From contig NZ_CP049989.1 of NCBI RefSeq assembly GCF_011388215.1, positions 1,922,001 to 1,986,000 of the forward strand: a DNA stretch of 64,000 nt, given 5' to 3'. Under the pieces are notes generated by a model. It saw only the letters and a program-made list of their open reading frames with translations, had not been told where the DNA came from and did no database searches. This stretch comes from Hydrogenophaga crocea (GTDB taxonomy: Bacteria; Pseudomonadota; Gammaproteobacteria; Burkholderiales; Burkholderiaceae_C). Made by a program: the position numbers and the translations under genes. Below, one piece after another: positions 1-64,000 of this stretch (its first letter is position 1; each line of letters starts with the position of its first letter).

Positions 1-422
1 CGCAGCGTGGCGAGCACCTCGGCGCTCACCTCCATGGGCGTCTTGCGGCCGGCCACGGTCTCGACCACGGCCATGCCGTTGTCATCGGCCACGGTGTAGG
101 GCAGCTTGTCCACGTCGGCCACCTGCTCGCGCCGCCGGCCCATGAGGCGTTTGACCGAGCTCACGGTGTTGGCCGGGTCGTCGACCTGCGCGGCGAGCGC
201 GTCCCAGCCGATCTGGCGGCCGCTGCCGCCCTGGGCGGGTGCGAGGTAACGCACCACGCTCGGCAGGATCACGCGGCCCTGTTCGTCGGGCAGGCATTCG
301 GCCACGCCGTGGCGCACAGCGGCCACCAGTGAATGCGTGGTGCCGAGGTCGATGCCCACGGCCACGCGGCGCTGGTGCGGGTCGGGAGACTGGCCGGGTT
401 CGGAGATCTGCAGGAGCGCCAT
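1..422 (-). CDS. hscA: Fe-S assembly chaperone HscA, N-terminal part (cut by window edge)
   Basis: Hsp70-type chaperone that takes IscU-bound Fe-S clusters to apo-proteins in an ATP cycle stimulated by HscB. Only about 140 N-terminal residues are inside the window; the rest lies off the left end. The Hsp70 phosphate-1 signature [12 protein letters not shown] is near residue 23, and the short lead-in ([19 protein letters not shown]) fits HscA better than DnaK. It is the last visible gene of the isc operon, 32 bases after hscB. Confidence 0.93.
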
Positions 423-454
423 CGGATCGGTGTGGGTGCGGGAGCGGAAAACGC

Positions 455-973
455 CTATTGTCCCTGTTGATCGAGCCGCGACTCCAGGTCGCGCGCAAAG
501 CGCTCAATGAACATGAGGGCTCTGACCTCGCGCGCGGCCGCCGCGGCATCGCCCTGCTCGTCCAGGCCACGCTGCAGCGTGGCGATGCGGGCGCGCCGCG
601 CCGCGGCCACCTCGTCGGCCATGCGTTCGAGCGCGTCCGCACCGTCGGCCTCGTCGAGGTCTTCGCGCCACTGCATCTGCTGCACCAGGAAATCGGTGGG
701 CATGGCGGTGTTGTTCTCGGCCTCGATCGGCGCGCCGCGCAGCTCGCACAGGTAGGCCGCGCGCTTGATCGGGTCCTTCAGGCGCTGGTAGGCCTCGTTG
801 ATGCGCACCGACCACTGCATGGCCTGGCGCTGCGAGGCCGGGTCGGCGCTGGCGAAGCGGTCGGGGTGGGCCTGGCGCTGCAGGTCCTTCCAGCGTGCGT
901 CCAGATCGGCGCGGTCCAGCGCGAAGCGCTCGGGCAGGCCGAAGATCTCGAAGTCGTTCGATTGCAGGTTCAT
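455..973 (-). CDS. hscB: J-type co-chaperone HscB
   Basis: Co-chaperone of 172 aa that brings IscU to HscA and stimulates its ATPase. The J-domain HPD motif is at residues 36-38 in QAHPDRF, within an N-terminal J domain, followed by the helical IscU-binding region. I chose the ATG giving [13 protein letters not shown] because family members begin just before the J domain; an in-frame ATG seven codons upstream is less likely. It lies between iscA and hscA in standard isc order. Confidence 0.95.
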
Positions 974-1032
974 CGGTGCGGTGCCCCGCACCACGCGCCG
1001 CGCTCAGGGCCGCGCGCAGCGCGGCGGGCGGG

Positions 1033-1356
1033 TCAGATCCTGAAGCTCTCGCCGCAGCCGCAGCGATCGCGTTCGTTGGGGTTGTTGAACTTGAAGCCCT
1101 CGTTGAGGCCTTCGCGCACGAAATCGAGCTGGGTGCCGTCGATGTAGGCCAGGCTCTTGGGGTCGACCAGCACCTTCACGCCGTTCTCCTCGAACACCAC
1201 GTCTTCGGGCGCGATTTCGTCGGCGTACTCGAGCTTGTAGGCCAGGCCCGAGCAGCCCGTGGTCTTGACGCCCAGGCGCACGCCCACGCCCTTGCCGCGC
1301 TTGGCGATGTAACGCGTGACGTGGCGCGCCGCGGCTTCGGAAATCGTGACGGCCAT
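1033..1356 (-). CDS. iscA: A-type Fe-S carrier IscA
   Basis: A-type scaffold/carrier of 107 aa that receives Fe-S clusters from IscU and passes them to targets. The three invariant cysteines are present: C35 in GCSGLAY and the C-terminal pair C99 and C101 in CGCGESF. Length is that of the family. It starts three bases after the iscU stop, so the two are probably translated together. Confidence 0.96.
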
Positions 1357-1358
1357 GC

Positions 1359-1745
1359 TCAGTTCGCGTGCTTCTTGCGGTAGTCGTCCACGGCCGCCTT
1401 GATCGCGTCTTCGGCGAGGATGGAGCAGTGGATCTTCACCGGCGGCAGGGCCAGTTCTTCGGCGATCTGGCTGTTCTTGAGCGCCGCCGCCTCGTCGAGC
1501 GTCTTGCCCTTGACCCATTCGGTCACGAGCGAGCTCGACGCGATGGCCGAGCCGCAGCCGTAGGTCTTGAAGCGCGCGTCTTCGATCACGCCGGTGGTGG
1601 GGTTCACCTTGATCTGCAGCTTCATCACGTCGCCGCAGGCGGGCGCGCCCACCATGCCGGTGCCCACGCTGTCATCGCCCTTGTCGAACGAGCCGACGTT
1701 GCGGGGGTTTTCGTAGTGGTCAACGACTTTGTCGGAATAGGCCAT
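1359..1745 (-). CDS. iscU: Fe-S cluster scaffold IscU
   Basis: Scaffold of 128 aa on which IscS-derived sulfur and iron form the [2Fe-2S] cluster. The three cluster cysteines are C37 (with D39 in ACGD), C64 in YGCGSA and C107 in KIHCSI. The HscA recognition motif LPPVK is at residues 100-104. Sixteen bases separate it from iscS, with a ribosome site (AAGGAG) before the ATG. Confidence 0.97.
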
Positions 1746-1761
1746 GTTGTTCTCCTTCAGA

Positions 1762-2979
1762 TCAGTGGGCTGCCCATTGGATGGTCGAGAGGTCGATACC
1801 GTCCTTGAACATCTCCCACAGGGGCGAGAGCTCGCGCAGCTTCGCCACGTTTTCCTTGATGGTCGCGATCGCGTAGTCGATCTCTTCTTCGGTCGACCAG
1901 CGACCGATGGTCATGCGCAGGCTGCTGTGCGCGAGTTCGTCGCTGCGGCCCAGGGCGCGCAGCACGTAGCTGGGTTCGAGGCTGGCCGAGGTGCAGGCCG
2001 AGCCCGAGGACACCGCCAGGCCCTTGATGCCCATGATCAGCGACTCGCCCTCGACGTAGTTGAAGCTCATGTTGAGGTTGTGCGGCACGCGCTGCGTCTC
2101 ATGGCCGTTGATGAACACCTCTTCGATGTCCTTGAGGCCATTGAGCAGGCGGTCGTGCAGCGCGCGGATGCGCTGGTTCTCTTCGTGCATCTCGGCCTTG
2201 GCGATGCGGTAGGCCTCGCCCATGCCCACGATCTGGTGCGTGGGGAGCGTGCCCGAGCGCATGCCGCGCTCGTGGCCGCCGCCGTGCATCTGCGCCTCGA
2301 TGCGGATGCGCGGCTTGCGGCGCACGTACAGCGCGCCGATGCCCTTGGGCCCGTAGGTCTTGTGGCTGGTCAGGCTCATGAGGTCGACCGGCAGCGTCTG
2401 CAGGTCGATGTCGACCCGGCCCGTGGCCTGCGCGGCGTCGACGTGGAAGATCACGCCCTTCTCGCGGCAGATGGCGCCCAGCGCAGCGATGTCCTGGATG
2501 ACGCCGATCTCGTTGTTCACGAACATGACCGAGGCCAGGATGGTGTCGGGGCGGATCGCCGCCTTGAACGCCTCGAGGTCGAGCAGGCCGTCGGCCTGCA
2601 CGTCGAGGTAGCTCACCTCGAAGCCCTGGCGCTCGAGCTCGCGCATGGTGTCGAGCACGGCCTTGTGCTCGGTCTTCACCGTGATCAGGTGCTTGCCCTT
2701 GCCCTGGTAGAAGTGGGCCGCACCCTTGAGCGCGAGGTTGTTCGACTCGGTGGCGCCGCTGGTCCACACGATCTCGCGCGGGTCGGCGTTGATGAGCGCG
2801 GCCACCTGCTCACGCGCGGTCTCCACGGCCTTCTCCGCCTCCCATCCCCAGGCGTGGCTGCGCGACGCGGGATTGCCGAAGTGCTCGCGCAGCCAGGGGA
2901 TCATGGCGTCCACCACCCGCGGGTCGACCGGGTTGGTGGCGCTGTAGTCCATGTAGATGGGGAAATGCGGGGTGCTCAT
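1762..2979 (-). CDS. iscS: Cysteine desulfurase IscS
   Basis: PLP enzyme of 405 aa that converts cysteine to alanine and supplies persulfide sulfur to IscU, and by family knowledge to tRNA thiolation. PLP lysine is in [12 protein letters not shown] near residue 206; the mobile-loop active cysteine is in [14 protein letters not shown] near residue 329. The start [20 protein letters not shown] matches the family; an open extension 17 codons upstream is unlikely to be used. Second gene of the isc operon, 112 bases after iscR, a gap that could hold an RNA control element but shows no obvious hairpin. Confidence 0.97.
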
Positions 2980-3091
2980 GGGACTGTTGTGGGTTGGAAA
3001 CTCTCGATGATCGGCGCGCATTTGACGCAAACCGCAAAACCCATGGCGCTGCCATGGGCGCGGCGGGCCGTGGGGCCCGCCGCCCGGGGGT

Positions 3092-3625
3092 TCACTTGGA
3101 GAGCGCGCCTCCCAGGGCGAAGACCGAGTTGGGCGCGTTCACGCGGATCGGCTTGACCACCGGCTGGCTGGAGATGGCGCGCTTGATCAGCGGCGCGTTT
3201 TCCACCACCACGCCCTTGGCCAGCTGCTGGTCGACCAGCGACTGCAGGGTGACGGAGTCGAGGAAGTCGACCATCTTGGCGTTGAGCTGCGCCCACAGTT
3301 CGTGGGTCATGCAACGCTGGCCGTCGCCCATGCAGTTTTCCTTGCCGCCGCACTGGGTGGCGTCGATGGGTTCGTCGACCGAAACGATGATGTCGGCCAC
3401 GGTGATGTCGGCCGCCTTGCGGCCCAGCGTGTAGCCGCCGCCCGGACCGCGCGTGGACTCCACCAGCTCGTGCCGGCGCAGCTTGCCGAACAACTGCTCG
3501 AGGTACGACAGCGAGATCTGCTGCCGCTGGCTGATGGCCGCGAGCGTGACGGGGCCGTTGTTCTGGCGCAGGGCCAGATCGATCATGGCAGTGACCGCAA
3601 AGCGGCCTTTGGTAGTGAGGCGCAT
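3092..3625 (-). CDS. iscR: Fe-S-sensing regulator IscR
   Basis: Rrf2-family regulator of 177 aa, with a winged helix in residues 1-70 and the [2Fe-2S]-binding cysteines C92, C98 and C105 followed by H108 in QRCMTHEL, the same ligand set as E. coli IscR. Cluster-loaded IscR is known to repress isc transcription at type-1 sites; a very good site lies upstream at 3739-3763, so autoregulation is likely. The start [11 protein letters not shown] is the family norm and has an AGGAG-type ribosome site. First gene of the operon. Confidence 0.96.
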
Positions 3626-3738
3626 CTCAAGCTCCTTGAATGTTGGCTTGACCGTCGTGGTTGGCTCGCCGGCCCCATGCCGTTCGAACCCTCTTGTCCA
3701 CCCGCCCCAACCCCCGAGGGGGTCTCCTTCTCACGCAG

Positions 3739-3763
3739 GTTCCCGACTGTTTTCGTCGAGTTT
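3739..3763 (-). promoter_or_regulatory. Type-1 IscR binding site
   Basis: On the minus strand this 25-base site has half-sites CTCGAC and CAGTCGGG around an A-rich centre. It agrees with the remembered E. coli type-1 consensus (ATASYYGACTRWWWYAGTCRRSTAT) at about 21 of 25 positions. It lies about 115 bases before iscR and downstream of the best promoter at 3792-3820, so repression would block elongation or a second start. The match is seen directly; the function is inferred. Confidence 0.75.
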
Positions 3764-3791
3764 ACAGCAAAAGCTGACCGATTTGCTCGGC

Positions 3792-3820
3792 ATTCTACTG
3801 CCTTGGAGGCATTTGTCCAA
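3792..3820 (-). promoter_or_regulatory. Candidate sigma-70 promoter of the isc operon
   Basis: Minus-strand TTGGAC (3815-3820) and TAGAAT (3792-3797) are separated by 17 bases. Transcription would begin near 3785, giving a leader of about 160 bases that contains the IscR site and a small hairpin (ACCCCC-GA-GGGGGT, 3710-3723). Confidence 0.55.
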
Positions 3821-3880
3821 GACAACATCGCCTGGCAATGGCTATCGGTCCGATAGGGATTGCAAAAACCGGGGAATCGT

Positions 3881-5977
<2,097 letters not shown>

Positions 5978-6013
5978 CGCGCCATTGTGCCCCCGCCGGG
6001 TATGCTGCCGCCC

Positions 6014-6616
6014 ATGACCCCCCGCGAGACCCAGCCCACCCCGAGCAAGGAAGCCATCGACGCCCTGCCCCCCTTCCCCGTGCTCGGTCTGGACCGCATC
6101 ACCCTGGTGCAGACCGGCGCCCAGGCCGCCGAAGCCGCCGCCGCGCTGCGCGCCCACCCGCTCTGGGGTTTCGACACCGAGTCGCGCCCCACCTTCCTCA
6201 AGGACCAGGTGTCCGACGGCCCGCACGTGGTGCAGCTGGCCACCGAGAGCCATGCCTGGGTCTTCCAGCTGCACGACCCGGCCTGCCGCGCACAGGCGGC
6301 CGAGCTGCTGGCCGACCCCGCGCACCGCAAGGCCGGCTTCGGCCTGCGTGACGACCAGGTGCGCATCCGGGACAAGCTGGGCGTGCAGGCCGCCAGCGTG
6401 CTCGAACTCAACGTGGTGTTCCGCGAGCGCGGCTACCGCAAGGACATGGGCGTGAAGGCCGCCGTGGCCGTGCTGTTCGGCCAGCGCTTTGCCAAGAGCA
6501 AGAAGGCCGCGACGAGCAACTGGTCGGCGCGTGTGCTGGGCGAATCGCAGCTGGTGTACGCGGCCAACGACGCCTGGGCCGCGCGGCTGGTGGCTCAGGC
6601 CTTGGGCCTGGGCTGA
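6014..6616 (+). CDS. RNase D-like 3'-5' exonuclease domain protein
   Basis: DEDD-family exonuclease of 200 aa. ExoI motif FDTES near residue 52, an ExoII-like region [11 protein letters not shown], and Exo[12 protein letters not shown] with the DEDDy-type Tyr and Asp are visible. It lacks the HRDC domains of full RNase D, so it belongs to the short 3'-5' exonuclease group; the substrate is unknown. An in-frame ATG four codons upstream (6002) is an alternative start. It diverges from uvrB, 36 bases away, and its 3' end overlaps the convergent hydrolase gene by 22 bases. Confidence 0.85.
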
Positions 6617-7479
6617 TCGGCGGGCTCCCCGAGCAACCAGCTTTTCACCAAGTCGTTGAACTCGGCGGGCTTTTGCTTCATGAGCCAGTGGCCGGCCTCG
6701 AGGCCGCGCGCCGCGCAGCCGGGCTGGCGGCCCAGGTGGCGCACCCAGGCGTCCGAATGAAACATGAAGGGCTTGCGCCGGCCGTAGATGAAGAGCCCGG
6801 GCAGGCTTTCGCCCATGAGCTTGCGCACCGGCGCCATGCCGTGCAGCCCGCCGTAGGCCTTGAACCAGCCCATGGCATAGGGGTAGTTCATTTCCCAGCC
6901 GATGAGCTGCGGGTCGTTGCGGCAGCCGATGGTGCGCGCCATCCAGCGCGTCATGCGGTTGGCCAGACCCGGCAGGTGGGGGCCGAGCTTCCAGGCCACC
7001 GCGAGCCAGAGCTGGTAGCCCGCGATCATGAGTTTCTCGCGCAGAGTCAGGCCGCCCAGGTAGTCGCGCGAGTTGTGGTCGCCGATGTCCACGCCCACCA
7101 CACGCGCCACACGCTCGCGGTGGCGCGCCGCGAACTCGTAACCGAAGGCACAGCCCCAGTCATGCAGCACCAGGGTCACGGGCTGCTCGGGACTCACCGC
7201 GTCGGCAATGCGGCGCATGAGGGTGCTGAGTTCGTCGAGCGAAGCGGGCCGCACGCCCTTGACCAGATCAAAGCCCGGCAGGTGAAAGCGCACGCAGCGA
7301 AAGTGCGGCGCGAGTTCGGCCACGGTGGCGTCCCACAACGCGGGCGTGTCGGGCCAGCCGTGCACCATGAGCAGGGTGTGCTCGCCGCGGCCGTCGATGA
7401 AGACGTCGACATCGTCGATCACCAGATCGGGCGCCACCCCGGGCACGGTGTCCGCCTCGGGCGGCGCGGACGCGGTCAC
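6595..7479 (-). CDS. Alpha/beta hydrolase, epoxide hydrolase / haloalkane dehalogenase type
   Basis: Alpha/beta-fold hydrolase of 294 aa. Oxyanion motif HGWPDT lies in the N-terminal part. The nucleophile elbow reads [11 protein letters not shown], with aspartate as nucleophile, as in epoxide hydrolases and haloalkane dehalogenases rather than serine esterases. The catalytic His is probably in [11 protein letters not shown] near the C-terminus. No signal peptide, so cytosolic. The GTG start overlaps the TGA of the upstream aminotransferase (GTGA), implying coupled translation. Substrate unknown. Confidence 0.82.
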
Positions 7480-8678
7480 AGCGCGCGCCCCAGCCGGGCA
7501 ATGCCCTCTTCGATCTTGTCGATCGGCGCGGTGGCGAAGCTCAGGCGCAGCGTGGCGTGTTCGGGCTGGGTGGCGTAGAACGGCGCGCCTGGCACGAAGG
7601 CCACGCCCTGCTCGATCGCCTTCTTCGCGAACACCGCGCCGTCGCTCACCTTGCCGCCCGCGCCGGTGAGCCGCGCCCACACGAACAGGCCGCCCTGCGG
7701 CTCGACGAATTCGATGGCGTCGCCGAGCTCGCGGCGCAGCGCCTGGCACATGGCCCGGGCACGCTCGGCGTACACCTGGCGCACGCGCGCCAGCGTGCCG
7801 GGCATGCGGCCGGCCTTGAGGTACTGCTCGGCCGTGGCCTGGGCGAAGGTGCTGGTGTGCGCGTCGCTGAACTGCTTGCACATGGTGGCCTTGGCCAGCA
7901 GCTCGGCCGGCGCCACCATCCAGCCCACACGCAGGCCGGGGCTGAGCACCTTGCTCAGCGAACCGCAGTGCACCAGGCGCTCGCGTGCGCCGGGCACGCT
8001 GTCGGCCAGGGCCAGCAGGCTGGGCGGCGGCGCGTCGCCGAAGTACAGGTCGCCGTAGGGGTCGTCTTCCACGATCAGGGTGTCGTGCTTCACGGCCATC
8101 TGCAGGATGGCCTGGCGCCGCGCCAGGCTGGTGAGCGCGCCACTGGGGTTGCCGAAGGTGGGAATGAGGTAGACGAACTTGGGCTTGTGCTCGGCGATCA
8201 GCGCCTCGAGCCGGTCGGTCTGCGCGCCCTCGCCGTCCACCGGCACGGTGATGAGCTCGGCGCCGTAGAGGCGGAAGCATTGGATCGTGGCGAGGAAGGT
8301 CGGGCCCTCGACGATGACCTTGTCGCCGGGGGAGATGAGCGTCTTGCCCAGCAGGTCCAGTGCCTGCTGGCTGCCGGTGGTCACGATCAGGTCGTTCGCG
8401 GCCACGCCGCGCGCGCCCTTGGACGCCATGAACTGCGCGAGCTGCTCGCGCAGCGGCGGGTGGCCTTCGGTGGCGCCGTACTGCAGCGTGGCGCCGGGGT
8501 TGTCGGTGAGCGCGGCGTTCACCGCCTCGCGAATGCCGTCCACGTCGAACATGTTGCTGTCGGGGAAGCCGCCCGCGAAGCTGATGATGCCGGGCTTGCC
8601 CAGCAGCTTGAAGAGCTCGCGGATGGCGGAGGTTTCGACGTTGTTCAGGCGGTCGGCGAAAGGCGTGGTGAAGGGCAT
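7476..8678 (-). CDS. PLP-dependent class I/II aminotransferase (LysN/MocR-domain-like)
   Basis: Fold-type I aminotransferase of 400 aa. Seen: the GSQQALDLL cofactor loop, IVEDDPYGDLYF (PLP Asp and Tyr), and the PLP lysine in CGSLSKVLSPGLRVGW. These are features of the 2-aminoadipate/branched-chain transaminase group, but specificity cannot be read from sequence. It is co-translated with the downstream hydrolase. About 100 bases separate it from the divergent nth. Confidence 0.85.
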   Translation of the reverse strand: MPFTTPFADRLNNVETSAIRELFKLLGKPGIISFAGGFPDSNMFDVDGIREAVNAALTDNPGATLQYGATEGHPPLREQLAQFMASKGARGVAANDLIVTTGSQQALDLLGKTLISPGDKVIVEGPTFLATIQCFRLYGAELITVPVDGEGAQTDRLEALIAEHKPKFVYLIPTFGNPSGALTSLARRQAILQMAVKHDTLIVEDDPYGDLYFGDAPPPSLLALADSVPGARERLVHCGSLSKVLSPGLRVGWMVAPAELLAKATMCKQFSDAHTSTFAQATAEQYLKAGRMPGTLARVRQVYAERARAMCQALRRELGDAIEFVEPQGGLFVWARLTGAGGKVSDGAVFAKKAIEQGVAFVPGAPFYATQPEHATLRLSFATAPIDKIEEGIARLGRAL

Positions 8679-8779
8679 GGGCGAAACGGCTCGGGCGTGG
8701 CAAAAGCCGCATTGTCACCAAACCGGCGGCGTTCGTCGCCGCCGCCGCCCCCGGGCTGACCCCGATAGACTGCGCGCCC

Positions 8780-9415
8780 ATGAAACGCGAGCAGATCGAA
8801 GCCTTCTTTGCCACCCTCAAGGCCGCCAACCCCACGCCGCAGACCGAGCTCGAATACACCAGTGTGTTCGAGCTGCTGGCCGCCGTGCTGCTGTCGGCCC
8901 AGGCCACCGACGTGGGTGTCAACAAGGCGACGCGCAAGCTCTTCGCCGTGGCGAACACGCCGCAGGCCATCCTCGACCTCGGGCTCGAAGGCCTGGAGGG
9001 CTACATCAAGACCATCGGCCTGTACCGCAGCAAGGCGCGCCACCTCATGGAGGCCTGCCGCCTGCTGGTGGAGCGCCATGGCGGCGAGGTGCCGCGCAGC
9101 CGCGAGGCGCTCGAAGCCCTGCCCGGCGTGGGCCGCAAGACCGCCAACGTGGTGCTCAACGTGGCCTTCGGCGAACCCACCATGGCAGTGGACACGCACA
9201 TCTTCCGCGTCAGCAACCGCACCGGCCTGGCCCCGGGCAAGACGCCGCTTGCGGTGGAGCTGCAGCTCATGAAGCGCGTGCCGCCGGCCTATGCGGTCGA
9301 CTCGCACCACTGGCTGATCCTGCACGGCCGCTACGTGTGCCTGGCGCGCAAGCCGCAATGCTGGCGCTGCGCCGTGGCCGCCTATTGCGACTTCAAGCCG
9401 AAGACGACAGGCTGA
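8780..9415 (+). CDS. nth: Endonuclease III, DNA glycosylase/AP lyase
   Basis: Base-excision glycosylase for oxidised pyrimidines, 211 aa as in E. coli. The HhH motif is in LPGVGRKTANVVL with catalytic K120; the second catalytic residue is D138 in AVDTHIFRVSNR. The C-terminal [4Fe-4S] loop is complete (C187-x6-C194-x2-C197-x5-C203). A TAGACT -10-like box at 8765-8770 sits very close to the ATG, so the leader is short. The 3' end overlaps the convergent LysR gene by 23 bases. Confidence 0.96.
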   Translation: MKREQIEAFFATLKAANPTPQTELEYTSVFELLAAVLLSAQATDVGVNKATRKLFAVANTPQAILDLGLEGLEGYIKTIGLYRSKARHLMEACRLLVERHGGEVPRSREALEALPGVGRKTANVVLNVAFGEPTMAVDTHIFRVSNRTGLAPGKTPLAVELQLMKRVPPAYAVDSHHWLILHGRYVCLARKPQCWRCAVAAYCDFKPKTTG

Positions 9416-10316
9416 GCCGCGGCCCGCGCTCGCCGCCGAGCCGCGCCACCAGCCAGGCGATGCCCGGGTCGTCCACCGCGCGCCGGCTCAGCGCAAGCTG
9501 GTGGCGGAAGGGGTCGAGCGCGAACGGCACCGCGGCCGCCTTGAAGCGCTCGCCCGCGTGCCGCGGCAGCAGGTCGCGCGGCGCGGTCAGCAGCAGGTCG
9601 GTCGACTCGAGCAGGCCCAGGGCGACCTCGAAGTGCGCCGCGACCAGCCGGATGCGCCGTTCGTGGCCCAGCCGCGCAAGCGTCTGGTCGACCCCGCCAA
9701 AGGCGCCGGGCTGCACCAGCACCTGCAGGTGCTCGGCCTGCAGATAGGCCTGCAGCGTCAGCGGCCGGCGCGCCAGCGCGTGTCCGCGCCGCATGAAGCA
9801 GGCGTAGGGCACCTCGGCCAGGGTGCGCACGGCGATGGTGTCGTCGGCGCTGTTGAAAACGCCGAGCGCGAGATCGAGCGCGCCCGAGCGGATCATGTCG
9901 GCCGCGTGCGTGCGCCCCACGTGCAGCAGTTGCAGGCGCACCTGCGGCGCCTCGTGCAGCAGCCGCCCGATCACGGGCTGCAGCACCACCCGCGCGGCGT
10001 GGTCCGAGCAGCCCACCTGGAAGTGCCGCTGCGAGGCGGCGGGGTCGAAGGCACTGGCCATGGCGAACACGCGCTGCGCGCGCAGCAGCAGCGCACGCAC
10101 CTCGTCCTGCAGCGCCACCGCCTTGGGCGTGGGCACCATGGCGCGGCCGCGGCGCACCACGATGTCGTCGCCGCAGGCGGCGCGCAGGCGCGCCAGCGCG
10201 TGGCTCACCGCGGGCTGCGTGAGCGCGAGCCGGTCGGCCGCGCGCGACACGCTGCGCTCGGTCATCACGGTGTCGAACACCACCAGCAGGTTCAGGTCGA
10301 GGCGTCGCAGGTCCAT
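9393..10316 (-). CDS. LysR-family transcriptional regulator
   Basis: LTTR of 307 aa. N-terminal HTH (MDLRRLDLNLLVVFDTVMTE, then ADRLALTQPAVSHALARLR) is followed by a periplasmic-binding-like effector domain. Start chosen at MDLRRLD; ten extra codons upstream are open but atypical and would run over the LysR box. It diverges from the Bug receptor gene across a 134-base spacer with a T-N11-A palindrome, so it probably regulates the receptor/PEP-mutase pair and itself. Inducer unknown. Confidence 0.88.
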   Translation of the reverse strand: MDLRRLDLNLLVVFDTVMTERSVSRAADRLALTQPAVSHALARLRAACGDDIVVRRGRAMVPTPKAVALQDEVRALLLRAQRVFAMASAFDPAASQRHFQVGCSDHAARVVLQPVIGRLLHEAPQVRLQLLHVGRTHAADMIRSGALDLALGVFNSADDTIAVRTLAEVPYACFMRRGHALARRPLTLQAYLQAEHLQVLVQPGAFGGVDQTLARLGHERRIRLVAAHFEVALGLLESTDLLLTAPRDLLPRHAGERFKAAAVPFALDPFRHQLALSRRAVDDPGIAWLVARLGGERGPRLSLSSSA

Positions 10317-10325
10317 CGAAACATT

Positions 10326-10340
10326 ATGAATGCGCTTCAT
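10326..10340. promoter_or_regulatory. LysR box (T-N11-A dyad)
   Basis: ATGAA-TGCGC-TTCAT is a perfect 5-base-arm dyad with T-N11-A geometry, ten bases upstream of the LysR start codon and before the divergent promoter. An ATGCG/CGCAT dyad follows immediately. Confidence 0.5.
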
Positions 10341-10362
10341 GCGCACGCATGGCGAAACGTCA

Positions 10363-10392
10363 TTGGACGCGTTATGACCAGCTTCCTACAGT
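10363..10392 (+). promoter_or_regulatory. Candidate promoter of the Bug receptor gene
   Basis: TTGGAC (10363-10368) and TACAGT (10387-10392) are separated by 18 bases. Transcription would begin about 50 bases before the ATG; GAAGGAGA precedes the start codon. Confidence 0.4.
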
Positions 10393-10450
10393 GCGGACCA
10401 GCCCTGCATTCACCCGCTGCATGGCCGCCGCCCACAACGAAGGAGACCGC

Positions 10451-11479
10451 ATGAACCTGCCCCCCGCGCGCCGCGCCCTCCGGCCCGGCGCCCCCACCAC
10501 GACCCCGCGCCGCCGCCTGCTGGCCGCGCTCGGCGCCGCCCTGCTCGGCGCCGGCGTGGGCCCGGCACGCGCCGCCAGCGGCTGGCCCGACAAGCCGGTG
10601 CGCATCATCGTGCCCTTCGGCGCCGGCGGCAGCACCGACGCGCTCGCGCGCATCGTGGGCAGCAAGCTCAGCGAGGCCATCGGCCAGCCGGTGGTGATCG
10701 ACAACCGCGCAGGCGCCGCCGGCGCCATCGGCGCCCAGGCCGTGGCGCGCGCGCCCGCCGACGGCCACACCCTGCTGCTGGCCACCAGCAGCACGCACGC
10801 GGTGCTGCCCCACCTGCGCAGCCTGCCCTACGACGCGGTGAAAGACTTCACGCCCATCGCGCGCATCGCCTCGGCACCCAACGTGCTGGTGGTGAGCCCG
10901 GGCCTCAAGGTCACGAGCGTGAAGGAGCTGGTGCAGATCGCCGCGGCGCGCGAGGGCGGACTGAGCTACTCGTCCAGCGGCAACGGCACCGTCACCCACC
11001 TGATTGCCGCCGACTTCGTGCAGCGCGCGGGCCTGCGCGCGCGCCACGTGCCCTACAAGACCGGCATCCAGGCCCTGCCCGAGTTGAACAGCGGCCAGAT
11101 CGATTTCGCCTTCGACAGCATCGTGTGGACCCTGCCCCAGGCCCAGGCCGGCAAGCTGCGCGCGATCGCCATCGGCAGTGCCGAGCGCTCGCCGCTCGCG
11201 CCCGATCTGCCCACGCTGCGCGAGGCCGGCTTCAGCGGTTTCGACGGCACCACCTGGTTCGCGCTCATGGGCCCGGCCGGCCTGCCGGCCACGGTGGTGG
11301 CCGAGCTGAGCCGCCACCTCAACGCGGTGCTGCGCGACCCCGACCTGCGCGCGCAGTTCGAACGCCAGGGCGCCGAGCCCCTGGGCGGCACGCCCCAGGC
11401 GCTCGAACGCCTGGTGCAAGACGACGGCAAACGCTGGGCCGGCGTGATCGCGGCCGGCGGCATCAAGATGGACCAATGA
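10451..11479 (+). CDS. Tripartite tricarboxylate-type (Bug) solute-binding receptor
   Basis: Bug-family periplasmic receptor of 342 aa. The N-terminus has an arginine cluster and hydrophobic stretch (TPRRRLLAALGAALLGAG) ending near ARAAS, a secretion signal possibly of Tat type. The mature part begins with WPDKPVRIIVPFGAGGSTD, the family hallmark, and includes YSSSGNGTVTHLIA. Such receptors bind small carboxylates. Burkholderiales carry very many without a cognate membrane subunit, and none is adjacent here. The ATGA overlap with the next gene suggests that enzyme acts on the transported ligand. Confidence 0.9.
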   Translation: MNLPPARRALRPGAPTTTPRRRLLAALGAALLGAGVGPARAASGWPDKPVRIIVPFGAGGSTDALARIVGSKLSEAIGQPVVIDNRAGAAGAIGAQAVARAPADGHTLLLATSSTHAVLPHLRSLPYDAVKDFTPIARIASAPNVLVVSPGLKVTSVKELVQIAAAREGGLSYSSSGNGTVTHLIAADFVQRAGLRARHVPYKTGIQALPELNSGQIDFAFDSIVWTLPQAQAGKLRAIAIGSAERSPLAPDLPTLREAGFSGFDGTTWFALMGPAGLPATVVAELSRHLNAVLRDPDLRAQFERQGAEPLGGTPQALERLVQDDGKRWAGVIAAGGIKMDQ

Positions 11480-12372
11480 ACGCGATCGACCCCACCATGA
11501 CCTCTGCTTCCCCTGCGCCCCTCCCCCACTTCCGCGACCTGGTCGCCAGCGAACGCCCGCTGGTGCTGCCCGGGGCGCACGACGCGCTCTCGGCCCTGCT
11601 GATCCGCCAGGCCGGCTTCAAGGCCTACTTCATCGGCGGCTTCCCCGTGGTGGGCGTGCGCCACGGCCTGCCCGACATCGGCCTGGCCACGCTGGGCGAG
11701 ATCTCGGCCGCCGTGCGCGACATCCTCGCGGTGTCCGACCTGCCGGTGCTGGTCGACGTGGACAACGGCTACGGCGACGTGAAGAACGTGGTGCACGCGG
11801 TGCACACCTACGAGAAGATGGGCGCGCAGGCGCTGTTCTTCGAAGACCAGGTCTCGCCCAAACGCTGCGGCCACATCGCGGGCAAGGAACTGCTGCCCTG
11901 CGAAGAGATGGAGCGCCGCATCCGCGCCGCCGCGAACGAGCGCCGCGACCCGCGCACCTTCATCATCGCGCGCACCGACGCGCGCGAGGTCTACGGCATG
12001 GACGAGGCGCTGCGCCGCGGCGAGCGCTACGCGCGCGCGGGCGCCGACGGCCTGTTCATCGAGGCCCCCGAATCGGTGCAAGAGCTCGAGCAGATCGGCC
12101 GCGCGCTCGCGGGCACGCCGCTCATGGCCAACATGCTCGAAGGCGGGCGCACGCCCATCCTGCGCCCGGCCGAGCTCGAAACCCTGGGCTTTCGCATCGT
12201 GATCTACGGCATCTCGCTGCTCATGCGCAGCGTGCGCGTGATGCAGGACTCGCTGGCCGACCTGCGCAGCGGCGAGCTGCGCCTGGTGGGCAGCGGCGTG
12301 GGTTTCGAGGAGTACAAGCGCATCGTGGGCTTCGATCGCTGGTCGGCGCTCGAAAACCGCTACGCAGGCTGA
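11476..12372 (+). CDS. Isocitrate lyase/PEP mutase-superfamily carboxylic acid lyase
   Basis: TIM-barrel enzyme of 298 aa. Mg2+-binding region DVDNGYG at residues 94-100 and signature loop KRCGH at 129-133, whose cysteine is the base in isocitrate and methylisocitrate lyases. Oxaloacetate decarboxylase and dimethylmalate lyase belong to the same group, so the reaction (C-C cleavage of a 2-hydroxy or 2-oxo dicarboxylate) is inferred. It overlaps the Bug receptor gene (ATGA) and is probably under the divergent LysR regulator. A second in-frame ATG seven codons on (MTSAS) is possible. Confidence 0.85.
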   Translation: MNAIDPTMTSASPAPLPHFRDLVASERPLVLPGAHDALSALLIRQAGFKAYFIGGFPVVGVRHGLPDIGLATLGEISAAVRDILAVSDLPVLVDVDNGYGDVKNVVHAVHTYEKMGAQALFFEDQVSPKRCGHIAGKELLPCEEMERRIRAAANERRDPRTFIIARTDAREVYGMDEALRRGERYARAGADGLFIEAPESVQELEQIGRALAGTPLMANMLEGGRTPILRPAELETLGFRIVIYGISLLMRSVRVMQDSLADLRSGELRLVGSGVGFEEYKRIVGFDRWSALENRYAG

Positions 12373-12383
12373 GCCCGCGCGCC

Positions 12384-12938
12384 TCAGAAGCCGAGTTCGA
12401 GCAGCCCGCCCGGCGCGGGCGCTTCGCGCGGCCACTCGGCGGCCGACGCGATGCGGCGCGGCCCGTGGGCCTTGAGGTAGAGCGCCGCGCGGATCACGCC
12501 CGCGTGCGTCACCCAGGCCGCTTCCTGCACGCCCGCTGCGTGCAGCTCCAGGATCAGCGCGGCCACGCGGTCGATCACCTGCTGGGTGCATTCCTCGCCG
12601 CCGAAGCGGTGCTGCGCGAAGTCGCCGGTCCAGGCGTCGAACGCGGCCTGCGGCACCGCGGCCCAGGGCTGCATTTCCCAGCGGCCGAAGTCCATCTCGT
12701 TGAGGCGCTTGTCCACGCGCGCGGCGCCCAGGTCGGGCCGCTCGCGCTGCAGCACCGCGGCCAGTTGCTGCGCGCGCATCAGGCCCGACACCCACAGCGG
12801 CACGAAGCGCGGCAGCCGCGCGGCCGCGGCCTGCGCCGCCGTGAGCGTGGCGTCGGCGCGCGCGGGCGCGTCGGTGATGCCGTAACAAAGGCCGTCGGGC
12901 AAAGCCACGGCGGCGTGGCGGATCAACCAGAGTTTCAT
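12384..12938 (-). CDS. cobC: Histidine phosphatase, probable alpha-ribazole phosphatase
   Basis: Phosphoglycerate-mutase-like phosphatase of 184 aa with catalytic LIRHAAV at the N-terminus (RHA where RHG is usual), MDFGRWE, and the second histidine in VTHAGVIRA. As last gene of the B12 operon, overlapping cobS by ATGA, it is best read as the enzyme that dephosphorylates alpha-ribazole phosphate or cobalamin 5'-phosphate in nucleotide-loop assembly. The gene name rests on context. Confidence 0.8.
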   Translation of the reverse strand: MKLWLIRHAAVALPDGLCYGITDAPARADATLTAAQAAAARLPRFVPLWVSGLMRAQQLAAVLQRERPDLGAARVDKRLNEMDFGRWEMQPWAAVPQAAFDAWTGDFAQHRFGGEECTQQVIDRVAALILELHAAGVQEAAWVTHAGVIRAALYLKAHGPRRIASAAEWPREAPAPGGLLELGF

Positions 12939-13756
12939 GAAGCCGGAGAAAGTGCCAGGGCAAAGCCCAAGTAGAACAGCAGTTCGCTCAGTTGCTGTGT
13001 CGCGCCCAGGCCGTCGCCGGTGAAGCCCTGCAAGCGGCGCATGAGCCAGCGGCGCATCCAGGCCGCGGCCAGGACCGCGCCCAGCAGGCCGCTCCACCAG
13101 GGTGCGGCCGGGTACAGCCCCGCCACCAGCAGCAGCGCCAGGGCGGTCCACAGGCCGCCCGCGAACAGCGCGCCCGCCGACAGGCTGTCGGCCAGCGGCT
13201 TGCTCTTGGAGCCGGCCGCGTCGCCCACGTGGGCCATGCTGAAGATCAGCAGCAGCGGCGTGCCGCGCGACACCACCTGGGCCATGAACAGCACCGCCAC
13301 CGCGCGCAGCGCATCGGTCTGCGCGAGCAGCGCGAGCAAGGCGACCTTGGCCAGCAGCGCGAGCACCAGCGCGATCGCGCCGAAGCTGCCGATGCGCGAG
13401 TCTTTCATGATCTCGAGCGCACGCGCCCGGTCGGCGCTGCCGCCCAGGCCGTCGCAGAGGTCGGCCAGGCCGTCTTCGTGGAAGGCGCCGGTCATGCACA
13501 CGCCGGCCACCGTGGCCCCGACCGCCGCCACCCAGGGCGCCGCGGCCACGGGTGGCAGGCCCCACAGCAGGCCGAAGAACACCGCGCCCACCACCACGCC
13601 CACCAACCAGCCCACGCCGGGAAAGTGCGCGGCGCTGGCGCGCAGCATGGCCGGGCTGAAGCCCACCCAGTCGGCGAGGCGGCCGGTCACGGGCACGCGC
13701 GTGAAGAACTGCAGCGCGAGCAGGTAATGCCTGAGGAAGCGGCTCAGCGGGTTCAC
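12935..13756 (-). CDS. cobS: Cobalamin synthase CobS (adenosylcobinamide-GDP ribazoletransferase)
   Basis: Integral membrane enzyme of 273 aa that joins adenosylcobinamide-GDP with alpha-ribazole (phosphate). The family acidic motif is seen in FHEDGLADLCDGLGGS, followed by DSRIGSFGAIAL; several hydrophobic segments follow. I chose the GTG start giving (M)NPLSRFLRHYLLALQFFTRV because family members begin just before that segment. An ATG at 13786 would add ten residues and overlap cobT. Its stop overlaps the phosphatase start. Confidence 0.92.
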   Translation of the reverse strand: MNPLSRFLRHYLLALQFFTRVPVTGRLADWVGFSPAMLRASAAHFPGVGWLVGVVVGAVFFGLLWGLPPVAAAPWVAAVGATVAGVCMTGAFHEDGLADLCDGLGGSADRARALEIMKDSRIGSFGAIALVLALLAKVALLALLAQTDALRAVAVLFMAQVVSRGTPLLLIFSMAHVGDAAGSKSKPLADSLSAGALFAGGLWTALALLLVAGLYPAAPWWSGLLGAVLAAAWMRRWLMRRLQGFTGDGLGATQQLSELLFYLGFALALSPAS

Positions 13757-13763
13757 GGCGCGC

Positions 13764-14837
13764 TCAGGTGCGGGCCACGGCGGCATCGCTGCCGGCGGTG
13801 GACACGCCCGCGCTCTCGAAGCTCGCCATTTCGTTGAGCACGGCGCAGGCGCTCGTGAGCAGCGGCCAGGCCAGCGCCGCGCCCGAGCCCTCGCCCAGGC
13901 GCAGGCCGAGGTCGAGCAGCGGCTCGGCGCGCAGGTGCGCGAGCATCAGCGCGTGGCCGCGCTCGCCCGATCGGTGCGCGAACACGCAGCGCTGCAGCAC
14001 GTGCGGGCGCAGCTGGCTGGCCACCAGCACCGCGCTGGTCGCGATGAAGCCGTCGACCACGATCACGCGGCGCTCGGCCGCGGACTGCAGCACCGCACCC
14101 ACCAGCGTGGCGATCTCGAAGCCGCCGAAGGCCGCGAGCGCGGCCAGCGGGTCGCGCGCGGCCTCGTGGCGCTGCAGCACGGCGCGCAGCACGCCGATCT
14201 TGCGCACCACGGCCTCGGCGTCGAGCCCGGTGCCGGCACCGGTCACGTCGGCCACGTCGAAGCCGCCCAGGCGCGCGAGCAGCAGCGAGGCCGCGCTGGT
14301 GTTGCCAATGCCCATCTCGCCGAGCAGCAGCGCGTTGCCCGGCAGCGCGCGCACCAGCCCGCGGCCGTTGGCGATCGCCTCATCGCGCTGGGCCGCGCTC
14401 ATGGCCGGGCCTTCGAGCGCATCGGCCGTGCCGGGCGCGATCTTGCGGATCTGCAGGCCCGCGCGCGGCGCGAAGTCGTGGCGCACGCCGCAGTCGACCA
14501 CGGTGAGCGCCAGGCCGTGCTGGCGCGCGAGCACGCTCACGGCCGCGCCGCCCGCGAGGAAGTTCTCCACCATCTGCCAGGTCACGTCGCTCGGGTAGGC
14601 CGACACGCCGCGCGCGGCCAGGCCGTGGTCGGCCGCGCACACCAGCATCTGCGGCTCCCGCAGCCGCGGCGCGGCGCTGCCCAGGATGGCGCCGATGCGC
14701 AACGCGAGGCGCTCGAGCCGCCCCAGCGAGCCCAGCGGCTTGGTCTTGTGGTCGAGCGCGTGCTGCAGCGCGCGCGCGAGCGCGTCGTCGTGCAGGTCGT
14801 CGATCTCGGGAATGGGGGGCATGGCGGGCGAGGACAT
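13764..14837 (-). CDS. cobT: Nicotinate-nucleotide:dimethylbenzimidazole phosphoribosyltransferase
   Basis: CobT, 357 aa, makes alpha-ribazole phosphate from DMB and nicotinate mononucleotide. Seen: KTKPLGSLGRLERLA, AADHGLAARGVSAYP, GEMGIGNTSAAS, and the catalytic glutamate region LRLGEGSGAALAWPL near the C-terminus. A clear AAGGAGA ribosome site precedes the ATG. Only 24 bases separate it from cobQ. The lower ligand is therefore probably a DMB-type base. Confidence 0.95.
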   Translation of the reverse strand: MSSPAMPPIPEIDDLHDDALARALQHALDHKTKPLGSLGRLERLALRIGAILGSAAPRLREPQMLVCAADHGLAARGVSAYPSDVTWQMVENFLAGGAAVSVLARQHGLALTVVDCGVRHDFAPRAGLQIRKIAPGTADALEGPAMSAAQRDEAIANGRGLVRALPGNALLLGEMGIGNTSAASLLLARLGGFDVADVTGAGTGLDAEAVVRKIGVLRAVLQRHEAARDPLAALAAFGGFEIATLVGAVLQSAAERRVIVVDGFIATSAVLVASQLRPHVLQRCVFAHRSGERGHALMLAHLRAEPLLDLGLRLGEGSGAALAWPLLTSACAVLNEMASFESAGVSTAGSDAAVART

Positions 14838-14861
14838 GGGGTGTCTCCTTCGGCGGGGTGG

Positions 14862-16319
14862 TCAGGGCGCCACGAGCGCGTCGAGCGCGGCGGCGTCGAG
14901 GTGGGCAGCGAGCGCGTCGGCCAGGCGGTCGAACACCGTGTCCAGCGTGGGAACGGTGGCGCCGAACAGGGCCTGCAGCACGCGCGGGTCTTCGAACAGG
15001 CCGTGCAGGTACAGGCCCAGCACGTTGCCGGCGGTGTTCTGCCAGGCCAGGCCGGGCAGCACCTCGTTCGCGAGCGCGCCGGCCGCGGCCATGGCGGGGT
15101 GCGGCGCGGTCTGGCCGTGGTGGATCTCGTAGCCGCTGAGGTCCACGTGCGAGAGCGCGGCCCAGGGGCCGGTGAGCGCAGCAAAGCGCGCGTCGGTGCG
15201 GCGCACGGTCTTGTCGCGCGCGAAGCTGGTCACCAGCGGGAGCAGGCCCAGGCCGGGCGCGTTGCCGTCGATGCCTTCGGTGTCGATCAGCGCCTCGCCC
15301 AGCACCTGAAGGCCGCCGCACACGCCCAGCACCCGGCCGCCGCGCGCGGCGTGCCCGGCCACCCAGCGGTCCAGGCCCTGCTCGCGCAGCCAGGCCAGGT
15401 CGGCCGCGGTCGACTTGCTGCCGGGCAGCACGACCACGTCGCTTGCGCCCAGGTGCGCGAGCTCGGCCGGCGAACGCGCCCACTGCAGGCGCACGCCGGG
15501 CACGTTCTTGAGCGGCTGGAATTCATCGAGGTTGCTGATGCGCGGCCAGGCGACCACGGCCACCGTGGTGTGCACCGCGCCCGAGGCGTTGCTGCGGTCG
15601 TCGAAAACACCATCCTCTTCGGGCAGACCGTGGCGCCACTGCATGGGGATCACGCCCACCGTGGGCACGCCCGTGAGGGCTTGCAGCTGTTCGGGCGCGG
15701 GCGCGAGCAGGGCCGCGTCGCCGCGAAACTTGTTGAGCACGAAGCCGCGGATGCGCGCGCGGTCGGCCTCGGGCAGCAGGGCCCAGGTGCCGTAGAGGTG
15801 GGCGAAGGCGCCGCCGCGGTCGATGTCGGTCACGAGCAGGCAGCGCGCGTTCGCCTCGCGCGCCACGCGCAGGTTCACGATGTCGCTGGCCATGAGGTTG
15901 ATCTCGGCCGGCGAGCCCGCGCCTTCGATCACCACCACGTCGTGCTCGGCGATCAGGCCGTGCAACGCGGCGCGCACCGTGGGCCAGGCGCGCTCGCCGC
16001 GCTCGCGCCAGGGCAAGGCCGTGAGCGCAGGGTCGACCCGGCCCATGAGCACGTACTGGCTGTGCGTGTCGGCCTCGGGCTTGAGCAGCACGGGGTTCAT
16101 GCGCACCTCGGGCTCGGCGCGCGCCGCGAGCGCCTGGAAGTACTGGGCAGAACCGATTTCGCCGCCCTGCACCACCCGCGCGTTGTTGCTCATGTTCTGC
16201 GCCTTGAACGGCGCGACCCTCAAGCCCTGGCGCGCGTAATGGCGGCACAGCGCCGTGGCGAGCCAGCTCTTGCCCGCACCGCTGCTGGTGCCCAGCACCA
16301 TCACGCAGACCGCGGCCAT
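14862..16319 (-). CDS. cobQ: Cobyric acid synthase CobQ
   Basis: Glutamine- and ATP-dependent amidase of 485 aa that amidates four side chains of adenosylcobyrinate a,c-diamide. N-terminal P-loop-like VLGTSSGAGKSWLATALC and VAPFKAQNMSNNARV; C-terminal class-I-like glutaminase domain with the cysteine in LGVCGGLQVLGE and the histidine in SGYEIHHGQT. ATG at 16319 chosen because family members begin a few residues before the P-loop. Five bases separate it from bioB. Confidence 0.95.
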   Translation of the reverse strand: MAAVCVMVLGTSSGAGKSWLATALCRHYARQGLRVAPFKAQNMSNNARVVQGGEIGSAQYFQALAARAEPEVRMNPVLLKPEADTHSQYVLMGRVDPALTALPWRERGERAWPTVRAALHGLIAEHDVVVIEGAGSPAEINLMASDIVNLRVAREANARCLLVTDIDRGGAFAHLYGTWALLPEADRARIRGFVLNKFRGDAALLAPAPEQLQALTGVPTVGVIPMQWRHGLPEEDGVFDDRSNASGAVHTTVAVVAWPRISNLDEFQPLKNVPGVRLQWARSPAELAHLGASDVVVLPGSKSTAADLAWLREQGLDRWVAGHAARGGRVLGVCGGLQVLGEALIDTEGIDGNAPGLGLLPLVTSFARDKTVRRTDARFAALTGPWAALSHVDLSGYEIHHGQTAPHPAMAAAGALANEVLPGLAWQNTAGNVLGLYLHGLFEDPRVLQALFGATVPTLDTVFDRLADALAAHLDAAALDALVAP

Positions 16320-16324
16320 GGGCT

Positions 16325-17329
16325 TCAGCCCTGCCGCGCGCGCAGGCCCAGCCGGGCCAGCAGCGCCTGATCGGCCGCCACGTCGGGGTTGCCGGTGGTG
16401 AGCAGCTTGTCGCCGTAGAAGATGCTGTTGGCGCCGGCCTGGAAGCACAGGGCCTGCACCGCCTCGCCCATCTGCTGGCGCCCGGCCGACAGGCGCACGC
16501 GCGCGCGCGGCATGGTGATGCGCGCCACCGCGATGGTGCGCACGAACTCGAAGGGGTCGAGGTCGGGCTGATCGGCCAGCGGCGTGCCCGCCACCTTCAC
16601 GAGGTGGTTGATGGGCACCGACTCGGGGTAGTCGGGTGCGAGGTTGGCGAGCTGTGCGATCAGGCCCGCGCGCTGGCGGCGCGACTCGCCCATGCCCACG
16701 ATGCCGCCGCAGCAGACCTTCACGCCCGCGCCGCGCACGCGCTCCAGCGTGTCGAGCCGGTCCTGGTAATCGCGCGTGCTGATGATGTCGCCGTAGAAAC
16801 CGGGGTCGCTGTCGAGGTTGTGGTTGTAGTAATCGAGTCCGGCGTCGCGCAGTTGCTCGGCGTGGCCCTCGGCCAGCATGCCCAGCGTGGCGCAGGCCTC
16901 CAGGCCTTCGGCCTTGACGGCGCGGACCAGCTCGGCCACGGCCTCGACGTCGCGGTCTTTGGGCGCGCGCCAGGCCGCGCCCATGCAAAAGCGCGTGGCG
17001 CCCGCGGCGCGCGCGGCCTGAGCGGCGGCGCGCACGGCGTCCACGCCCATGAGCTTGCCGGCCTGCACGCCGGTGTCGAAGTGCACCGACTGCGGGCAGT
17101 AGCCGCAGTCTTCGGGGCAGCCGCCGGTCTTCACCGACAGCAGCGTGGCCAGCTCGACCTCCTGCGGGTCGTGGTGTTCGCGGTGCACGGTCTGCGCGCG
17201 GTGCAGCAGCTCGGCGAAGGGCAGCGCGAACAGGGCCTCGATCTGCTCGACCGACCAGCGCCCTGTTTCCAGGGCCACGGCGGCGGCGCGCGGGTGCAGC
17301 GTGACGGGGTGTTCGGTGATCGGGGTCAT
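16325..17329 (-). CDS. bioB: Biotin synthase BioB
   Basis: Radical-SAM enzyme of 334 aa that inserts sulfur into dethiobiotin. SAM [4Fe-4S] cysteines C71, C75 and C78 are in CPEDCGYC. Other family segments: [39 protein letters not shown] (auxiliary-cluster cysteine) and RLSAGR (arginine ligand). The gene is complete and lies inside the cobalamin operon: its start overlaps the stop of the upstream aminotransferase (ATGA), and it ends five bases before cobQ. No other bio gene is in the window. A PLP/SAM enzyme mix-up is excluded by the motifs. Confidence 0.97.
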
Positions 17330-18348
17330 GGGCTTTCCTCTTGAACAGGGCGGCGATTGTCACCGGCGGCGGCGCGCCAGGCCTGCTGCAGCGCGCGCTG
17401 CTCGTCGGGCGGCCGCACGCCGAGCCGCACGTGGCCCGGCAGGCCGAACGAGGCGCAGTCGCGCAGCTTCACGCCGTGCGCGCGGCGCAACGCGGGCAAG
17501 AGCCCGGCCTGGGCCGCATCGGCCAGCCGGGCAACGAAGAAGTTGGCCCCGCCGGGCAGCACGGTCCAGCCCAGCGCCTCGCACAGCGCCACCTGCTGCG
17601 CTTTCCAGGCGCGCAGCGTGTCCAGGCTGTCGCGCAGCCACTGCTGCGCGGCGGGCGTGGTCCAGGCCAGCAGCATGGCTTCGGCGTGCGCGCCCAGCGG
17701 CCACGAGGGCGCGAGCGCGCGCAGGTCCTGCGCGGCGTCTTCGGCGCCCGCTGGCGCGATGGCGTAAGCCCCGCGCACGCCCGTGAGACCCAGGGCCTTG
17801 TTGGGTGTCCAGAGTTGCCACACACGATCGAGGTCGCGCGTGTCCAGGCTGGAGCGCCCGCTCAGGCGCAGCGGTTCGTAGGCGCGGTCGAGCACCACGG
17901 TGGCGGCCTGCGCCGCCACGTCGGCAGCGGCCGGCTCGGGCCCGCCGGTGGGGCTCGCGGGTTCGCAGAGCCAGGCGAGGTCGGCCTGCGCGGGGCCGTG
18001 CACCGGCGCGAGCCGCCAGGCCGCGGCCGCGTGCGCGTAGTCGCCATAGGCGTGGGCGGGCCGCCACACGCGCGTACCGCCCGCGCGCGCCACCCAGGCC
18101 GTGATGCGGCCGATGAATTCGCTCGCGCTCGCGGCGGGCACGATGCGTTCGGGCGCCACGCCGTGAAAGCGCGCGAGCGCCTCGATCAGCGCGGTGCTCG
18201 CCGGGTCGGGGTAGTGGCGCGGGTCGGCCGCCTGCACCGCGGCGAGCGCGGCGGGACACGGCCCGCAGGCGTTGGCGTTGGTCGAAAAATCGAAGGCCGG
18301 CACGCCGAGCGCGTCGCTGCCGCCGTGGGTGGCTTGCAGCGGGTTCAT
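17326..18348 (-). CDS. cobD: Threonine-phosphate decarboxylase-like aminotransferase (CobD/CobC type)
   Basis: Fold-type I PLP protein of 340 aa of the family making (R)-1-amino-2-propanol phosphate for the cobinamide linker. The N-terminus [14 protein letters not shown] and [15 protein letters not shown] corresponds to the family's HGG and DFS-N-NP-GP signatures. PLP lysine is probably in [17 protein letters not shown], and the C-terminal arginine region is [13 protein letters not shown]. It overlaps cbiB upstream and bioB downstream, both by ATGA. Naming varies (CobC in Pseudomonas, CobD in Salmonella). Confidence 0.88.
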
Positions 18349-19340
18349 GCGATCACTCCCCACGCGCCCGCCACCGCGGCCACCGTGGCCAGCCACGCGA
18401 TCGCGCCCACCGCGCGGCCCGCGCGGCGCAAGGCGCGCGCAGTATCGGCGGCCTCGGGCGCGCGGCCCTGGGCGTGCAGCGCGTAGACGCCGGGCTTGCG
18501 CAGGCACAGGCCCAGCGCGAGCGCCATGGCTGCCATGGGCCAGCCGCTGTTGGGCGAAGGCGTGCGGCGCGCCTCACGCCGCAGCGCGCCCCAGTGGCGC
18601 GGCGCGCACAGCAACAGCGCGGTCAGGCGCGCGGGCAGCCAGGAGAGCGCGTCGTCGGCGCGCGCGGCCCATTTGCCGGCCCAGGTCCAGTCGCGGCCGT
18701 TGCGTTCGCCGCAGTAGCCCCACATGGCGTCGGCGGTGTTGGCGAAGCGGTAGAGCGCGGCGCCGGGCAGGCCCGCAAGCGCGAACCAGAACAGCGGCGC
18801 GACCACCGAATCGTTGAGGTTCTCGGCCAGCGACTCGATCGCGCTCTCGCGCACCTGCGCGGCGTCGAGCGCGGCCACGTCGCGGCTCACGAGCCAGCCC
18901 AGGCGCGCGCGGCCGGCATCCAGCGACTGGCCGAGCGCGGCCTCGACCGCCGCCACCTCGTCGCGCAGCATGCGCCAGGCCAGCAGGGGTTTGAGCAGCA
19001 GGCCCAGCAGCAGCACCTGGGCCCAACCGGACGCGCTGCGCGCGACCCAGCCCAGCGCCACGGCCAGGGCCAGCACCAGCAGCGCGCCCAGGCACCAGGC
19101 CAGCGCGCCACCGACGAAGGCGCGCGCGCGCCGCGACTCGGCCTGGACGGGCAGCGGCGCGATGCGCCGCCCCATGAAGCCCAGGTAATGCCCCATGGCC
19201 ACCACCGGGTGCCAGCGCGCGGGCGGCTCGCCGAAGACCCGGTCGATGGCGAGCGCGAGCAGCGCCGCAAGCGGCAGCACCAGGCCCGCGGGCCATGCGC
19301 CTGTCACCGCATCCGCCACCGCGTCCGTCAGCGCGCTCAT
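18345..19340 (-). CDS. cbiB: Adenosylcobinamide-phosphate synthase CbiB
   Basis: Membrane enzyme of 331 aa that attaches aminopropanol (phosphate) to adenosylcobyric acid. The family N-terminal motif is seen as ALAIDRVFGEPPARWHPVVA, and the internal segment ESLAENLNDSVVAPLFW is diagnostic; several transmembrane stretches are evident. It overlaps its neighbours on both sides by four bases. Also called CobD in the Pseudomonas scheme. Confidence 0.94.
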   Translation of the reverse strand: MSALTDAVADAVTGAWPAGLVLPLAALLALAIDRVFGEPPARWHPVVAMGHYLGFMGRRIAPLPVQAESRRARAFVGGALAWCLGALLVLALAVALGWVARSASGWAQVLLLGLLLKPLLAWRMLRDEVAAVEAALGQSLDAGRARLGWLVSRDVAALDAAQVRESAIESLAENLNDSVVAPLFWFALAGLPGAALYRFANTADAMWGYCGERNGRDWTWAGKWAARADDALSWLPARLTALLLCAPRHWGALRREARRTPSPNSGWPMAAMALALGLCLRKPGVYALHAQGRAPEAADTARALRRAGRAVGAIAWLATVAAVAGAWGVIA

Positions 19341-19762
19341 CCCGTCGCCTGCGCCCCATGCGGCGGCAGCTTGGCGAGGATGCCGTTGCGCAGCCGCTCG
19401 GGCCGCTGGTTGCGCAGCAGCTGGCCGTCGGCGGCCTCGGCGTGCATCGCGGCGCAGCGCAGCGCGTCGCGCGCGGTGGCGGCGTCGGGCTGCAGGTCGC
19501 CGAACAGGTAGCTCGGTTTGCCAGGCGCCTGCAAGGCCAGGGTGCAGGCGCGGCCGCAGGCGCTCATGCAGGCCTGGCCGCGCACGCGCACGCGGCGCAG
19601 GGCCTCGGCGGGCAGGTCGAACTGCGCGTGCTGCACGGCTTCGAACAGCGTGGCGCCGGCCGCGGGCGCCTCGCGCGAATCGCCTTCGGGGCGGCAGGTG
19701 GTGCAGACCACCAGTTCGGTGATGACCGCGTCGGCAACGGGAGGCTGGGGCAGCTCGCTCAT
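19337..19762 (-). CDS. DUF1636 metal-binding-type protein in cobalamin operon
   Basis: Small protein of 141 aa resembling the DUF1636 family of predicted metal-binding, thioredoxin-like ferredoxin proteins. Cysteines are in VVCTTCRPEG near the N-terminus and in QACMSACGRACTLAL in the middle, a spacing reminiscent of [2Fe-2S] thioredoxin-like ferredoxins. The family is known to accompany cobalamin genes, but I know of no proven role. It is translationally linked to cobO (TGATG) and cbiB (ATGA). A redox partner for cob(II) reduction before adenosylation is a reasonable guess, not shown. Confidence 0.78.
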   Translation of the reverse strand: MSELPQPPVADAVITELVVCTTCRPEGDSREAPAAGATLFEAVQHAQFDLPAEALRRVRVRGQACMSACGRACTLALQAPGKPSYLFGDLQPDAATARDALRCAAMHAEAADGQLLRNQRPERLRNGILAKLPPHGAQATG

Positions 19763-20331
19763 CAATCTTCGATGCCGCGCTGGGCCGGCACGCCGGCGTT
19801 GAAGTGGTGCTTGACCAGCGCCATCTCGGTGACGGTGTCGGCCAGGGCGATCAGCTCGTCGGGCGCGCCGCGGCCGGTGAGCACCACGTGCACGTGCGGC
19901 GGCCGCTCGCGCAGCGCGGTGAGCACCGCGTCCAGCGGCACCCAGCCGTAGCGCAGCGGGTACATGATTTCGTCGAGCACCACCATGAAGTGCTCGCCCG
20001 CGCGCAGCGTGGCCTCGGCCCGGGCCCAGCCGGCGCGGGCCAGTTCGGCCGAGTGCTCGAGGTCGCGGCTCTTCCAGCTGAAGCCGTCGCCCAGGCCTTC
20101 GATGGGTATGCCCAGTTGCTCGAACAGGCGGTGTTCGCCGAAGCGCGCCGAAGGCACCTTCATGAACTGGTAGACCTTGACCGCCTTGCCGCGCCCGTGC
20201 GCGCGCAGCGCCAGGCCGAAGGCCGCCGTGCTTTTGCCTTTGCCGTTGCCGGTGTGCACCAGCACCAGGCCACGGCGCTCGCCTTGCGGCTTGGGGGTGT
20301 CGCGGTCCACCGGCGGAGATTCGATCTGCAT
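19762..20331 (-). CDS. cobO: Cob(I)yrinic acid a,c-diamide adenosyltransferase
   Basis: CobA/CobO/BtuR-type ATP:corrinoid adenosyltransferase, 189 aa. The unusual P-loop is seen as [20 protein letters not shown] at residues 25-44, then [14 protein letters not shown], and [12 protein letters not shown] as Walker-B-like region. It adenosylates cobalt for both synthesis and salvage. It stands 24 bases after btuD and is linked to the DUF1636 gene by TGATG. Confidence 0.95.
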
Positions 20332-20355
20332 GGGGTTTCCTTGAAAGCGGGCGGC

Positions 20356-21117
20356 TCAGACCGGCAGCGCGACCCAGCGGTCGTTCAACTGGTGGATCGC
20401 GATGCGGTGGTCGAACACGGCCTCGAGCGCGCGGTGGGTGGCGGGGTCGTCGCAGGCACCGTGGTGGCGCACGCGGCCCTGGTCCACCACCAGCAGGCGG
20501 TCGGCGTGCAGCGCCACGCCGATCTCGTGCAGCACGCTCACCACCGTCTTGCCCTGCGCCACCAGGCCGCGCACCAGTTGCAGCCAGTCGGCCTGGTGCG
20601 GCGGGTCGAGGTTGGCCAGGGGCTCGTCCATCAGCAGCACCTGCGCGTTCACCGCGAGCAGGCGCGCGAGCAGCACGCGCTGGCGTTCGCCGCCCGAGAG
20701 CGCGCCGAGCGCACGCTCGCGCCAGTCCCAGGCCTGGGTGGCGCGCAGCGCCTGCTCCACGGCGGCGCGGTCGGCGGCCGAGGGCTGGGCCAGCCAGGCC
20801 TGGTGCGGCAGGCGGCCCAGCATGGCCACGTCCCACACGCTCAGGTCGTCGGCGCCGTGTTCGCCCTGCCCCAGCCAGGCCAGGGCGCGTGCGCGTTCGC
20901 GGCCGCGCCAGGCCGCGAGCGGGCGGCCCAGCAACTGCACCTCGCCGCTGTGCGGCAGCAGGCCTGCGAGCGCCTTGAGCAGCGTGGACTTGCCCGCGCC
21001 GTTGGGGCCGACCACGCTGGTCCAGCGCGCCGCGGGCAGCGCGATGGACACGCCGTGCAGCACCTCGGCCTCGCCGAGCACCACGCCGAGCGCGGTGGTC
21101 TGCAGCGCGGCGTTCAC
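20356..21117 (-). CDS. btuD: Corrinoid/iron-chelate ABC transporter ATPase
   Basis: ATP-binding subunit of 253 aa: Walker A VVGPNGAGKSTLLKALAG, signature LSGGERQRVLLARLLA, Walker B VLLMDEPLANLD, then a switch histidine in VLHEIGVALHADR. Cobalamin as substrate is inferred from the operon and riboswitch; FecE-type iron-chelate ATPases look the same. The GTG start overlaps the permease stop (GTGA). Confidence 0.88.
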   Translation of the reverse strand: MNAALQTTALGVVLGEAEVLHGVSIALPAARWTSVVGPNGAGKSTLLKALAGLLPHSGEVQLLGRPLAAWRGRERARALAWLGQGEHGADDLSVWDVAMLGRLPHQAWLAQPSAADRAAVEQALRATQAWDWRERALGALSGGERQRVLLARLLAVNAQVLLMDEPLANLDPPHQADWLQLVRGLVAQGKTVVSVLHEIGVALHADRLLVVDQGRVRHHGACDDPATHRALEAVFDHRIAIHQLNDRWVALPV

Positions 21118-22118
21118 AGGCCACCCCCGGGCCGGCGCCGCCGGTGCATGAGCCAGAGCAGGTAGCTGCCGCCGAGCACCGCGGTGAGCACGCCCACAGG
21201 CAGTTCCTGCGGCGCGATGACCCAGCGCGCGAGCACGTCGGCCGCCATCAGCAGCAAGCCGCCCATGAAGGCGCTGAGCACCACGAGGCGGCCGTGCGTG
21301 GTCTTCACCAGCGAGCGCACCAGGTGCGGCGCGGCCAGGCCCACAAAGGCGATCAGCCCGGTCTGCGCCACGGCCGCGCCGGTGGCCAGGGCGAGCACGC
21401 CCACCAGCACGGCGCGCACGGCGGCCAGCGGCAGGCCCAGGCTGATGGCGGTGGCCTCGCCGAGCGCGAGGCCGTCGAGCACGCGGCCCAGCAGCGCCGA
21501 CACCAGCAACGCGGCCAGCAGCATGGCGGCCATGACGCCGCAGGCGGCCCAGCCCACGAAGCCCGTGGTGCCGAGCATGAAGCCCTGCATGGCCTGCAGC
21601 GTGTCGGGCTCGGCGATGGTGACGAGGTCGCGCGCGGCGCCGAGCACCACGCCCACGATCACGCCCGCGAGCAGCAGGCGCAGCGTGTGCTGCACGCCGC
21701 GCGCCAGCACCAGCGTGAGCACCACGCCCACCACCGCGCCCGCAAACGCCGCGCCCGTGAGGCCCAGGCGCACCAGCCACTGCGTGGCCAGGGCGCTGGT
21801 GCCGACCAGGGCCAGTGCGATCGCCACGCCCAGGGCCGCGCCCGAGGCGCTGCCCAGCAGATAGGGGTCGGCCAGCGGGTTGCGGAACAGGCCTTGCGCG
21901 ACCGCGCCGGCCAGGCCCAGCAGGCCACCCGCCACCCATGCGCCCAGGGTGCGCGGCAGCCGGATGTCCCAGAGGATCTGCCAGGCCACGGGGTCGTGGC
22001 GCGCGTTGAGCACGCTGTCCAAGCCGGTGCTGCCCACGCCCGCGCCGAGCAGCAGCACGAGCAGGCCGGCCGCGATCAGCGCCGCGGCGAGCCAGAGGCT
22101 GTGCGCGCGGCCGTTCAT
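21114..22118 (-). CDS. btuC: Corrinoid ABC transporter permease (FecCD/BtuC type)
   Basis: BtuC/FecCD permease of 334 aa with about ten hydrophobic segments. Family landmarks: IRLPRTLGAWVAGGLLGLAG, GLFRNPLADPYLLGSASGA, and near the C-terminus GLIAFVGLAAPHLVR. The ATPase-contacting loop includes EATAISLGLPL. It overlaps btuD and btuF by four bases each. Specificity assigned by operon context. Confidence 0.9.
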   Translation of the reverse strand: MNGRAHSLWLAAALIAAGLLVLLLGAGVGSTGLDSVLNARHDPVAWQILWDIRLPRTLGAWVAGGLLGLAGAVAQGLFRNPLADPYLLGSASGAALGVAIALALVGTSALATQWLVRLGLTGAAFAGAVVGVVLTLVLARGVQHTLRLLLAGVIVGVVLGAARDLVTIAEPDTLQAMQGFMLGTTGFVGWAACGVMAAMLLAALLVSALLGRVLDGLALGEATAISLGLPLAAVRAVLVGVLALATGAAVAQTGLIAFVGLAAPHLVRSLVKTTHGRLVVLSAFMGGLLLMAADVLARWVIAPQELPVGVLTAVLGGSYLLWLMHRRRRPGGGL

Positions 22119-22984
22119 GCGCCCTGGCCTTTCTTTTCGATGCAGCGCGCGAGGATGCGCGCGGCCTCGGCCATGCGCGGGCCGGGCCGCACGAGCACGT
22201 CGGACTCGTCGGTGCTGAAGATGCACACGCGCTGCTCCCGCAGCGCGCGCAGGTTGCGCCAGCCCGGGCGCTGCTCCAGGCCCGCGGCGTTGCGCACGCC
22301 GATCAGGATCAGGTCGGGGTTGGCGCGCACCACGTACTCGGGGTTGATGCGCGGAAACGGCCCCAGATCGGGCGTGACGATGTTCTGCACGCCCAGGCGC
22401 GTGAGGGTTTCGCCGATGAACGAGCCCGGCCCGGCCGCGTAACCGCCGGTGCTGACCTCGTAGTACACGCGCAGCGGGCGCGCGCGCTGGGGCAGCGACT
22501 GCGCGGCCGCCGACACGCCGGCGTCGATCGCGCGCCAGATGCGCTGCGCGTCGGGCACCTCGAGCAGGGTGCCGAGCTTGGTCATCACGCGCTGCGCATC
22601 GGCCGCGCTGCGCGGCTCCAGCGCCACCACCTTGAGGCCGAAGCCTTCGAGCCGCTGCACGCCGCGCGACGAGGTGGCCATGAGCACGAGGTCGGGCTTG
22701 AGCGCCACGATGGCCTCGATGTTGGGGTCGATGCCGCCGCCGGTCTTGGGCAGCGCGCGCACCGCGGCGGGAAAGTTCGAGTAACGGTCCACGCCCACCA
22801 GGCGGTGGCACTGGCCGAGCTCGCACACGGTTTCGGTGAGCGAGGGCAGCAGCGAGACGATGCGCTGCGGCGCCTGCGCCAGCGTCACGGCCACGCCGCG
22901 GTCGTCGGTGATGCGGATCTCGGCCGCGTGCAGCGCGCTGCACAGGCCCAGCGCGAGCGCGAAGAACAGGCGGATCGGGTTCAT
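22115..22984 (-). CDS. btuF: Periplasmic corrinoid-binding protein (BtuF type)
   Basis: Class III solute-binding protein of 289 aa. The N-terminal signal peptide (FFALALGLCSALHAAE) points to cleavage near residue 20. Landmarks: RIVSLLPSLTETVCELG, LVGVDRYSNFP, and GIDPNIEAIVALKPDLVLM. It should deliver B12 or cobinamide to BtuC/BtuD. Overlaps btuC and cobU by ATGA. Confidence 0.88.
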   Translation of the reverse strand: MNPIRLFFALALGLCSALHAAEIRITDDRGVAVTLAQAPQRIVSLLPSLTETVCELGQCHRLVGVDRYSNFPAAVRALPKTGGGIDPNIEAIVALKPDLVLMATSSRGVQRLEGFGLKVVALEPRSAADAQRVMTKLGTLLEVPDAQRIWRAIDAGVSAAAQSLPQRARPLRVYYEVSTGGYAAGPGSFIGETLTRLGVQNIVTPDLGPFPRINPEYVVRANPDLILIGVRNAAGLEQRPGWRNLRALREQRVCIFSTDESDVLVRPGPRMAEAARILARCIEKKGQGA

Positions 22985-23553
22985 GGCGATTTGAGGATGA
23001 GCGGCAGGCCGGCGGCCATGAAGGTGACGCGCTCGCAGGCGCGCGCCACGGCCTGGTTGAGGCCGCCGAGCGCGTCGACGAAGGCGCGGGTCTCGCGGCC
23101 CAGCGGGATCACGCCCAGGCCGATCTCGTTGCCCACCAGCACCACCGGGCCGGGGGCCGCGGCGATCGCGCGCACCAGCGCATCCTGCGGTGCGGCGGGG
23201 TCGGCGGCTTCGCCGCTGGCGGGCATGAGCAGGTTGGTGAGCCAGAGCGTGAGGCAGTCGACCACCACCAGGGTGTGCGGCGCGGCCTGCGCGCCCAGCG
23301 CCTCGGCCAGCGCCAGCGGTTCTTCGAGCGTGACCATGCCGGGCACGCGCGCGGCGCGCTCGCGCTGGTGGCGCGCGATGCGCGCGCGCATCTCCTCGTC
23401 CCAGGGCTGGGCGGTGGCGATCAGCACGGCGCGGTGGGTGGCGTCGGCGTCGAGCCACTGGCGCGCGAGCGATTCGGCGCGGCGCGACTTGCCGCTGCGC
23501 TGGCCGCCCAGGATGAATTCGCTGCGCGCGAACACGGGCGCGGTGTCAGCCAT
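22981..23553 (-). CDS. cobU: Adenosylcobinamide kinase/guanylyltransferase
   Basis: Bifunctional CobU/CobP of 190 aa that phosphorylates adenosylcobinamide and transfers GMP to it. P-loop LGGQRSGKSRRAE at residues 15-27, then VDCLTLWLTNLL and VGNEIGLGVIPLGRETRAF, both diagnostic. The ATG lies within the 3' end of the preceding gene (8-base overlap). Confidence 0.95.
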   Translation of the reverse strand: MADTAPVFARSEFILGGQRSGKSRRAESLARQWLDADATHRAVLIATAQPWDEEMRARIARHQRERAARVPGMVTLEEPLALAEALGAQAAPHTLVVVDCLTLWLTNLLMPASGEAADPAAPQDALVRAIAAAPGPVVLVGNEIGLGVIPLGRETRAFVDALGGLNQAVARACERVTFMAAGLPLILKSP

Positions 23554-24346
23554 GGCGCGCGCTCCACTGCAGCACGATGCGGTGCAATTGCTCGACGCCG
23601 TCGGTGAGCGCGGCCGGGCCGGGCTGCAGGATGTCGGCCGACTTGATCTCGAACAGCTGCGCGTCGCGCACCGCGGGCACGGCCTGCCAGCCGGCGCGCG
23701 CGGCCACGCGCTCGGGCCGGAATTTCTTGCCGCACCACGAGCCCACGACGATGTCGGGCGCGCGCTCGACGATGCGCTGCGGCTCGCCGATGATGCGGTC
23801 TTTGCCCAAGGGCATGGCGGCGAGCTCGGGGAAGCAGTCGTCGCCGCCGGCGATGCCCATGAGCTCGGAGACCCAGCGGATGCCGCTGATGCACGGGTCG
23901 TCCCATTCTTCGAAGTACATGCGCGGGCGGCGCGGCAGCGCGCGGCCCGCGGCGGCGATGGCGTCGAGCCGCGCGCGCGTGCGGTCGATCCAGGCCTGGC
24001 CCTCGGCCACGCGGTCGACCAGCGCGGCCACCTGGAACAGCATGTCGAAGATCTGCGCCACGCTGCGCTGGTTGAACACCACCACCTGCACGCCATGGCG
24101 GATCAGCGCGGCGGCGATGTCGGCCTGCAGGTCGGAGAAGCCGAACACGCAGTCGGGCCGCAGCTCGAGGATCTTGTCGATCTTGGCGCTGAGGAAGGCG
24201 CTGACCTTGGGCTTTTCCTCGCGCGCGCGGCGCGGCCGCACGGTGTAGCCCGAGATGCCCACGATGCGCGCCTCTTCGCCGAGCAGGTAGAGCCACTCGG
24301 TGGTTTCTTCGGTGAGGCAGACGATGCGCTGCGGGCCTCGGCTCAT
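23546..24346 (-). CDS. Cytosolic BtuF-like cobalamin-binding protein without signal peptide
   Basis: Class III substrate-binding fold (COG0614-like) of 266 aa: RIVCLTEETTEWLYLLGEEA, ILELRPDCVFGFSDLQADIA, and the second-lobe region FEEWDDPCISGIRWVSELM. Unlike the btuF product it begins MSRGPQRIVCL with no hydrophobic signal, so it should stay in the cytoplasm unless the start is misjudged; the region upstream is cobB. Its role is not established; corrinoid sequestration or sensing would fit. Co-translated between cobB and cobU. Confidence 0.75.
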   Translation of the reverse strand: MSRGPQRIVCLTEETTEWLYLLGEEARIVGISGYTVRPRRAREEKPKVSAFLSAKIDKILELRPDCVFGFSDLQADIAAALIRHGVQVVVFNQRSVAQIFDMLFQVAALVDRVAEGQAWIDRTRARLDAIAAAGRALPRRPRMYFEEWDDPCISGIRWVSELMGIAGGDDCFPELAAMPLGKDRIIGEPQRIVERAPDIVVGSWCGKKFRPERVAARAGWQAVPAVRDAQLFEIKSADILQPGPAALTDGVEQLHRIVLQWSARHG

Positions 24347-25665
24347 GGCGCGGGTTCCTCCAGGAACAGCGAAGCCGTGGCCGCAGGGCTGGATGCGAAC
24401 CAGGCGTGGAAGTAGCTCGCGCGCAATGCGCCGTGGCGGTACAGCGCCTCGCCCGGGCCGCCGCGCGGGGGCTCGGTGTGCCCCGCAGGCGCCAGCGGCG
24501 AGGTGGTGCGCGAATGGTGGAAGGTGTGGCCGCGCAGCGTGCCCGCGGGCAGCGCGAGTTGCTGAGGCCCCAGCGCCACCAGGCGCGGCTGCAGCGCGGC
24601 CTCGCCGGGCAGCAGGCCCCACATGCGGTGCGTGCTGCCGTCGTGCGGGCGCAGCGTGTCCATGAGCAGCAGCATGCCGCCGCACTCGGCCCACACCGGT
24701 TTGCCGGCCTGCAGGTGCGCGGCCAGGCCCGCGCGGCAACGCTGCGCGGCGCTCAGCGCGGCCGCGTGCAGCTCGGGATAGCCGCCGGGCAGCCACACCG
24801 CGTCGCACGGTGGCAAGGGCTCGTCGGCCAGCGGCGAGAAGAAGGCCAGCTCGGCGCCCAGGCTGCGCAGCGTGTCGAGGTTGGCGGGGTAGATGAAGCA
24901 GCAGGCGGCGTCGCGCGCGATCGCCACCGTGCGGCCCGCGAGCGGGCGGCCGATGTGGGGGGCGGGCTCGGGGGCGTCGAAGATCACGGTCCAGCGCGCG
25001 AGTGCGGCGCTGTCCATCGCGCCCAGTGGCGTGGTCGCGAGGGCGTCGGCCGCGGCGTCGAGCCGGGCCAGCGCGTCGGGCAGCTCGGACGCCACGGTGA
25101 GGCCGAGGTGGCGCTCGGGCAGCGAGAAGGCGGCGTCGCGCATCACCGCACCGAGCCAGTCCGGTGCGCCCTCGCCCAGCGCGTCCTGCAGCATCTGCGC
25201 GTGGCGCTCGCCGGCCACGCGGTTGGCGAGCACGCCGGCCCAGGGCAGGCCGGCGCGGAAGTGGCGCAGGCCGAAGGCCAGCGCGCCGAAGGTGCCGGCC
25301 ATGGCCGAGGCGTCGATCACCGCGAGCACGGGCAGGCCGAAGCGCTGCGCGAGGTCGGCCGCGCTGGGCTGGCCGTCGAACAGGCCCATCACGCCCTCGA
25401 CCACGATCAGGTCGGCCTCGCCCGCGGCGGCGTGCAGCCGCGCGCGCGCATCGGCCTCGCCGGTCATCCAGAGGTCGAGGTTGTGCACCGGGTGGCCGCT
25501 CGCGATTGCGAGCCAGTGCGGATCCAGAAAATCGGGCCCGCACTTGAAGGCGCGTACGCGCCGGCCGGCGCGCGCGTGCAGGCGGGCCAGCGCCGCGGCC
25601 ACGGTGGTCTTGCCCTGGCCGGAGGCCGGGGCCGCCACGAGGATGGCCGCGGTGCTGTGCGTCAC
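24343..25665 (-). CDS. cobB: Cobyrinate a,c-diamide synthase (CobB/CbiA)
   Basis: Glutamine-dependent amidotransferase of 440 aa amidating the a and c side chains of the corrin ring. N-terminal P-loop-type ILVAAPASGQGKTTVAAALA, then RAFKCGPDFLDPHW and VVEGVMGLFDG. The C-terminal glutaminase domain has VWLPGGYPELH and the cysteine in VWAECGGMLLLMD. GTG start overlaps the btuB stop (GTGA). No corrin-ring-forming genes are in the window, so whether synthesis is de novo or salvage is unknown. Confidence 0.94.
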   Translation of the reverse strand: MTHSTAAILVAAPASGQGKTTVAAALARLHARAGRRVRAFKCGPDFLDPHWLAIASGHPVHNLDLWMTGEADARARLHAAAGEADLIVVEGVMGLFDGQPSAADLAQRFGLPVLAVIDASAMAGTFGALAFGLRHFRAGLPWAGVLANRVAGERHAQMLQDALGEGAPDWLGAVMRDAAFSLPERHLGLTVASELPDALARLDAAADALATTPLGAMDSAALARWTVIFDAPEPAPHIGRPLAGRTVAIARDAACCFIYPANLDTLRSLGAELAFFSPLADEPLPPCDAVWLPGGYPELHAAALSAAQRCRAGLAAHLQAGKPVWAECGGMLLLMDTLRPHDGSTHRMWGLLPGEAALQPRLVALGPQQLALPAGTLRGHTFHHSRTTSPLAPAGHTEPPRGGPGEALYRHGALRASYFHAWFASSPAATASLFLEEPAP

Positions 25666-27512
25666 GGCTTGGGCGCCCAGTGCAGCGTGACGTAGGCCGC
25701 GCGGCCCGGCTGGTTGTAGCCGTTGGCGGTCTGGTAGTCCTTGTCGCCGATGTTGTTCACGCGCAGCGCGAGCGACCAGTCCTTGGTGAGGGCGTACCGC
25801 ACGTAGGCATCGACCGTGCCGAAGCCCGGCAGGCGCACGGTGTTGGCCGCGTTGTCGAAACGCTCGCCCACGAGTTGCAGCGCGGTGCCCCAGGTCCAGG
25901 CGCCGATGCGGTGGTCGAGCCCGGCGGTGAGGGTTTCGTCGGCGCGGCGCGCGAGTTTCTGGCGCGTGAGCAGGTTGCGCGCGTCCAGCAGTTCGAGGTT
26001 GCCGTACCACGACCAGGCGCCGGCCGAACCGGTGTAGCCCAGCGACCAGCCTTCGAGCCGCGCCTGCGGCACGTTGACCACCACGGGCTGCAGCGTGATG
26101 AAGCCGCGCACGCGGTTGTCGAAGCGCGTGAGCTTGAGCTCGTGCGCACCGCGCGTGTAGGTGAGGCCGAACTCGCGGTTCTTGCCGCGCTCGGGCTGCG
26201 TGGTGGGGTTGCCCGTGAAGAAGGGCGACACGTAGTAGAGCGTGTTGAACGACGGCATCTTGAACGAGGTGCCGTAGGCCAGGTGCGGGCGCCAGTTCGG
26301 CGTGAGCTGGTAGCCGTAGCTCGCGAAGCCGGTGGTGGCGCCGCCGAACTGCGAGTTCTCGTCGCGCCGCAGGTTGGCCTGCCACAGGTGCTGGCCCAGG
26401 CCGCCCGTGAGGCCGACGAAGGCCGCGTCGGTGGTGCGCGAATTCACCGCATAGGCCTGCGTGCCCGACACCGCTTCCTTGATCGATTCCACGCCCAGCA
26501 GCACCGTGCCCAGGCGCGTGGCCTGGTCGTGCTGCAGCGTGATCTGCGTCTGCGCGGTGTTGAACACCGAGGCCACGGGCGTGGTGCCGTAGCTGTCGCC
26601 GTCGTCGTCGCTGCGCGCGACCGTCAGGCGCGTGCGCGCGTCGGCGTTCCACTGGCGCGTGAGGCCCCAGCCGAGCACGCGCGTGGTGGTGACCGAGCGG
26701 GTGTCGAAGCTGCCCGCCCCCTGGTCGAAGCGGCTAACGCCCTCGGCCTGCGTGAGGTTCAGGTCGGTCGACCAGCCCTCGGCGAAGGCCCAGCGGAACG
26801 AGCCGCTGAGCACGTCCTGCCTGGCGCCGTCGCGGTCGGGGTTGAAGTTGCTGCCCACGCGCGGGTTGGTCGAGGAAAAGCCCTTTTCGCCCAGCGAGCT
26901 CGCGTGCAGGCTGTAGCTGAAGCTGTCGGTGCCGCCGCGCACGCCGGCAGCCACTTCGTGGTGGCCTTCGCTGCCCACGGTCACGCTGGCCTCGGGCTGG
27001 AAGCCCTTGACGCCGCGCTTGGTGAAGACCTGCACCACGCCGCCCACGGCATCGCTGCCGTACAGCGCCGAGGCCGGGCCCTTGAGCACCTCGATGCGGT
27101 CGATGGCCGACAGCGGCAGGTTGTCCCAGTTGGGCGCGCCCGCGGTGGACGAGCCGTAGCGCACACCGTCCACCAGCAGCAGCACCTGGCGCGCTTCGGC
27201 GCCGCGCACGAACAGGCTCGATTGTTTGCCGCGGCCGCCGTTGGCCACCAGCTGCAGGCCGGCCTGGCGCGCGAGCAGCTCAGACAGCGTGCGGCCGGTG
27301 GATTTCGCCACCGTGTCGGCGTCGATCACGACCACGTCGCTGAGCAGCGCGTCGCTGCGGGTGTCGACGCGCGTGGCCGTGACCACGGTGTCTTTGAGGG
27401 TCACGTCGGTCGCGCTCTGGGCGGACACGGGCGCGGCGGCGAACGTGGCCAGCGAGGCCACACAGGCGAGGGGGAGCACGGCCAGGGGCGCGCGCAAGGC
27501 AGGGGATTTCAT
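25662..27512 (-). CDS. btuB: TonB-dependent outer-membrane cobalamin receptor BtuB
   Basis: Outer-membrane receptor of 616 aa. Signal peptide (PLACVASLATFAAAPVSAQS) is followed by a TonB-box-like DTVVTATR, the plug domain (DGVRYGSSTAGAPNWDNLP, RIEVLKGPASALYGSDAVGG), and a C-terminal beta-barrel. Start taken at ATG 27512 (MKSPALRAP); a GTG three codons upstream is possible. First gene of the operon, directly below the cobalamin riboswitch, which supports cobalamin over other siderophores. Confidence 0.93.
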   Translation of the reverse strand: MKSPALRAPLAVLPLACVASLATFAAAPVSAQSATDVTLKDTVVTATRVDTRSDALLSDVVVIDADTVAKSTGRTLSELLARQAGLQLVANGGRGKQSSLFVRGAEARQVLLLVDGVRYGSSTAGAPNWDNLPLSAIDRIEVLKGPASALYGSDAVGGVVQVFTKRGVKGFQPEASVTVGSEGHHEVAAGVRGGTDSFSYSLHASSLGEKGFSSTNPRVGSNFNPDRDGARQDVLSGSFRWAFAEGWSTDLNLTQAEGVSRFDQGAGSFDTRSVTTTRVLGWGLTRQWNADARTRLTVARSDDDGDSYGTTPVASVFNTAQTQITLQHDQATRLGTVLLGVESIKEAVSGTQAYAVNSRTTDAAFVGLTGGLGQHLWQANLRRDENSQFGGATTGFASYGYQLTPNWRPHLAYGTSFKMPSFNTLYYVSPFFTGNPTTQPERGKNREFGLTYTRGAHELKLTRFDNRVRGFITLQPVVVNVPQARLEGWSLGYTGSAGAWSWYGNLELLDARNLLTRQKLARRADETLTAGLDHRIGAWTWGTALQLVGERFDNAANTVRLPGFGTVDAYVRYALTKDWSLALRVNNIGDKDYQTANGYNQPGRAAYVTLHWAPKP

Positions 27513-27569
27513 GTTGAACACACAAGCACAGAGCCCTCACCGCCTTCCCCGACGGTGCCTGGGCATCAC

Positions 27570-27595
27570 GGTGGCGCCGCTGGCGCGGCACCACC
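27570..27595 (-). promoter_or_regulatory. Expression-platform hairpin of the B12 riboswitch
   Basis: Between the B12 box and btuB an 11-base stem (GGTGGTGCCGC with GCGGCGCCACC on the minus strand, one mismatch) with a 4-base loop can form. No U-run follows, so control is more likely at translation or by Rho than by intrinsic termination. Confidence 0.45.
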
Positions 27596-27602
27596 ACCTC
27601 GT

Positions 27603-27824
27603 TGGCCGGTATCCGGGCTGGCAGACCGAACCCCATCGCCTTCCCGGTGCGCGGTGCGCGCCAGTGGCGGTGTGATGGGGCCGGAGCTTCCGGCGGCCTG
27701 GGGCCGCCGGTCGTCTCGTCTGCTTACCGTTGCGGGGGCAGCGCAGGTTAGGTTCGCCGCGTCGGCGGCTCGCCCTCCTGCTTCCCGTTGAACTGCGGCG
27801 CGTGAACCGCGCCGCGAGCACCAA
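27603..27824 (-). promoter_or_regulatory. Cobalamin (AdoCbl) riboswitch
   Basis: On the minus strand, in the expected order: TTGGTGCTCGCGG at the 5' side, AACGGGAAGCAGG, the core GCTGCCCCCGCAACGGTAAG, CACTGG..GGGAAGGC, and the B12 box CAGCCCGGATACCGGCC at the 3' end (27604-27620). These are the conserved segments of the family. It should shut down btuB and the following cob genes when adenosylcobalamin is plentiful. It occupies most of the 375-base gap between btuB and the zapB-like gene. Confidence 0.95.
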
Positions 27825-27832
27825 CGGCGTGC

Positions 27833-27838
27833 ATTCTA
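27833..27838 (-). promoter_or_regulatory. -10 box for the riboswitch/cobalamin operon transcript
   Basis: TAGAAT on the minus strand lies nine bases 5' of the riboswitch core, so the transcript would start at the riboswitch edge. No convincing -35 is visible at 17 bases. Confidence 0.4.
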
Positions 27839-27853
27839 TGCGCGAGCGCCGCC

Positions 27854-27859
27854 TACAAT
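27854..27859 (+). promoter_or_regulatory. -10 box for zapB-like/zapA
   Basis: TACAAT covers the upstream in-frame ATG at 27858. If used, transcription begins near 27866, so that ATG cannot be the start and the one at 27888 is favoured. The -35 region is unclear. Confidence 0.35.
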
Positions 27860-27887
27860 GACCGACGCATCAAGGATCGCAACCGCC

Positions 27888-28109
27888 ATGGCCGCCTCCA
27901 AGCAACTCGACCAGATCACCGAGAAGGTGGAGCGGCTCCTGCTGCGCCACGAAGAGCTACAGCGCACCAACGCGCTGCTCGTCGAGCAGGTGCATGCCCT
28001 GCAGGCCGAGCGCGATTCGCTCAAGTCGCGCCTGCTCGCGGCGCGCGCGCGCATCGACGCGCTGCTCGAGCGGCTGCCCGCCACCGAAGAGCGCAAGGAG
28101 AGCACATGA
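27888..28109 (+). CDS. ZapB-like coiled-coil protein (TIGR02449 type)
   Basis: Short protein of 73 aa, almost entirely heptad-like coiled coil (QLDQITEKVERLLLRHEEL, then QVHALQAERDSLKSRLL). Proteins of this size next to zapA are annotated as ZapB-like division factors. I prefer the ATG at 27888, with AAGGA 11 bases before it, over ATG 27858, which lies within the -10 box. The stop overlaps the zapA start (ATGA), implying a matched pair. Confidence 0.8.
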   Translation: MAASKQLDQITEKVERLLLRHEELQRTNALLVEQVHALQAERDSLKSRLLAARARIDALLERLPATEERKEST

Positions 28110-28519
28110 ACAAGCCCGGCTACAAGCAGATGGAGGTCCAGATCATGGGCCAGAGCTATCTGCTCTCGTGCCCCGTGGGCGGCGAGGCGCTGCTGCTCGA
28201 GGCCGTGGAGCGCGTCGATTCGGCCATGTGCCGCATCCGCGACGCGGGCAAGGTCAAGGCGCGCGACCGCATCGCGGTGCTGGCCTCGCTCAACCTCGCC
28301 TTCGAGCTCTCGCAACTCGAACGCAAGCAGGCCGAGCGCGAAGCCGAGGCCCAGCAGCAGTTCCAGGCCTCGTCGTTCGCACAGGGCGACGCGAGCGCCT
28401 TTGCCGAAGCCGGCGGCGCTTTCGACAACGACCCGATCGATGCGCAGACGCAGCAGCGCGTCGACGACCTGATGCGACGGCTCGACCAGACGCTCGACAA
28501 GGACGGAAGGCTGCTCTGA
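28106..28519 (+). CDS. zapA: Cell division protein ZapA
   Basis: FtsZ-associated protein of 137 aa that cross-links protofilaments at the Z-ring. The N-terminal globular part has VQIMGQSYLLSCPVGGEALL (compare DVEIMG..Y.L in the family), then a long coiled coil after residue 60. The C-terminal tail is somewhat longer than in E. coli. It is followed by 6S RNA, the same order as E. coli zapA-ssrS. Confidence 0.9.
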   Translation: MNKPGYKQMEVQIMGQSYLLSCPVGGEALLLEAVERVDSAMCRIRDAGKVKARDRIAVLASLNLAFELSQLERKQAEREAEAQQQFQASSFAQGDASAFAEAGGAFDNDPIDAQTQQRVDDLMRRLDQTLDKDGRLL

Positions 28520-28585
28520 GCCGCACCGCCCGTCATCGCACGGGGGTATGCCGACCGATGGCCCGATCGCGCGGCGCACTGCTTC

Positions 28586-28591
28586 TAGAAT
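28586..28591 (+). promoter_or_regulatory. -10 box of 6S RNA promoter
   Basis: TAGAAT ends seven bases before the predicted 6S 5' end, the right distance for a start at about 28598. The -35 region has no clear match. Confidence 0.5.
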
Positions 28592-28598
28592 CGCGCTT

Positions 28599-28768
28599 GT
28601 CTGCGGTTCCGTCGGGCTCTCATGTCCTTGAACCAATGCTCATTGAGCACGGGCTTGGTACATTGCGCGGCTGGTGCGAGCGTCTCGCGTCAGACGAACC
28701 CGAAGCCGCGTTGCCCTCGCCCACCTGAACCCCGGTTCAGGCTACCGGCCCGGCGCCCAACCGCAGAC
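28599..28768 (+). ncRNA. ssrS: 6S RNA
   Basis: About 170 nt. The ends pair perfectly (GTCTGCGGTT with AACCGCAGAC). Near the 3' end is the typical small hairpin CCTGAACC-CC-GGTTCAGG followed by GCTACCGGCCCGGCG, closely matching the E. coli 3' region. An apical stem (GCGAG-CGT-CTCGC) caps the long arm. Position just after zapA matches many proteobacteria. 6S RNA binds sigma-70 RNA polymerase as a promoter mimic in stationary phase. Confidence 0.9.
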
Positions 28769-28782
28769 ACCTTTTCTCTCCC

Positions 28783-29598
28783 ATGCCCCTTGAACCCCTG
28801 TTGATCGCCGAGCTCGCGCTGCTCGGTGTGGGTACCGGTTTCCTCGCAGGCCTGCTCGGCATCGGTGGCGGCATGCTGATGGTGCCCTTCATCACCTTCA
28901 TCCTCACGGGCCGCGGCGTCGCACCCGACCTCGCCGTCAAGATGGCCATCGCCACCTCGATGGCCACCATCATCTTCACCAGCATCTCGAGCGTGCGCGC
29001 GCACCACAAGCGCGGCGCCGTGCGCTGGGACATCGTGCAGCGGCTCGCGCCCGGCATCGTGATCGGCGCGGGCGTGGCCAGCCTGGGTGTGTTCGCGGTG
29101 CTCAAGGGCAGCTGGCTCGCGCTGTTCTTCGCCGCCTTCGTGAGCTTCTCGGCCACGCAGATGCTGATCGACAAAAAGCCCAAGGCCTCGCGCACGCTGC
29201 CGGGCACCGCGGGCCAGCTCGGCGCGGGCGGTGTCATCGGCTTCCTCTCGGGTCTGGTAGGCGCGGGCGGCGGCTTCGTCTCGGTGCCCTTCATGACCTG
29301 GTGCAACGTGCCCATCCACAACGCGGTGGCCACCAGCGCCGCGCTGGGCTTTCCGATCGCGCTCGCCAACGCCCTGGGCTACGTGGTGTCGGGCCAGGGC
29401 GTGGCCAACCTGCCCGCGGCCTCGCTCGGCTACATCTACCTGCCCGCGCTGCTGGTGATCGCGAGCACCAGCGTGCTGATGGCGCCGCTGGGCGTAAAGG
29501 CCGCGCACGCGCTGCCCGTGAAGATGCTCAAGCGCGTGTTCGCGGGCATCCTCTTCGTGCTCGCCGCGTACATGCTCTGGAAGGGCCTGACGGCCTGA
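28783..29598 (+). CDS. TauE/SafE (TSUP) family membrane exporter
   Basis: Sulfite-exporter-type membrane protein of 271 aa with about eight hydrophobic segments in two repeats. Both halves begin with the family's glycine-rich signature: FLAGLLGIGGGMLMVPF near residue 18 and FLSGLVGAGGGFVSVPF near residue 152. The transported anion (sulfite, sulfoacetate or another) cannot be told. The ATG is only 14 bases after the 6S RNA end and lacks a clear ribosome site, so expression may depend on 6S read-through. Confidence 0.85.
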   Translation: MPLEPLLIAELALLGVGTGFLAGLLGIGGGMLMVPFITFILTGRGVAPDLAVKMAIATSMATIIFTSISSVRAHHKRGAVRWDIVQRLAPGIVIGAGVASLGVFAVLKGSWLALFFAAFVSFSATQMLIDKKPKASRTLPGTAGQLGAGGVIGFLSGLVGAGGGFVSVPFMTWCNVPIHNAVATSAALGFPIALANALGYVVSGQGVANLPAASLGYIYLPALLVIASTSVLMAPLGVKAAHALPVKMLKRVFAGILFVLAAYMLWKGLTA

Positions 29599-29604
29599 CG
29601 CACC

Positions 29605-29628
29605 GCGCCCTGGGGCGCCCCAGGGCGC
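29605..29628. other. Perfect 24-base palindrome after the TauE gene
   Basis: Arms GCGCCCTGGGGC and its exact complement meet with no spacer, just after the stop codon; a second dyad-like CCCTGGGCG/CCCCGGGGG stretch follows. It may act as a transcript-end hairpin though no U-run follows closely. Confidence 0.45.
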
Positions 29629-29722
29629 TCCCTGGGCGTTCCCCGGGGGGAGAAGTGTTGTTTTCCCCTCTACAAACCCGCGAAACCCCGGGGCGTTCAC
29701 GCGCGTGAAGCGCGTTTCCTCC

Positions 29723-29751
29723 TTGGAAGGCGCAAACAACTCCATTAGCAT
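29723..29751 (+). promoter_or_regulatory. Candidate promoter of the histone-like gene
   Basis: TTGGAA (29723-29728) and TAGCAT (29746-29751) with a 17-base spacer, about 65 bases before the ATG; AGAAGGAT precedes the start codon. Confidence 0.5.
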
Positions 29752-29815
29752 CAACACGCTTGTGCGAGAGCGCGTTCTCCGCAGGCGTACATCAACTTCT
29801 AGAAGGATCATCAAC

Positions 29816-30277
29816 ATGGCAACTGCGAAGAAAGCCGCCGCGAAAAAAGCGCCGGCCAAGAAGGCGGCTCCGGCGAAGAAGGCCGCTGCCCCGGCGAAGA
29901 AAGCCGCTCCGGCCAAGAAGGCGGCCGCCCCCGCCAAGAAGGCCGCTCCGGCGAAGAAGGCCGCTCCGGCCAAGAAAGCCGCCCCGGCCAAGAAGGCCCC
30001 CGCGAAGAAGGCCGCTCCCGCCAAGAAGCGCACCCCGAACGCCGCCTTCCTCAAGCCCCTGACCCCCAGCGCCGCTCTGGCCGCGATCGTGGGCGCCAGC
30101 CCCCTGCCGCGCACCGAAGTGACCAAGAAGGTCTGGGACTACATCAAGAAGAACAAGCTGCAGGACAGCGTGAACAAGCGCCTCATCAACGCCGACGCCA
30201 AGCTGAAGGAAATCTTCAAGAAGGCCCAGGTCACGATGTTCGAACTGACCAAGCTGGTCAACGACCACCTCAAGTGA
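29816..30277 (+). CDS. Histone H1-like Lys/Ala-rich tail fused to a SWIB/MDM2 domain
   Basis: Protein of 153 aa in two parts. Residues 4-71 are repeats of the KKAAPAKK type, as in bacterial H1-like nucleoid proteins. Residues about 75-150 form a SWIB domain (NAAFLKPLTPSAALAAIVG, EVTKKVWDYIKKNKLQD, ADAKLKEIFKKAQVTMFEL). Such fusions are known in Burkholderiales; the function is thought to be DNA binding or compaction. Start ATG 29816 is supported by AGAAGGATCATCAAC before it; an open extension of 37 codons upstream covers the promoter. A strong terminator follows. Confidence 0.88.
   Translation: MATAKKAAAKKAPAKKAAPAKKAAAPAKKAAPAKKAAAPAKKAAPAKKAAPAKKAAPAKKAPAKKAAPAKKRTPNAAFLKPLTPSAALAAIVGASPLPRTEVTKKVWDYIKKNKLQDSVNKRLINADAKLKEIFKKAQVTMFELTKLVNDHLK
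29822..30028 (+). repeat. In-frame Lys-Ala-Pro codon repeat
   Basis: Degenerate tandem repeat of units like GCC-AAG-AAG-GCC-GCT-CCG encoding KKAAPAKKA. Copies differ at synonymous positions and in length, so copy-number change between strains is likely. Confidence 0.8.
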
Positions 30278-30313
30278 TCGTGCCCCGAACGCGCCGCGCG
30301 GCGCGTTCCCCCC

Positions 30314-30346
30314 GACAAAGCCGACGTTCCGTCGGCTTTGTCGTTT
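30314..30346 (+). terminator. Intrinsic terminator after the histone/SWIB gene
   Basis: A 12-base perfect stem (GACAAAGCCGAC / GTCGGCTTTGTC) with a 5-base loop, followed by GTTT. The U-run is short but the stem is strong. Confidence 0.7.
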
Positions 30347-30422
30347 CCGGACGCCCATCGGCCCCAGGGCATCGGTCGGTCGATCACCTATGCGAAACTG
30401 AGACGTTCTGTAACAAGCGCGC

Positions 30423-32243
30423 ATGAGCACCCCCTCCGCCCCACCGTCTCTCACCACCGCGCCCGCCGCCGGTGGCATGGCCCTGCCGCCCATGCGGCAC
30501 AAGACGGTGCTGGTGATCGACCTGGTGGAATCGGTGCGGCTCATGGCCACGCACGAGGCGCAGGTGGTGGCGCTGTGGCGCGGCTTCGTGCACTTCGCCA
30601 CCACCCAGGTGCTGCCCGAGCGCGGCGGCCGTCTCGTGAAGAGCCTGGGCGACGGCCTGCTGGCCGAGTTCGAGCACCCGGCGCAGGCGGTGCGCGCCGC
30701 GCTGGCGCTGCACCGCCACTTCGACGAGGCCAACCGGGACCTGCCCGCGGCACAGCAGCTCTACCTGCGCGCGGGCATCAACGCCACCCGGCTCTACGTG
30801 GACGACACCGACGTGTACGGCCACGGCGTGAACCTGGCCGCGCGCGTGGCCGACCTGGCCGCGCCCGGCGAGACCGTGGTGACGGCCAGCGTGTACGACG
30901 CCATCGTGGTGGGCGTGGACGCCGATGTGCAGGACCGTGGCGAGAGCTACCTCAAGCACTGGCCCGAACCGGTGCGCACCTGGGCCGTGTCGCCGGTGAA
31001 CGCGCACACGCCGGTGGTGCGCCTGCCCACGCCGGCCGAATCGGCGAGCGACTTCCGCCCCGGCGTGGCCGTGGTGCCCTTCGAGACGCGCAGCCATGCG
31101 GCCGAGCAGTTCGTGATCGGCGAGCTGATCGCCGACGGCGTGATCACCCAGCTCTCGCGCAGCCAGGACCTGCGCGTGATCTCGCGCCTGTCCACCAGCG
31201 CCTTCCGCGGCCGCGGCACGCCTGCGGCCGAGGTCGGCCAGCGGCTCGAAGCCTCGTACACGCTCAGCGGCAGTTACGTGACCTTTGGCGACAAGGTGGT
31301 GATCACCGCCGAACTCAGCGACAACCGCCGCAACGAGGTGGTGTGGGCCGAGCGGCTGGCGGGCGACACGCTCGACCTGGTGCAGCTCGAGAGCGAGCTC
31401 GTCACGCGCCTGAGCGAGGCCACGTCCAACGCGGTGCTGCACCACGTGGTGCAGCGGTCGCTGGTGCAGCCGCTGCCGCAGCTCGAGAGCAATGCGCTCA
31501 TGCTCGGCGGCATCACGCTGATGCACCGCTCGACACCGCGCGACCTGCAGCGCAGCCAGCAACTGCTCATGGCCGTGATCGAGCGGCACAAGCGCGTGGC
31601 GACGCCGTGCGCGTGGCTGGCCAAGTGGCACATCATGCAGGTGGTGCAGGGCCTGGCGCCCGAGCCCGCACAGGCCTTCCGCGAGGCCATCGACATGGCC
31701 GACCGGGCCCTGGACCTCGAGCCCAACAGCACGCTGGCGATGGCCATCAAGGGCCATGCGCTGTGCCACCTGGGCGACGACGTGGGCGCGTCGCGGCAAT
31801 TGCTGGAGCAGGCGACCACGATCAACCCCAACGACCCGATGGCCTGGCTCTACATGGGCTTCTGGAACACCATGTGGGGCGATCCCGCGCTGGCCGTCGA
31901 GGCCTGCGAACGCGCGCTGCGCCTGTCGCCGGTGGACCCGCAGACCTACTACTTCCAGATGCTCGCGGCGAACGGCTACCTGGTGGCCGACCAGCTCGAG
32001 CGGGTGGTGGCGCTGTGCGAGGCCTCGCTCAAGCACAACCGCTACCACCTGCCCACGCTGCGCGTGCTGATGACGGCGCAGCACGAACTGGGCCGTGCGT
32101 CAGAGGCGCGCGACACGTTCAACACCCTGCTGTCGTTGCAACCCGACCTGACCGTCGCGCGCTTCCTGGGCTATGGCTCGGCGAGCCGCTTGCGCCAACG
32201 CGGCGCCAACGCCTTGCGGGCCCTGGGCCTGCGCGAACACTGA
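30423..32243 (+). CDS. Class III adenylyl cyclase with TolB-like and TPR regions
   Basis: Soluble protein of 606 aa. Residues 25-185 are a class III cyclase domain with all key residues visible: metal Asp D33 (VIDLVESV) and D77 (KSLGDGLLAEF), base-contacting K73 and D130 (DVYG), and transition-state N137 and R141 (VNLAARV). This favours cAMP production. Residues about 213-350 resemble the TolB-like domain (VAVVPFETRS, LSGSYVTFGDKVVITAEL) found in such cyclases; 400-590 look like TPRs (ALDLEPNSTLAMAIKGHA, TTINPNDPMAWLYMGFW). No transmembrane segment or signal peptide. Fourteen bases before the PAP2 gene, so probably first in a three-gene operon. Confidence 0.85.
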   Translation: MSTPSAPPSLTTAPAAGGMALPPMRHKTVLVIDLVESVRLMATHEAQVVALWRGFVHFATTQVLPERGGRLVKSLGDGLLAEFEHPAQAVRAALALHRHFDEANRDLPAAQQLYLRAGINATRLYVDDTDVYGHGVNLAARVADLAAPGETVVTASVYDAIVVGVDADVQDRGESYLKHWPEPVRTWAVSPVNAHTPVVRLPTPAESASDFRPGVAVVPFETRSHAAEQFVIGELIADGVITQLSRSQDLRVISRLSTSAFRGRGTPAAEVGQRLEASYTLSGSYVTFGDKVVITAELSDNRRNEVVWAERLAGDTLDLVQLESELVTRLSEATSNAVLHHVVQRSLVQPLPQLESNALMLGGITLMHRSTPRDLQRSQQLLMAVIERHKRVATPCAWLAKWHIMQVVQGLAPEPAQAFREAIDMADRALDLEPNSTLAMAIKGHALCHLGDDVGASRQLLEQATTINPNDPMAWLYMGFWNTMWGDPALAVEACERALRLSPVDPQTYYFQMLAANGYLVADQLERVVALCEASLKHNRYHLPTLRVLMTAQHELGRASEARDTFNTLLSLQPDLTVARFLGYGSASRLRQRGANALRALGLREH

Positions 32244-32257
32244 CCAAGGAGGAAACC

Positions 32258-32347
32258 ATGAGTGGAATGTCTGGAATGAGCGGCATGTCGGGGATGTCCG
32301 GCATGTCGGGGATGAGCGGGATGTCGGGCATGTCCGGCATGAGCGGC
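32258..32347 (+). repeat. Ten tandem Met-Ser-Gly codon triplets
   Basis: Ten consecutive 9-base units each read ATG-Ser-Gly, with serine coded by AGT, TCT, AGC, TCG or TCC and glycine by GGA, GGC or GGG. The DNA units differ while the peptide is perfect, so the repeat appears kept at protein level. Each unit also supplies an in-frame ATG, but only the first has a ribosome site. Confidence 0.95.
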
Positions 32348-33358
32348 ATGGGCGCCGCCAATGCGCTGGCCTCGGCCGACGCGCTCACCCTCTCGCGCGC
32401 GGCCATCGTCGGCCCGTTCCAGGGGCCGGTGCTCCAGGTCAAGTGGCCCACCTTCAACGACAACGAGCAGAACCTCAAGCGCTGGGCGCCCGAGCCGCGG
32501 CTGTTCGCGATCGACTTCGAGGCCCGCGAAGGCGTCTCGCTCGAGACCGACAACCGCCGCCGAACCGCCACGCTGGTCTACAGCCACCGCGGCCGCAGCG
32601 ACACGCTGGTCACGCTCACCGGCCCCGACGAACGCCTGATCCAGCAGCAGCTGCAACTCGTCGCCGCCTATGCCGACCTGCGCCCCGATCGTTCGCTGGA
32701 AATCGTGGAGCAAATGGGCTATCCCGTGGCCTTCTGGTCGTCGGTGATCGGCCTCACCTCGCACCGCCACGCCAAGACGCTGCAGCTCATCGAGCTCGCC
32801 TACAACGTCGCCGCGCCCATCATCCAGCGCATCAAGGTGGCGTTCTCGATCACGCGGCCCGACGAGTTCTCGCCGCAGATCCAGGCCATGATCGCCACGC
32901 CCGGCCACGGCGCCTGGCCCAGCGGCCACGCCACCGAGGGCTTCCTGATCGCGGTGCTGTTGCAGAAGCTGCTCGACGCCGCCGCCCCGCCCCAGGGCAC
33001 GCAGCCGGGCAACGGCGAGGCCTGCCGCGAGCAGCTGCAGCGCCTGGCCGCGCGCATCGCGGTCAACCGCACCGTGGCCGGCGTGCACTACCCGATCGAC
33101 AGCGCCGCGGGCCGCCTGCTGGGCACCGCGCTGGCCGAGTTCATCGTGGCGCGCGCCACCGGCGGCAAGGTGCACGAGCGCGGCTTCCACTCGGCCCTGT
33201 TCCGCGAGGCCGACGGCGCGCCCAAGGACTTCAGCCTCGACGACCCCATGGACCTGCCCAGCGGCCAGCCCTACACCCGCGCCGCGCAAGGCAAGCGCGT
33301 GCCCGAAGGGCCGCTGCTCTCGTGGCTGTGGCAAGAGGCGCTCAAGGAGTGGCCGTGA
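32258..33358 (+). CDS. PAP2/vanadium-haloperoxidase-fold enzyme with (MSG)10 N-terminus
   Basis: Protein of 366 aa with the three-part PAP2/vanadate-binding signature: K193-x6-R200-P201 (KVAFSITRP), PSGH at 221-224 (WPSGHATEG), and R271-x5-H277-x3-D281 (NRTVAGVHYPID). Known members are acid phosphatases, lipid phosphatases or vanadium haloperoxidases; reaction here unknown. No membrane segments, unlike lipid phosphatases, so a soluble haloperoxidase-like or phosphatase role is favoured. Residues 1-30 are ten Met-Ser-Gly repeats. A strong AAGGAGGAAACC site sets the start. Its stop overlaps the protease start (GTGA). Confidence 0.82.
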   Translation: MSGMSGMSGMSGMSGMSGMSGMSGMSGMSGMGAANALASADALTLSRAAIVGPFQGPVLQVKWPTFNDNEQNLKRWAPEPRLFAIDFEAREGVSLETDNRRRTATLVYSHRGRSDTLVTLTGPDERLIQQQLQLVAAYADLRPDRSLEIVEQMGYPVAFWSSVIGLTSHRHAKTLQLIELAYNVAAPIIQRIKVAFSITRPDEFSPQIQAMIATPGHGAWPSGHATEGFLIAVLLQKLLDAAAPPQGTQPGNGEACREQLQRLAARIAVNRTVAGVHYPIDSAAGRLLGTALAEFIVARATGGKVHERGFHSALFREADGAPKDFSLDDPMDLPSGQPYTRAAQGKRVPEGPLLSWLWQEALKEWP

Positions 33359-35295
33359 GCTGGGCGCCGCTGCCGCGCGGCCGTTTCACCGGCATCGACT
33401 GGTCCGCGCCGGGCGCGATCGACGGCATGGACCCCTACCTTGCCTGGGCCGAGGCCGACGGCTTCGTGGGCTACCACCGGCCCGGCCACCATGACCAGCC
33501 CAAGTGGCTGCCGATCGTGATCGGCCTGCGCGAGGGCGCCGACGTGCGCGAGCTCGTCGACGCCTCGTCGAGCCGCTGGTTGCAGATTCCGCAGGCCTAC
33601 CTGCTGATCCCGGGCCTGCGCCACTGCACGGCGCGCGTTTCGCGGCGGTTCTTCGAGCACTGGCGCCAGGGCCACGTGGTGCGCTCGCTCATCGAGCGCT
33701 TCGAGCTCGGCCTGCCGGTGGACCAGCACACCGTCGCGCTCAAGGACTGCTGCCACCGCCACCAGCAGCCGCTGCCCCCGCCGCAGCGCGTGCCCGGCCC
33801 GGTGCTGGGCCTGATCGACGGCGGTCTGGCGGTGGCCAACGCGGCCTTCCGCGACGCCGCGGGCCGCACGCGCGTGAAGCATTTCTGGCGTCAGGACAAT
33901 CTGTACGGCGGCCCCTGGCCCGGCTCGCCCGATCACGAGCGCGTACCGCTCGATCCCACGCGCGCCGGCCCCACGCCGCCCGACCTGGGCTACGGCCACG
34001 CGCTCACCGGCCACGCGATCGACAGCGCGATCGCCAGCTTCACGCGCCGCGGCCAGCTCGACGAAGACGCGCTCTACCGCTACCTGCAGCTCTGGGACCT
34101 GGCGCGGCCGGTGAACCACGGCACGCACGTGTGCGGCCTGGCCACCGCGCCGGGCGGCCTGCTGGCCCCCGGCCTCAACGACTTCGCGAGCCGTTGCCCG
34201 GTGATCGCGGTGCAGCTCGACTGGGCCAACGTGCTCGACACCTCCGGCGGCGCGCTCAACGTCGGCGTGCTCGACGCGCTGCACTACATCGTCGCGCACG
34301 CCGCCGACGACGCCGAGATCGTGGTCAACGTGAGCTGGGGCACGCTGGCCGGCCCGCACGACGGCACCTCGCTGCTCGAAGCCGCCATGGACGAGCTCAT
34401 CGAGCGCCTGGACGGCCGGCTGCAGATCGCCCTGCCCGCGGGCAACGCCTACCAGAGCCGCACCCACGCCAACGCCACGCTGGCACCGCGCGAGGCGCTG
34501 GAACTGCACTGGCGCGTGCAGCCCGACGACCGCACGCAGAGCTTCCTCGAGATCTGGCTGCCGGCGAACGCGGCCGGGGTGGCCATCACGGTGCAGCCGC
34601 CCGAGCGGCCCGCGCAGGCCGTGACGCTGCGGCCGGGGGAATCGGGCATGTGGGTCGATGCGCGCGGCGTGCCGCAGTGGACCCTGATCTACCCGACCAC
34701 CACCGCGCTCGGCGCGCACGGCACCTGCGCGCTGCTCGCGCTCGAGCCCACGTTCAGCCGCGAGCCCGGGCGTGCGCTCGCGCCCTTCGGGGCCTGGCAG
34801 GTGCGGCTGCACAACCAGGGCCGCACGCCCGTGACCTTCGACGCCTACGTGGAGCGCGACGACGTGGTCCTGGGCACAAACACCGGCGCGCGCCAGTCCT
34901 ACCTGGAAGACCGGCGCTACGACACCCAGGGCAACCTGGGCGGCTGGATCGACCACGCGGACAACCCCACGCCGATCCGCCGCAGCGGCGTGTTCAACAG
35001 CCTGGCCACCGGGCAGCGCACGCTGAGCGCGGGCGGCACCCGGGCCACCGACAGCGGGCCCGAGCGCCTGTCGCGCTTTGCGCGCTATTCGCCGCAAAAG
35101 CCCAGCCCCGATCCGCAGCGGCCGCAACGCCCGGGCGTGAAGCCCGCGCCCGACACGCTGGCGCCGAGCGACAGCAACACCGCGCTCTGGGGCATGCGCA
35201 GCACGGGCAGCCTCAGCGGCAGCACAGTGCGGCTCGCGGGCACGAGCTCGTCGGCGCCCCAGGTGGCGAGGCGGCTGCTCAACGCGCTCGGTTGA
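33355..35295 (+). CDS. Cytosolic S8 (subtilisin-like) serine protease
   Basis: Subtilase-family protein of 646 aa. The catalytic triad is visible: D155 in GLIDGGL, H255 in NHGTHVCGLA, and S631 in AGTSSSAPQVA; oxyanion N364 is in LPAGNAYQS. The catalytic Ser lies very near the C-terminus, with about 260 residues inserted after the oxyanion Asn that include beta-rich stretches. About 150 residues precede the Asp, but there is no signal peptide or classic propeptide, so an intracellular role is likely. GTG start set by AAGGAG and by overlap with the PAP2 stop. Converges with the Crp-type gene, 24 bases away. Confidence 0.85.
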   Translation: MSWAPLPRGRFTGIDWSAPGAIDGMDPYLAWAEADGFVGYHRPGHHDQPKWLPIVIGLREGADVRELVDASSSRWLQIPQAYLLIPGLRHCTARVSRRFFEHWRQGHVVRSLIERFELGLPVDQHTVALKDCCHRHQQPLPPPQRVPGPVLGLIDGGLAVANAAFRDAAGRTRVKHFWRQDNLYGGPWPGSPDHERVPLDPTRAGPTPPDLGYGHALTGHAIDSAIASFTRRGQLDEDALYRYLQLWDLARPVNHGTHVCGLATAPGGLLAPGLNDFASRCPVIAVQLDWANVLDTSGGALNVGVLDALHYIVAHAADDAEIVVNVSWGTLAGPHDGTSLLEAAMDELIERLDGRLQIALPAGNAYQSRTHANATLAPREALELHWRVQPDDRTQSFLEIWLPANAAGVAITVQPPERPAQAVTLRPGESGMWVDARGVPQWTLIYPTTTALGAHGTCALLALEPTFSREPGRALAPFGAWQVRLHNQGRTPVTFDAYVERDDVVLGTNTGARQSYLEDRRYDTQGNLGGWIDHADNPTPIRRSGVFNSLATGQRTLSAGGTRATDSGPERLSRFARYSPQKPSPDPQRPQRPGVKPAPDTLAPSDSNTALWGMRSTGSLSGSTVRLAGTSSSAPQVARRLLNALG

Positions 35296-35319
35296 CGGTG
35301 GCAACCGCGCCGGCCGCGC

Positions 35320-35967
35320 CTACCAGCGCGCCGGCAGCGGACGCAGCAGCCAGATCCAGCGCTCGCGCACCGCGATGAAGCCGCCGGTTTCCAGGTCCTT
35401 GAGCAGGCGGCTCACCATCTCTCGCGAACAGGCCAGGTGCTGGGCGATCTGCTGGTGGGTGATGCGCTCGCGCAGCGGGCGTTCGCCGCGCTCGTTGGGC
35501 TCGCGCGCCCACTCGTTGAGCAGCTTCACCAGCCGGCCGTAGACGTCGATCAGCGCCACGCTGCGCGCGCTTTCGGTGGCCAGGCGCGCGCGGCGGATCA
35601 CGCGCGCCATGAGTTCGAGCGCGAATTCGGGGTGGTCGGCGATGTAGCCGAGCAGGGTCTGGCGGGTGATCACCGAGCAGGTGGTGGTGTCCACCGCCTC
35701 CACGTTGGCCGAGCGCGGCCCGCCGTCGAGCGACATCTCGCCCACGTACTCGAGCGGGCCGTACAGGCCCAGGGTCAGCTCACGCCCCGAGGCGTCGGCC
35801 ACGAAGGCCCGAAGTCGCCCCTTGAGCACGATGAACAGCGTGTCGCCGGTGTCGCCTTCCTGGATCAGCAGCGCGCCGCGGCGGTAGTGGCGGTGCACCC
35901 CCTGGGCCGCGAGCGCTTCGATGTGCTGGGTGTTGCGGGAATCGATCGGAGCGCTGCCTGGGGACAT
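35320..35967 (-). CDS. Crp/Fnr-family transcriptional regulator
   Basis: Protein of 215 aa: cyclic-nucleotide-type beta-roll (residues 20-115) and C-terminal winged helix (THQQIAQHLACSREMVSRLL near 170-190). The phosphate-binding cassette reads GEMSLDGGPRSA (E77, R85), retaining the Glu and Arg that bind cyclic nucleotide in CRP; the spacing is slightly shorter. No Fnr-type N-terminal cysteine cluster, so cyclic nucleotide rather than Fe-S is the more likely ligand. It follows the PAS/LuxR-type gene by nine bases, probably as an operon. Confidence 0.88.
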   Translation of the reverse strand: MSPGSAPIDSRNTQHIEALAAQGVHRHYRRGALLIQEGDTGDTLFIVLKGRLRAFVADASGRELTLGLYGPLEYVGEMSLDGGPRSANVEAVDTTTCSVITRQTLLGYIADHPEFALELMARVIRRARLATESARSVALIDVYGRLVKLLNEWAREPNERGERPLRERITHQQIAQHLACSREMVSRLLKDLETGGFIAVRERWIWLLRPLPARW

Positions 35968-35976
35968 CCGGGAGGG

Positions 35977-36663
35977 TCAGGGGTGGCTGTAACCGGCCGG
36001 ATTGTGCGTGACCGGCGTGACGATGCGCAAGGCAGGCACCACGGGCGGCAGGCTGTTGATGCGCTGCAGCAGCCGGCGGATGCTGGACGCACCGGCCTTC
36101 TCGCGCAGGGTCTTGATCTGGCTGCGCACGGTGGACACGGCCACGCCGTTCTCGGCCGCGATCTCGTTGATGTCCAGGCCGCGGCACAGCGCGAGCAGCA
36201 CGACCTCTTCGGTCGGGCTCAGCGCCAGGGCCCGCGCGAACATGCGCACCGCGAGGTTGTCGCACACGTTCTGGCGCGACATCACCACCAGCACCGTGGG
36301 CGCGTCGTCCTCGAGCGGGTGCGACAGCGGCGTGAAGGCCAGCGACAGATCGCGCTCCTGTTCGCGCATCAACACCAGGCGGCGCTGGCCGCGCAGCGCG
36401 GCGTCGAGCGCCTGCTGGATGCGCTCGCTGTGCTCGGGCGTGGTCCCCAGGAGGCTGCCGCTGCACGCACGCAGCAGGCGGCGCTGGGCGAGCTCGTGGC
36501 GGGCCAGGTGGTTGGCATGCAGGATGCGGCCCTGCGCGTCGAGCAGCAGCATGCCGTAGTCGATCTCGTCGAACACGCGCAGCAGATGGGCCTCGCTGAG
36601 CGTTCTCGTCTCGGCGGGAAAGCCGGTGTGCGTCGTGCGGATCTTGTCAGTTGCTTGCCACAT
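35977..36663 (-). CDS. PAS-like / LuxR-type HTH regulator
   Basis: Protein of 228 aa. Residues 27-130 resemble a PAS sensor (VFDEIDYGMLLLDAQGRILH), and residues 145-205 a LuxR/GerE-type HTH (ALSPTEEVVLLALCRGLDI, AVSTVRSQIKTLREKAGA). No receiver domain with phospho-Asp is apparent. A strong AGGAGG site precedes the ATG. Ligand unknown. It is transcribed with the Crp-type gene downstream. Confidence 0.83.
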   Translation of the reverse strand: MWQATDKIRTTHTGFPAETRTLSEAHLLRVFDEIDYGMLLLDAQGRILHANHLARHELAQRRLLRACSGSLLGTTPEHSERIQQALDAALRGQRRLVLMREQERDLSLAFTPLSHPLEDDAPTVLVVMSRQNVCDNLAVRMFARALALSPTEEVVLLALCRGLDINEIAAENGVAVSTVRSQIKTLREKAGASSIRRLLQRINSLPPVVPALRIVTPVTHNPAGYSHP

Positions 36664-36780
36664 GGGGAACCTCCTGTTGGCAGGCAGTGTTCCACCGGAT
36701 GGGGAAAGTCCGCTGTGTGCTGATGACCGGCGTTTTGTGATCCATTCACCAAACGCCGGCGGGCGCCGCGCGCCGGGCGT

Positions 36781-38478
36781 TCAGCGCTGCAGCGCGGCGG
36801 CGCGGATGGCGCTGAGCGTGCCGCGCGTGGTGATCACCTCGGCGTCCAGCGGCACCACGATCACCGTGCCGCCCGGGTGCGCGAGCGCGCGCTGCAGCGC
36901 GGGCTCGAAAGCCGCGGTGGTGTCCACGCGCTCGGCCGCGTAGCCGTAGGCACGCGCGAGCGCCACGAAATCGGGGTTGGCCAACGCCGAGCCGCTCACG
37001 CGCGCCGGGTACTCGCGCTCCTGGTGCATGCGGATGGTGCCGTAGCTGCCGTTGTCGAGCAGCAGCACGATGCTCCGGGCGCCGTGCTGCACCGCCGTGG
37101 CGAGTTCCTGCCCGTTCATGAGGAAGTCGCCGTCGCCTGCGATGGTGAAGGCCAGCCGCCCGGTGGCGATGGCCGCGCCGATGCCCGCGGGCACGCCGTA
37201 GCCCATGGCGCCATTGGTGGGCGCGAGCTGGGTCTTGTGGCCGCGCGCCAGGCCCGGGTAGCGGTAGAAGCGGTGCAGCCAGCTCGCGAAGTTGCCCGCG
37301 CCGTTGGTGAGCACCGCGTCTTCGGGCAGCAGACGCTGCAGCGTGTGCACGATGGCGGGCATGTCGATCGGCCCGGGCAGCGCCACGCCGCCGTTGGCCG
37401 GATCGATGTTGGCCAGGTAGTCGGCATGGCAGCCCGAGGTCCATTCGCCCCAGGGCAGCGCGGGCGGCGCGGTGAGCACCTCGAGGCTGCGCGCGGCCGC
37501 GTTCATGCTGGCCTGGATGGCCAGCGCGGGCTGGTACACGCGGCCGAGTTCTTCGGCGCTGCTGTGGATGTGCACCAGCTTCTGCCGGGGCAGCGGCGCT
37601 TCGATCAGCGTGTAGCCGCCGGTGGTGCTCTCGCCCAGGCGCGGGCCGATGGCGATCAGCAGGTCGCTCTCGCGCACGCGGCGCGCCAGCGCGGGGTTGA
37701 TGCCCAGGCCCACGTCGCCCGCGTACTGCGGATGGTGGTTGTCGAAGGTGTCCTGGAAGCGGAAGGCGTTGGCCACCGGCAGCTGCCAGTTCTCGGCGAA
37801 GCGCTGCAGCGCGGCGGCGCTCTGCGGCGTCCAGCCGCCGCCGCCCGCGATCACCAGGGGCCGCTCGGCCGCCAGCAGCAGCGTGCGCAGCGTGCGCAGC
37901 GCGCCCGGGTCGCTCCAGGCCTGCACCGGCTCCACGCGCGGCAGCGGCGCGGCCTCGACCGTGTGGGTGAGCATGTCTTCGGGCAGCACCAGCACCACCG
38001 GGCCAGGTCGGCCGTTCATGGCGGTGGCAAAGGCGCGCGCCACGTACTCGGGGATGCGGCGCGCGTCGTCGATGCGCTCCACCCGCTTGGCGAAGCCCTT
38101 GGTGGACGGGCCGAAGAAGGCCGCGAAATCCACCTCCTGGAAGGCCTCGCGGTCGCGCGCGTCGCTGGCCACGTCGCCCACGAACAGCACCAGGGGCGTG
38201 CTGTCCTGGAAGGCGGTGTGCACCCCGATGGACGCGTTGGTGGCGCCAGGCCCGCGCGTCACGAAGCACACGCCCGGGCGGCCGCTGAGCTTGCCCTGGG
38301 CCTCGGCCATGAAGGCCGCGCCGCCTTCCTGGCGGCAGGTCACGAAGCGGATGCGGTCGCGGTGGGCGTGAAAGCCGTCGAGCACCGCCAGGTAGCTTTC
38401 GCCCGGCACGCCGAAGGCGTGCGTCACGCCCTGTTCGATCAGACATTGGACGAGCAGATGGCCGGCAATCTGGGACAT
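36781..38478 (-). CDS. ThDP-dependent enzyme of the acetolactate synthase-like family
   Basis: Thiamine diphosphate enzyme of 565 aa with three domains. N-terminal PYR domain has the activating glutamate in TCRQEGGAAFMAEAQGK. The C-terminal PP domain has the Mg/ThDP motif IAGDGDFLMNGQEL and, about 25 residues later, the Asn in LLDNGSYG. It resembles uncharacterised acetolactate-synthase-like proteins rather than IlvB; no regulatory small subunit is nearby. Substrate unknown. It is 52 bases downstream of the MFS gene in the same direction, suggesting a transport/metabolism pair. Confidence 0.82.
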   Translation of the reverse strand: MSQIAGHLLVQCLIEQGVTHAFGVPGESYLAVLDGFHAHRDRIRFVTCRQEGGAAFMAEAQGKLSGRPGVCFVTRGPGATNASIGVHTAFQDSTPLVLFVGDVASDARDREAFQEVDFAAFFGPSTKGFAKRVERIDDARRIPEYVARAFATAMNGRPGPVVLVLPEDMLTHTVEAAPLPRVEPVQAWSDPGALRTLRTLLLAAERPLVIAGGGGWTPQSAAALQRFAENWQLPVANAFRFQDTFDNHHPQYAGDVGLGINPALARRVRESDLLIAIGPRLGESTTGGYTLIEAPLPRQKLVHIHSSAEELGRVYQPALAIQASMNAAARSLEVLTAPPALPWGEWTSGCHADYLANIDPANGGVALPGPIDMPAIVHTLQRLLPEDAVLTNGAGNFASWLHRFYRYPGLARGHKTQLAPTNGAMGYGVPAGIGAAIATGRLAFTIAGDGDFLMNGQELATAVQHGARSIVLLLDNGSYGTIRMHQEREYPARVSGSALANPDFVALARAYGYAAERVDTTAAFEPALQRALAHPGGTVIVVPLDAEVITTRGTLSAIRAAALQR

Positions 38479-38530
38479 GGTGAGACGCGATGAGGAAGGT
38501 GAACAGGGAAGCAGAAAACCCGGCAGCGGG

Positions 38531-39778
38531 TCAGGACGCGGCGATGCGCTTGCCCACGCCCAGGGCCGCCACCACCGCGAGCAACAGCGCCAGCGCGCCG
38601 CCCGCGATCGTGGCCGCGTACCAGCCGCGGTCCATGAGCACACCGAACACCAGCGGCGCGATCGCGAAGCCCACGTCCAGACCCGAGTACACGGTGCCAT
38701 AGACACGGCCCGTGGCGCCCTTGGGCGTGGCGCGCTTGATGAGCATGTCGCGGCTCGGGCCGGCCACGCCGACCGCAAAACCCGTGAGGGCCAGCACCAC
38801 CACGGTGCCCGTGCCGCCGAGCCAGCCGGTGGCGCACAGCAGCATGAGCCCCGCGCCCGCGCCCATGCTCCAGGCCACGATGGTGTCGCTGGAAAGCGCG
38901 CGCCGCTGCGCGTGCGCGATCAGGAAGCCGCCCGCGAACATGCCGGCTGCCGAGCACAGCATGTAGGCGCTCACGGTGAGCGTGGCGGCCTGCATGGACA
39001 CGCCGTGCAGCGCCTGCAGCACCGAAGGCGCGAAGCTCTGCACCACCGCGAGCGTCATGGTGGAGAAGAGGAAGAAGGTGAAGCACCACCACACCACGGG
39101 CAGGCGCAGAAAGCCCAGGTCGCCGCCCGCAGGCGGGCCGCCCGCGGCCTGCGGCGCGCGCACCACCACCTCGGTGAGCAGCTTGTCGCGCTGCCACCAG
39201 AGCAGCGCGAGCACCGCCACGTACAACAGCGCGGCCGCGTGGTAGGCGGTGCGCCAGTCGCTCAGCGCCGTGATGCCCACCAGGAAGGTCGGCGCGAGCG
39301 CCCAGCCCAGGCTGCCGGTGAGCCCGTGCGCGCTGAAGGCATGGCCCAGGCGCGCGGGCGACACGCGCTGGTTGAGGATGGTGAAGTCGCAGGGGTGAAA
39401 GGGCGCGTTGCCCAGGCCCGCGAGCACCGCCACCAGCATCAGGCCGCCGTAGCCCGTGGCCTGCGAGGCCGCGAGCGCGGCCAGCAGGAAACAGCCGATG
39501 GCCGCGAACAGCACCGGCCGCGCGCCCACGCGATCGACCAGGAAGCCCGAGAGCGCCTGGCCCACGCCCGAGATCACGAAGAACACGGTCATGAGCAGGC
39601 CGACGTCGGCAAAGCTCAGGCCGAAGTCGCGGATGAACACCGGGAACAGCGGCGCGAGCAGCAGGTGCGAGAAGTGCGAGCAGGCGTGGGCCAGGCCCAC
39701 GAGGCCGATGACGGCGGCGTCCTGCTTGAGGGGAACGGGGTTGGCGGGCGGCAATGCGCCGAGGGTGGCGGTGGACAT
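38531..39778 (-). CDS. MFS transporter
   Basis: Major facilitator protein of 415 aa with about twelve hydrophobic segments. The N-terminal segment GLAHACSHFSHLLLAPLFP and the loop FLVDRVGARPVLF are reminiscent of the fosmidomycin-resistance-like branch, but the substrate cannot be assigned. Central loop (about residues 195-220) is cytosolic. Upstream of the ThDP enzyme, probably co-transcribed. Confidence 0.85.
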   Translation of the reverse strand: MSTATLGALPPANPVPLKQDAAVIGLVGLAHACSHFSHLLLAPLFPVFIRDFGLSFADVGLLMTVFFVISGVGQALSGFLVDRVGARPVLFAAIGCFLLAALAASQATGYGGLMLVAVLAGLGNAPFHPCDFTILNQRVSPARLGHAFSAHGLTGSLGWALAPTFLVGITALSDWRTAYHAAALLYVAVLALLWWQRDKLLTEVVVRAPQAAGGPPAGGDLGFLRLPVVWWCFTFFLFSTMTLAVVQSFAPSVLQALHGVSMQAATLTVSAYMLCSAAGMFAGGFLIAHAQRRALSSDTIVAWSMGAGAGLMLLCATGWLGGTGTVVVLALTGFAVGVAGPSRDMLIKRATPKGATGRVYGTVYSGLDVGFAIAPLVFGVLMDRGWYAATIAGGALALLLAVVAALGVGKRIAAS

Positions 39779-39820
39779 ATGGACCGGGATGGTAGCCCCT
39801 GCGCCCCGGCCGGGCCGGTC

Positions 39821-42259
39821 TCAGTGCACGCTCACGGGCTCCAGCACCGGCGGCGGGCCGGCCGCCATCACCGCTTCGAGCGCGGCCTGCACCACCGGGC
39901 GCGATTCCACCGGCCGCAGCCAGCGGCTGCGGATCAGGCGCACGCAGACGCGCTTGGTCATGGAGTGCGCGCGGCCGCCGCGGCTGGTGAACATGAACAG
40001 CGTGCCGCGGTTGCTGGCCCAGATCAGTTGCGCACGCAGCCATTCGCCGTGCGAGTACAGGTCGACCCAGGCGCCCTCGCGCAGCGACAGCAGCAGCTGC
40101 TCGGCGTCGAAGGTGATCTCGTCGTCGAGCGAGCCGTTGCTCGAATCGAAGTCGCTGTGCAGGCTGTCGAAGTCGGTGGCGATGGTGTCTTCGAAGCCCG
40201 CGTGCGCCATCTCCTGCTTGCCCAGCCAGGGCTGGGCCGCGGCCTTGGGCGTGCGCTGCTCGGGCGTGGCCGGCGCCATCTCTTCGAGCGTGAGCAGCAC
40301 GGTGGCCTCGTCTTCGAGCGGCGCCGGGCCCGACTGGCCGCTCTCGCTGCGCACACGGGCACGGCGCAGGCCGAGCACGGGCTCGTGCAGGCGCATCAGC
40401 GCGTCGAAGAAGGTCTGGGTTTCGGCGGGCGACTTGCCCAGCTGATCCAGGCCCTCGCGCAGCGTCTTCACGAGGCCGGGCACGATGCGGAACAGCTCGG
40501 CCGGGCGGCGCAGCGTGACGTCTTTCTTGATGCTCCAGAGCAGGTCGGACACGGCCTTGCGGTAGGCGTTCAGCCGCTCCTGCGTGTCGGGCAGGCCCAT
40601 TTCGGCCGAGGCCAGCACCAGCGACCAGCTGCCGTAGATGAAATCGAGGATGAAGGCCGGCGCGCCCTCGACGTCGGGGCGCTGGCTCAGGTCCCAGGCG
40701 ATGCGGTCGGCCGTGGCCTGGCGCTCTTCGGCGTGGCGCAGCGCCTGCAGCCGCTCGCTCTTGACCTTCTCCTCGCGCTCGTCCTGCGAACGCCAGTGGC
40801 TGCGCAGCTTCTCCAGGGTTTCGCCGAAGGCCTGCGGCTCTTTCGCGGCGCGCGTGTTGAGCTCACGGAAGGCGTCGCGCACGGGCGCGAAGAAGGAATC
40901 GAACTCTTCGCTGAATTCGTCGTTGTAGCGGAAGCTGCGCTGGGCCACGCTTTCGACGAGGCGGCGCGCGGGGTGCGCGTCTTCGTTGAAGTAGCGCGGC
41001 TGCGTCATGGCCTGCTGCAGCAGCGCCGGTTCGAGCGCCACCACGGCCTCGCGCACCGGCGCCAGCAGCAGCGGGTCGCGCGCGACCTGGTTGACCAGCT
41101 TGCGCACCACGTCCAGCCCCACGGCCTGCGCCACCGACTGCGCGTGGGCCTTGAGATCGAGCAGCATGCGCGAGCGTTCGGTGGCGCTGGCCACCTCGCC
41201 CCAGGTCTGGGCATTGAGCTGCGAGCCGATGCTCACGTGGCGCACCGGCCGGTCGACCGCGGGCAGGCCGCGGAAGCGCGAACGCTCTTCTTCGAGCACC
41301 ACGTCGTCGAGCACGGGCAGCGCGGCCTGGGCCGCGAGCTCGGCGCGCTCGCGCTCGATGGCGCGGTAGTAGTGCTGGTCGAGCGGCTGCTCGAAGGCCG
41401 GCCCGCCCTGCTCCAGGAACTGCTGCATCACGTCGTGGTCGAGCATGGGCGCGGTGCGCGCCAGATCGGCCATGGGCGGCAGCCACACGGTGTCGGCGTT
41501 GGGCGCGGTCTGGCCTTGGGCGTCGCGCGCGGGTTCGACGGCCACGCCGCCGGCGGTGAATTCGTAATCGAGCAGGTCGCGCTTGGGCGGCGCCGGCGGC
41601 TTGCTGGCCTGGGGGTCGGCCACCAGGCGCACGCGGTAGCTGGCCTCCTGCACGTTGGCGCGCTGCAGCATGAGCGCGAGCTGCTCGTACAGCGAGCGCA
41701 GTTCGCGGCCCAGCGGCGCGGCCAGGTGGCGCATCCACAGGGTGCGCACCTCGGCGTCGCCTTCGGAGGCGATGAGCTGGTCGCGCAGCACGCGCACGTA
41801 GATGGACGGGCGCAGCGGGTTCTTCTCGGCGTGCACCGTGTCCAGGCCGATCAGCGAGCTCATGCGCGCGTCGAGCACGGCCAGCGCCTGTTCGACCTCG
41901 GGCAGCAGGTTCTGCAGCACCTTGGCCGATTCAATGGATTCGTTGACCGCGCTTTCGTCGACCAGCGCCAGCAACTCGGAGTTGGACAGCAGCGCCAGCG
42001 ACGAGGTGTTGCCTTCGTGGTAGCCCGCGTGCAGCGCGGCTTTCAGGCGCTGGGCGAAGGCCGGCCCCCAGCCCTGGCGGTGCTTGAGCAGCGTGTACCA
42101 GGCGCGGGCGCAGCGGTCGCGCTGGGCCACGTCGCGCTGGTCTTTTTCCTCCTGCTGCAGGCTGGCGACCGCCAGATCGATGCAACGGCCCAGCGACGGG
42201 GCGGCGTGGCGCACCGCTTCGTCGAAGCAGTGCTCGAGCAGGTTGGAGGGCACCGACAT
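39821..42259 (-). CDS. DUF1631 family protein
   Basis: Large protein of 812 aa resembling the DUF1631 family, which is common in beta- and gammaproteobacteria and has no known function (some database entries carry an unsupported thymidine phosphorylase label). It is mostly helical and charged, with many Arg/Glu-rich segments such as LRSHWRSQDEREEKVKSE, and lacks membrane segments or catalytic motifs I recognise. Start MSVPSNLLEHCFDEAV chosen because the open stretch upstream (22 codons) has no family resemblance. It diverges from the small gene at 42494. Confidence 0.75.
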   Translation of the reverse strand: MSVPSNLLEHCFDEAVRHAAPSLGRCIDLAVASLQQEEKDQRDVAQRDRCARAWYTLLKHRQGWGPAFAQRLKAALHAGYHEGNTSSLALLSNSELLALVDESAVNESIESAKVLQNLLPEVEQALAVLDARMSSLIGLDTVHAEKNPLRPSIYVRVLRDQLIASEGDAEVRTLWMRHLAAPLGRELRSLYEQLALMLQRANVQEASYRVRLVADPQASKPPAPPKRDLLDYEFTAGGVAVEPARDAQGQTAPNADTVWLPPMADLARTAPMLDHDVMQQFLEQGGPAFEQPLDQHYYRAIERERAELAAQAALPVLDDVVLEEERSRFRGLPAVDRPVRHVSIGSQLNAQTWGEVASATERSRMLLDLKAHAQSVAQAVGLDVVRKLVNQVARDPLLLAPVREAVVALEPALLQQAMTQPRYFNEDAHPARRLVESVAQRSFRYNDEFSEEFDSFFAPVRDAFRELNTRAAKEPQAFGETLEKLRSHWRSQDEREEKVKSERLQALRHAEERQATADRIAWDLSQRPDVEGAPAFILDFIYGSWSLVLASAEMGLPDTQERLNAYRKAVSDLLWSIKKDVTLRRPAELFRIVPGLVKTLREGLDQLGKSPAETQTFFDALMRLHEPVLGLRRARVRSESGQSGPAPLEDEATVLLTLEEMAPATPEQRTPKAAAQPWLGKQEMAHAGFEDTIATDFDSLHSDFDSSNGSLDDEITFDAEQLLLSLREGAWVDLYSHGEWLRAQLIWASNRGTLFMFTSRGGRAHSMTKRVCVRLIRSRWLRPVESRPVVQAALEAVMAAGPPPVLEPVSVH

Positions 42260-42493
42260 GGCCAGTGGATCAAGATTGCGTGACGAGGGCAGGGTCTGGG
42301 TTATAGCCGGCCCGGGCGTGAACAATGTGCAGATCGGCCGATTTCCAGACGACCCAAGGCTTTGGGCTTCCGATCGGTCAGGCGGGGGGCGCGGGCGGTC
42401 GGCACCGGGGCTGGCCCGGATCTTGTTTATCCCTTGAAGCCCGGGGGTGTTTCAAGCCCGTGTCATGCGCCCCGTGCACCGTTTCGATCAACG

Positions 42494-42733
42494 ATGGAGA
42501 CCTCGCTGTACACCCGCACCCACCAGGCCTGGCAAGCCCTGGCCCGGCCCGACGGCCTCGACCGCCGGGCGCACACCCTGCTGCTGCTGGCCAACGGCCG
42601 GCGCAGCCTGCGCGAGCTCTCGCGCCTGCTCGACGAAGACGTGCAGCCCCTGGCCGTGCGGCTGGCCTCGCAGGGCTTTCTGCAGGACACGCGCGCGCTG
42701 GTGCCCGCCGAGCCCGACGACGAGGCCGCCTGA
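42494..42733 (+). CDS. Small protein with winged-helix-like pattern, paralogue-like to 59182-59643
   Basis: Protein of 79 aa, METSLYTRTHQAWQALARP at the start, then RRAHTLLLLANGRRSLREL and a hydrophobic LAVRLASQGFL segment. The order (Arg-rich turn, hydrophobic helix, N/DG-R-L-E-L turn, helix, G-F-L) resembles a short winged-helix and matches the first 65 residues of the 153-aa protein at 59182-59643. No function known. Convergent with clpB, 18 bases apart. The 234 bases upstream, to the divergent DUF1631 gene, hold no other gene. Confidence 0.6.
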   Translation: METSLYTRTHQAWQALARPDGLDRRAHTLLLLANGRRSLRELSRLLDEDVQPLAVRLASQGFLQDTRALVPAEPDDEAA

Positions 42734-42751
42734 GCGGCCCCGCGGCCGGGC

Positions 42752-45358
<2,607 letters not shown>

Positions 45359-45392
45359 GGAGGCTTGCTCCCCGAAGAATGGAATGCAGGTC

Positions 45393-45420
45393 ACATGGCG
45401 CCTGCGGGCCCGATTTCAAG
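45393..45420 (-). promoter_or_regulatory. Sigma-32 (heat-shock) promoter of clpB
   Basis: Minus strand: CTTGAAA (45414-45420), 14-base spacer, GCCATGT (45393-45399). This fits CTTGAAA-N11-16-CCCATNT with one or two mismatches. Start would be about 28 bases before the clpB ATG. Confidence 0.75.
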
Positions 45421-45465
45421 CCGGCCGGGGCCGCGGGGCCTTGATCCGCGTCAAGGCCGGCCGGC

Positions 45466-46218
45466 TCACAGCCGCCAGTAGGCGTAACCCCAGGCGGTGC
45501 GAAACCCCAGGCGCTGGTAGAGCGCCAGGGCCGGCGCGTTGCCGGCGTCGACCTGCAGGAACACCCGCTCGATGCCGCGGCGCTGCGCCTCCTGCGCCAT
45601 GGCGCGCACCACCCGGGCGGCCAGCCCGCGGCCGCGCTGGCGCGCCGCGGTGCGCATGCCATGCACGCCCAGCCAGCCGTGGCCGAAGCTCGCGGCGCCG
45701 CAGGCCAGGGTCTGGCCACCGTCGACCAGGCTGGCAAAGCGCGTGCCCTCGGCGCGCGAAAGCGCACGCGAGCGGCTCGCGCCGTCGACCGGGTCCAGGC
45801 CTTCGCCCAGGTACATGGCGAGCCAGGCGGCGTCGGGCCGCTCGGCGAGCCGCACGCTCGCCCCGTCGGGCGCCGGTTCGGGCACGTTCTGCAGCAGCGC
45901 GGCCACCGTGTGGGTCTGCGTGAGCGTGGGCTGGCGGCGGGTGTAGCCGCGCGCCGCCAGCGCGGCGTGGAACGCGGCGAAAGCCTCGGTGTCGGGCAGC
46001 CGCCAGGCCGGCGCAAAACCGCGCTCGCGGTAGCGCTGGGCGATGGGCTCGATCAGCGCGGGATCGGGCGCGGCGTGCGACAGCGGCACCGCGCACTGGG
46101 CGCGGCCCACGGTGCCGCCGTCCATGGGCAGCAGCCAGCCGGGCACGCTGTCGTCGACGTGTTCGGGCGCGACGGCCTGCAGGGTGGCGCGCTCGAGCGA
46201 TTCGACGTCGGCGCGCAT
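45466..46218 (-). CDS. GNAT-family N-acetyltransferase
   Basis: Protein of 250 aa. The C-terminal half is a GNAT domain: acetyl-CoA loop [19 protein letters not shown] (Q/R-x-x-G-x-A pattern), then VFLQVDAGNAPALALYQRL and GFRTAWGYAYW. The N-terminal 110 residues are less conserved, perhaps a degenerate second GNAT fold. It starts seven bases after moaE, so it is the last gene of the moa/thr run. Substrate unknown. Confidence 0.82.
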   Translation of the reverse strand: MRADVESLERATLQAVAPEHVDDSVPGWLLPMDGGTVGRAQCAVPLSHAAPDPALIEPIAQRYRERGFAPAWRLPDTEAFAAFHAALAARGYTRRQPTLTQTHTVAALLQNVPEPAPDGASVRLAERPDAAWLAMYLGEGLDPVDGASRSRALSRAEGTRFASLVDGGQTLACGAASFGHGWLGVHGMRTAARQRGRGLAARVVRAMAQEAQRRGIERVFLQVDAGNAPALALYQRLGFRTAWGYAYWRL

Positions 46219-46225
46219 GGCGGCT

Positions 46226-46699
46226 TCAGGCGTTGGGCGCCTGGATGCCCCAGCGCGCGAGCGCGGCGTCGTCGCTCACGCGCGCGTCGACCCAGCGCGC
46301 GCCCTCGGGCGTCTGCTCTTTCTTCCAGAACGGCGCCTGGGTCTTGAGGTAGTCCATGAGGAACTCGCAGGCCTGGAAGCTCTGGCCGCGGTGGGCCGAG
46401 CTCACCACCACGAGCACGATCTGGTCGAGCGGCTGCAGCGGGCCCACACGGTGGATCACGCGCGCGCCCAGGATGTCGAAGCGCTCGAAGGCCTGGTCGA
46501 TCATGGCCTCGATGGCCTTTTCGGTCATGCCCGGGTAGTGCTCGAGCTCCATCGCGCTCACCGACTGGCCGTCGTTGCGGTCGCGCACGGTGCCCAGGAA
46601 ACTGCAGACCGCGCCCACCCCCTTGTCCTGCAGGCGCAGCAGGGCGACCTCGGTGCTGAGGTCGAAGTCGGCGGTCTGGATGCTGACGCGCGCGCTCAT
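46226..46699 (-). CDS. moaE: Molybdopterin synthase large subunit MoaE
   Basis: Catalytic subunit of 157 aa that with MoaD converts cPMP to molybdopterin. Seen: GAVCSFLGTVRDRNDGQSV, LEHYPGMTEKAIEAM, RVIHRVGPLQPLDQIVLV, SAHRGQSFQACEFLMDYLK and the catalytic lysines in KTQAPFWKKE. One base separates it from the moaD stop. Confidence 0.95.
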   Translation of the reverse strand: MSARVSIQTADFDLSTEVALLRLQDKGVGAVCSFLGTVRDRNDGQSVSAMELEHYPGMTEKAIEAMIDQAFERFDILGARVIHRVGPLQPLDQIVLVVVSSAHRGQSFQACEFLMDYLKTQAPFWKKEQTPEGARWVDARVSDDAALARWGIQAPNA

Positions 46700-46700
46700 G

Positions 46701-46955
46701 TCAGCCGCCCGTGACCGGAGGGAAGAAGGCCACCTCGGCGCCCTCGGGCAGCGCGGCCGATTCGTCGGCCATGGTCTGGTTGAGCGACACGCGCACCGCG
46801 CGGCCGCGCGCCAGCGCCTCGGCGTGGGCGCCGCCGCGCGCGATGAGTTCGTCGCGCAGGGCCGCGAGCGTGGGCGCGGCGGTGCTGATGCGCTCGGCGC
46901 CGGTGCCGATGGCCTCGCGGATGGACGCGAAGTAACGCAGCTGGATGGTGTTCAT
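46701..46955 (-). CDS. moaD: Molybdopterin synthase sulfur-carrier subunit MoaD
   Basis: Ubiquitin-fold sulfur carrier of 84 aa ending in the required Gly-Gly (FFPPVTGG), whose C-terminus becomes a thiocarboxylate. N-terminus IQLRYFASIREAIG is typical. Its ATG overlaps the moeA stop (ATGA). Confidence 0.94.
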   Translation of the reverse strand: MNTIQLRYFASIREAIGTGAERISTAAPTLAALRDELIARGGAHAEALARGRAVRVSLNQTMADESAALPEGAEVAFFPPVTGG

Positions 46956-48235
46956 GCGAGCAGGTCCGACAGGGCGATGAATGACACGGTGTCGCCAGGT
47001 GCGATGGTGGTGCCGGCGGGGTTGTCGACCAGGCCGTCGGCCCACACGGTGGAGGTGAGCACGCCCGAGCTCTGGTTGGGGAACAGGTCGAGCCCGCCCT
47101 GCGCATTGCGGCGCACGCGCAGGAACTCGCGGCGTTTGTCGGCGCGCGGCACGGCGAAGTCGGCGCGCAGGGCCATGGCCGGCGGCAGGCGCAGCGCCGC
47201 AGGGTCGCTCACGCCCTGCAGCTTGAGCAGGAAGGGCCGCACCAGCAGCAGGAAGGTGACGTAGCTCGACACCGGGTTGCCGGGCAGGCCGATGAAGTGG
47301 CAATCGCCGGGCGCGGCGCCGGGCACGCCCGGGTCGCGGCGCACATGGCCGTAGGCAAAGGGCTTGCCGGGCTTCATCGCGATCTGCCAGAGATCGAGCC
47401 CGCCGAGCTGCTGCACCGCGGGCTTGATGTGGTCTTCTTCGCCCACCGACACGCCGCCGCTCGTGAGGATGAGGTCGTGGTGGTCGGCCGCGGTCTTGAG
47501 CGCCGCCAGCGTGGCCTCGCGCCGGTCGGGCACGATGCCGAGGTCGCTCACCTCGCAGCCGAAGCGCTGCAGCAGCGCGCGCAGGAAGAAGCGGTTGGAG
47601 TTGTAGATGGCGCCGGGCTTCATGGCCTCGGGCGGCACCTCGCCGGGCATCACGAGTTCGTCGCCGGTGGAAAACAGCGCCACGCGCGGGCGGCGCGCCA
47701 CGGGCAGTTGCGCCAGACCCAGGCTCGCGGCCAGGCCGAGCGCGGCCTCGTCGAGGCGCTGGCCGCGCGCGAGCACCACGGCGCCGCGCGTCACGTCTTC
47801 ACCGGCGCGGCGCACCCATTGGCCGGGTGCGGGCACGGCGTCGATGTGCACCGCGTGCAGGTCGCCGCCGACCTCGCGCGTGTCTTCCTGCATCACCACG
47901 GCGTCGGCCCCCGCGGGCAGCGGCGCGCCGGTGAAGATGCGCGCGCAGGTGCCGGGCTTGAGCGGCTCGCCCGCGTGGCCGGCCGGGATGCGCTGGCTCA
48001 CGGGCAGCACCGCGCCGGCGGCGGTGACGTCGGCCGTGCGCACGGCGTAGCCGTCCATGGACGCGTTGTCGTTCGGGGGCACCTGCAGCGCGCTCACCAG
48101 GTCTTGTGCGAGCACGCGCGCGGCAGCGTCGAAGGTGGGCACGGTCTCGGTGCCGGCGAGGGGCGTGGCGCGTTCGAGCAGGGCGGCCAGGGCCTGGTCC
48201 AGGGCCATCAGGGGAGCGCGGGCCGGGGCGTTCAT
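46952..48235 (-). CDS. moeA: Molybdopterin molybdenumtransferase MoeA
   Basis: Enzyme of 427 aa that inserts molybdate into adenylated molybdopterin. Seen: PPNDNASMDGYAVR, RIFTGAPLPAGADAVVMQE, the MoaB/Mog-like domain with LFSTGDEL and ILTSGGVSVGEEDH, and the FIGLPGNPVSSYVTF loop. Start MNAPARAPLMALDQAL at 48235 overlaps the mobB stop (ATGA); the open extension upstream lies inside mobB. Confidence 0.95.
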   Translation of the reverse strand: MNAPARAPLMALDQALAALLERATPLAGTETVPTFDAAARVLAQDLVSALQVPPNDNASMDGYAVRTADVTAAGAVLPVSQRIPAGHAGEPLKPGTCARIFTGAPLPAGADAVVMQEDTREVGGDLHAVHIDAVPAPGQWVRRAGEDVTRGAVVLARGQRLDEAALGLAASLGLAQLPVARRPRVALFSTGDELVMPGEVPPEAMKPGAIYNSNRFFLRALLQRFGCEVSDLGIVPDRREATLAALKTAADHHDLILTSGGVSVGEEDHIKPAVQQLGGLDLWQIAMKPGKPFAYGHVRRDPGVPGAAPGDCHFIGLPGNPVSSYVTFLLLVRPFLLKLQGVSDPAALRLPPAMALRADFAVPRADKRREFLRVRRNAQGGLDLFPNQSSGVLTSTVWADGLVDNPAGTTIAPGDTVSFIALSDLLA

Positions 48236-48765
48236 GTCTCTGCGGGGGGCGTGTAGTGGAACCGGCTGGCATTGTCGACCAGCCACGCGGCCAGGTCATC
48301 GGGCGCGTTCAAATCCAGCACGGGGCGTGCGGGTGGTTCGGGCAGCGCGGCGGGGCTGTCGGTGGCGATGGCCAGCACCCGCGGCTGGCCCGGGTAGATC
48401 ACGGGCTGGCCGCTCGCTTCGCGCCAGACCTCGACCTTGGGCAGGCTGCTGCGCTTGAAGCCCTCGACCAGCACCCAGTCGGGCGCGGCGCTCAGGCGCG
48501 CGATCAGCGCGTGCACGTCGTGCTCGGCGCCGGCTTCGAATTCGCGCATCACGACCAGACGGCGGGGCGAGGCGGCCAGGATCTCCACCGCGCCGGCCTC
48601 GCGGTGGCGCCAGGTGTCCTTGCCCGGGTGGTCGACGTCGAAATTGTGGTGGGCGTGCTTGATGACCGCCACGCGCAGGCCACGCAGGCGCAGCGCCGGG
48701 ATCAGTTGCTCGACCAGCGTGGTCTTGCCCGAACCCGAGAAGCCTGCGAAGCCGACGACGTGCAT
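48232..48765 (-). CDS. mobB: Molybdopterin-guanine dinucleotide biosynthesis protein MobB
   Basis: P-loop GTPase-like protein of 177 aa. Walker A GFSGSGKTTL at residues 8-17, then VAVIKHAHHNFDVDHPGKD, the family segment before which substrate DNA-like nucleotides bind. It is an accessory of MGD formation; MobA is not in the window. It follows thrC by 18 bases and overlaps moeA. Confidence 0.92.
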   Translation of the reverse strand: MHVVGFAGFSGSGKTTLVEQLIPALRLRGLRVAVIKHAHHNFDVDHPGKDTWRHREAGAVEILAASPRRLVVMREFEAGAEHDVHALIARLSAAPDWVLVEGFKRSSLPKVEVWREASGQPVIYPGQPRVLAIATDSPAALPEPPARPVLDLNAPDDLAAWLVDNASRFHYTPPAET

Positions 48766-48783
48766 GCGCGCGGAGCCGGGGCC

Positions 48784-50219
48784 TCAGCCGCAGTGGCCGG
48801 CGATGTAGGCCTTGACCTGCGCGGCGTCGGCGCGCATCACCTGCACGCGCTTGGGCAGGGCTTCGATGCCCGCGAAAGCGGCCGGGCGCTCGGGCTCGCG
48901 GCCCAGGGCCTCGACGATGGTCTCGGCGAACTTGATCGGCAGCGCCGTTTCGAGCACCACCATGGGCACGCCGGCGCTGCGGTGCTCGCGCGCGACCTTC
49001 ACGCCGTCGGCGGTGTGGGTGTCGATCACCACGCCGAAACGCTGCGACACGTCGCGGATGGTGGCGAGGCGGTCGGCGTGCGTGCTCTTGCCGCTCAGGA
49101 AACCGTAGGTGCTGGCGGCGCCCACGAAGGCGGCGTCGGCGCTGAGGTCGAAGCGGCCGTCGCGCGACAGCGCGTCGTGAAACAGCGCCTTGCAGCGCGC
49201 GGCGTCGCGGCCCACGAGGTCGAACACGAAGCGCTCGAAGTTGCTCGCCTTGGAGATGTCCATGGACGGGCTGGAGGTTTCGTGCGTGTCGGCGCTACCG
49301 CGCACGCGGTAGACGCCGGTGCGGAAGAACTCGTCGAGCACGTCGTTCTCGTTCGTGGCCACCACGAGGCGGTCGATCGGCAGACCCATCTGGCGCGCGA
49401 CGTGGCCCGCGCAGACGTTGCCGAAGTTGCCGCTGGGCACGGTGAACGAGACCTTCTCGCTGTCGTGCTGCGTGGCCTGGAAGTAGCCCGCGAAGTAGTA
49501 GACAACCTGCGCGAGTAGGCGCGCCCAGTTGATCGAGTTGACGGTGCCGATCTTGTGTTCGCGCTTGAAGGCCAGGTCGTTGCTCACGGCCTTGACGATG
49601 TCCTGGCAATCGTCGAACACGCCTTCGATGGCGATGTTGTGGATGTTGGGGTCCATCAGGCTGAACATCTGCGCCTGCTGGAACGGGCTCATGCGGCCGT
49701 GCGGGCTCAGCATGAACACGCGCACGCCGCGCTTGCCCTTCATGGCGTGCTCGGCGGCGCTGCCGGTGTCGCCGCTGGTGGCGCCCAGGATGTTGAGCTC
49801 GGCGCCACGGCGGCCCAGTTCGTACTCGAACAGGTTGCCCAGCAGCTGCATGGCCATGTCCTTGAAGGCCAGCGTGGGGCCATTGGACAGGGCTTCGAGG
49901 TAGAAGCCGTCTTCGAGCCGCTTGAGCGGCACGATGGCCGCGCTGCCGAACACCGCCTCGGTGTAGGTGCGCTCGCACAGCGCGCGCAGGTCGGCCGCGG
50001 GAATGTCGTCGATGTACAGCGAGAGGATCTCGAAGGCCAGCGCGGCATACCCGCCCGGCCGGCCATTGCCGTAGGCCGCGCGCAGGCGCTGCAGACCGGC
50101 CGCGTCCACCTGCGGGTAGTGCTCGGGCAGGTAGAGGCCGCCGTCGGGCGCCAGGCCTTCGAGCAGGATCTCGCAGAAGCGCTTGCGGTCGGCGTGGCCG
50201 CGGGTGGAGAGGTAGCGCA

Positions 50220-50220
<1 letters not shown>
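48784..50220 (-). CDS. thrC: Threonine synthase
   Basis: PLP enzyme of 478 aa converting O-phosphohomoserine to threonine. PLP lysine is in GPTLAFKDMAMQLLG near residue 124; ILGATSGDTGSAAEHA and TVPSGNFGNVCAG are typical. N-terminus MRYLSTRGHADRKRF matches the enterobacterial-type, longer threonine synthases. Its ATG overlaps the hom TGA by one base (TGATG). Confidence 0.96.
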
Positions 50221-51569
<1,349 letters not shown>

Positions 51570-51599
51570 GGTGAAGGAGAACAGAGAGCGGGGATCAGA

Positions 51600-52826
51600 T
51601 CAGGTGCCGTGGCGTTTTCGCCAGTGCTCGAGAAACTTCGCGACGCGGCCGATGGCCTCGCGCAGGTCGTCCTCGTGCGGCAGGAACACGATGCGGAAGT
51701 GCTGGTTGTCGGGGTAGTTGAAGCCCGAGCCCTGCACCAGCATCACGCGCGTTTCCTGCAGCAGCTCGAGGAACATCTGCTGGTCGTCCTCGATGGGGTA
51801 CATCTTGGGATCGAGGCGCGGGAACATGTAGAGCGCGGCCTGCGGCTTCACGCAGGTGACGCCCGGAATGGCGGTGATGAGCTCGTGCGCGAGGTCGCGC
51901 TGGCGGCGCAGGCGCCCACCTTCGCACACCAGGTCGTTGATGCTCTGGTAGCCGCCGAGCGCGGTCTGGATCGCCCACTGGCCCGGCACGTTGGCACACA
52001 GGCGCATGTTCGAGAGCATGTTCAGGCCCTCGATATAGTCCTTGGCGGGCTTCTTGTCGCCCGAGACCACGAGCCAGCCCGCGCGGTAGCCGCACGAGCG
52101 GTAGCTCTTGGACAGCGAGTTGAAGGTGAGCGTGAGCACGTCTTCGGACAGGCTGCCGATGGGCACGTGCTTCACGTCGTCGTAGAGCACCTTGTCGTAG
52201 ACCTCGTCGGCGAAGATCACCAGGCCGTGCTCGCGCGCGATCGAAACGATCTGCAACAGCAGCTCTTTCGAGTACAGCGCGCCCGTGGGATTGTTCGGGT
52301 TGATGACCACGATGGCCTTGGTGGCCGGCGTGATATTGCGGCGGATGTCTTCGAGGTCGGGCATCCAGCCCTTGGCCTCGTCGCACAGGTAATGCACCGG
52401 CGTGCCGCCCGAGAGGCTCGCCGCGGCCGTCCACAGCGGGTAGTCGGGCGCGGGCAGCAGCACCTCGTCGCCATCGTCGAGCAGCGCATTGGTGGCCATC
52501 ACGATCAGCTCGCTCGCGCCGTTGCCGAGGTAGATGTCGTCGAGCGTGACGCCCTTGATGCCCTGCAACTGGGTCTCGTGCATCACCGCCTTGCGCGCCG
52601 CGAAGATGCCCTTGCTGTCGGAGTAACCGGCCGAGTTCGGCAGGTTGCGGATCATGTCCTGCTGGATCTCCTCGGGCGCATCGAAGCCGAACACGGCCAG
52701 GTTGCCGATGTTGAGCTTGATGATCTTGTGGCCTTCCTCCTCCATCTGCCGCGCCGCGTCCATGATCGGGCCGCGGATGTCGTAGCAGACGTTGGCAAGC
52801 TTGGCGGATTTCTGGATGGTCTTCAA
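51600..52826 (-). CDS. alaA: Glutamate-pyruvate aminotransferase AlaA
   Basis: Fold-type I aminotransferase of 408 aa closely resembling E. coli AlaA along its length: KSAKLANVCYDIRGPIMDAA, IGNGASELIV-like GNGASELIVMATNALL, PNNPTGALYSKELL, and PLP lysine in FNSLSKSYRSCGYRAGW. The start appears to be TTG at 52826, five bases after GGAGG, giving (M)KTIQKSAK; no ATG fits before the conserved N-terminus. Placed 30 bases upstream of hom. By family knowledge it makes alanine from pyruvate. Confidence 0.9.
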   Translation of the reverse strand: MKTIQKSAKLANVCYDIRGPIMDAARQMEEEGHKIIKLNIGNLAVFGFDAPEEIQQDMIRNLPNSAGYSDSKGIFAARKAVMHETQLQGIKGVTLDDIYLGNGASELIVMATNALLDDGDEVLLPAPDYPLWTAAASLSGGTPVHYLCDEAKGWMPDLEDIRRNITPATKAIVVINPNNPTGALYSKELLLQIVSIAREHGLVIFADEVYDKVLYDDVKHVPIGSLSEDVLTLTFNSLSKSYRSCGYRAGWLVVSGDKKPAKDYIEGLNMLSNMRLCANVPGQWAIQTALGGYQSINDLVCEGGRLRRQRDLAHELITAIPGVTCVKPQAALYMFPRLDPKMYPIEDDQQMFLELLQETRVMLVQGSGFNYPDNQHFRIVFLPHEDDLREAIGRVAKFLEHWRKRHGT

Positions 52827-52955
52827 AGTCCCTCCACGGCGGTGGATGTGGCGGCCCGAGTGCGAAGGGGCGGGGCTAAGATGCGAGCCCCCGAGCCCGG
52901 AGCAAACCGGCAATTTGACCACAGTTCCCCGGCCCGACCGGCCTGCCCAACGCGC

Positions 52956-53336
52956 ATGAAACTGCACGCCGACAACCCCCATCTGCTCGCCATCACCGCC
53001 CAGGGCGAGGGCTGGGTCTCGGTCAATGGCGAACGCCACACCGGCAGCCTGGTGCTGAGTGCATCGCGCGGCCTGCGCACCTGGCCCTGCCAGCGTTTCG
53101 AAGAGCTGGGCGCGGCGCACTTCGAGGAGCTGCTCGACACGCCCGACGCTCCGCCCGAGCTCGTGGTGTTCGGCAGCGGCCGGCGGCTGCGCTTCGTCGC
53201 CCCCGCGCTGCTGCGCGCGCTGATCGAGCGCGGCATCGGTGTGGAGACCATGGACACGGCGGCGGCCTGCCGCACGTACAACATCCTGGCGGGCGAGGGC
53301 CGCCGCGTCACGGCCGCCCTCCTCCTGGAGGGGTAG
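52956..53336 (+). CDS. Mth938-like domain protein (DUF498)
   Basis: Protein of 126 aa with the Mth938/NDUFAF3-like pattern: GEGWVSVNGERHTGSLVL, ELVVFGSGRRLRFVAPALL, and ERGIGVETMDTAAACRTYNI. Proteins of this family occur widely; the eukaryotic member assists complex I assembly, the bacterial role is unknown. Divergent from alaA. Followed by bcp in the same direction, 143 bases on. Confidence 0.83.
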   Translation: MKLHADNPHLLAITAQGEGWVSVNGERHTGSLVLSASRGLRTWPCQRFEELGAAHFEELLDTPDAPPELVVFGSGRRLRFVAPALLRALIERGIGVETMDTAAACRTYNILAGEGRRVTAALLLEG

Positions 53337-53367
53337 CGCCTGCCGGGCGGGGCGGTGCGTTAGGCGT

Positions 53368-53373
53368 TAAAAT
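53368..53373 (+). promoter_or_regulatory. -10 box of bcp
   Basis: TAAAAT within GGCGTTAAAATAGCC, about 105 bases before the bcp ATG. No clear -35 at the right distance. Confidence 0.35.
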
Positions 53374-53479
53374 AGCCGGCTGTTGTCCGCAGCACGCCCT
53401 TGAGTGCCTACGCACTACACGGGGCGGCCCCGGCGCAGCCAACGCAAACCATCCACTCAATACCAGGGGTTCCCTCAGC

Positions 53480-53956
53480 ATGGCCGTCGTTGTCAACAAA
53501 CCTATCCCCGAGTTCGAATCGCTGGCGACTGGCGGCGTGAAGGTCAGCCACCAGAGCCACCTCGGGCAAACCCTGGTGCTGTACTTCTACCCCAAGGACA
53601 ACACGCCCGGCTGCACCACCGAGGCCATGCAGTTCCGCGACAAGTACAAGGACTTCGTGAAGGCCGGCGCCCAGGTGTTCGGCGTGTCGCGCGACAACAT
53701 GAAGTCGCACGACGACTTCAAGGCCAAGCTCGAGCTGCCCTTCGAGCTGATCGCCGACACCGAAGAAAAGATGTGCCACATGTTCGGCGTGGTCAAGAAC
53801 AAGATCATGTACGGCAAGAAGGTCAAGGGCATCGAGCGCAGCACCTTCCTGATCGGCCCCGACGGCGTGCTCAAGCAGGAATGGCGTGGCCTGAAGGTGC
53901 CGGGCCACGTCGAGGAAGTGCTCAAGGCCGTCAAGGCCCTGAAGAAAGCCGCCTGA
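53480..53956 (+). CDS. bcp: Thioredoxin-dependent peroxiredoxin (BCP/PrxQ)
   Basis: Peroxiredoxin of 158 aa. The peroxidatic cysteine is in YFYPKDNTPGCTTEAMQF (P-x3-T-x2-C-like motif); FGVSRDNMKSHDDFKAKL and STFLIGPDGVLKQEW are typical. A resolving Cys five residues on, as in some PrxQ, is absent; the other cysteine is in EEKMCHMFGV. Reduces peroxides in the cytosol. Confidence 0.93.
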   Translation: MAVVVNKPIPEFESLATGGVKVSHQSHLGQTLVLYFYPKDNTPGCTTEAMQFRDKYKDFVKAGAQVFGVSRDNMKSHDDFKAKLELPFELIADTEEKMCHMFGVVKNKIMYGKKVKGIERSTFLIGPDGVLKQEWRGLKVPGHVEEVLKAVKALKKAA

Positions 53957-54098
53957 GCCCGGACCGCGCGCGGGTTTGCTGCATCGCAGCGACACCCGCC
54001 GCCCCCGCTGGTGGCGCCACGGGGAATGTGCATAATGGGTCGCATGTCTTCGGGCATCCACCCCGTTTCTCCCCGTTCCCCCCTGCTCCGCCGCCCGC

Positions 54099-54135
54099 AA
54101 AGCCGCCTGGTCCGCCTGGCGGCTTTTTGTTTTTT
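54099..54135 (+). terminator. Intrinsic terminator upstream of phoH
   Basis: Stem AAAGCCGCC / GGCGGCTTT, 10-base loop, then TTGTTTTTT. It may end the bcp transcript or a separate short RNA starting after CATAAT at 54031-54036. A 35-codon open frame (54044-54151) runs through it. Confidence 0.75.
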
Positions 54136-54166
54136 CGAGCCCGCGCGCTGAACGCCACCCGACCCC

Positions 54167-55885
54167 ATGCCCCTGCCCCCCGCCCCCACCAAACGCGCCG
54201 CCCTCCTCGCTCCCGACGCCTACTCGCTCAAAGCCTCCGACGCATCGCTCGACGACTTCACCGAACGCGGCGCCGGCACGGCAACGCCGCCCGCTGCCGA
54301 CGAGCCCGCCGCCCCGGCCCGCCGGCCGGCCACGCAAGCCAAGGGCCGCAAGCGCAACCCACCGGCCGCGGCCCCCGCCGAGCCCACCCCGGTGACCGAG
54401 GACCGCGCCAAGGCGCCGCCCGCCGCGGTCACGCCGGCGGTCGCGCCGGCGCCGGCCCCGCGCCGGCGCCCCAGCAGCAAGCGCACGGCCGGCGGCCCGC
54501 CGCGCCTGTTCGTGCTCGACACCAACGTGCTGCTGCACGACCCGATGAGCCTGTTCCGCTTCGAGGAGCACGACATCTTCCTGCCGATGATCGTGCTCGA
54601 GGAGCTCGACGGCCACAAGAAGGGCATGACCGAGGTGGCCCGCAACGGCCGCCAGACCAGCCGCAACCTCGACGCGCTGGCCGCGCAGGCCGGCGGCGAC
54701 ATGGCCAAGGGCCTCAAGCTCGCGGCCACGGGGCATCAGTCGGCACGCGGTCTGCTGTTCTTCCAGACCGAGCCGCTCGCCGACGAACTGCCCGCGAGCC
54801 TGCCGCAGGGCAAGGCCGACAACCAGATCCTGGGCGTGGTGGCGGGGCTGCGCCAGCGCCACCCCGAGCGCGAAGTCATCCTGGTGTCCAAGGACATCAA
54901 CATGCGCGTGAAGGCGCGCGCGCTGGGCCTGCCCGCCGAAGACTACGAAAACGACAAGACGCTGGACGACGGTGAACTGCTGTACGCGGGCTCGCTCGCG
55001 CTGCCGCAGGATTTCTGGACGCGCCAGAGCAAGACCATCGAGAGCTGGCAGAGCGGCAGCCACACCTACTACCGCGTGAGCGGGCCGGCCGTGGGGCAGT
55101 TCTACATCAACCAGTTCGTCTACTTCGAGGCGCCCGGCGAGCCTTCGCTGTACGCGCGCGTGACCGAGATCCGCGACAAGACCGCGGTGCTCAAGACGCT
55201 CAAGGACTACACCCACCTCAAGAACGCGGTGTGGGGCGTGACCAGCCGCAACCGCGAACAGAACTTCGCGCTCAACCTGCTGATGGATCCCGAGATCGAC
55301 TTCGTCACCCTGGCCGGCACGGCCGGCACCGGCAAGACGCTGATGGCGCTGGCCGCGGGCCTCACGCAGGTGCTCGACGACCGCCGCTACACCGAGATCA
55401 TCATGACCCGCGCCACCGTGAGCGTGGGCGAGGACATCGGCTTCCTGCCCGGCACGGAAGAAGAAAAGATGGGCCCGTGGATGGGGGCGCTCGACGACAA
55501 CCTCGAGTTCCTGGCCAAGGGCGACGGCGGCAACGCGGGTGAGTGGGGCCGTGCGGCCACCAACGAGCTAATCCGCAGCCGCATCAAGGTCAAGAGCATG
55601 AACTTCATGCGCGGCCGCACCTTCATGAACAAGTACGTGATCATCGACGAGGCGCAGAACCTCACGCCCAAGCAGATGAAGACGCTGATCACGCGCGCGG
55701 GCCCGGGCACCAAGATCATCTGCATGGGCAACCTCGCGCAGATCGACACGCCCTACCTCACCGAAGGCTCCTCGGGCCTGACCTACGCGGTCGACCGCTT
55801 CAAGGGCTGGCCGCACGGCGGCCACATCACGCTGGCGCGCGGCGAACGCTCGCGCCTGGCCGACTTCGCGAGCGAGGTGCTGTAA
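54167..55885 (+). CDS. PIN-PhoH family ATPase/ribonuclease
   Basis: Protein of 572 aa of the PhoH2 type. Residues 1-112 are a low-complexity Ala/Pro/Arg-rich tail. Residues about 115-245 form a PIN nuclease domain (LFVLDTNVLLHDPMSLF, IVLEELDGHKKG, VSKDINMRVKARALGL). Residues 330-572 form a PhoH ATPase with Walker A LAGTAGTGKTLMALAAG at 382-398 and VIIDEAQNLTPKQMK. Family members are thought to be RNA helicase/RNases. A start downstream of the tail is possible. Convergent with dnaB. Confidence 0.9.
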   Translation: MPLPPAPTKRAALLAPDAYSLKASDASLDDFTERGAGTATPPAADEPAAPARRPATQAKGRKRNPPAAAPAEPTPVTEDRAKAPPAAVTPAVAPAPAPRRRPSSKRTAGGPPRLFVLDTNVLLHDPMSLFRFEEHDIFLPMIVLEELDGHKKGMTEVARNGRQTSRNLDALAAQAGGDMAKGLKLAATGHQSARGLLFFQTEPLADELPASLPQGKADNQILGVVAGLRQRHPEREVILVSKDINMRVKARALGLPAEDYENDKTLDDGELLYAGSLALPQDFWTRQSKTIESWQSGSHTYYRVSGPAVGQFYINQFVYFEAPGEPSLYARVTEIRDKTAVLKTLKDYTHLKNAVWGVTSRNREQNFALNLLMDPEIDFVTLAGTAGTGKTLMALAAGLTQVLDDRRYTEIIMTRATVSVGEDIGFLPGTEEEKMGPWMGALDDNLEFLAKGDGGNAGEWGRAATNELIRSRIKVKSMNFMRGRTFMNKYVIIDEAQNLTPKQMKTLITRAGPGTKIICMGNLAQIDTPYLTEGSSGLTYAVDRFKGWPHGGHITLARGERSRLADFASEVL

Positions 55886-55997
55886 CGCCGCTGGCAGCGG
55901 CGGCGCGTGGGGGCCTGCGATCCGCCGCCGGGCCGCCCCAAGGCGGATCAGCCCCCTCGGGGGGCAGCGACCCGCGCAGCGGCGGAGCGTGGGGGCT
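55886..55997. repeat. GC-rich extragenic repeat with hairpins between phoH and dnaB
   Basis: Contains CGCCGCT-GGC-AGCGGCG, then GCCCCC-TCG-GGGGGC (55951-55965), and two copies of GCGTGGGGGC near each end. The string GCCCCCTCGGGGGGCAGCGA is of a kind I recall as dispersed in Comamonadaceae genomes. It may terminate both convergent transcripts. No second full copy was found in the window. Confidence 0.6.
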
Positions 55998-55999
55998 CG

Positions 56000-57421
56000 T
56001 CAGTAATCCCCGCCGCCCACCAGCGTCTCGAAGCGGGTCAGCATGTTCAGGAAGGCCAGCTTCACGGTCCCCGTGGGGCCGTTGCGCTGCTTGCCGATGA
56101 TGATCTCGGCCACGCCGGGCTCCTTGCAGGCCTCGCGCGTGTAGTACTCGTCGCGGTAGATGAACATGATGATGTCCGCGTCCTGCTCGATGGCGCCCGA
56201 CTCGCGCAGGTCGCTCATCATGGGTCGCTTGTCGGTGCGCTGTTCCACCGAGCGGTTGAGCTGCGACAGCGCGATCACCGGGCACTGCAGTTCCTTGGCC
56301 AGCATCTTCAGACCGCGCGAGATCTCGCCGAGCTCGGTGGCCCGGTTGTCGGAGCCGTCGCTGCTCGATCCGCTCATGAGCTGCAGGTAGTCGACCACGA
56401 TCAGGCCGAGCTTGCCGCACTGGCGCGCCAGGCGACGCGCGTTCGCGCGCAGTTCGCTGGGCGTGAGGCCGGGCGTCTCGTCGATGTGCAGCGAGACCGT
56501 GCGCAGCTTCTCGATCGCCTCGGTCAGGCGCGGCCACTCTTCGTCGGTGAGCTTGCCGGTGCGCAGGTGGCCCTGGTTGATGCGGCCGATCGAGCCCACC
56601 ACGCGCACCGCGAGCTGGGCCGCGCCCATTTCCATCGAGAACACCGCCACCGGCAGGCCCTCGTTGAGCGCCACGTGCTCGGCGATGTTGATCGCGAAGG
56701 CGGTCTTGCCCATGGACGGTCGTGCGGCCAGCACGACGAGGTCACCGGCCTGCAGGCCCGAGGTCATGCGGTCGAGATCGATGAAGCCCGTGGGCACGCC
56801 GGTCACGTCCTGCGGGTTGTCGGCCATCTCCTGCACGCGGTCGAGCAGGTCGACGACCAACTTGTCCATCGACTGGAAGCCCTCCTTCATGCGCGAGCCT
56901 TCTTCGCCGATCTTGAAGATCTTCTGCTCGGCTTCGTCGAGGATCTTGGCGATCGGGCGGCCCTGGGGATTGAAGGCCGCGGTGGCGATCTCGTCGCTCG
57001 CGGCCACGAGCTTGCGCAGCACCGCGCGCTCGCGAACGATCTCGGCGTAACGGCGGATGTTGGCCGCGCTGGGCACGTACTGCGCGAGCGAGTTGAGGTA
57101 GGCCAGGCCGCCGATCTCTTCGGCCTTGCCCTGGTTCTGCAGGTGCTCGAACACCGTCACCACGTCGGCGGGCTTGCTGGCGTTGACCAGGGTCGCGATC
57201 GACGAGTAGATCAGGCGGTGCTCATAGCGGTAGAAGTCGGAGTCGTTGACGAGGTCGGCCACGCGGTCCCAGGCGCCGTTGTCGAGCAACAGGCCGCCGA
57301 GCACGCTGGACTCGGCTTCGATCGAATGCGGCGGCACGCGCAACTGGGCGATCTGGCGGTCGCCGCCCTCGTCGAAACCGGTGCCGAGGTCGGGGAAGGG
57401 GCTGGAAAAGGCGGAAGACAT
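56000..57421 (-). CDS. dnaB: Replicative DNA helicase DnaB
   Basis: Hexameric replicative helicase of 473 aa. N-terminal domain VPPHSIEAESSVLGGLLLDN; C-terminal RecA-like domain with Walker A ARPSMGKTAFAINIA, H2-H3 regions VVDYLQLMSG and the segment ISRGLKMLAKELQCPVIALS, ending GTVKLAFLNMLTRFETL. No intein. ATG at 57421 gives MSSAFSSPFPDLG. It follows rplI in the same direction past a terminator, the common rpsF-rplI-dnaB order. Confidence 0.97.
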   Translation of the reverse strand: MSSAFSSPFPDLGTGFDEGGDRQIAQLRVPPHSIEAESSVLGGLLLDNGAWDRVADLVNDSDFYRYEHRLIYSSIATLVNASKPADVVTVFEHLQNQGKAEEIGGLAYLNSLAQYVPSAANIRRYAEIVRERAVLRKLVAASDEIATAAFNPQGRPIAKILDEAEQKIFKIGEEGSRMKEGFQSMDKLVVDLLDRVQEMADNPQDVTGVPTGFIDLDRMTSGLQAGDLVVLAARPSMGKTAFAINIAEHVALNEGLPVAVFSMEMGAAQLAVRVVGSIGRINQGHLRTGKLTDEEWPRLTEAIEKLRTVSLHIDETPGLTPSELRANARRLARQCGKLGLIVVDYLQLMSGSSSDGSDNRATELGEISRGLKMLAKELQCPVIALSQLNRSVEQRTDKRPMMSDLRESGAIEQDADIIMFIYRDEYYTREACKEPGVAEIIIGKQRNGPTGTVKLAFLNMLTRFETLVGGGDY

Positions 57422-57553
57422 GCGGCGTCGGAGCGGCTTCAGAGGGGCGTCGGCAAAAGGGGCATGGTACGCCCCAGGGTGTCCCGCGTCATGGGACAAG
57501 TCTGTGGATATCCGGTGGGCGCGCGGTGGGCATCGCGGGACAAGCCGACGGCG

Positions 57554-57589
57554 CAAAAAGAAAAGCCGCTGCCCGGAGACAGCGGCTTT
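57554..57589 (-). terminator. Intrinsic terminator of the rpsF-priB-rpsR-rplI operon
   Basis: Minus strand stem AAAGCCGCTG / CAGCGGCTTT with 8-base loop, followed by TCTTTTT. It lies 25 bases after the rplI stop, so dnaB probably has its own promoter in the remaining 130 bases. Confidence 0.85.
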
Positions 57590-57614
57590 CGGCAGGCCGG
57601 CGGGCCCGCGGGGA

Positions 57615-58067
57615 TCAGGCGGTTTCGCCGAGCACCGTGACGGCCACGTCGACCGTGACGTCGGTGTGCAGGTGCACCTGAACCGTGTAGTCACCCACGT
57701 TCTTGAGCAGGCCGTTGGGCATGCGCACCTGGGCCTTGGCGACGCTGAAGCCCTGCTTCTGCAGTTCTTCGGCCACGTCGTTGTTGGTGACGGAGCCGAA
57801 GAGGCGGCCGTCCACACCGGCCTTCTGCGTGAGCTTGACGTTCACGGCGGCCAGCTTTTCACCCAGGGCCTGGGCCTCGGCCAGCTTGGCAGCGGCGGCC
57901 TTTTCGAGGTCGGCGCGGCGGGCTTCGAATTCGGCCACGGCGGTCTGGGTCGCGCGGCGCGCACGGCCCGAGGGGATCAGGAAGTTGCGGGCGTAGCCGT
58001 CTTTGACCTTGACCACGTCGCCCAGGGCGCCGAGGTTGACCACTTTGTCGAGAAGAATCACTTGCAT
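57615..58067 (-). CDS. rplI: 50S ribosomal protein L9
   Basis: L9, 150 aa: N-terminal [19 protein letters not shown] and [13 protein letters not shown], long linker helix, and C-terminal domain with [20 protein letters not shown]. Last gene of the small ribosomal operon, 14 bases after rpsR. Confidence 0.98.
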
Positions 58068-58081
58068 GTCGGGCTCCTCAA

Positions 58082-58363
58082 TCAGACGCGGTGCTGGTCG
58101 CTGTACGGCAGCATGGCCAGGAAGCGCGCGCGCTTGATGGCGGTGGTCACCTGGCGCTGGTAGATCGCGCGGGTGCCGGTCAGGCGGGCCGGGATGATCT
58201 TGCCGTTTTCGGCGATGAAGTCGCGCAGGACGTCCACGTCCTTGTAGTCGACTTCTTCAACCTTGGCGACGGTGAAGCGGCAGAAGCGCTTGCGCTTGAA
58301 CAGCAGCGATTGCGTGTTGCGCTTGGGACGCTTGTCTTTGTTGAAACGCTTGGGTGCAGCCAT
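58082..58363 (-). CDS. rpsR: 30S ribosomal protein S18
   Basis: S18, 93 aa: [19 protein letters not shown], then [20 protein letters not shown] and [13 protein letters not shown], all typical. A single cysteine, so no zinc-binding form. Twelve bases after priB. Confidence 0.98.
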
Positions 58364-58375
58364 GATGGGCCTTTC

Positions 58376-58663
58376 CTATGTCTTGCTGAATGCTTGGATG
58401 TGGAACACCACCCCTTTGCCGGTGCGTGCGTTCGCGAGAAAGCCGTCGAAGTGTGCAGCGTCGTTCAGGGCCTGCTTCTGCAGGGCTTCGGCGAGGGCGC
58501 CGAAGGCAACGGCCCTGAGCTGGACCTTGACGGTTCGGGGGGTGTCCAGTTCGGTCTGCTGCGACTCGTGCTCGAGCACGAGGTTGAGCGCCGGGATGCC
58601 GGCCGGGGTGTAGCGCAGGCTCTGCACCTGCACCACGACGGCCTGCAACTGGAGACGGTTCAC
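58376..58663 (-). CDS. priB: Primosomal replication protein N (PriB)
   Basis: OB-fold ssDNA-binding protein of 95 aa, MNRLQLQAVVVQVQSLRYTP at the start, with VLEHESQQTELDTPR and VVFHIQAFSKT. It links PriA to DnaT in replication restart. Position between rpsF and rpsR is the proteobacterial norm and supports PriB over SSB. Confidence 0.93.
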   Translation of the reverse strand: MNRLQLQAVVVQVQSLRYTPAGIPALNLVLEHESQQTELDTPRTVKVQLRAVAFGALAEALQKQALNDAAHFDGFLANARTGKGVVFHIQAFSKT

Positions 58664-58693
58664 CCGATTTCCGCGAGCCTCACGCCATGGGCG

Positions 58694-59065
58694 TCAGGCG
58701 GCCTGCTCCTGCGACTGTTGCTGGGCCTTGCGGGCCTCTTCGCGCTCGACCGTCTTCATCATGGCCGAAGGACCGGTTTCGGCCTTCTTGCGCTGGACGG
58801 TGAGGTGGCGCAGCACGGCGTCGTTGAACTTGAAGGCGTGCTCCAGTTCGTCCATCACGGCCTGGCCGGCTTCGATGTTGACGCACAGGTAGTGGGCCTT
58901 GGACAGCTTGTTGATCTGGTAAGCCAGCTGACGGCGGCCCCAGTCTTCAACGCGGTGGATCTTGCCGCCGCCGGCGGTGATCATGCCCTTGTAGCGCTCC
59001 AGCATGGCCGGAACCTGTTCGCTCTGATCCGGGTGGATCAGCAAGACGATTTCGTAATGACGCAT
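58694..59065 (-). CDS. rpsF: 30S ribosomal protein S6
   Basis: S6, 123 aa: [35 protein letters not shown], and a Lys/Glu/Gln-rich C-terminal tail. AAGGAG lies before the ATG at 59065. First gene of the rpsF-priB-rpsR-rplI operon. Confidence 0.97.
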
Positions 59066-59131
59066 GGACTCTCCTTGTGGATGGAAGCCACCCGCGCGTC
59101 TGATGCGGTGTGGCAAGGCGGAAAACCCAGC

Positions 59132-59137
59132 ATTATA
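59132..59137 (-). promoter_or_regulatory. -10 box of the rpsF operon
   Basis: A perfect TATAAT (minus strand, in GGCTATAATGCTGGG), 66 bases before the rpsF ATG. The -35 region is a poor match. Confidence 0.6.
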
Positions 59138-59181
59138 GCCACACGGCCCCGGCAGACCGCCCTGCCCCGCCGTCCGGCGCT

Positions 59182-59643
59182 TCAGCGCAGGTCGAGAGCG
59201 CGCGCCAGCGGGGCGAACTTGTCCTTGCCCACGGCGTCGAGGATCTTGGGCGCGAGCTGCAGCAACTGCTCGTAGTTGCCCGCGGCCTCCACCGCCAGGT
59301 TGAGGCGAAAGCCCCGCAGGCCCAGTTCGGCCGTGAGGCGGGTGGCGATCGGGTAGGCGTCCTGGTAGCGCTGTTGCGGGCTGCGGCCGTCCGCAGGCGC
59401 TTCGGCGGCCTCGGGGGTGGCAGCGGGCGCGGCTGCCGGCTCCCCGACAGGGGCGATGAGTTCGAGCGCCAGCAGGCGGTCGACGTCGTCGCGGCTGCTG
59501 CCAATGGCCACGGAGGCCGCGACCACCTCGTCGAGCGTGCGCTTGCCGTCGATCAGGATCAGGACCGAGCGCTGCCGCGGCGTCAGGGGCACGGAGCGGT
59601 CCTTCATCACACGCAGCCCGGCTTCGGTTTTCGCAATCAGCAT
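59182..59643 (-). CDS. Unknown protein with short winged-helix-like N-domain
   Basis: Protein of 153 aa. Residues 1-65 ([20 protein letters not shown], then [16 protein letters not shown]) show the same pattern as the 79-aa protein at 42494. A Pro/Ala-rich linker (about 66-85) leads to a helical part with [20 protein letters not shown], residues 90-153. The helical region recalls proteins linked to chromosome or signalling functions, but I cannot name it. No signal peptide. Lies between the rpsF operon and the MFS gene, likely with its own promoter. Confidence 0.65.
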
Positions 59644-59747
59644 GTCTGGGTCGTTTCAAATGGCGAGGGCACCGGGCGAACCGGCCGAGGGCCCGAGCTT
59701 TACTTGGACTTAAGGCATTTTGAATTGGGGTTTGTCCACGAGGAGGC

Positions 59748-59774
59748 GGAAAAAAACCCGCTCGGGGCGGGTTT
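59748..59774 (-). terminator. Intrinsic terminator after the MHS transporter
   Basis: Minus strand AAACCCGC / GCGGGTTT stem, 5-base loop, followed by seven T. Forty-odd bases after the transporter stop. Confidence 0.88.
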
Positions 59775-59786
59775 CGGGCAAAAGCG

Positions 59787-59809
59787 CACACCCGGCGGCG
59801 CCGGGTGTG
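59787..59809 (-). other. Second hairpin in the transporter 3' leader
   Basis: Stem CACACCCGGC paired with CCGGGTGTG, just after the stop codon and before the intrinsic terminator. Probably an RNA-stabilising tandem hairpin. Confidence 0.5.
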
Positions 59810-59816
59810 CCGGGCC

Positions 59817-61502
59817 TCAGTCGTGGGCGTAGATGTCCACGTCCTTGGTCTCGCGAACAAACAGCAGGCCGATCACGAAGGTGCCTGCGGCCACGACCAC
59901 CGGGTACCAGAGGCCGTAGAAGATGTCGCCCGTGGCCGCCACCATGGCAAACGCCGTGGTGGGCAGCAGGCCGCCGAACCAGCCGTTGCCGATGTGGTAC
60001 GGCAGGCTCATCGAGGTGTAGCGGATGCGGGTCGGGAACAGCTCGACGAGCATGGCCGCGATCGGGCCGTACACCATGGTCACGAGCAGCACCAGGAACA
60101 CCAGGATGGCCAGCACCATGCCCTTGTTCATCTTCTCGGGGTCCGCCGCCACGGTGAGGTTGGCCGCCTTGGCGGTGTCGGTGAGCTGCTTGCGGAACTC
60201 GGCGATGGCCTTGGCGCTGTCGGCCGAGAACGCGTCGCGCTTGTCGTTGAGCACACCCACCGGCGCGGTCAGCACCTTGTCGCCCAGCGTGATGGTGGCC
60301 GGCGCGCCCGGCTGGCCCTGCACGCTCTGGTACGGGATGTAGGCCTGGGTGAGCGCGCGCTTGGCGATGTCGCAGGTGGTGCGGAAGTCGATGTCGCGCG
60401 CGATCGGGCTGCCCTGGAACGAGCACTCCTTGAGGTCGGCCGTGACCGTGACCTTGGTGGCCTGCTGCGCCGCCACCAGCGCCGGGTTGGCGTAGTTGAG
60501 CAGCTTGGGGAAGACCGTGAAGTAGGTCAGCGCGGCGATCAGGCAGCCGCCGAGGATGATGGGCTTGCGGCCGATCTTGTCGGACAGGATGCCGAACACG
60601 ATGAAGAACGGCGTGCCGATGATCAGCGAGGTCGCGATCAGCAGGTTGGCCGTGGTCGCGTCGACCTTGGCGATGGTGGTGAGGAAGAACAGCGCGTAGA
60701 ACTGGCCCGTGTACCAGACCACCGCCTGGCCCGCCGTGAGGCCCAGCAGCGCGAGGATCACGATCTTGAGGTTCTTCCACTGGCCGAAGGATTCGGTCAG
60801 CGGCGCCTTGGAGGTCTTGCCCTCGGCCTTCATCTTCTGGAACGCCGGGCTCTCGTTGAGGCTCAGGCGGATCCACACCGAGATGCCCAGCAGCAGGATG
60901 GACAGCAGGAACGGCAGGCGCCAGCCCCACTCGGCGAAGTCCTTGTCGCCCATGGCGGTGCGCACGCCCAGGATCACGAGCAGCGACAGGAACAGGCCCA
61001 GCGTGGCGGTGGTCTGGATCCACGAGGTGTAGAAGCCCCGCCGGCCGTGTGGCGCGTGTTCGGCCACGTAGGTGGCCGCGCCGCCGTACTCACCCCCGAG
61101 CGCCAGGCCTTGCAGCATGCGCAGGATGATGAGGATGATGGGCGCGGCCATGCCGATCGAGGCATACGACGGCAGCAGGCCCACGATGAAGGTGGACGCG
61201 CCCATCAGCAGGATGGTCACCAGGAAGGTGTACTTGCGCCCGATCATGTCGCCCAGGCGGCCGAACACGATGGCGCCGAAAGGCCGCACCAGGAAGCCGG
61301 CCGCAAAGGCCAGCAGCGCGAAGATGTAAGCGGACGTGGGATCGAGACCCGAGAAGAACTGACGCGCGATGATGGCCGCGAGCGAGCCGTAGAGATAGAA
61401 GTCGTACCACTCGAAAACGGTACCGAGGGACGAAGCAAAAATGACCTTGCGTTCCTCCCTTGTCATCGGTGCATTCGAAGCACTGGCTGTGGTGGTTGCC
61501 AT
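59817..61502 (-). CDS. MHS-family MFS transporter with large TM9-TM10 loop insertion
   Basis: Metabolite:H+ symporter-type protein of 561 aa. Seen: [60 protein letters not shown], and ESPAFQKM. Relatives are usually near 430-450 aa; the extra is a soluble stretch at about residues 340-457, which by MFS topology lies in the periplasmic loop between TM9 and TM10 and holds two cysteines (KECSF, TTCDI). Substrate unknown (dicarboxylate, proline/betaine or shikimate types exist). GGAGACATCGACATC before the ATG fixes the start. Confidence 0.87.
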
Positions 61503-61652
61503 GATGTCGATGTCTCCTTGGTTGGTGGCGCCGCTCGGGGCGGCCGGCGCAGTCTTGGTACACCGTCTGACACGAAACTGACGATTTCCCGTCAACGGTC
61601 GTCGGGGCGCCGTAAGGCGGCCAAACTCAGTGCAAACCCCTACGCCTGGCCC

Positions 61653-63716
61653 TCAGGCCCGCGCCCCATTGCGGCGCCGCAGCAGACTCACCAGGGCGAT
61701 GACCGCAAACCCCATCGGCACGCCGAACACCCCGGCCGACACCGGCTGAATGCCCCACCACAGGTCCTGGCCGGGCGCCAGGCCCAGCACCGCACGCACG
61801 GCCGGCGCGTTGAGCATCATGTAGCTCACGGTCACGCCCAGGCCCGCGAGCATGCCGGCCACCGCGGCCGCGCCCGTGGTGCGCGACCAGAAGATGCCCA
61901 TGACCATGGCCGGCACCAGCGCCGAGGCCGCGAGCGAGAACGACGAGGCCACGAGCGGCAGGATCTCGGCGGGCTTGAGCGAGGCCACGAAGGCCGCGAG
62001 CGAGGCCACGCTGAGCAGCGCGAACTTGGACAGGATCACGCGCCGCTCGGGCGGCACGTCCTGTGCGAACTCGCGGCAGTAGGTGTCGCGCACCAGCGAG
62101 TTGCTGATGGTCAGCAGCAGGCCGTCGGCGGTGGACAGCGCGGCCGCAAGCCCGCCTGCGGCCACCAGGCCCGACACCACATAGGGCATGCCGCCGAGCT
62201 CGGGTGTGGCCAGCATGATCACGTCGGCGCCGAGCCGGATCTCGCCGAACTGCAGGATGCCGTCGCCGTTGATGTCGGTCACCGAGAGCAGCGAGTCGTC
62301 GAAGTTGGACCACTGCGCGAGCCAGGCCGGCAGCGCGTCGAAGCTGCGCCCCACCACGTTGCTCATCACCTCGTACTTCACGAGCGTGGCCAGCGCGGGC
62401 GCGCTCAGGTAGAGCAAGGCGATGAAGAACAGCGACCAGCCCACCGACGACCGCGCCGCCGCCACCGACGGCGTGGTGTAGTAACGCGTGAGCAGGTGCG
62501 GCAGCCCCGCCGTGCCCACCATGAGGCAGAACATGAGCGCGAGGAAGTTGGCGCGCGAGGTGTCGAAGGCCTGGCGCTCGGCGGGCGTGCCCTCGGGGTC
62601 GCCCGCGAAGGCCTGGGTGTGCGGCAACAGGCCGCCCAGCGGGCGCGCGCGGTCCTGGCTGTCCTTCATGGCGCGCGTCCACTGCTCGCGCGCGCTGGCC
62701 GCGTCTTTGGGCAGGGCCGCGAGTTCCCGGCGCGCGGCCACCACCACCTCGATGTCGGCGTTCTGCTCGGTGAGCACGCGCACGCGCTCCTGGGCCGCGA
62801 TGCGCTGCTGCTTGAGCGAGCCTTCCACGTCCTTGAGCCACTGCTCGTACTGGCGTGCCCGCGCCTGGAACGCGAGCTGCACCTCTTTTTCCTTGGGCGA
62901 CTCCATGAGCTGGTGCTCGAGCGCCGCGATCTTGGGCAGCTGCGCGCCGTGCGCGAGCGGCGCAAGCGGATTGCCGAGCTGCTGGTAGGCCAGCCAGGAC
63001 ACCGGCACCAGAAAGGCCAGCAGCAAGATGACGTACTGCGCCACCTGGGTCCAGGTGATGGCGCGCATGCCACCGAGGAACGAACACAGCACCACGCCAC
63101 CCAGACCGAGCATGATGCCGATGTCGAAGTGCACGCCCGTCAGGCGCGAGGCCACCAGGCCCACACCGTAAATCTGCGCCACCACGTAGGTGAACGAACA
63201 CAGCACCGCCGACAGCGCCGCGAGCCGGCGCGGCCAGCGCCCGCCGAAGCGGTGCACGAAGTAATCGGGCACGGTGTACAGGTTGAGCTTGCGCAGGTGC
63301 GGCGCGATGAGCAGGCCCACGAGGCAGAAGCCGCCGGTCCAGCCGAGCACGAAGGCCAGGCCGCCGGCCTGCATGTCGGAGCCGCCGAAGCCCTGCAGGT
63401 AGAGCCCGCCGGCCAGGCTGATGAACGAGGCGGCGCTCATCCAGTCGGCGGCCGCGGCCATGCCGTTGTAGACCGGCGGGATGCGCCGGCCCGCGACGTA
63501 GTACTCCTCGGGGTCGGCGGTGCGGCCGTACACGCCGATGGCCCCGTACATCATGACGGTGGAGAACAGCAGGATGGGGCCGAGCCAGCGTTTGGACACG
63601 CCGTTGTGCTCGGCCCAGAGCATGACCAGCAGGAATGCGATCAGCGAAAGAACGTAGAGCGCCAGGATGCGGTGCAGGCGGCGCTTGTAGGCGGCGTAGG
63701 CGGGTCCTTCAAGCAC
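61653..63716 (-). CDS. Na+/solute symporter, VC_2705 type, with EF-hand loop and coiled-coil insertion
   Basis: Sodium:solute symporter family protein of 687 aa with about thirteen hydrophobic segments; YYVAGRRIPPVYNGMAAAAD and WMSAASFISLAGGLYLQGFG mark the SSS core. Two additions: a charged helical insertion of about 110 residues (about 255-385, e.g. ARQYEQWLKDVEGSLKQQR), and a 12-residue EF-hand-like loop DINGDGILQFGE at 481-492. Acetate/pyruvate-type or other carboxylates are possible substrates. The DUF4212 gene overlaps its start by 8 bases. Confidence 0.88.
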   Translation of the reverse strand: MLEGPAYAAYKRRLHRILALYVLSLIAFLLVMLWAEHNGVSKRWLGPILLFSTVMMYGAIGVYGRTADPEEYYVAGRRIPPVYNGMAAAADWMSAASFISLAGGLYLQGFGGSDMQAGGLAFVLGWTGGFCLVGLLIAPHLRKLNLYTVPDYFVHRFGGRWPRRLAALSAVLCSFTYVVAQIYGVGLVASRLTGVHFDIGIMLGLGGVVLCSFLGGMRAITWTQVAQYVILLLAFLVPVSWLAYQQLGNPLAPLAHGAQLPKIAALEHQLMESPKEKEVQLAFQARARQYEQWLKDVEGSLKQQRIAAQERVRVLTEQNADIEVVVAARRELAALPKDAASAREQWTRAMKDSQDRARPLGGLLPHTQAFAGDPEGTPAERQAFDTSRANFLALMFCLMVGTAGLPHLLTRYYTTPSVAAARSSVGWSLFFIALLYLSAPALATLVKYEVMSNVVGRSFDALPAWLAQWSNFDDSLLSVTDINGDGILQFGEIRLGADVIMLATPELGGMPYVVSGLVAAGGLAAALSTADGLLLTISNSLVRDTYCREFAQDVPPERRVILSKFALLSVASLAAFVASLKPAEILPLVASSFSLAASALVPAMVMGIFWSRTTGAAAVAGMLAGLGVTVSYMMLNAPAVRAVLGLAPGQDLWWGIQPVSAGVFGVPMGFAVIALVSLLRRRNGARA
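62241..62276 (-). other. EF-hand calcium-binding loop within the symporter
   Basis: Codons for D-x-N-x-D-G-x-I-x-x-x-E, a canonical 12-residue calcium loop (positions 1, 3, 5 and 12 acidic or Asn, Gly at 6, Ile at 8), in a non-membrane segment between transmembrane helices. Confidence 0.75.
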
Positions 63717-63990
63717 CGGCGTCCCCGCGCGGCCCGTGCTCGTCGCGGCCCTCTTCGGCCTCGATGCGGTTCATGGCCCAGGCGTACACCGCCACGATGG
63801 CGATGAAGGCCAGCACCGCGCCCTGCGAGGCCAGCCAGAAGTGGAAGGGCCAGCCGAACACGGTGAAGCTCAGATCGCGCGCGAAGAAGCACGCGACGAA
63901 GGACACCAGCACCATCATCACCAGCAGCACGGCCTTGAGCACCAGCGCGCGCCGGTCGTGCTTCTCTTTGGCGAGGGGTTCGGAAGGCAT
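63709..63990 (-). CDS. DUF4212 small membrane subunit of the symporter
   Basis: Protein of 93 aa with two hydrophobic helices (VLLVMMVLVSFVACFFA and AVLAFIAIVAVYAWAM) joined by the DUF4212 landmark FTVFGWPFHFWLASQG. It regularly precedes VC_2705-type symporters and is considered their small subunit. The 8-base overlap with the symporter gene supports a complex. Only ten bases remain to the window end, so its promoter is not visible. Confidence 0.9.
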   Translation of the reverse strand: MPSEPLAKEKHDRRALVLKAVLLVMMVLVSFVACFFARDLSFTVFGWPFHFWLASQGAVLAFIAIVAVYAWAMNRIEAEEGRDEHGPRGDAGA

Positions 63991-64000
63991 CCCGGAATCA

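Follow-up and report, generated by a model that had tools for sequence, protein, structure and literature searches.

A three-gene module of Hydrogenophaga crocea carries, at the N terminus of its PAP2-fold enzyme, a tandem array of one short peptide unit, and among relatives this unit co-varies with the C-terminal TPRs (TPRc) of the gene 1 product, not with its cyclase domain or with the S8 protease. The array and the TPR end look like a natural, exchangeable peptide barcode and its receptor. We give about an even chance to the operon being a conserved, self-contained signalling unit in which the repeated peptide is a ligand and the TPRs are its matched receptor.

The window is the whole stretch of DNA that was analysed (64,000 nucleotides; NCBI RefSeq assembly GCF_011388215.1, contig NZ_CP049989.1, positions 1,922,001 to 1,986,000, forward strand), and positions are counted from its first letter. 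Its features, with the evidence for each in brackets, were as follows.

30423..32243, plus strand: gene 1, class III adenylyl cyclase with TolB-like domain and TPRs, 606 aa (ORF, Pfam, AF2, Foldseek)
30492..30995, plus strand: cyclase domain, gene 1 residues ~24-191 (invariant residues, 33-sequence alignment)
31833..32222, plus strand: hypervariable C-terminal TPR segment, gene 1 residues 471-600 (co-varies with the PAP2 repeat unit)
32246..32252, plus strand: Shine-Dalgarno AAGGAGG 5' of the array's ATG (sequence and survey in relatives)
32258..33358, plus strand: gene 2, PAP2-fold enzyme with N-terminal array, 366 aa (ORF, Pfam, AF2, Foldseek)
32258..32350, plus strand: tandem peptide array (MSG)x10+M, PAP2 residues 1-31 (sequence)
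33355..35295, plus strand: gene 3, S8 subtilase, 646 aa, D155/H255/S631 (ORF, Pfam, alignment)
35320..35967, minus strand: Crp-type regulator (cNMP_binding and HTH_Crp), convergent neighbour (Pfam domains; cNMP-gene counts at relatives)
35977..36663, minus strand: LuxR-type regulator, weak GerE match, 1.5e-4 (neighbour kept in Comamonadaceae)

The three tightly joined plus-strand genes described in an initial annotation of this DNA were confirmed as ORFs, with a 14-base gap between gene 1 and the PAP2 gene and a GTG-started S8 gene overlapping the PAP2 TGA by 4 bases. Pfam matches were Guanylate_cyc and TPRs (gene 1), PAP2 (gene 2), and Peptidase_S8 (gene 3; barely above the cut-off, 22.6 versus 21.8 bits). 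A sigma-70 promoter scan of 30100-36800 returned no match and was uninformative. All three proteins appear soluble, judged by eye and from AF2 models. Loci of relatives, most of them Comamonadaceae, were collected by PAP2 similarity (110 loci, or 108 distinct PAP2 rows, since L120 and L161 are one contig fetched twice and L101 and L102 are near-identical). An S8 homologue lay within 1.5 kb of PAP2 in 106/110 loci and a gene 1 homologue was present in 105/110 (none recognised at L054, L079, L087, L093, and L174; only partly recognised at L158, L165, and L171). Because the canonical gene order recurs in 97/110 loci, the trio is real and conserved and not a chance arrangement; the earlier proposal of one operon-like module is supported, and the outcome that was to refute it, rare adjacency in relatives, did not occur. 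Alignments comprised 101 (gene 1), 102 (S8), and 105 (PAP2) of the 110 loci, with all three proteins in 91.

Catalytic motifs, which the initial annotation had called complete, were intact throughout alignments of chosen relatives. Gene 1 carries the residues expected of a class III adenylyl cyclase, namely, the two metal Asp residues (D33/D77), the Lys and Asp of the adenine pair (K73/D130), N137, and R141; all six were invariant in 33/33 chosen cyclase-type rows. When all 101 gene 1 proteins were considered, 78 had all six, 3 had five, and the other 20 did not. Gene 2 has both the signature and the fold of the PAP2/vanadium haloperoxidase superfamily (signature K-x6-RP, PSGH, R-x5-H-x3-D; K193, R200, PSGH 221-224, R271, H277, and D281 invariant in 37/37 aligned rows), and gene 3 has the D155, H255, S631 triad and the oxyanion Asn (N364) of a subtilase (invariant in 26/26). 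The PAP2 model (AF2, pLDDT 86.6) matched bacterial acid phosphatase 7f17 best in Foldseek; acid phosphatases were its best fold matches, and haloperoxidases ranked lower. For the gene 1 model (m29810a00a526, pLDDT 83.7), adenylyl cyclases were the best Foldseek matches and a consensus TPR came at rank 42; the domain arrangement is unsure, since pTM was 0.46. Out of 26 gene 1 proteins scanned, 17 matched Guanylate_cyc and 6 Trans_reg_C (OmpR-type winged helix), so the module is not only a cyclase system: in some lineages the cyclase gives way to a winged helix. The same output-TolB-TPR domain order occurs in CadC/HilA-like and cyclase-TolB-TPR regulators (the NCBIfam HilA/EilA model covers gene 1 residues 270-504, with a score far under its cut-off). 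We know of no array-bearing partner for these regulators.

At the PAP2 N terminus a single unit of 3 or 4 residues is repeated in tandem, MSG ten times here; neither the (MSG)x10+M array nor its co-variation with the TPRs had been mentioned in the initial annotation. An exact array was present in 105/110 loci (exceptions: L087, at a contig end, L096, L100, L101, and L102; N-masking hides part of the arrays of L085 and L088, and the WVA reading of L088 is doubtful). There were 54 different units, and on the PAP2-core tree the unit changed at least 71 times. With the rule tightened to 4 copies and 12 aa, arrays were found in 102/110 PAP2 proteins versus 7/1207 of the remaining ORFs called mechanically at these loci. 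Perfect units numbered 916, and 33 units next to them deviated by a single residue. In most arrays the peptide stays exact while synonymous codons are scrambled: the ten MSG units are encoded by 7 different DNAs, and across 71 arrays with scrambled codons, neighbouring units had codons in common less frequently than in shuffles (522 versus 643, z -6.8). The codon survey covered 90 loci, namely, 82 arrays (one of them, at L088, being a run of N), 6 loci where its rule found no repeat (L079 and L093, owing to the start chosen, and L096, L100, L101, and L102), and 2 without a start (L085 and L087). Slippage alone was rejected as the cause of most arrays because their codons are scrambled; it was supported for the homogeneous ones. 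Judged from these sequences, the peptide of the array is shown to be under selection.

Under the repeat rule, 110 of the 120 best PAP2 database matches had no array, which may have been overlooked because database protein models often lack it. In a CC-licensed PMC collection, among the matches listed for the trio, for the repeat, for TPR pheromones, and for conflict systems, no title or abstract opening dealt with the array or its TPR pairing. Two matches to the MSG repeat in other genomes were set aside: a 100% match in G062 is unrelated (the protein resembles a copper oxidase by eye), and that in G040 is a 40-aa ORF with a repeat and is not a PAP2. In six of 21 Phaeobacter plasmid records the unit was NSF throughout and copy number alone varied (5 to 7).

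Units consist mostly of Gly/Ser/Ala plus one other residue, arrays are about 30 aa long regardless of unit length (medians 30 and 29), and the array is predicted to be disordered (AF2 residues 1-38, pLDDT <50). These properties would suit a low-complexity tag through which PAP2 condenses or forms silk-like or amyloid-like fibres with the TPR protein as a client. That is quite improbable: basic (RAG), mixed-charge (ARD), acidic (NAE), polar (GNQ, TQQ), and aromatic units share no sticker chemistry, and the TPR co-variation would be left unexplained. Moreover, a DNA pattern search of the bacterium's own genome with this one unit found no second MSG-repeat stretch and matched only the PAP2 gene; MSG is thus in no partner gene there, and no amyloid-type partner motif of the kind used in bacterial amyloid signalling was seen.

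When TPR identity was set against that of the remaining parts, the median difference was +0.040 in 17 same-unit pairs and -0.125 in 14 different-unit pairs (p 1.2e-5; PAP2-core identity 0.80-0.985; pairs are not all independent, and the two sets share some loci). At gene 1 residues 561-600, identity was 0.88 in same-unit and 0.49 in different-unit pairs, with no such trough in S8 and a small one at the PAP2-core start. For the 91 loci, 65 of which have a same-unit partner, the nearest neighbour shared the unit in 49 cases by TPRc, 33 by PAP2 core, 31 by TolB, 26 by S8, and 23 by cyclase; TPRc was right and TolB wrong at 18 loci, and the reverse held at 0. No different-unit pair reached a TPRc identity of 0.80. 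Across 260 different-unit pairs (TolB ≥0.7, equal unit length), unit similarity tracked TPRc (rho 0.41), not TolB (0.02), and a restricted permutation gave 0/5000, with a permuted mean of 0.066, above zero; a small coupling to the unit exists in TolB too. Against the pairing, loci with unit SGGY have TPR ends of two dissimilar kinds (4 pairs, identity 0.48-0.49, TolB ≥0.6). Divergence between different-unit pairs climbs steadily towards the array and is not limited to particular TPR helices (pair lists partly hand-picked).

The TPR end and array appear, from these alignments, to have been exchanged together in a mosaic inheritance. Since the two are physically adjacent, co-transfer alone could link them without binding, and the main rival holds just this: the array region would be a recombination hot spot where segments from distant donors span the gene 1 end, the array, and the PAP2 start, the array acting alone as a flexible or self-associating tag and the TPRs binding something else. 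For pairs with different units, identity at third codon positions drops to 0.33 over gene 1 residues 561-600 and recovers to 0.64 by PAP2-core residues 31-60, as such segments would produce, and TPRc follows the unit rather than gene 1's own relatives. We nonetheless consider a neutral cassette unlikely. The divergent tract is lopsided (~375 bases upstream versus 90 downstream); gene 1 homologues accompany PAP2 at nearly all loci, even where gene 1 is divergent (L158, L165); and unit chemistry tracks TPRc identity, an effect that stepwise mutation within a cassette lineage could also give.

In the ligand-receptor reading that we prefer, linked exchange and co-variation are observed, and the roles of receptor and ligand are what we infer. 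The disordered PAP2 N terminus, with its ~10 identical short units, would be bound directly by the TPR superhelix at the C terminus of gene 1, and, since a periodic groove in the protein would be reading an equally periodic peptide, the units would have to be the same. Designed repeat proteins are reported to bind tripeptide repeats by such superhelical matching, a repeating groove reading identical tandem tripeptides (PMC10115654); the pair proposed here is natural, with putative binding. Occupancy of the TPRs by the array would presumably control gene 1 output. In this genome that output would be cAMP, with the adjacent Crp-type factor as its reader; in lineages with a winged helix in place of the cyclase, it would be direct DNA binding. 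The TPR end and array would form one recombining cassette yielding species-specific alleles, as in quorum-sensing pherotypes; any role between cells is likewise putative. The fuller version, a peptide-barcode language in which TPR superhelices read periodic arrays, pairs are swapped between species, and dozens of orthogonal alleles feed a cAMP or transcription output, we put slightly below an even chance. Specific binding between TPR and array would mean dozens of natural, ready-made repeat-peptide/reader pairs, each testable in vitro, and a recognition mode new to Gram-negative signalling, useful for tags and sensors. It would also account for a uniform peptide repeat being kept exact even though its sequence changes again and again.

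In pherotype loci (ComQXPA, agr, comC/comD; PMC4408185, PMC5629823), ligand and receptor sensor are linked, both hypervariable, and set among conserved segments, and they form specificity groups; the putative ligand and receptor here would resemble them. Pherotype receptors are membrane kinases, and their peptides are secreted and processed; here the regulator is a TPR protein with a cyclase or winged helix, the array is fused to an enzyme, and no kinase domain was found in the trio by Pfam. Putative conflict sensors diversified by diversity-generating retroelements (DGRs) are also reported to vary rapidly (PMC10907252), whereas variation here resembles array rebirth and cassette exchange.

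RRNPP receptors (Rap, PlcR, ComR) combine a TPR domain with an output domain and take a short peptide ligand; Xre-type HTH domains are fused to TPRs among them. Gene 1 shares this plan, with a putative ligand, but has a cyclase or OmpR-type winged helix plus a TolB-like domain; HTH_3 was absent from the families listed for the 26 scanned gene 1 proteins, and the candidate ligand is part of an enzyme. The many identical copies, adjoining protease gene, and TPR receptor could instead mean that the protease cuts the array into signalling or modified peptides (a polyprotein pheromone or RiPP-like product) sensed by the TPRs as in RRNPP systems. At three loci from two lineages, each bearing a Trp-rich array, a tryptophan halogenase (PF04820) lies between gene 1 and PAP2 (3/7 Trp-array loci versus 0/103 others, p 1.6e-4, N-masked L088 counted as non-Trp; 2/6, p 0.0025, with twin loci merged). 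Such a precursor is improbable, however: the array is fused to the enzyme, no signal peptide was seen by eye, and the Trp arrays of L097, L104, L111, and L129 had no halogenase in the locus DNA examined. Nor does S8 track the unit; it was rejected as the partner that follows the unit (residual -0.010 versus +0.001), and unit-specific cleavage is therefore not supported. No tandem repeat of ≥12 aa occurred among the 120 S8 homologues listed, and at some loci Peptidase_A4 replaces S8. Under the ligand-receptor reading, the likeliest task of either protease would be to cleave the array or the enzyme, resetting or releasing the signal.

The cyclic-nucleotide output predicted in the initial annotation gained support: a Crp-like or other cNMP-domain gene was present in 68/78 cyclase-type loci versus 0/19 non-cyclase loci, and cAMP is plausibly read locally, the neighbouring Crp-type regulator being its presumed reader. 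The same annotation had offered, as a working idea, a stress or defence circuit with protease and PAP2 as effectors. In PADLOC, the cyclase matches PycC models (best 1.2e-8) and Crp gene residues 12-128, the cNMP domain, match Pycsar TIR-effector models (3.7e-11), Pycsar likewise pairing a cyclase fold with a cNMP-binding partner. Yet both are single-domain matches, the remainder of the Crp-type protein is a Crp HTH, and the partner is thus a transcription factor, not a TIR/TM effector; the other 6 of the 7 neighbouring proteins scanned matched no defence model. The PAP2 gene occurs in 44/59 same-genus genomes (G040 left out), and out of 24 viral stretches matching a pattern, none was confirmed to encode a relative. 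An anti-phage or stress-defence role is highly improbable; the earlier interpretation is supported for the operon-like module, motifs, and cyclic-nucleotide output and not supported for defence. Crp- and LuxR-type genes are conserved neighbours of the module in Comamonadaceae.

Gene 1, gene 2 and gene 3 of the plus-strand trio were tightly joined, as the initial annotation had claimed, and the catalytic residues that it had read as intact were invariant across the alignments made.

30423-32243, plus strand: gene 1, open reading frame (ORF) with Pfam Guanylate_cyc and TPR matches
32258-33358, plus strand: gene 2, ORF 14 bases after gene 1, with a Pfam PAP2 match
33355-35295, plus strand: gene 3, ORF sharing a GTGA overlap with gene 2, with a Pfam Peptidase_S8 match

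The AF2 model of the PAP2 protein had a confident fold (pLDDT 86.6; residues 1-38, <50). Its closest solved structures were acid phosphatases, with haloperoxidases lower in the list, so the modelled protein may be a phosphatase or a haloperoxidase. Gene 1 was modelled as cyclase, TolB-like domain and TPR solenoid (pLDDT 83.7), in an unsure arrangement (pTM 0.46). The upstream neighbor (29705-30277) carried AAPAKK-type Lys/Ala/Pro repeats, which were present in relatives too. The best database proteins placed the genome near Hydrogenophaga sp. T2.

The PAP2 protein was found in 44 of 59 same-genus genomes (one spurious match excluded) and, at an E value of ≤1e-15, in 22 of 398 genomes drawn evenly across the phylum; scanning a species-genome collection by motif gave 417 confirmed stretches, and the 80 best of these were retained. 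The comparison set, gathered by PAP2 similarity, comprised 110 loci (L-numbers; the window, 6 plasmids, 80 genome contigs, and 23 other stretches), two of them from the same contig and the majority from Comamonadaceae, with gene starts and ORFs called mechanically. Adjacency held in these relatives, with the order and direction gene 1-PAP2-S8 kept in 97/110 loci; a gene 1 homologue was recognized in 105 and S8 in 106, always (106/106) within 1.5 kb. This S8 was absent from L172, L173, L175, and L176 (4/110). L173 had an S8 gene of a different kind upstream, and the others carried the following genes.

L172:3999-5051: Peptidase_A4 gene replacing S8, after PAP2
L175:5783-6853: Peptidase_A4 gene replacing S8, after PAP2
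L176:5741-8692: convergent 983-amino-acid protein with an HEFGH motif and no Pfam match, adjoining a cyclase-like gene and PAP2

The HEFGH motif suggests that the last is perhaps a metalloprotease. Given these replacements, the protease slot seems constant while the protease family varies.

In the window, the PAP2 N terminus was a tandem repeat, (MSG)x10. Exact arrays of at least 3 units were present in 105/110 loci, with 54 distinct units (3 residues in 68 arrays, 4 in 36, and 2 in one), including SGGV, SGGY, GGF, GGA, GGH, NSF, SAL, LTG, TGV, NAE, GNQ, RAG, and ARD; the remaining five loci had imperfect or truncated Gly-rich repeats. Array length was ~30 amino acids for either main unit length (medians, 30 and 29). 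A stricter repeat rule was passed by 102/110 PAP2 proteins versus 7/1,207 mechanically called neighboring ORFs, and the Shine-Dalgarno match was, on the whole, longer at the best start before the array than at the best start after it. When the repeat rule was applied to the 120 best database PAP2 homologues (P0123-P0242), 110 lacked an array; many start after or inside it, so database protein models often trim it away. The search for a unit elsewhere in its own genome covered MSG only and found it in this gene alone. Outside this genome, about 10 MSG repeats occurred in a protein unrelated to PAP2 (L127:2036-3844, minus strand; copper oxidase-like by eye).

Codon identity between units of an array averaged 0.43, whereas the codon usage of the same genes predicted 0.45, and was below expectation in 56/82 arrays (one of the 82 being an N-run). 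Compared with shuffles, codon sharing by adjacent units was rarer in 71 scrambled arrays (522 versus 642.9; SD, 17.8) and commoner in 21 homogeneous arrays (358 versus 321.1; SD, 6.0). Since both kinds occur, and perfect units numbered 916 versus 33 adjoining units with one residue off, arrays look to arise by amplification, after which the DNA diverges and the peptide is kept. A PAP2-core tree (quick method, 34/105 inner branches unresolved, some branches long) implied at least 71 unit changes over 105 labeled tips, and GGV, GGY, GGF, or GGI occurred on close PAP2 cores (L079, L086, L091, and L093). Phaeobacter plasmids (L177-L181, plus L038) had unit NSF in all six records, at 5 to 7 copies. 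The three two-match genomes of the phylum draw had a different repeat on each copy (GGF/NAE, NSF/GL-rich, and TAM/GNQ). Fast unit change may reflect orthogonality between neighbors or paralogues, or inhibitor escape.

The unit co-varied with the TPR end of gene 1. In 393 pairs with a PAP2-core identity of 0.60 to 0.995, 41 had the same unit and 352 had different units; residuals of identity on the PAP2 core, for same versus different units, were +0.144 versus -0.017 for TPR, +0.058 versus -0.007 for TolB, +0.007 versus -0.001 for cyclase, and -0.010 versus +0.001 for S8. With each locus used once per set, the TPR contrast was +0.040 (17 same-unit pairs) versus -0.125 (14 different-unit pairs; P = 1.2e-5), the two sets having some loci in common. 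Within-group label permutation reached the observed contrast of 0.152 in 0/5,000 trials (permuted mean, 0.066; SD, 0.014; cyclase control, -0.021). L063 (SAGV) and L071 (SGGY), for example, shared identities of 0.95 (PAP2 core), 0.93 (S8), 0.90 (cyclase), and 0.91 (TolB), and 0.65 for TPR. Identity over gene 1 residues 561-600 was 0.49 in different-unit versus 0.88 in same-unit pairs; along S8, different-unit pairs had no trough, and PAP2 had one only at its start (first 40 core residues, 0.75 versus 0.85).

By residues 471-600, the hypervariable C-terminal TPR segment (TPRc), the nearest neighbor had the same unit in 49/91 loci (65 have a same-unit partner), versus 33 by PAP2 core, 31 by TolB, 26 by S8, and 23 by cyclase. 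The TPR end predicted the unit at 18 loci where TolB missed it, with 0 loci the other way round. Zero different-unit pairs had a TPRc identity of ≥0.80. Across 260 nonindependent different-unit pairs (TolB ≥0.7, equal unit length), unit similarity correlated with TPRc (rho, 0.41), whereas TolB showed no such correlation (rho, 0.02). The counterexamples were four SGGY pairs with a TPRc identity of only 0.48 to 0.49. In winged-helix loci, the sole two same-unit pairs had the top TPRc identities (0.96 and 0.84), yet were also the closest relatives.

Third-position identity in different-unit pairs was ~0.62 over the first two-thirds of gene 1, fell to 0.33 at its end, and returned to 0.64 at PAP2-core residues 31-60. 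The segment from the TPR end through the array to the very beginning of the PAP2 core therefore looks to have been swapped in jointly from distant donors, and such physical linkage alone could yield part of the association. L103 (GGF) and L075 (GGI) had identities of 0.99 in TolB and 0.67 in TPRc, and the L103 TPRc was closest to that of L091, likewise GGF. Linked variable parts are exchanged jointly in quorum-sensing pherotype loci, which the trio would resemble in this respect.

A periodicity that is exact although the chemistry is not conserved is most simply explained as recognition by another periodic structure. The co-varying part is a TPR solenoid, and designed repeat proteins are described as binding tandem tripeptides by matching them one to one (PMC10115654); gene 1 is therefore proposed as the array reader. 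Those proteins are designed binders, whereas the pair here is a natural TPR solenoid and an array, with binding proposed. The solenoid would read the array on PAP2, reading would set the gene 1 output (cAMP or DNA binding), and the protease would be an eraser or trigger. Tryptophan halogenase genes lay between gene 1 and PAP2 in three loci (two lineages).

L096:8272-9753: tryptophan halogenase (PF04820 by Pfam)
L102:8317-9822: tryptophan halogenase (PF04820 by Pfam)
L101:1518-3023: tryptophan halogenase (locus L101 near-identical to L102)

All three had Trp-rich GGW-type arrays (3/7 Trp-array versus 0/103 other loci); no tryptophan halogenase was found in the locus DNA of the four other Trp-array loci. 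The association is side evidence that the array matters. In L102, gene 1 is separated from the halogenase gene by an inserted transposase-like ORF (by eye; L102:7201-8268, minus strand).

The scan of 26 gene 1 proteins gave TPR_2 matches in 22, Guanylate_cyc matches in 17, and matches to an OmpR-type winged helix (Trans_reg_C) in 6; a few matched neither output domain (L039, none; L164, weak Trans_reg_C, 0.014). The cyclic-nucleotide signal initially suggested thus gives way to a winged helix in some gene 1 proteins and gains support in cyclase-type loci, 68/78 of which had a Crp/cNMP-profile gene versus 0/19 non-cyclase and 0/3 degenerate-cyclase loci (loci of >10 kb; most of the 68 are a single Comamonadaceae synteny, and 12/19 non-cyclase loci span 10.5 to 13 kb versus ~21 kb for many cyclase-type loci). 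Five loci with a broken or missing gene 1 also had such a gene. Outside Comamonadaceae, Crp-type partners occurred in Roseibium and Tardiphaga (both by Pfam) and in Microvirga (by profile); Rhizobium had a Na/H exchanger with a cNMP-binding domain a few kilobases off, and LuxR-HTH/cNMP-binding fusions occurred in Paraburkholderia and Caballeronia.

L034:3353-4468: LuxR-HTH/cNMP-binding fusion, located upstream of gene 1
L035:3203-4510: LuxR-HTH/cNMP-binding fusion, located upstream of gene 1
L110:6638-7864: cNMP-binding/EAL fusion, located upstream of gene 1 in Curvibacter (Comamonadaceae)

That cNMP-domain partners accompany cyclase-type loci in various forms supports cAMP as the working output of the system in this genome, and the Curvibacter fusion hints at coupling of cAMP to c-di-GMP. 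The L034 and L035 fusions resemble the LuxR and Crp neighbors of the window joined in one protein.
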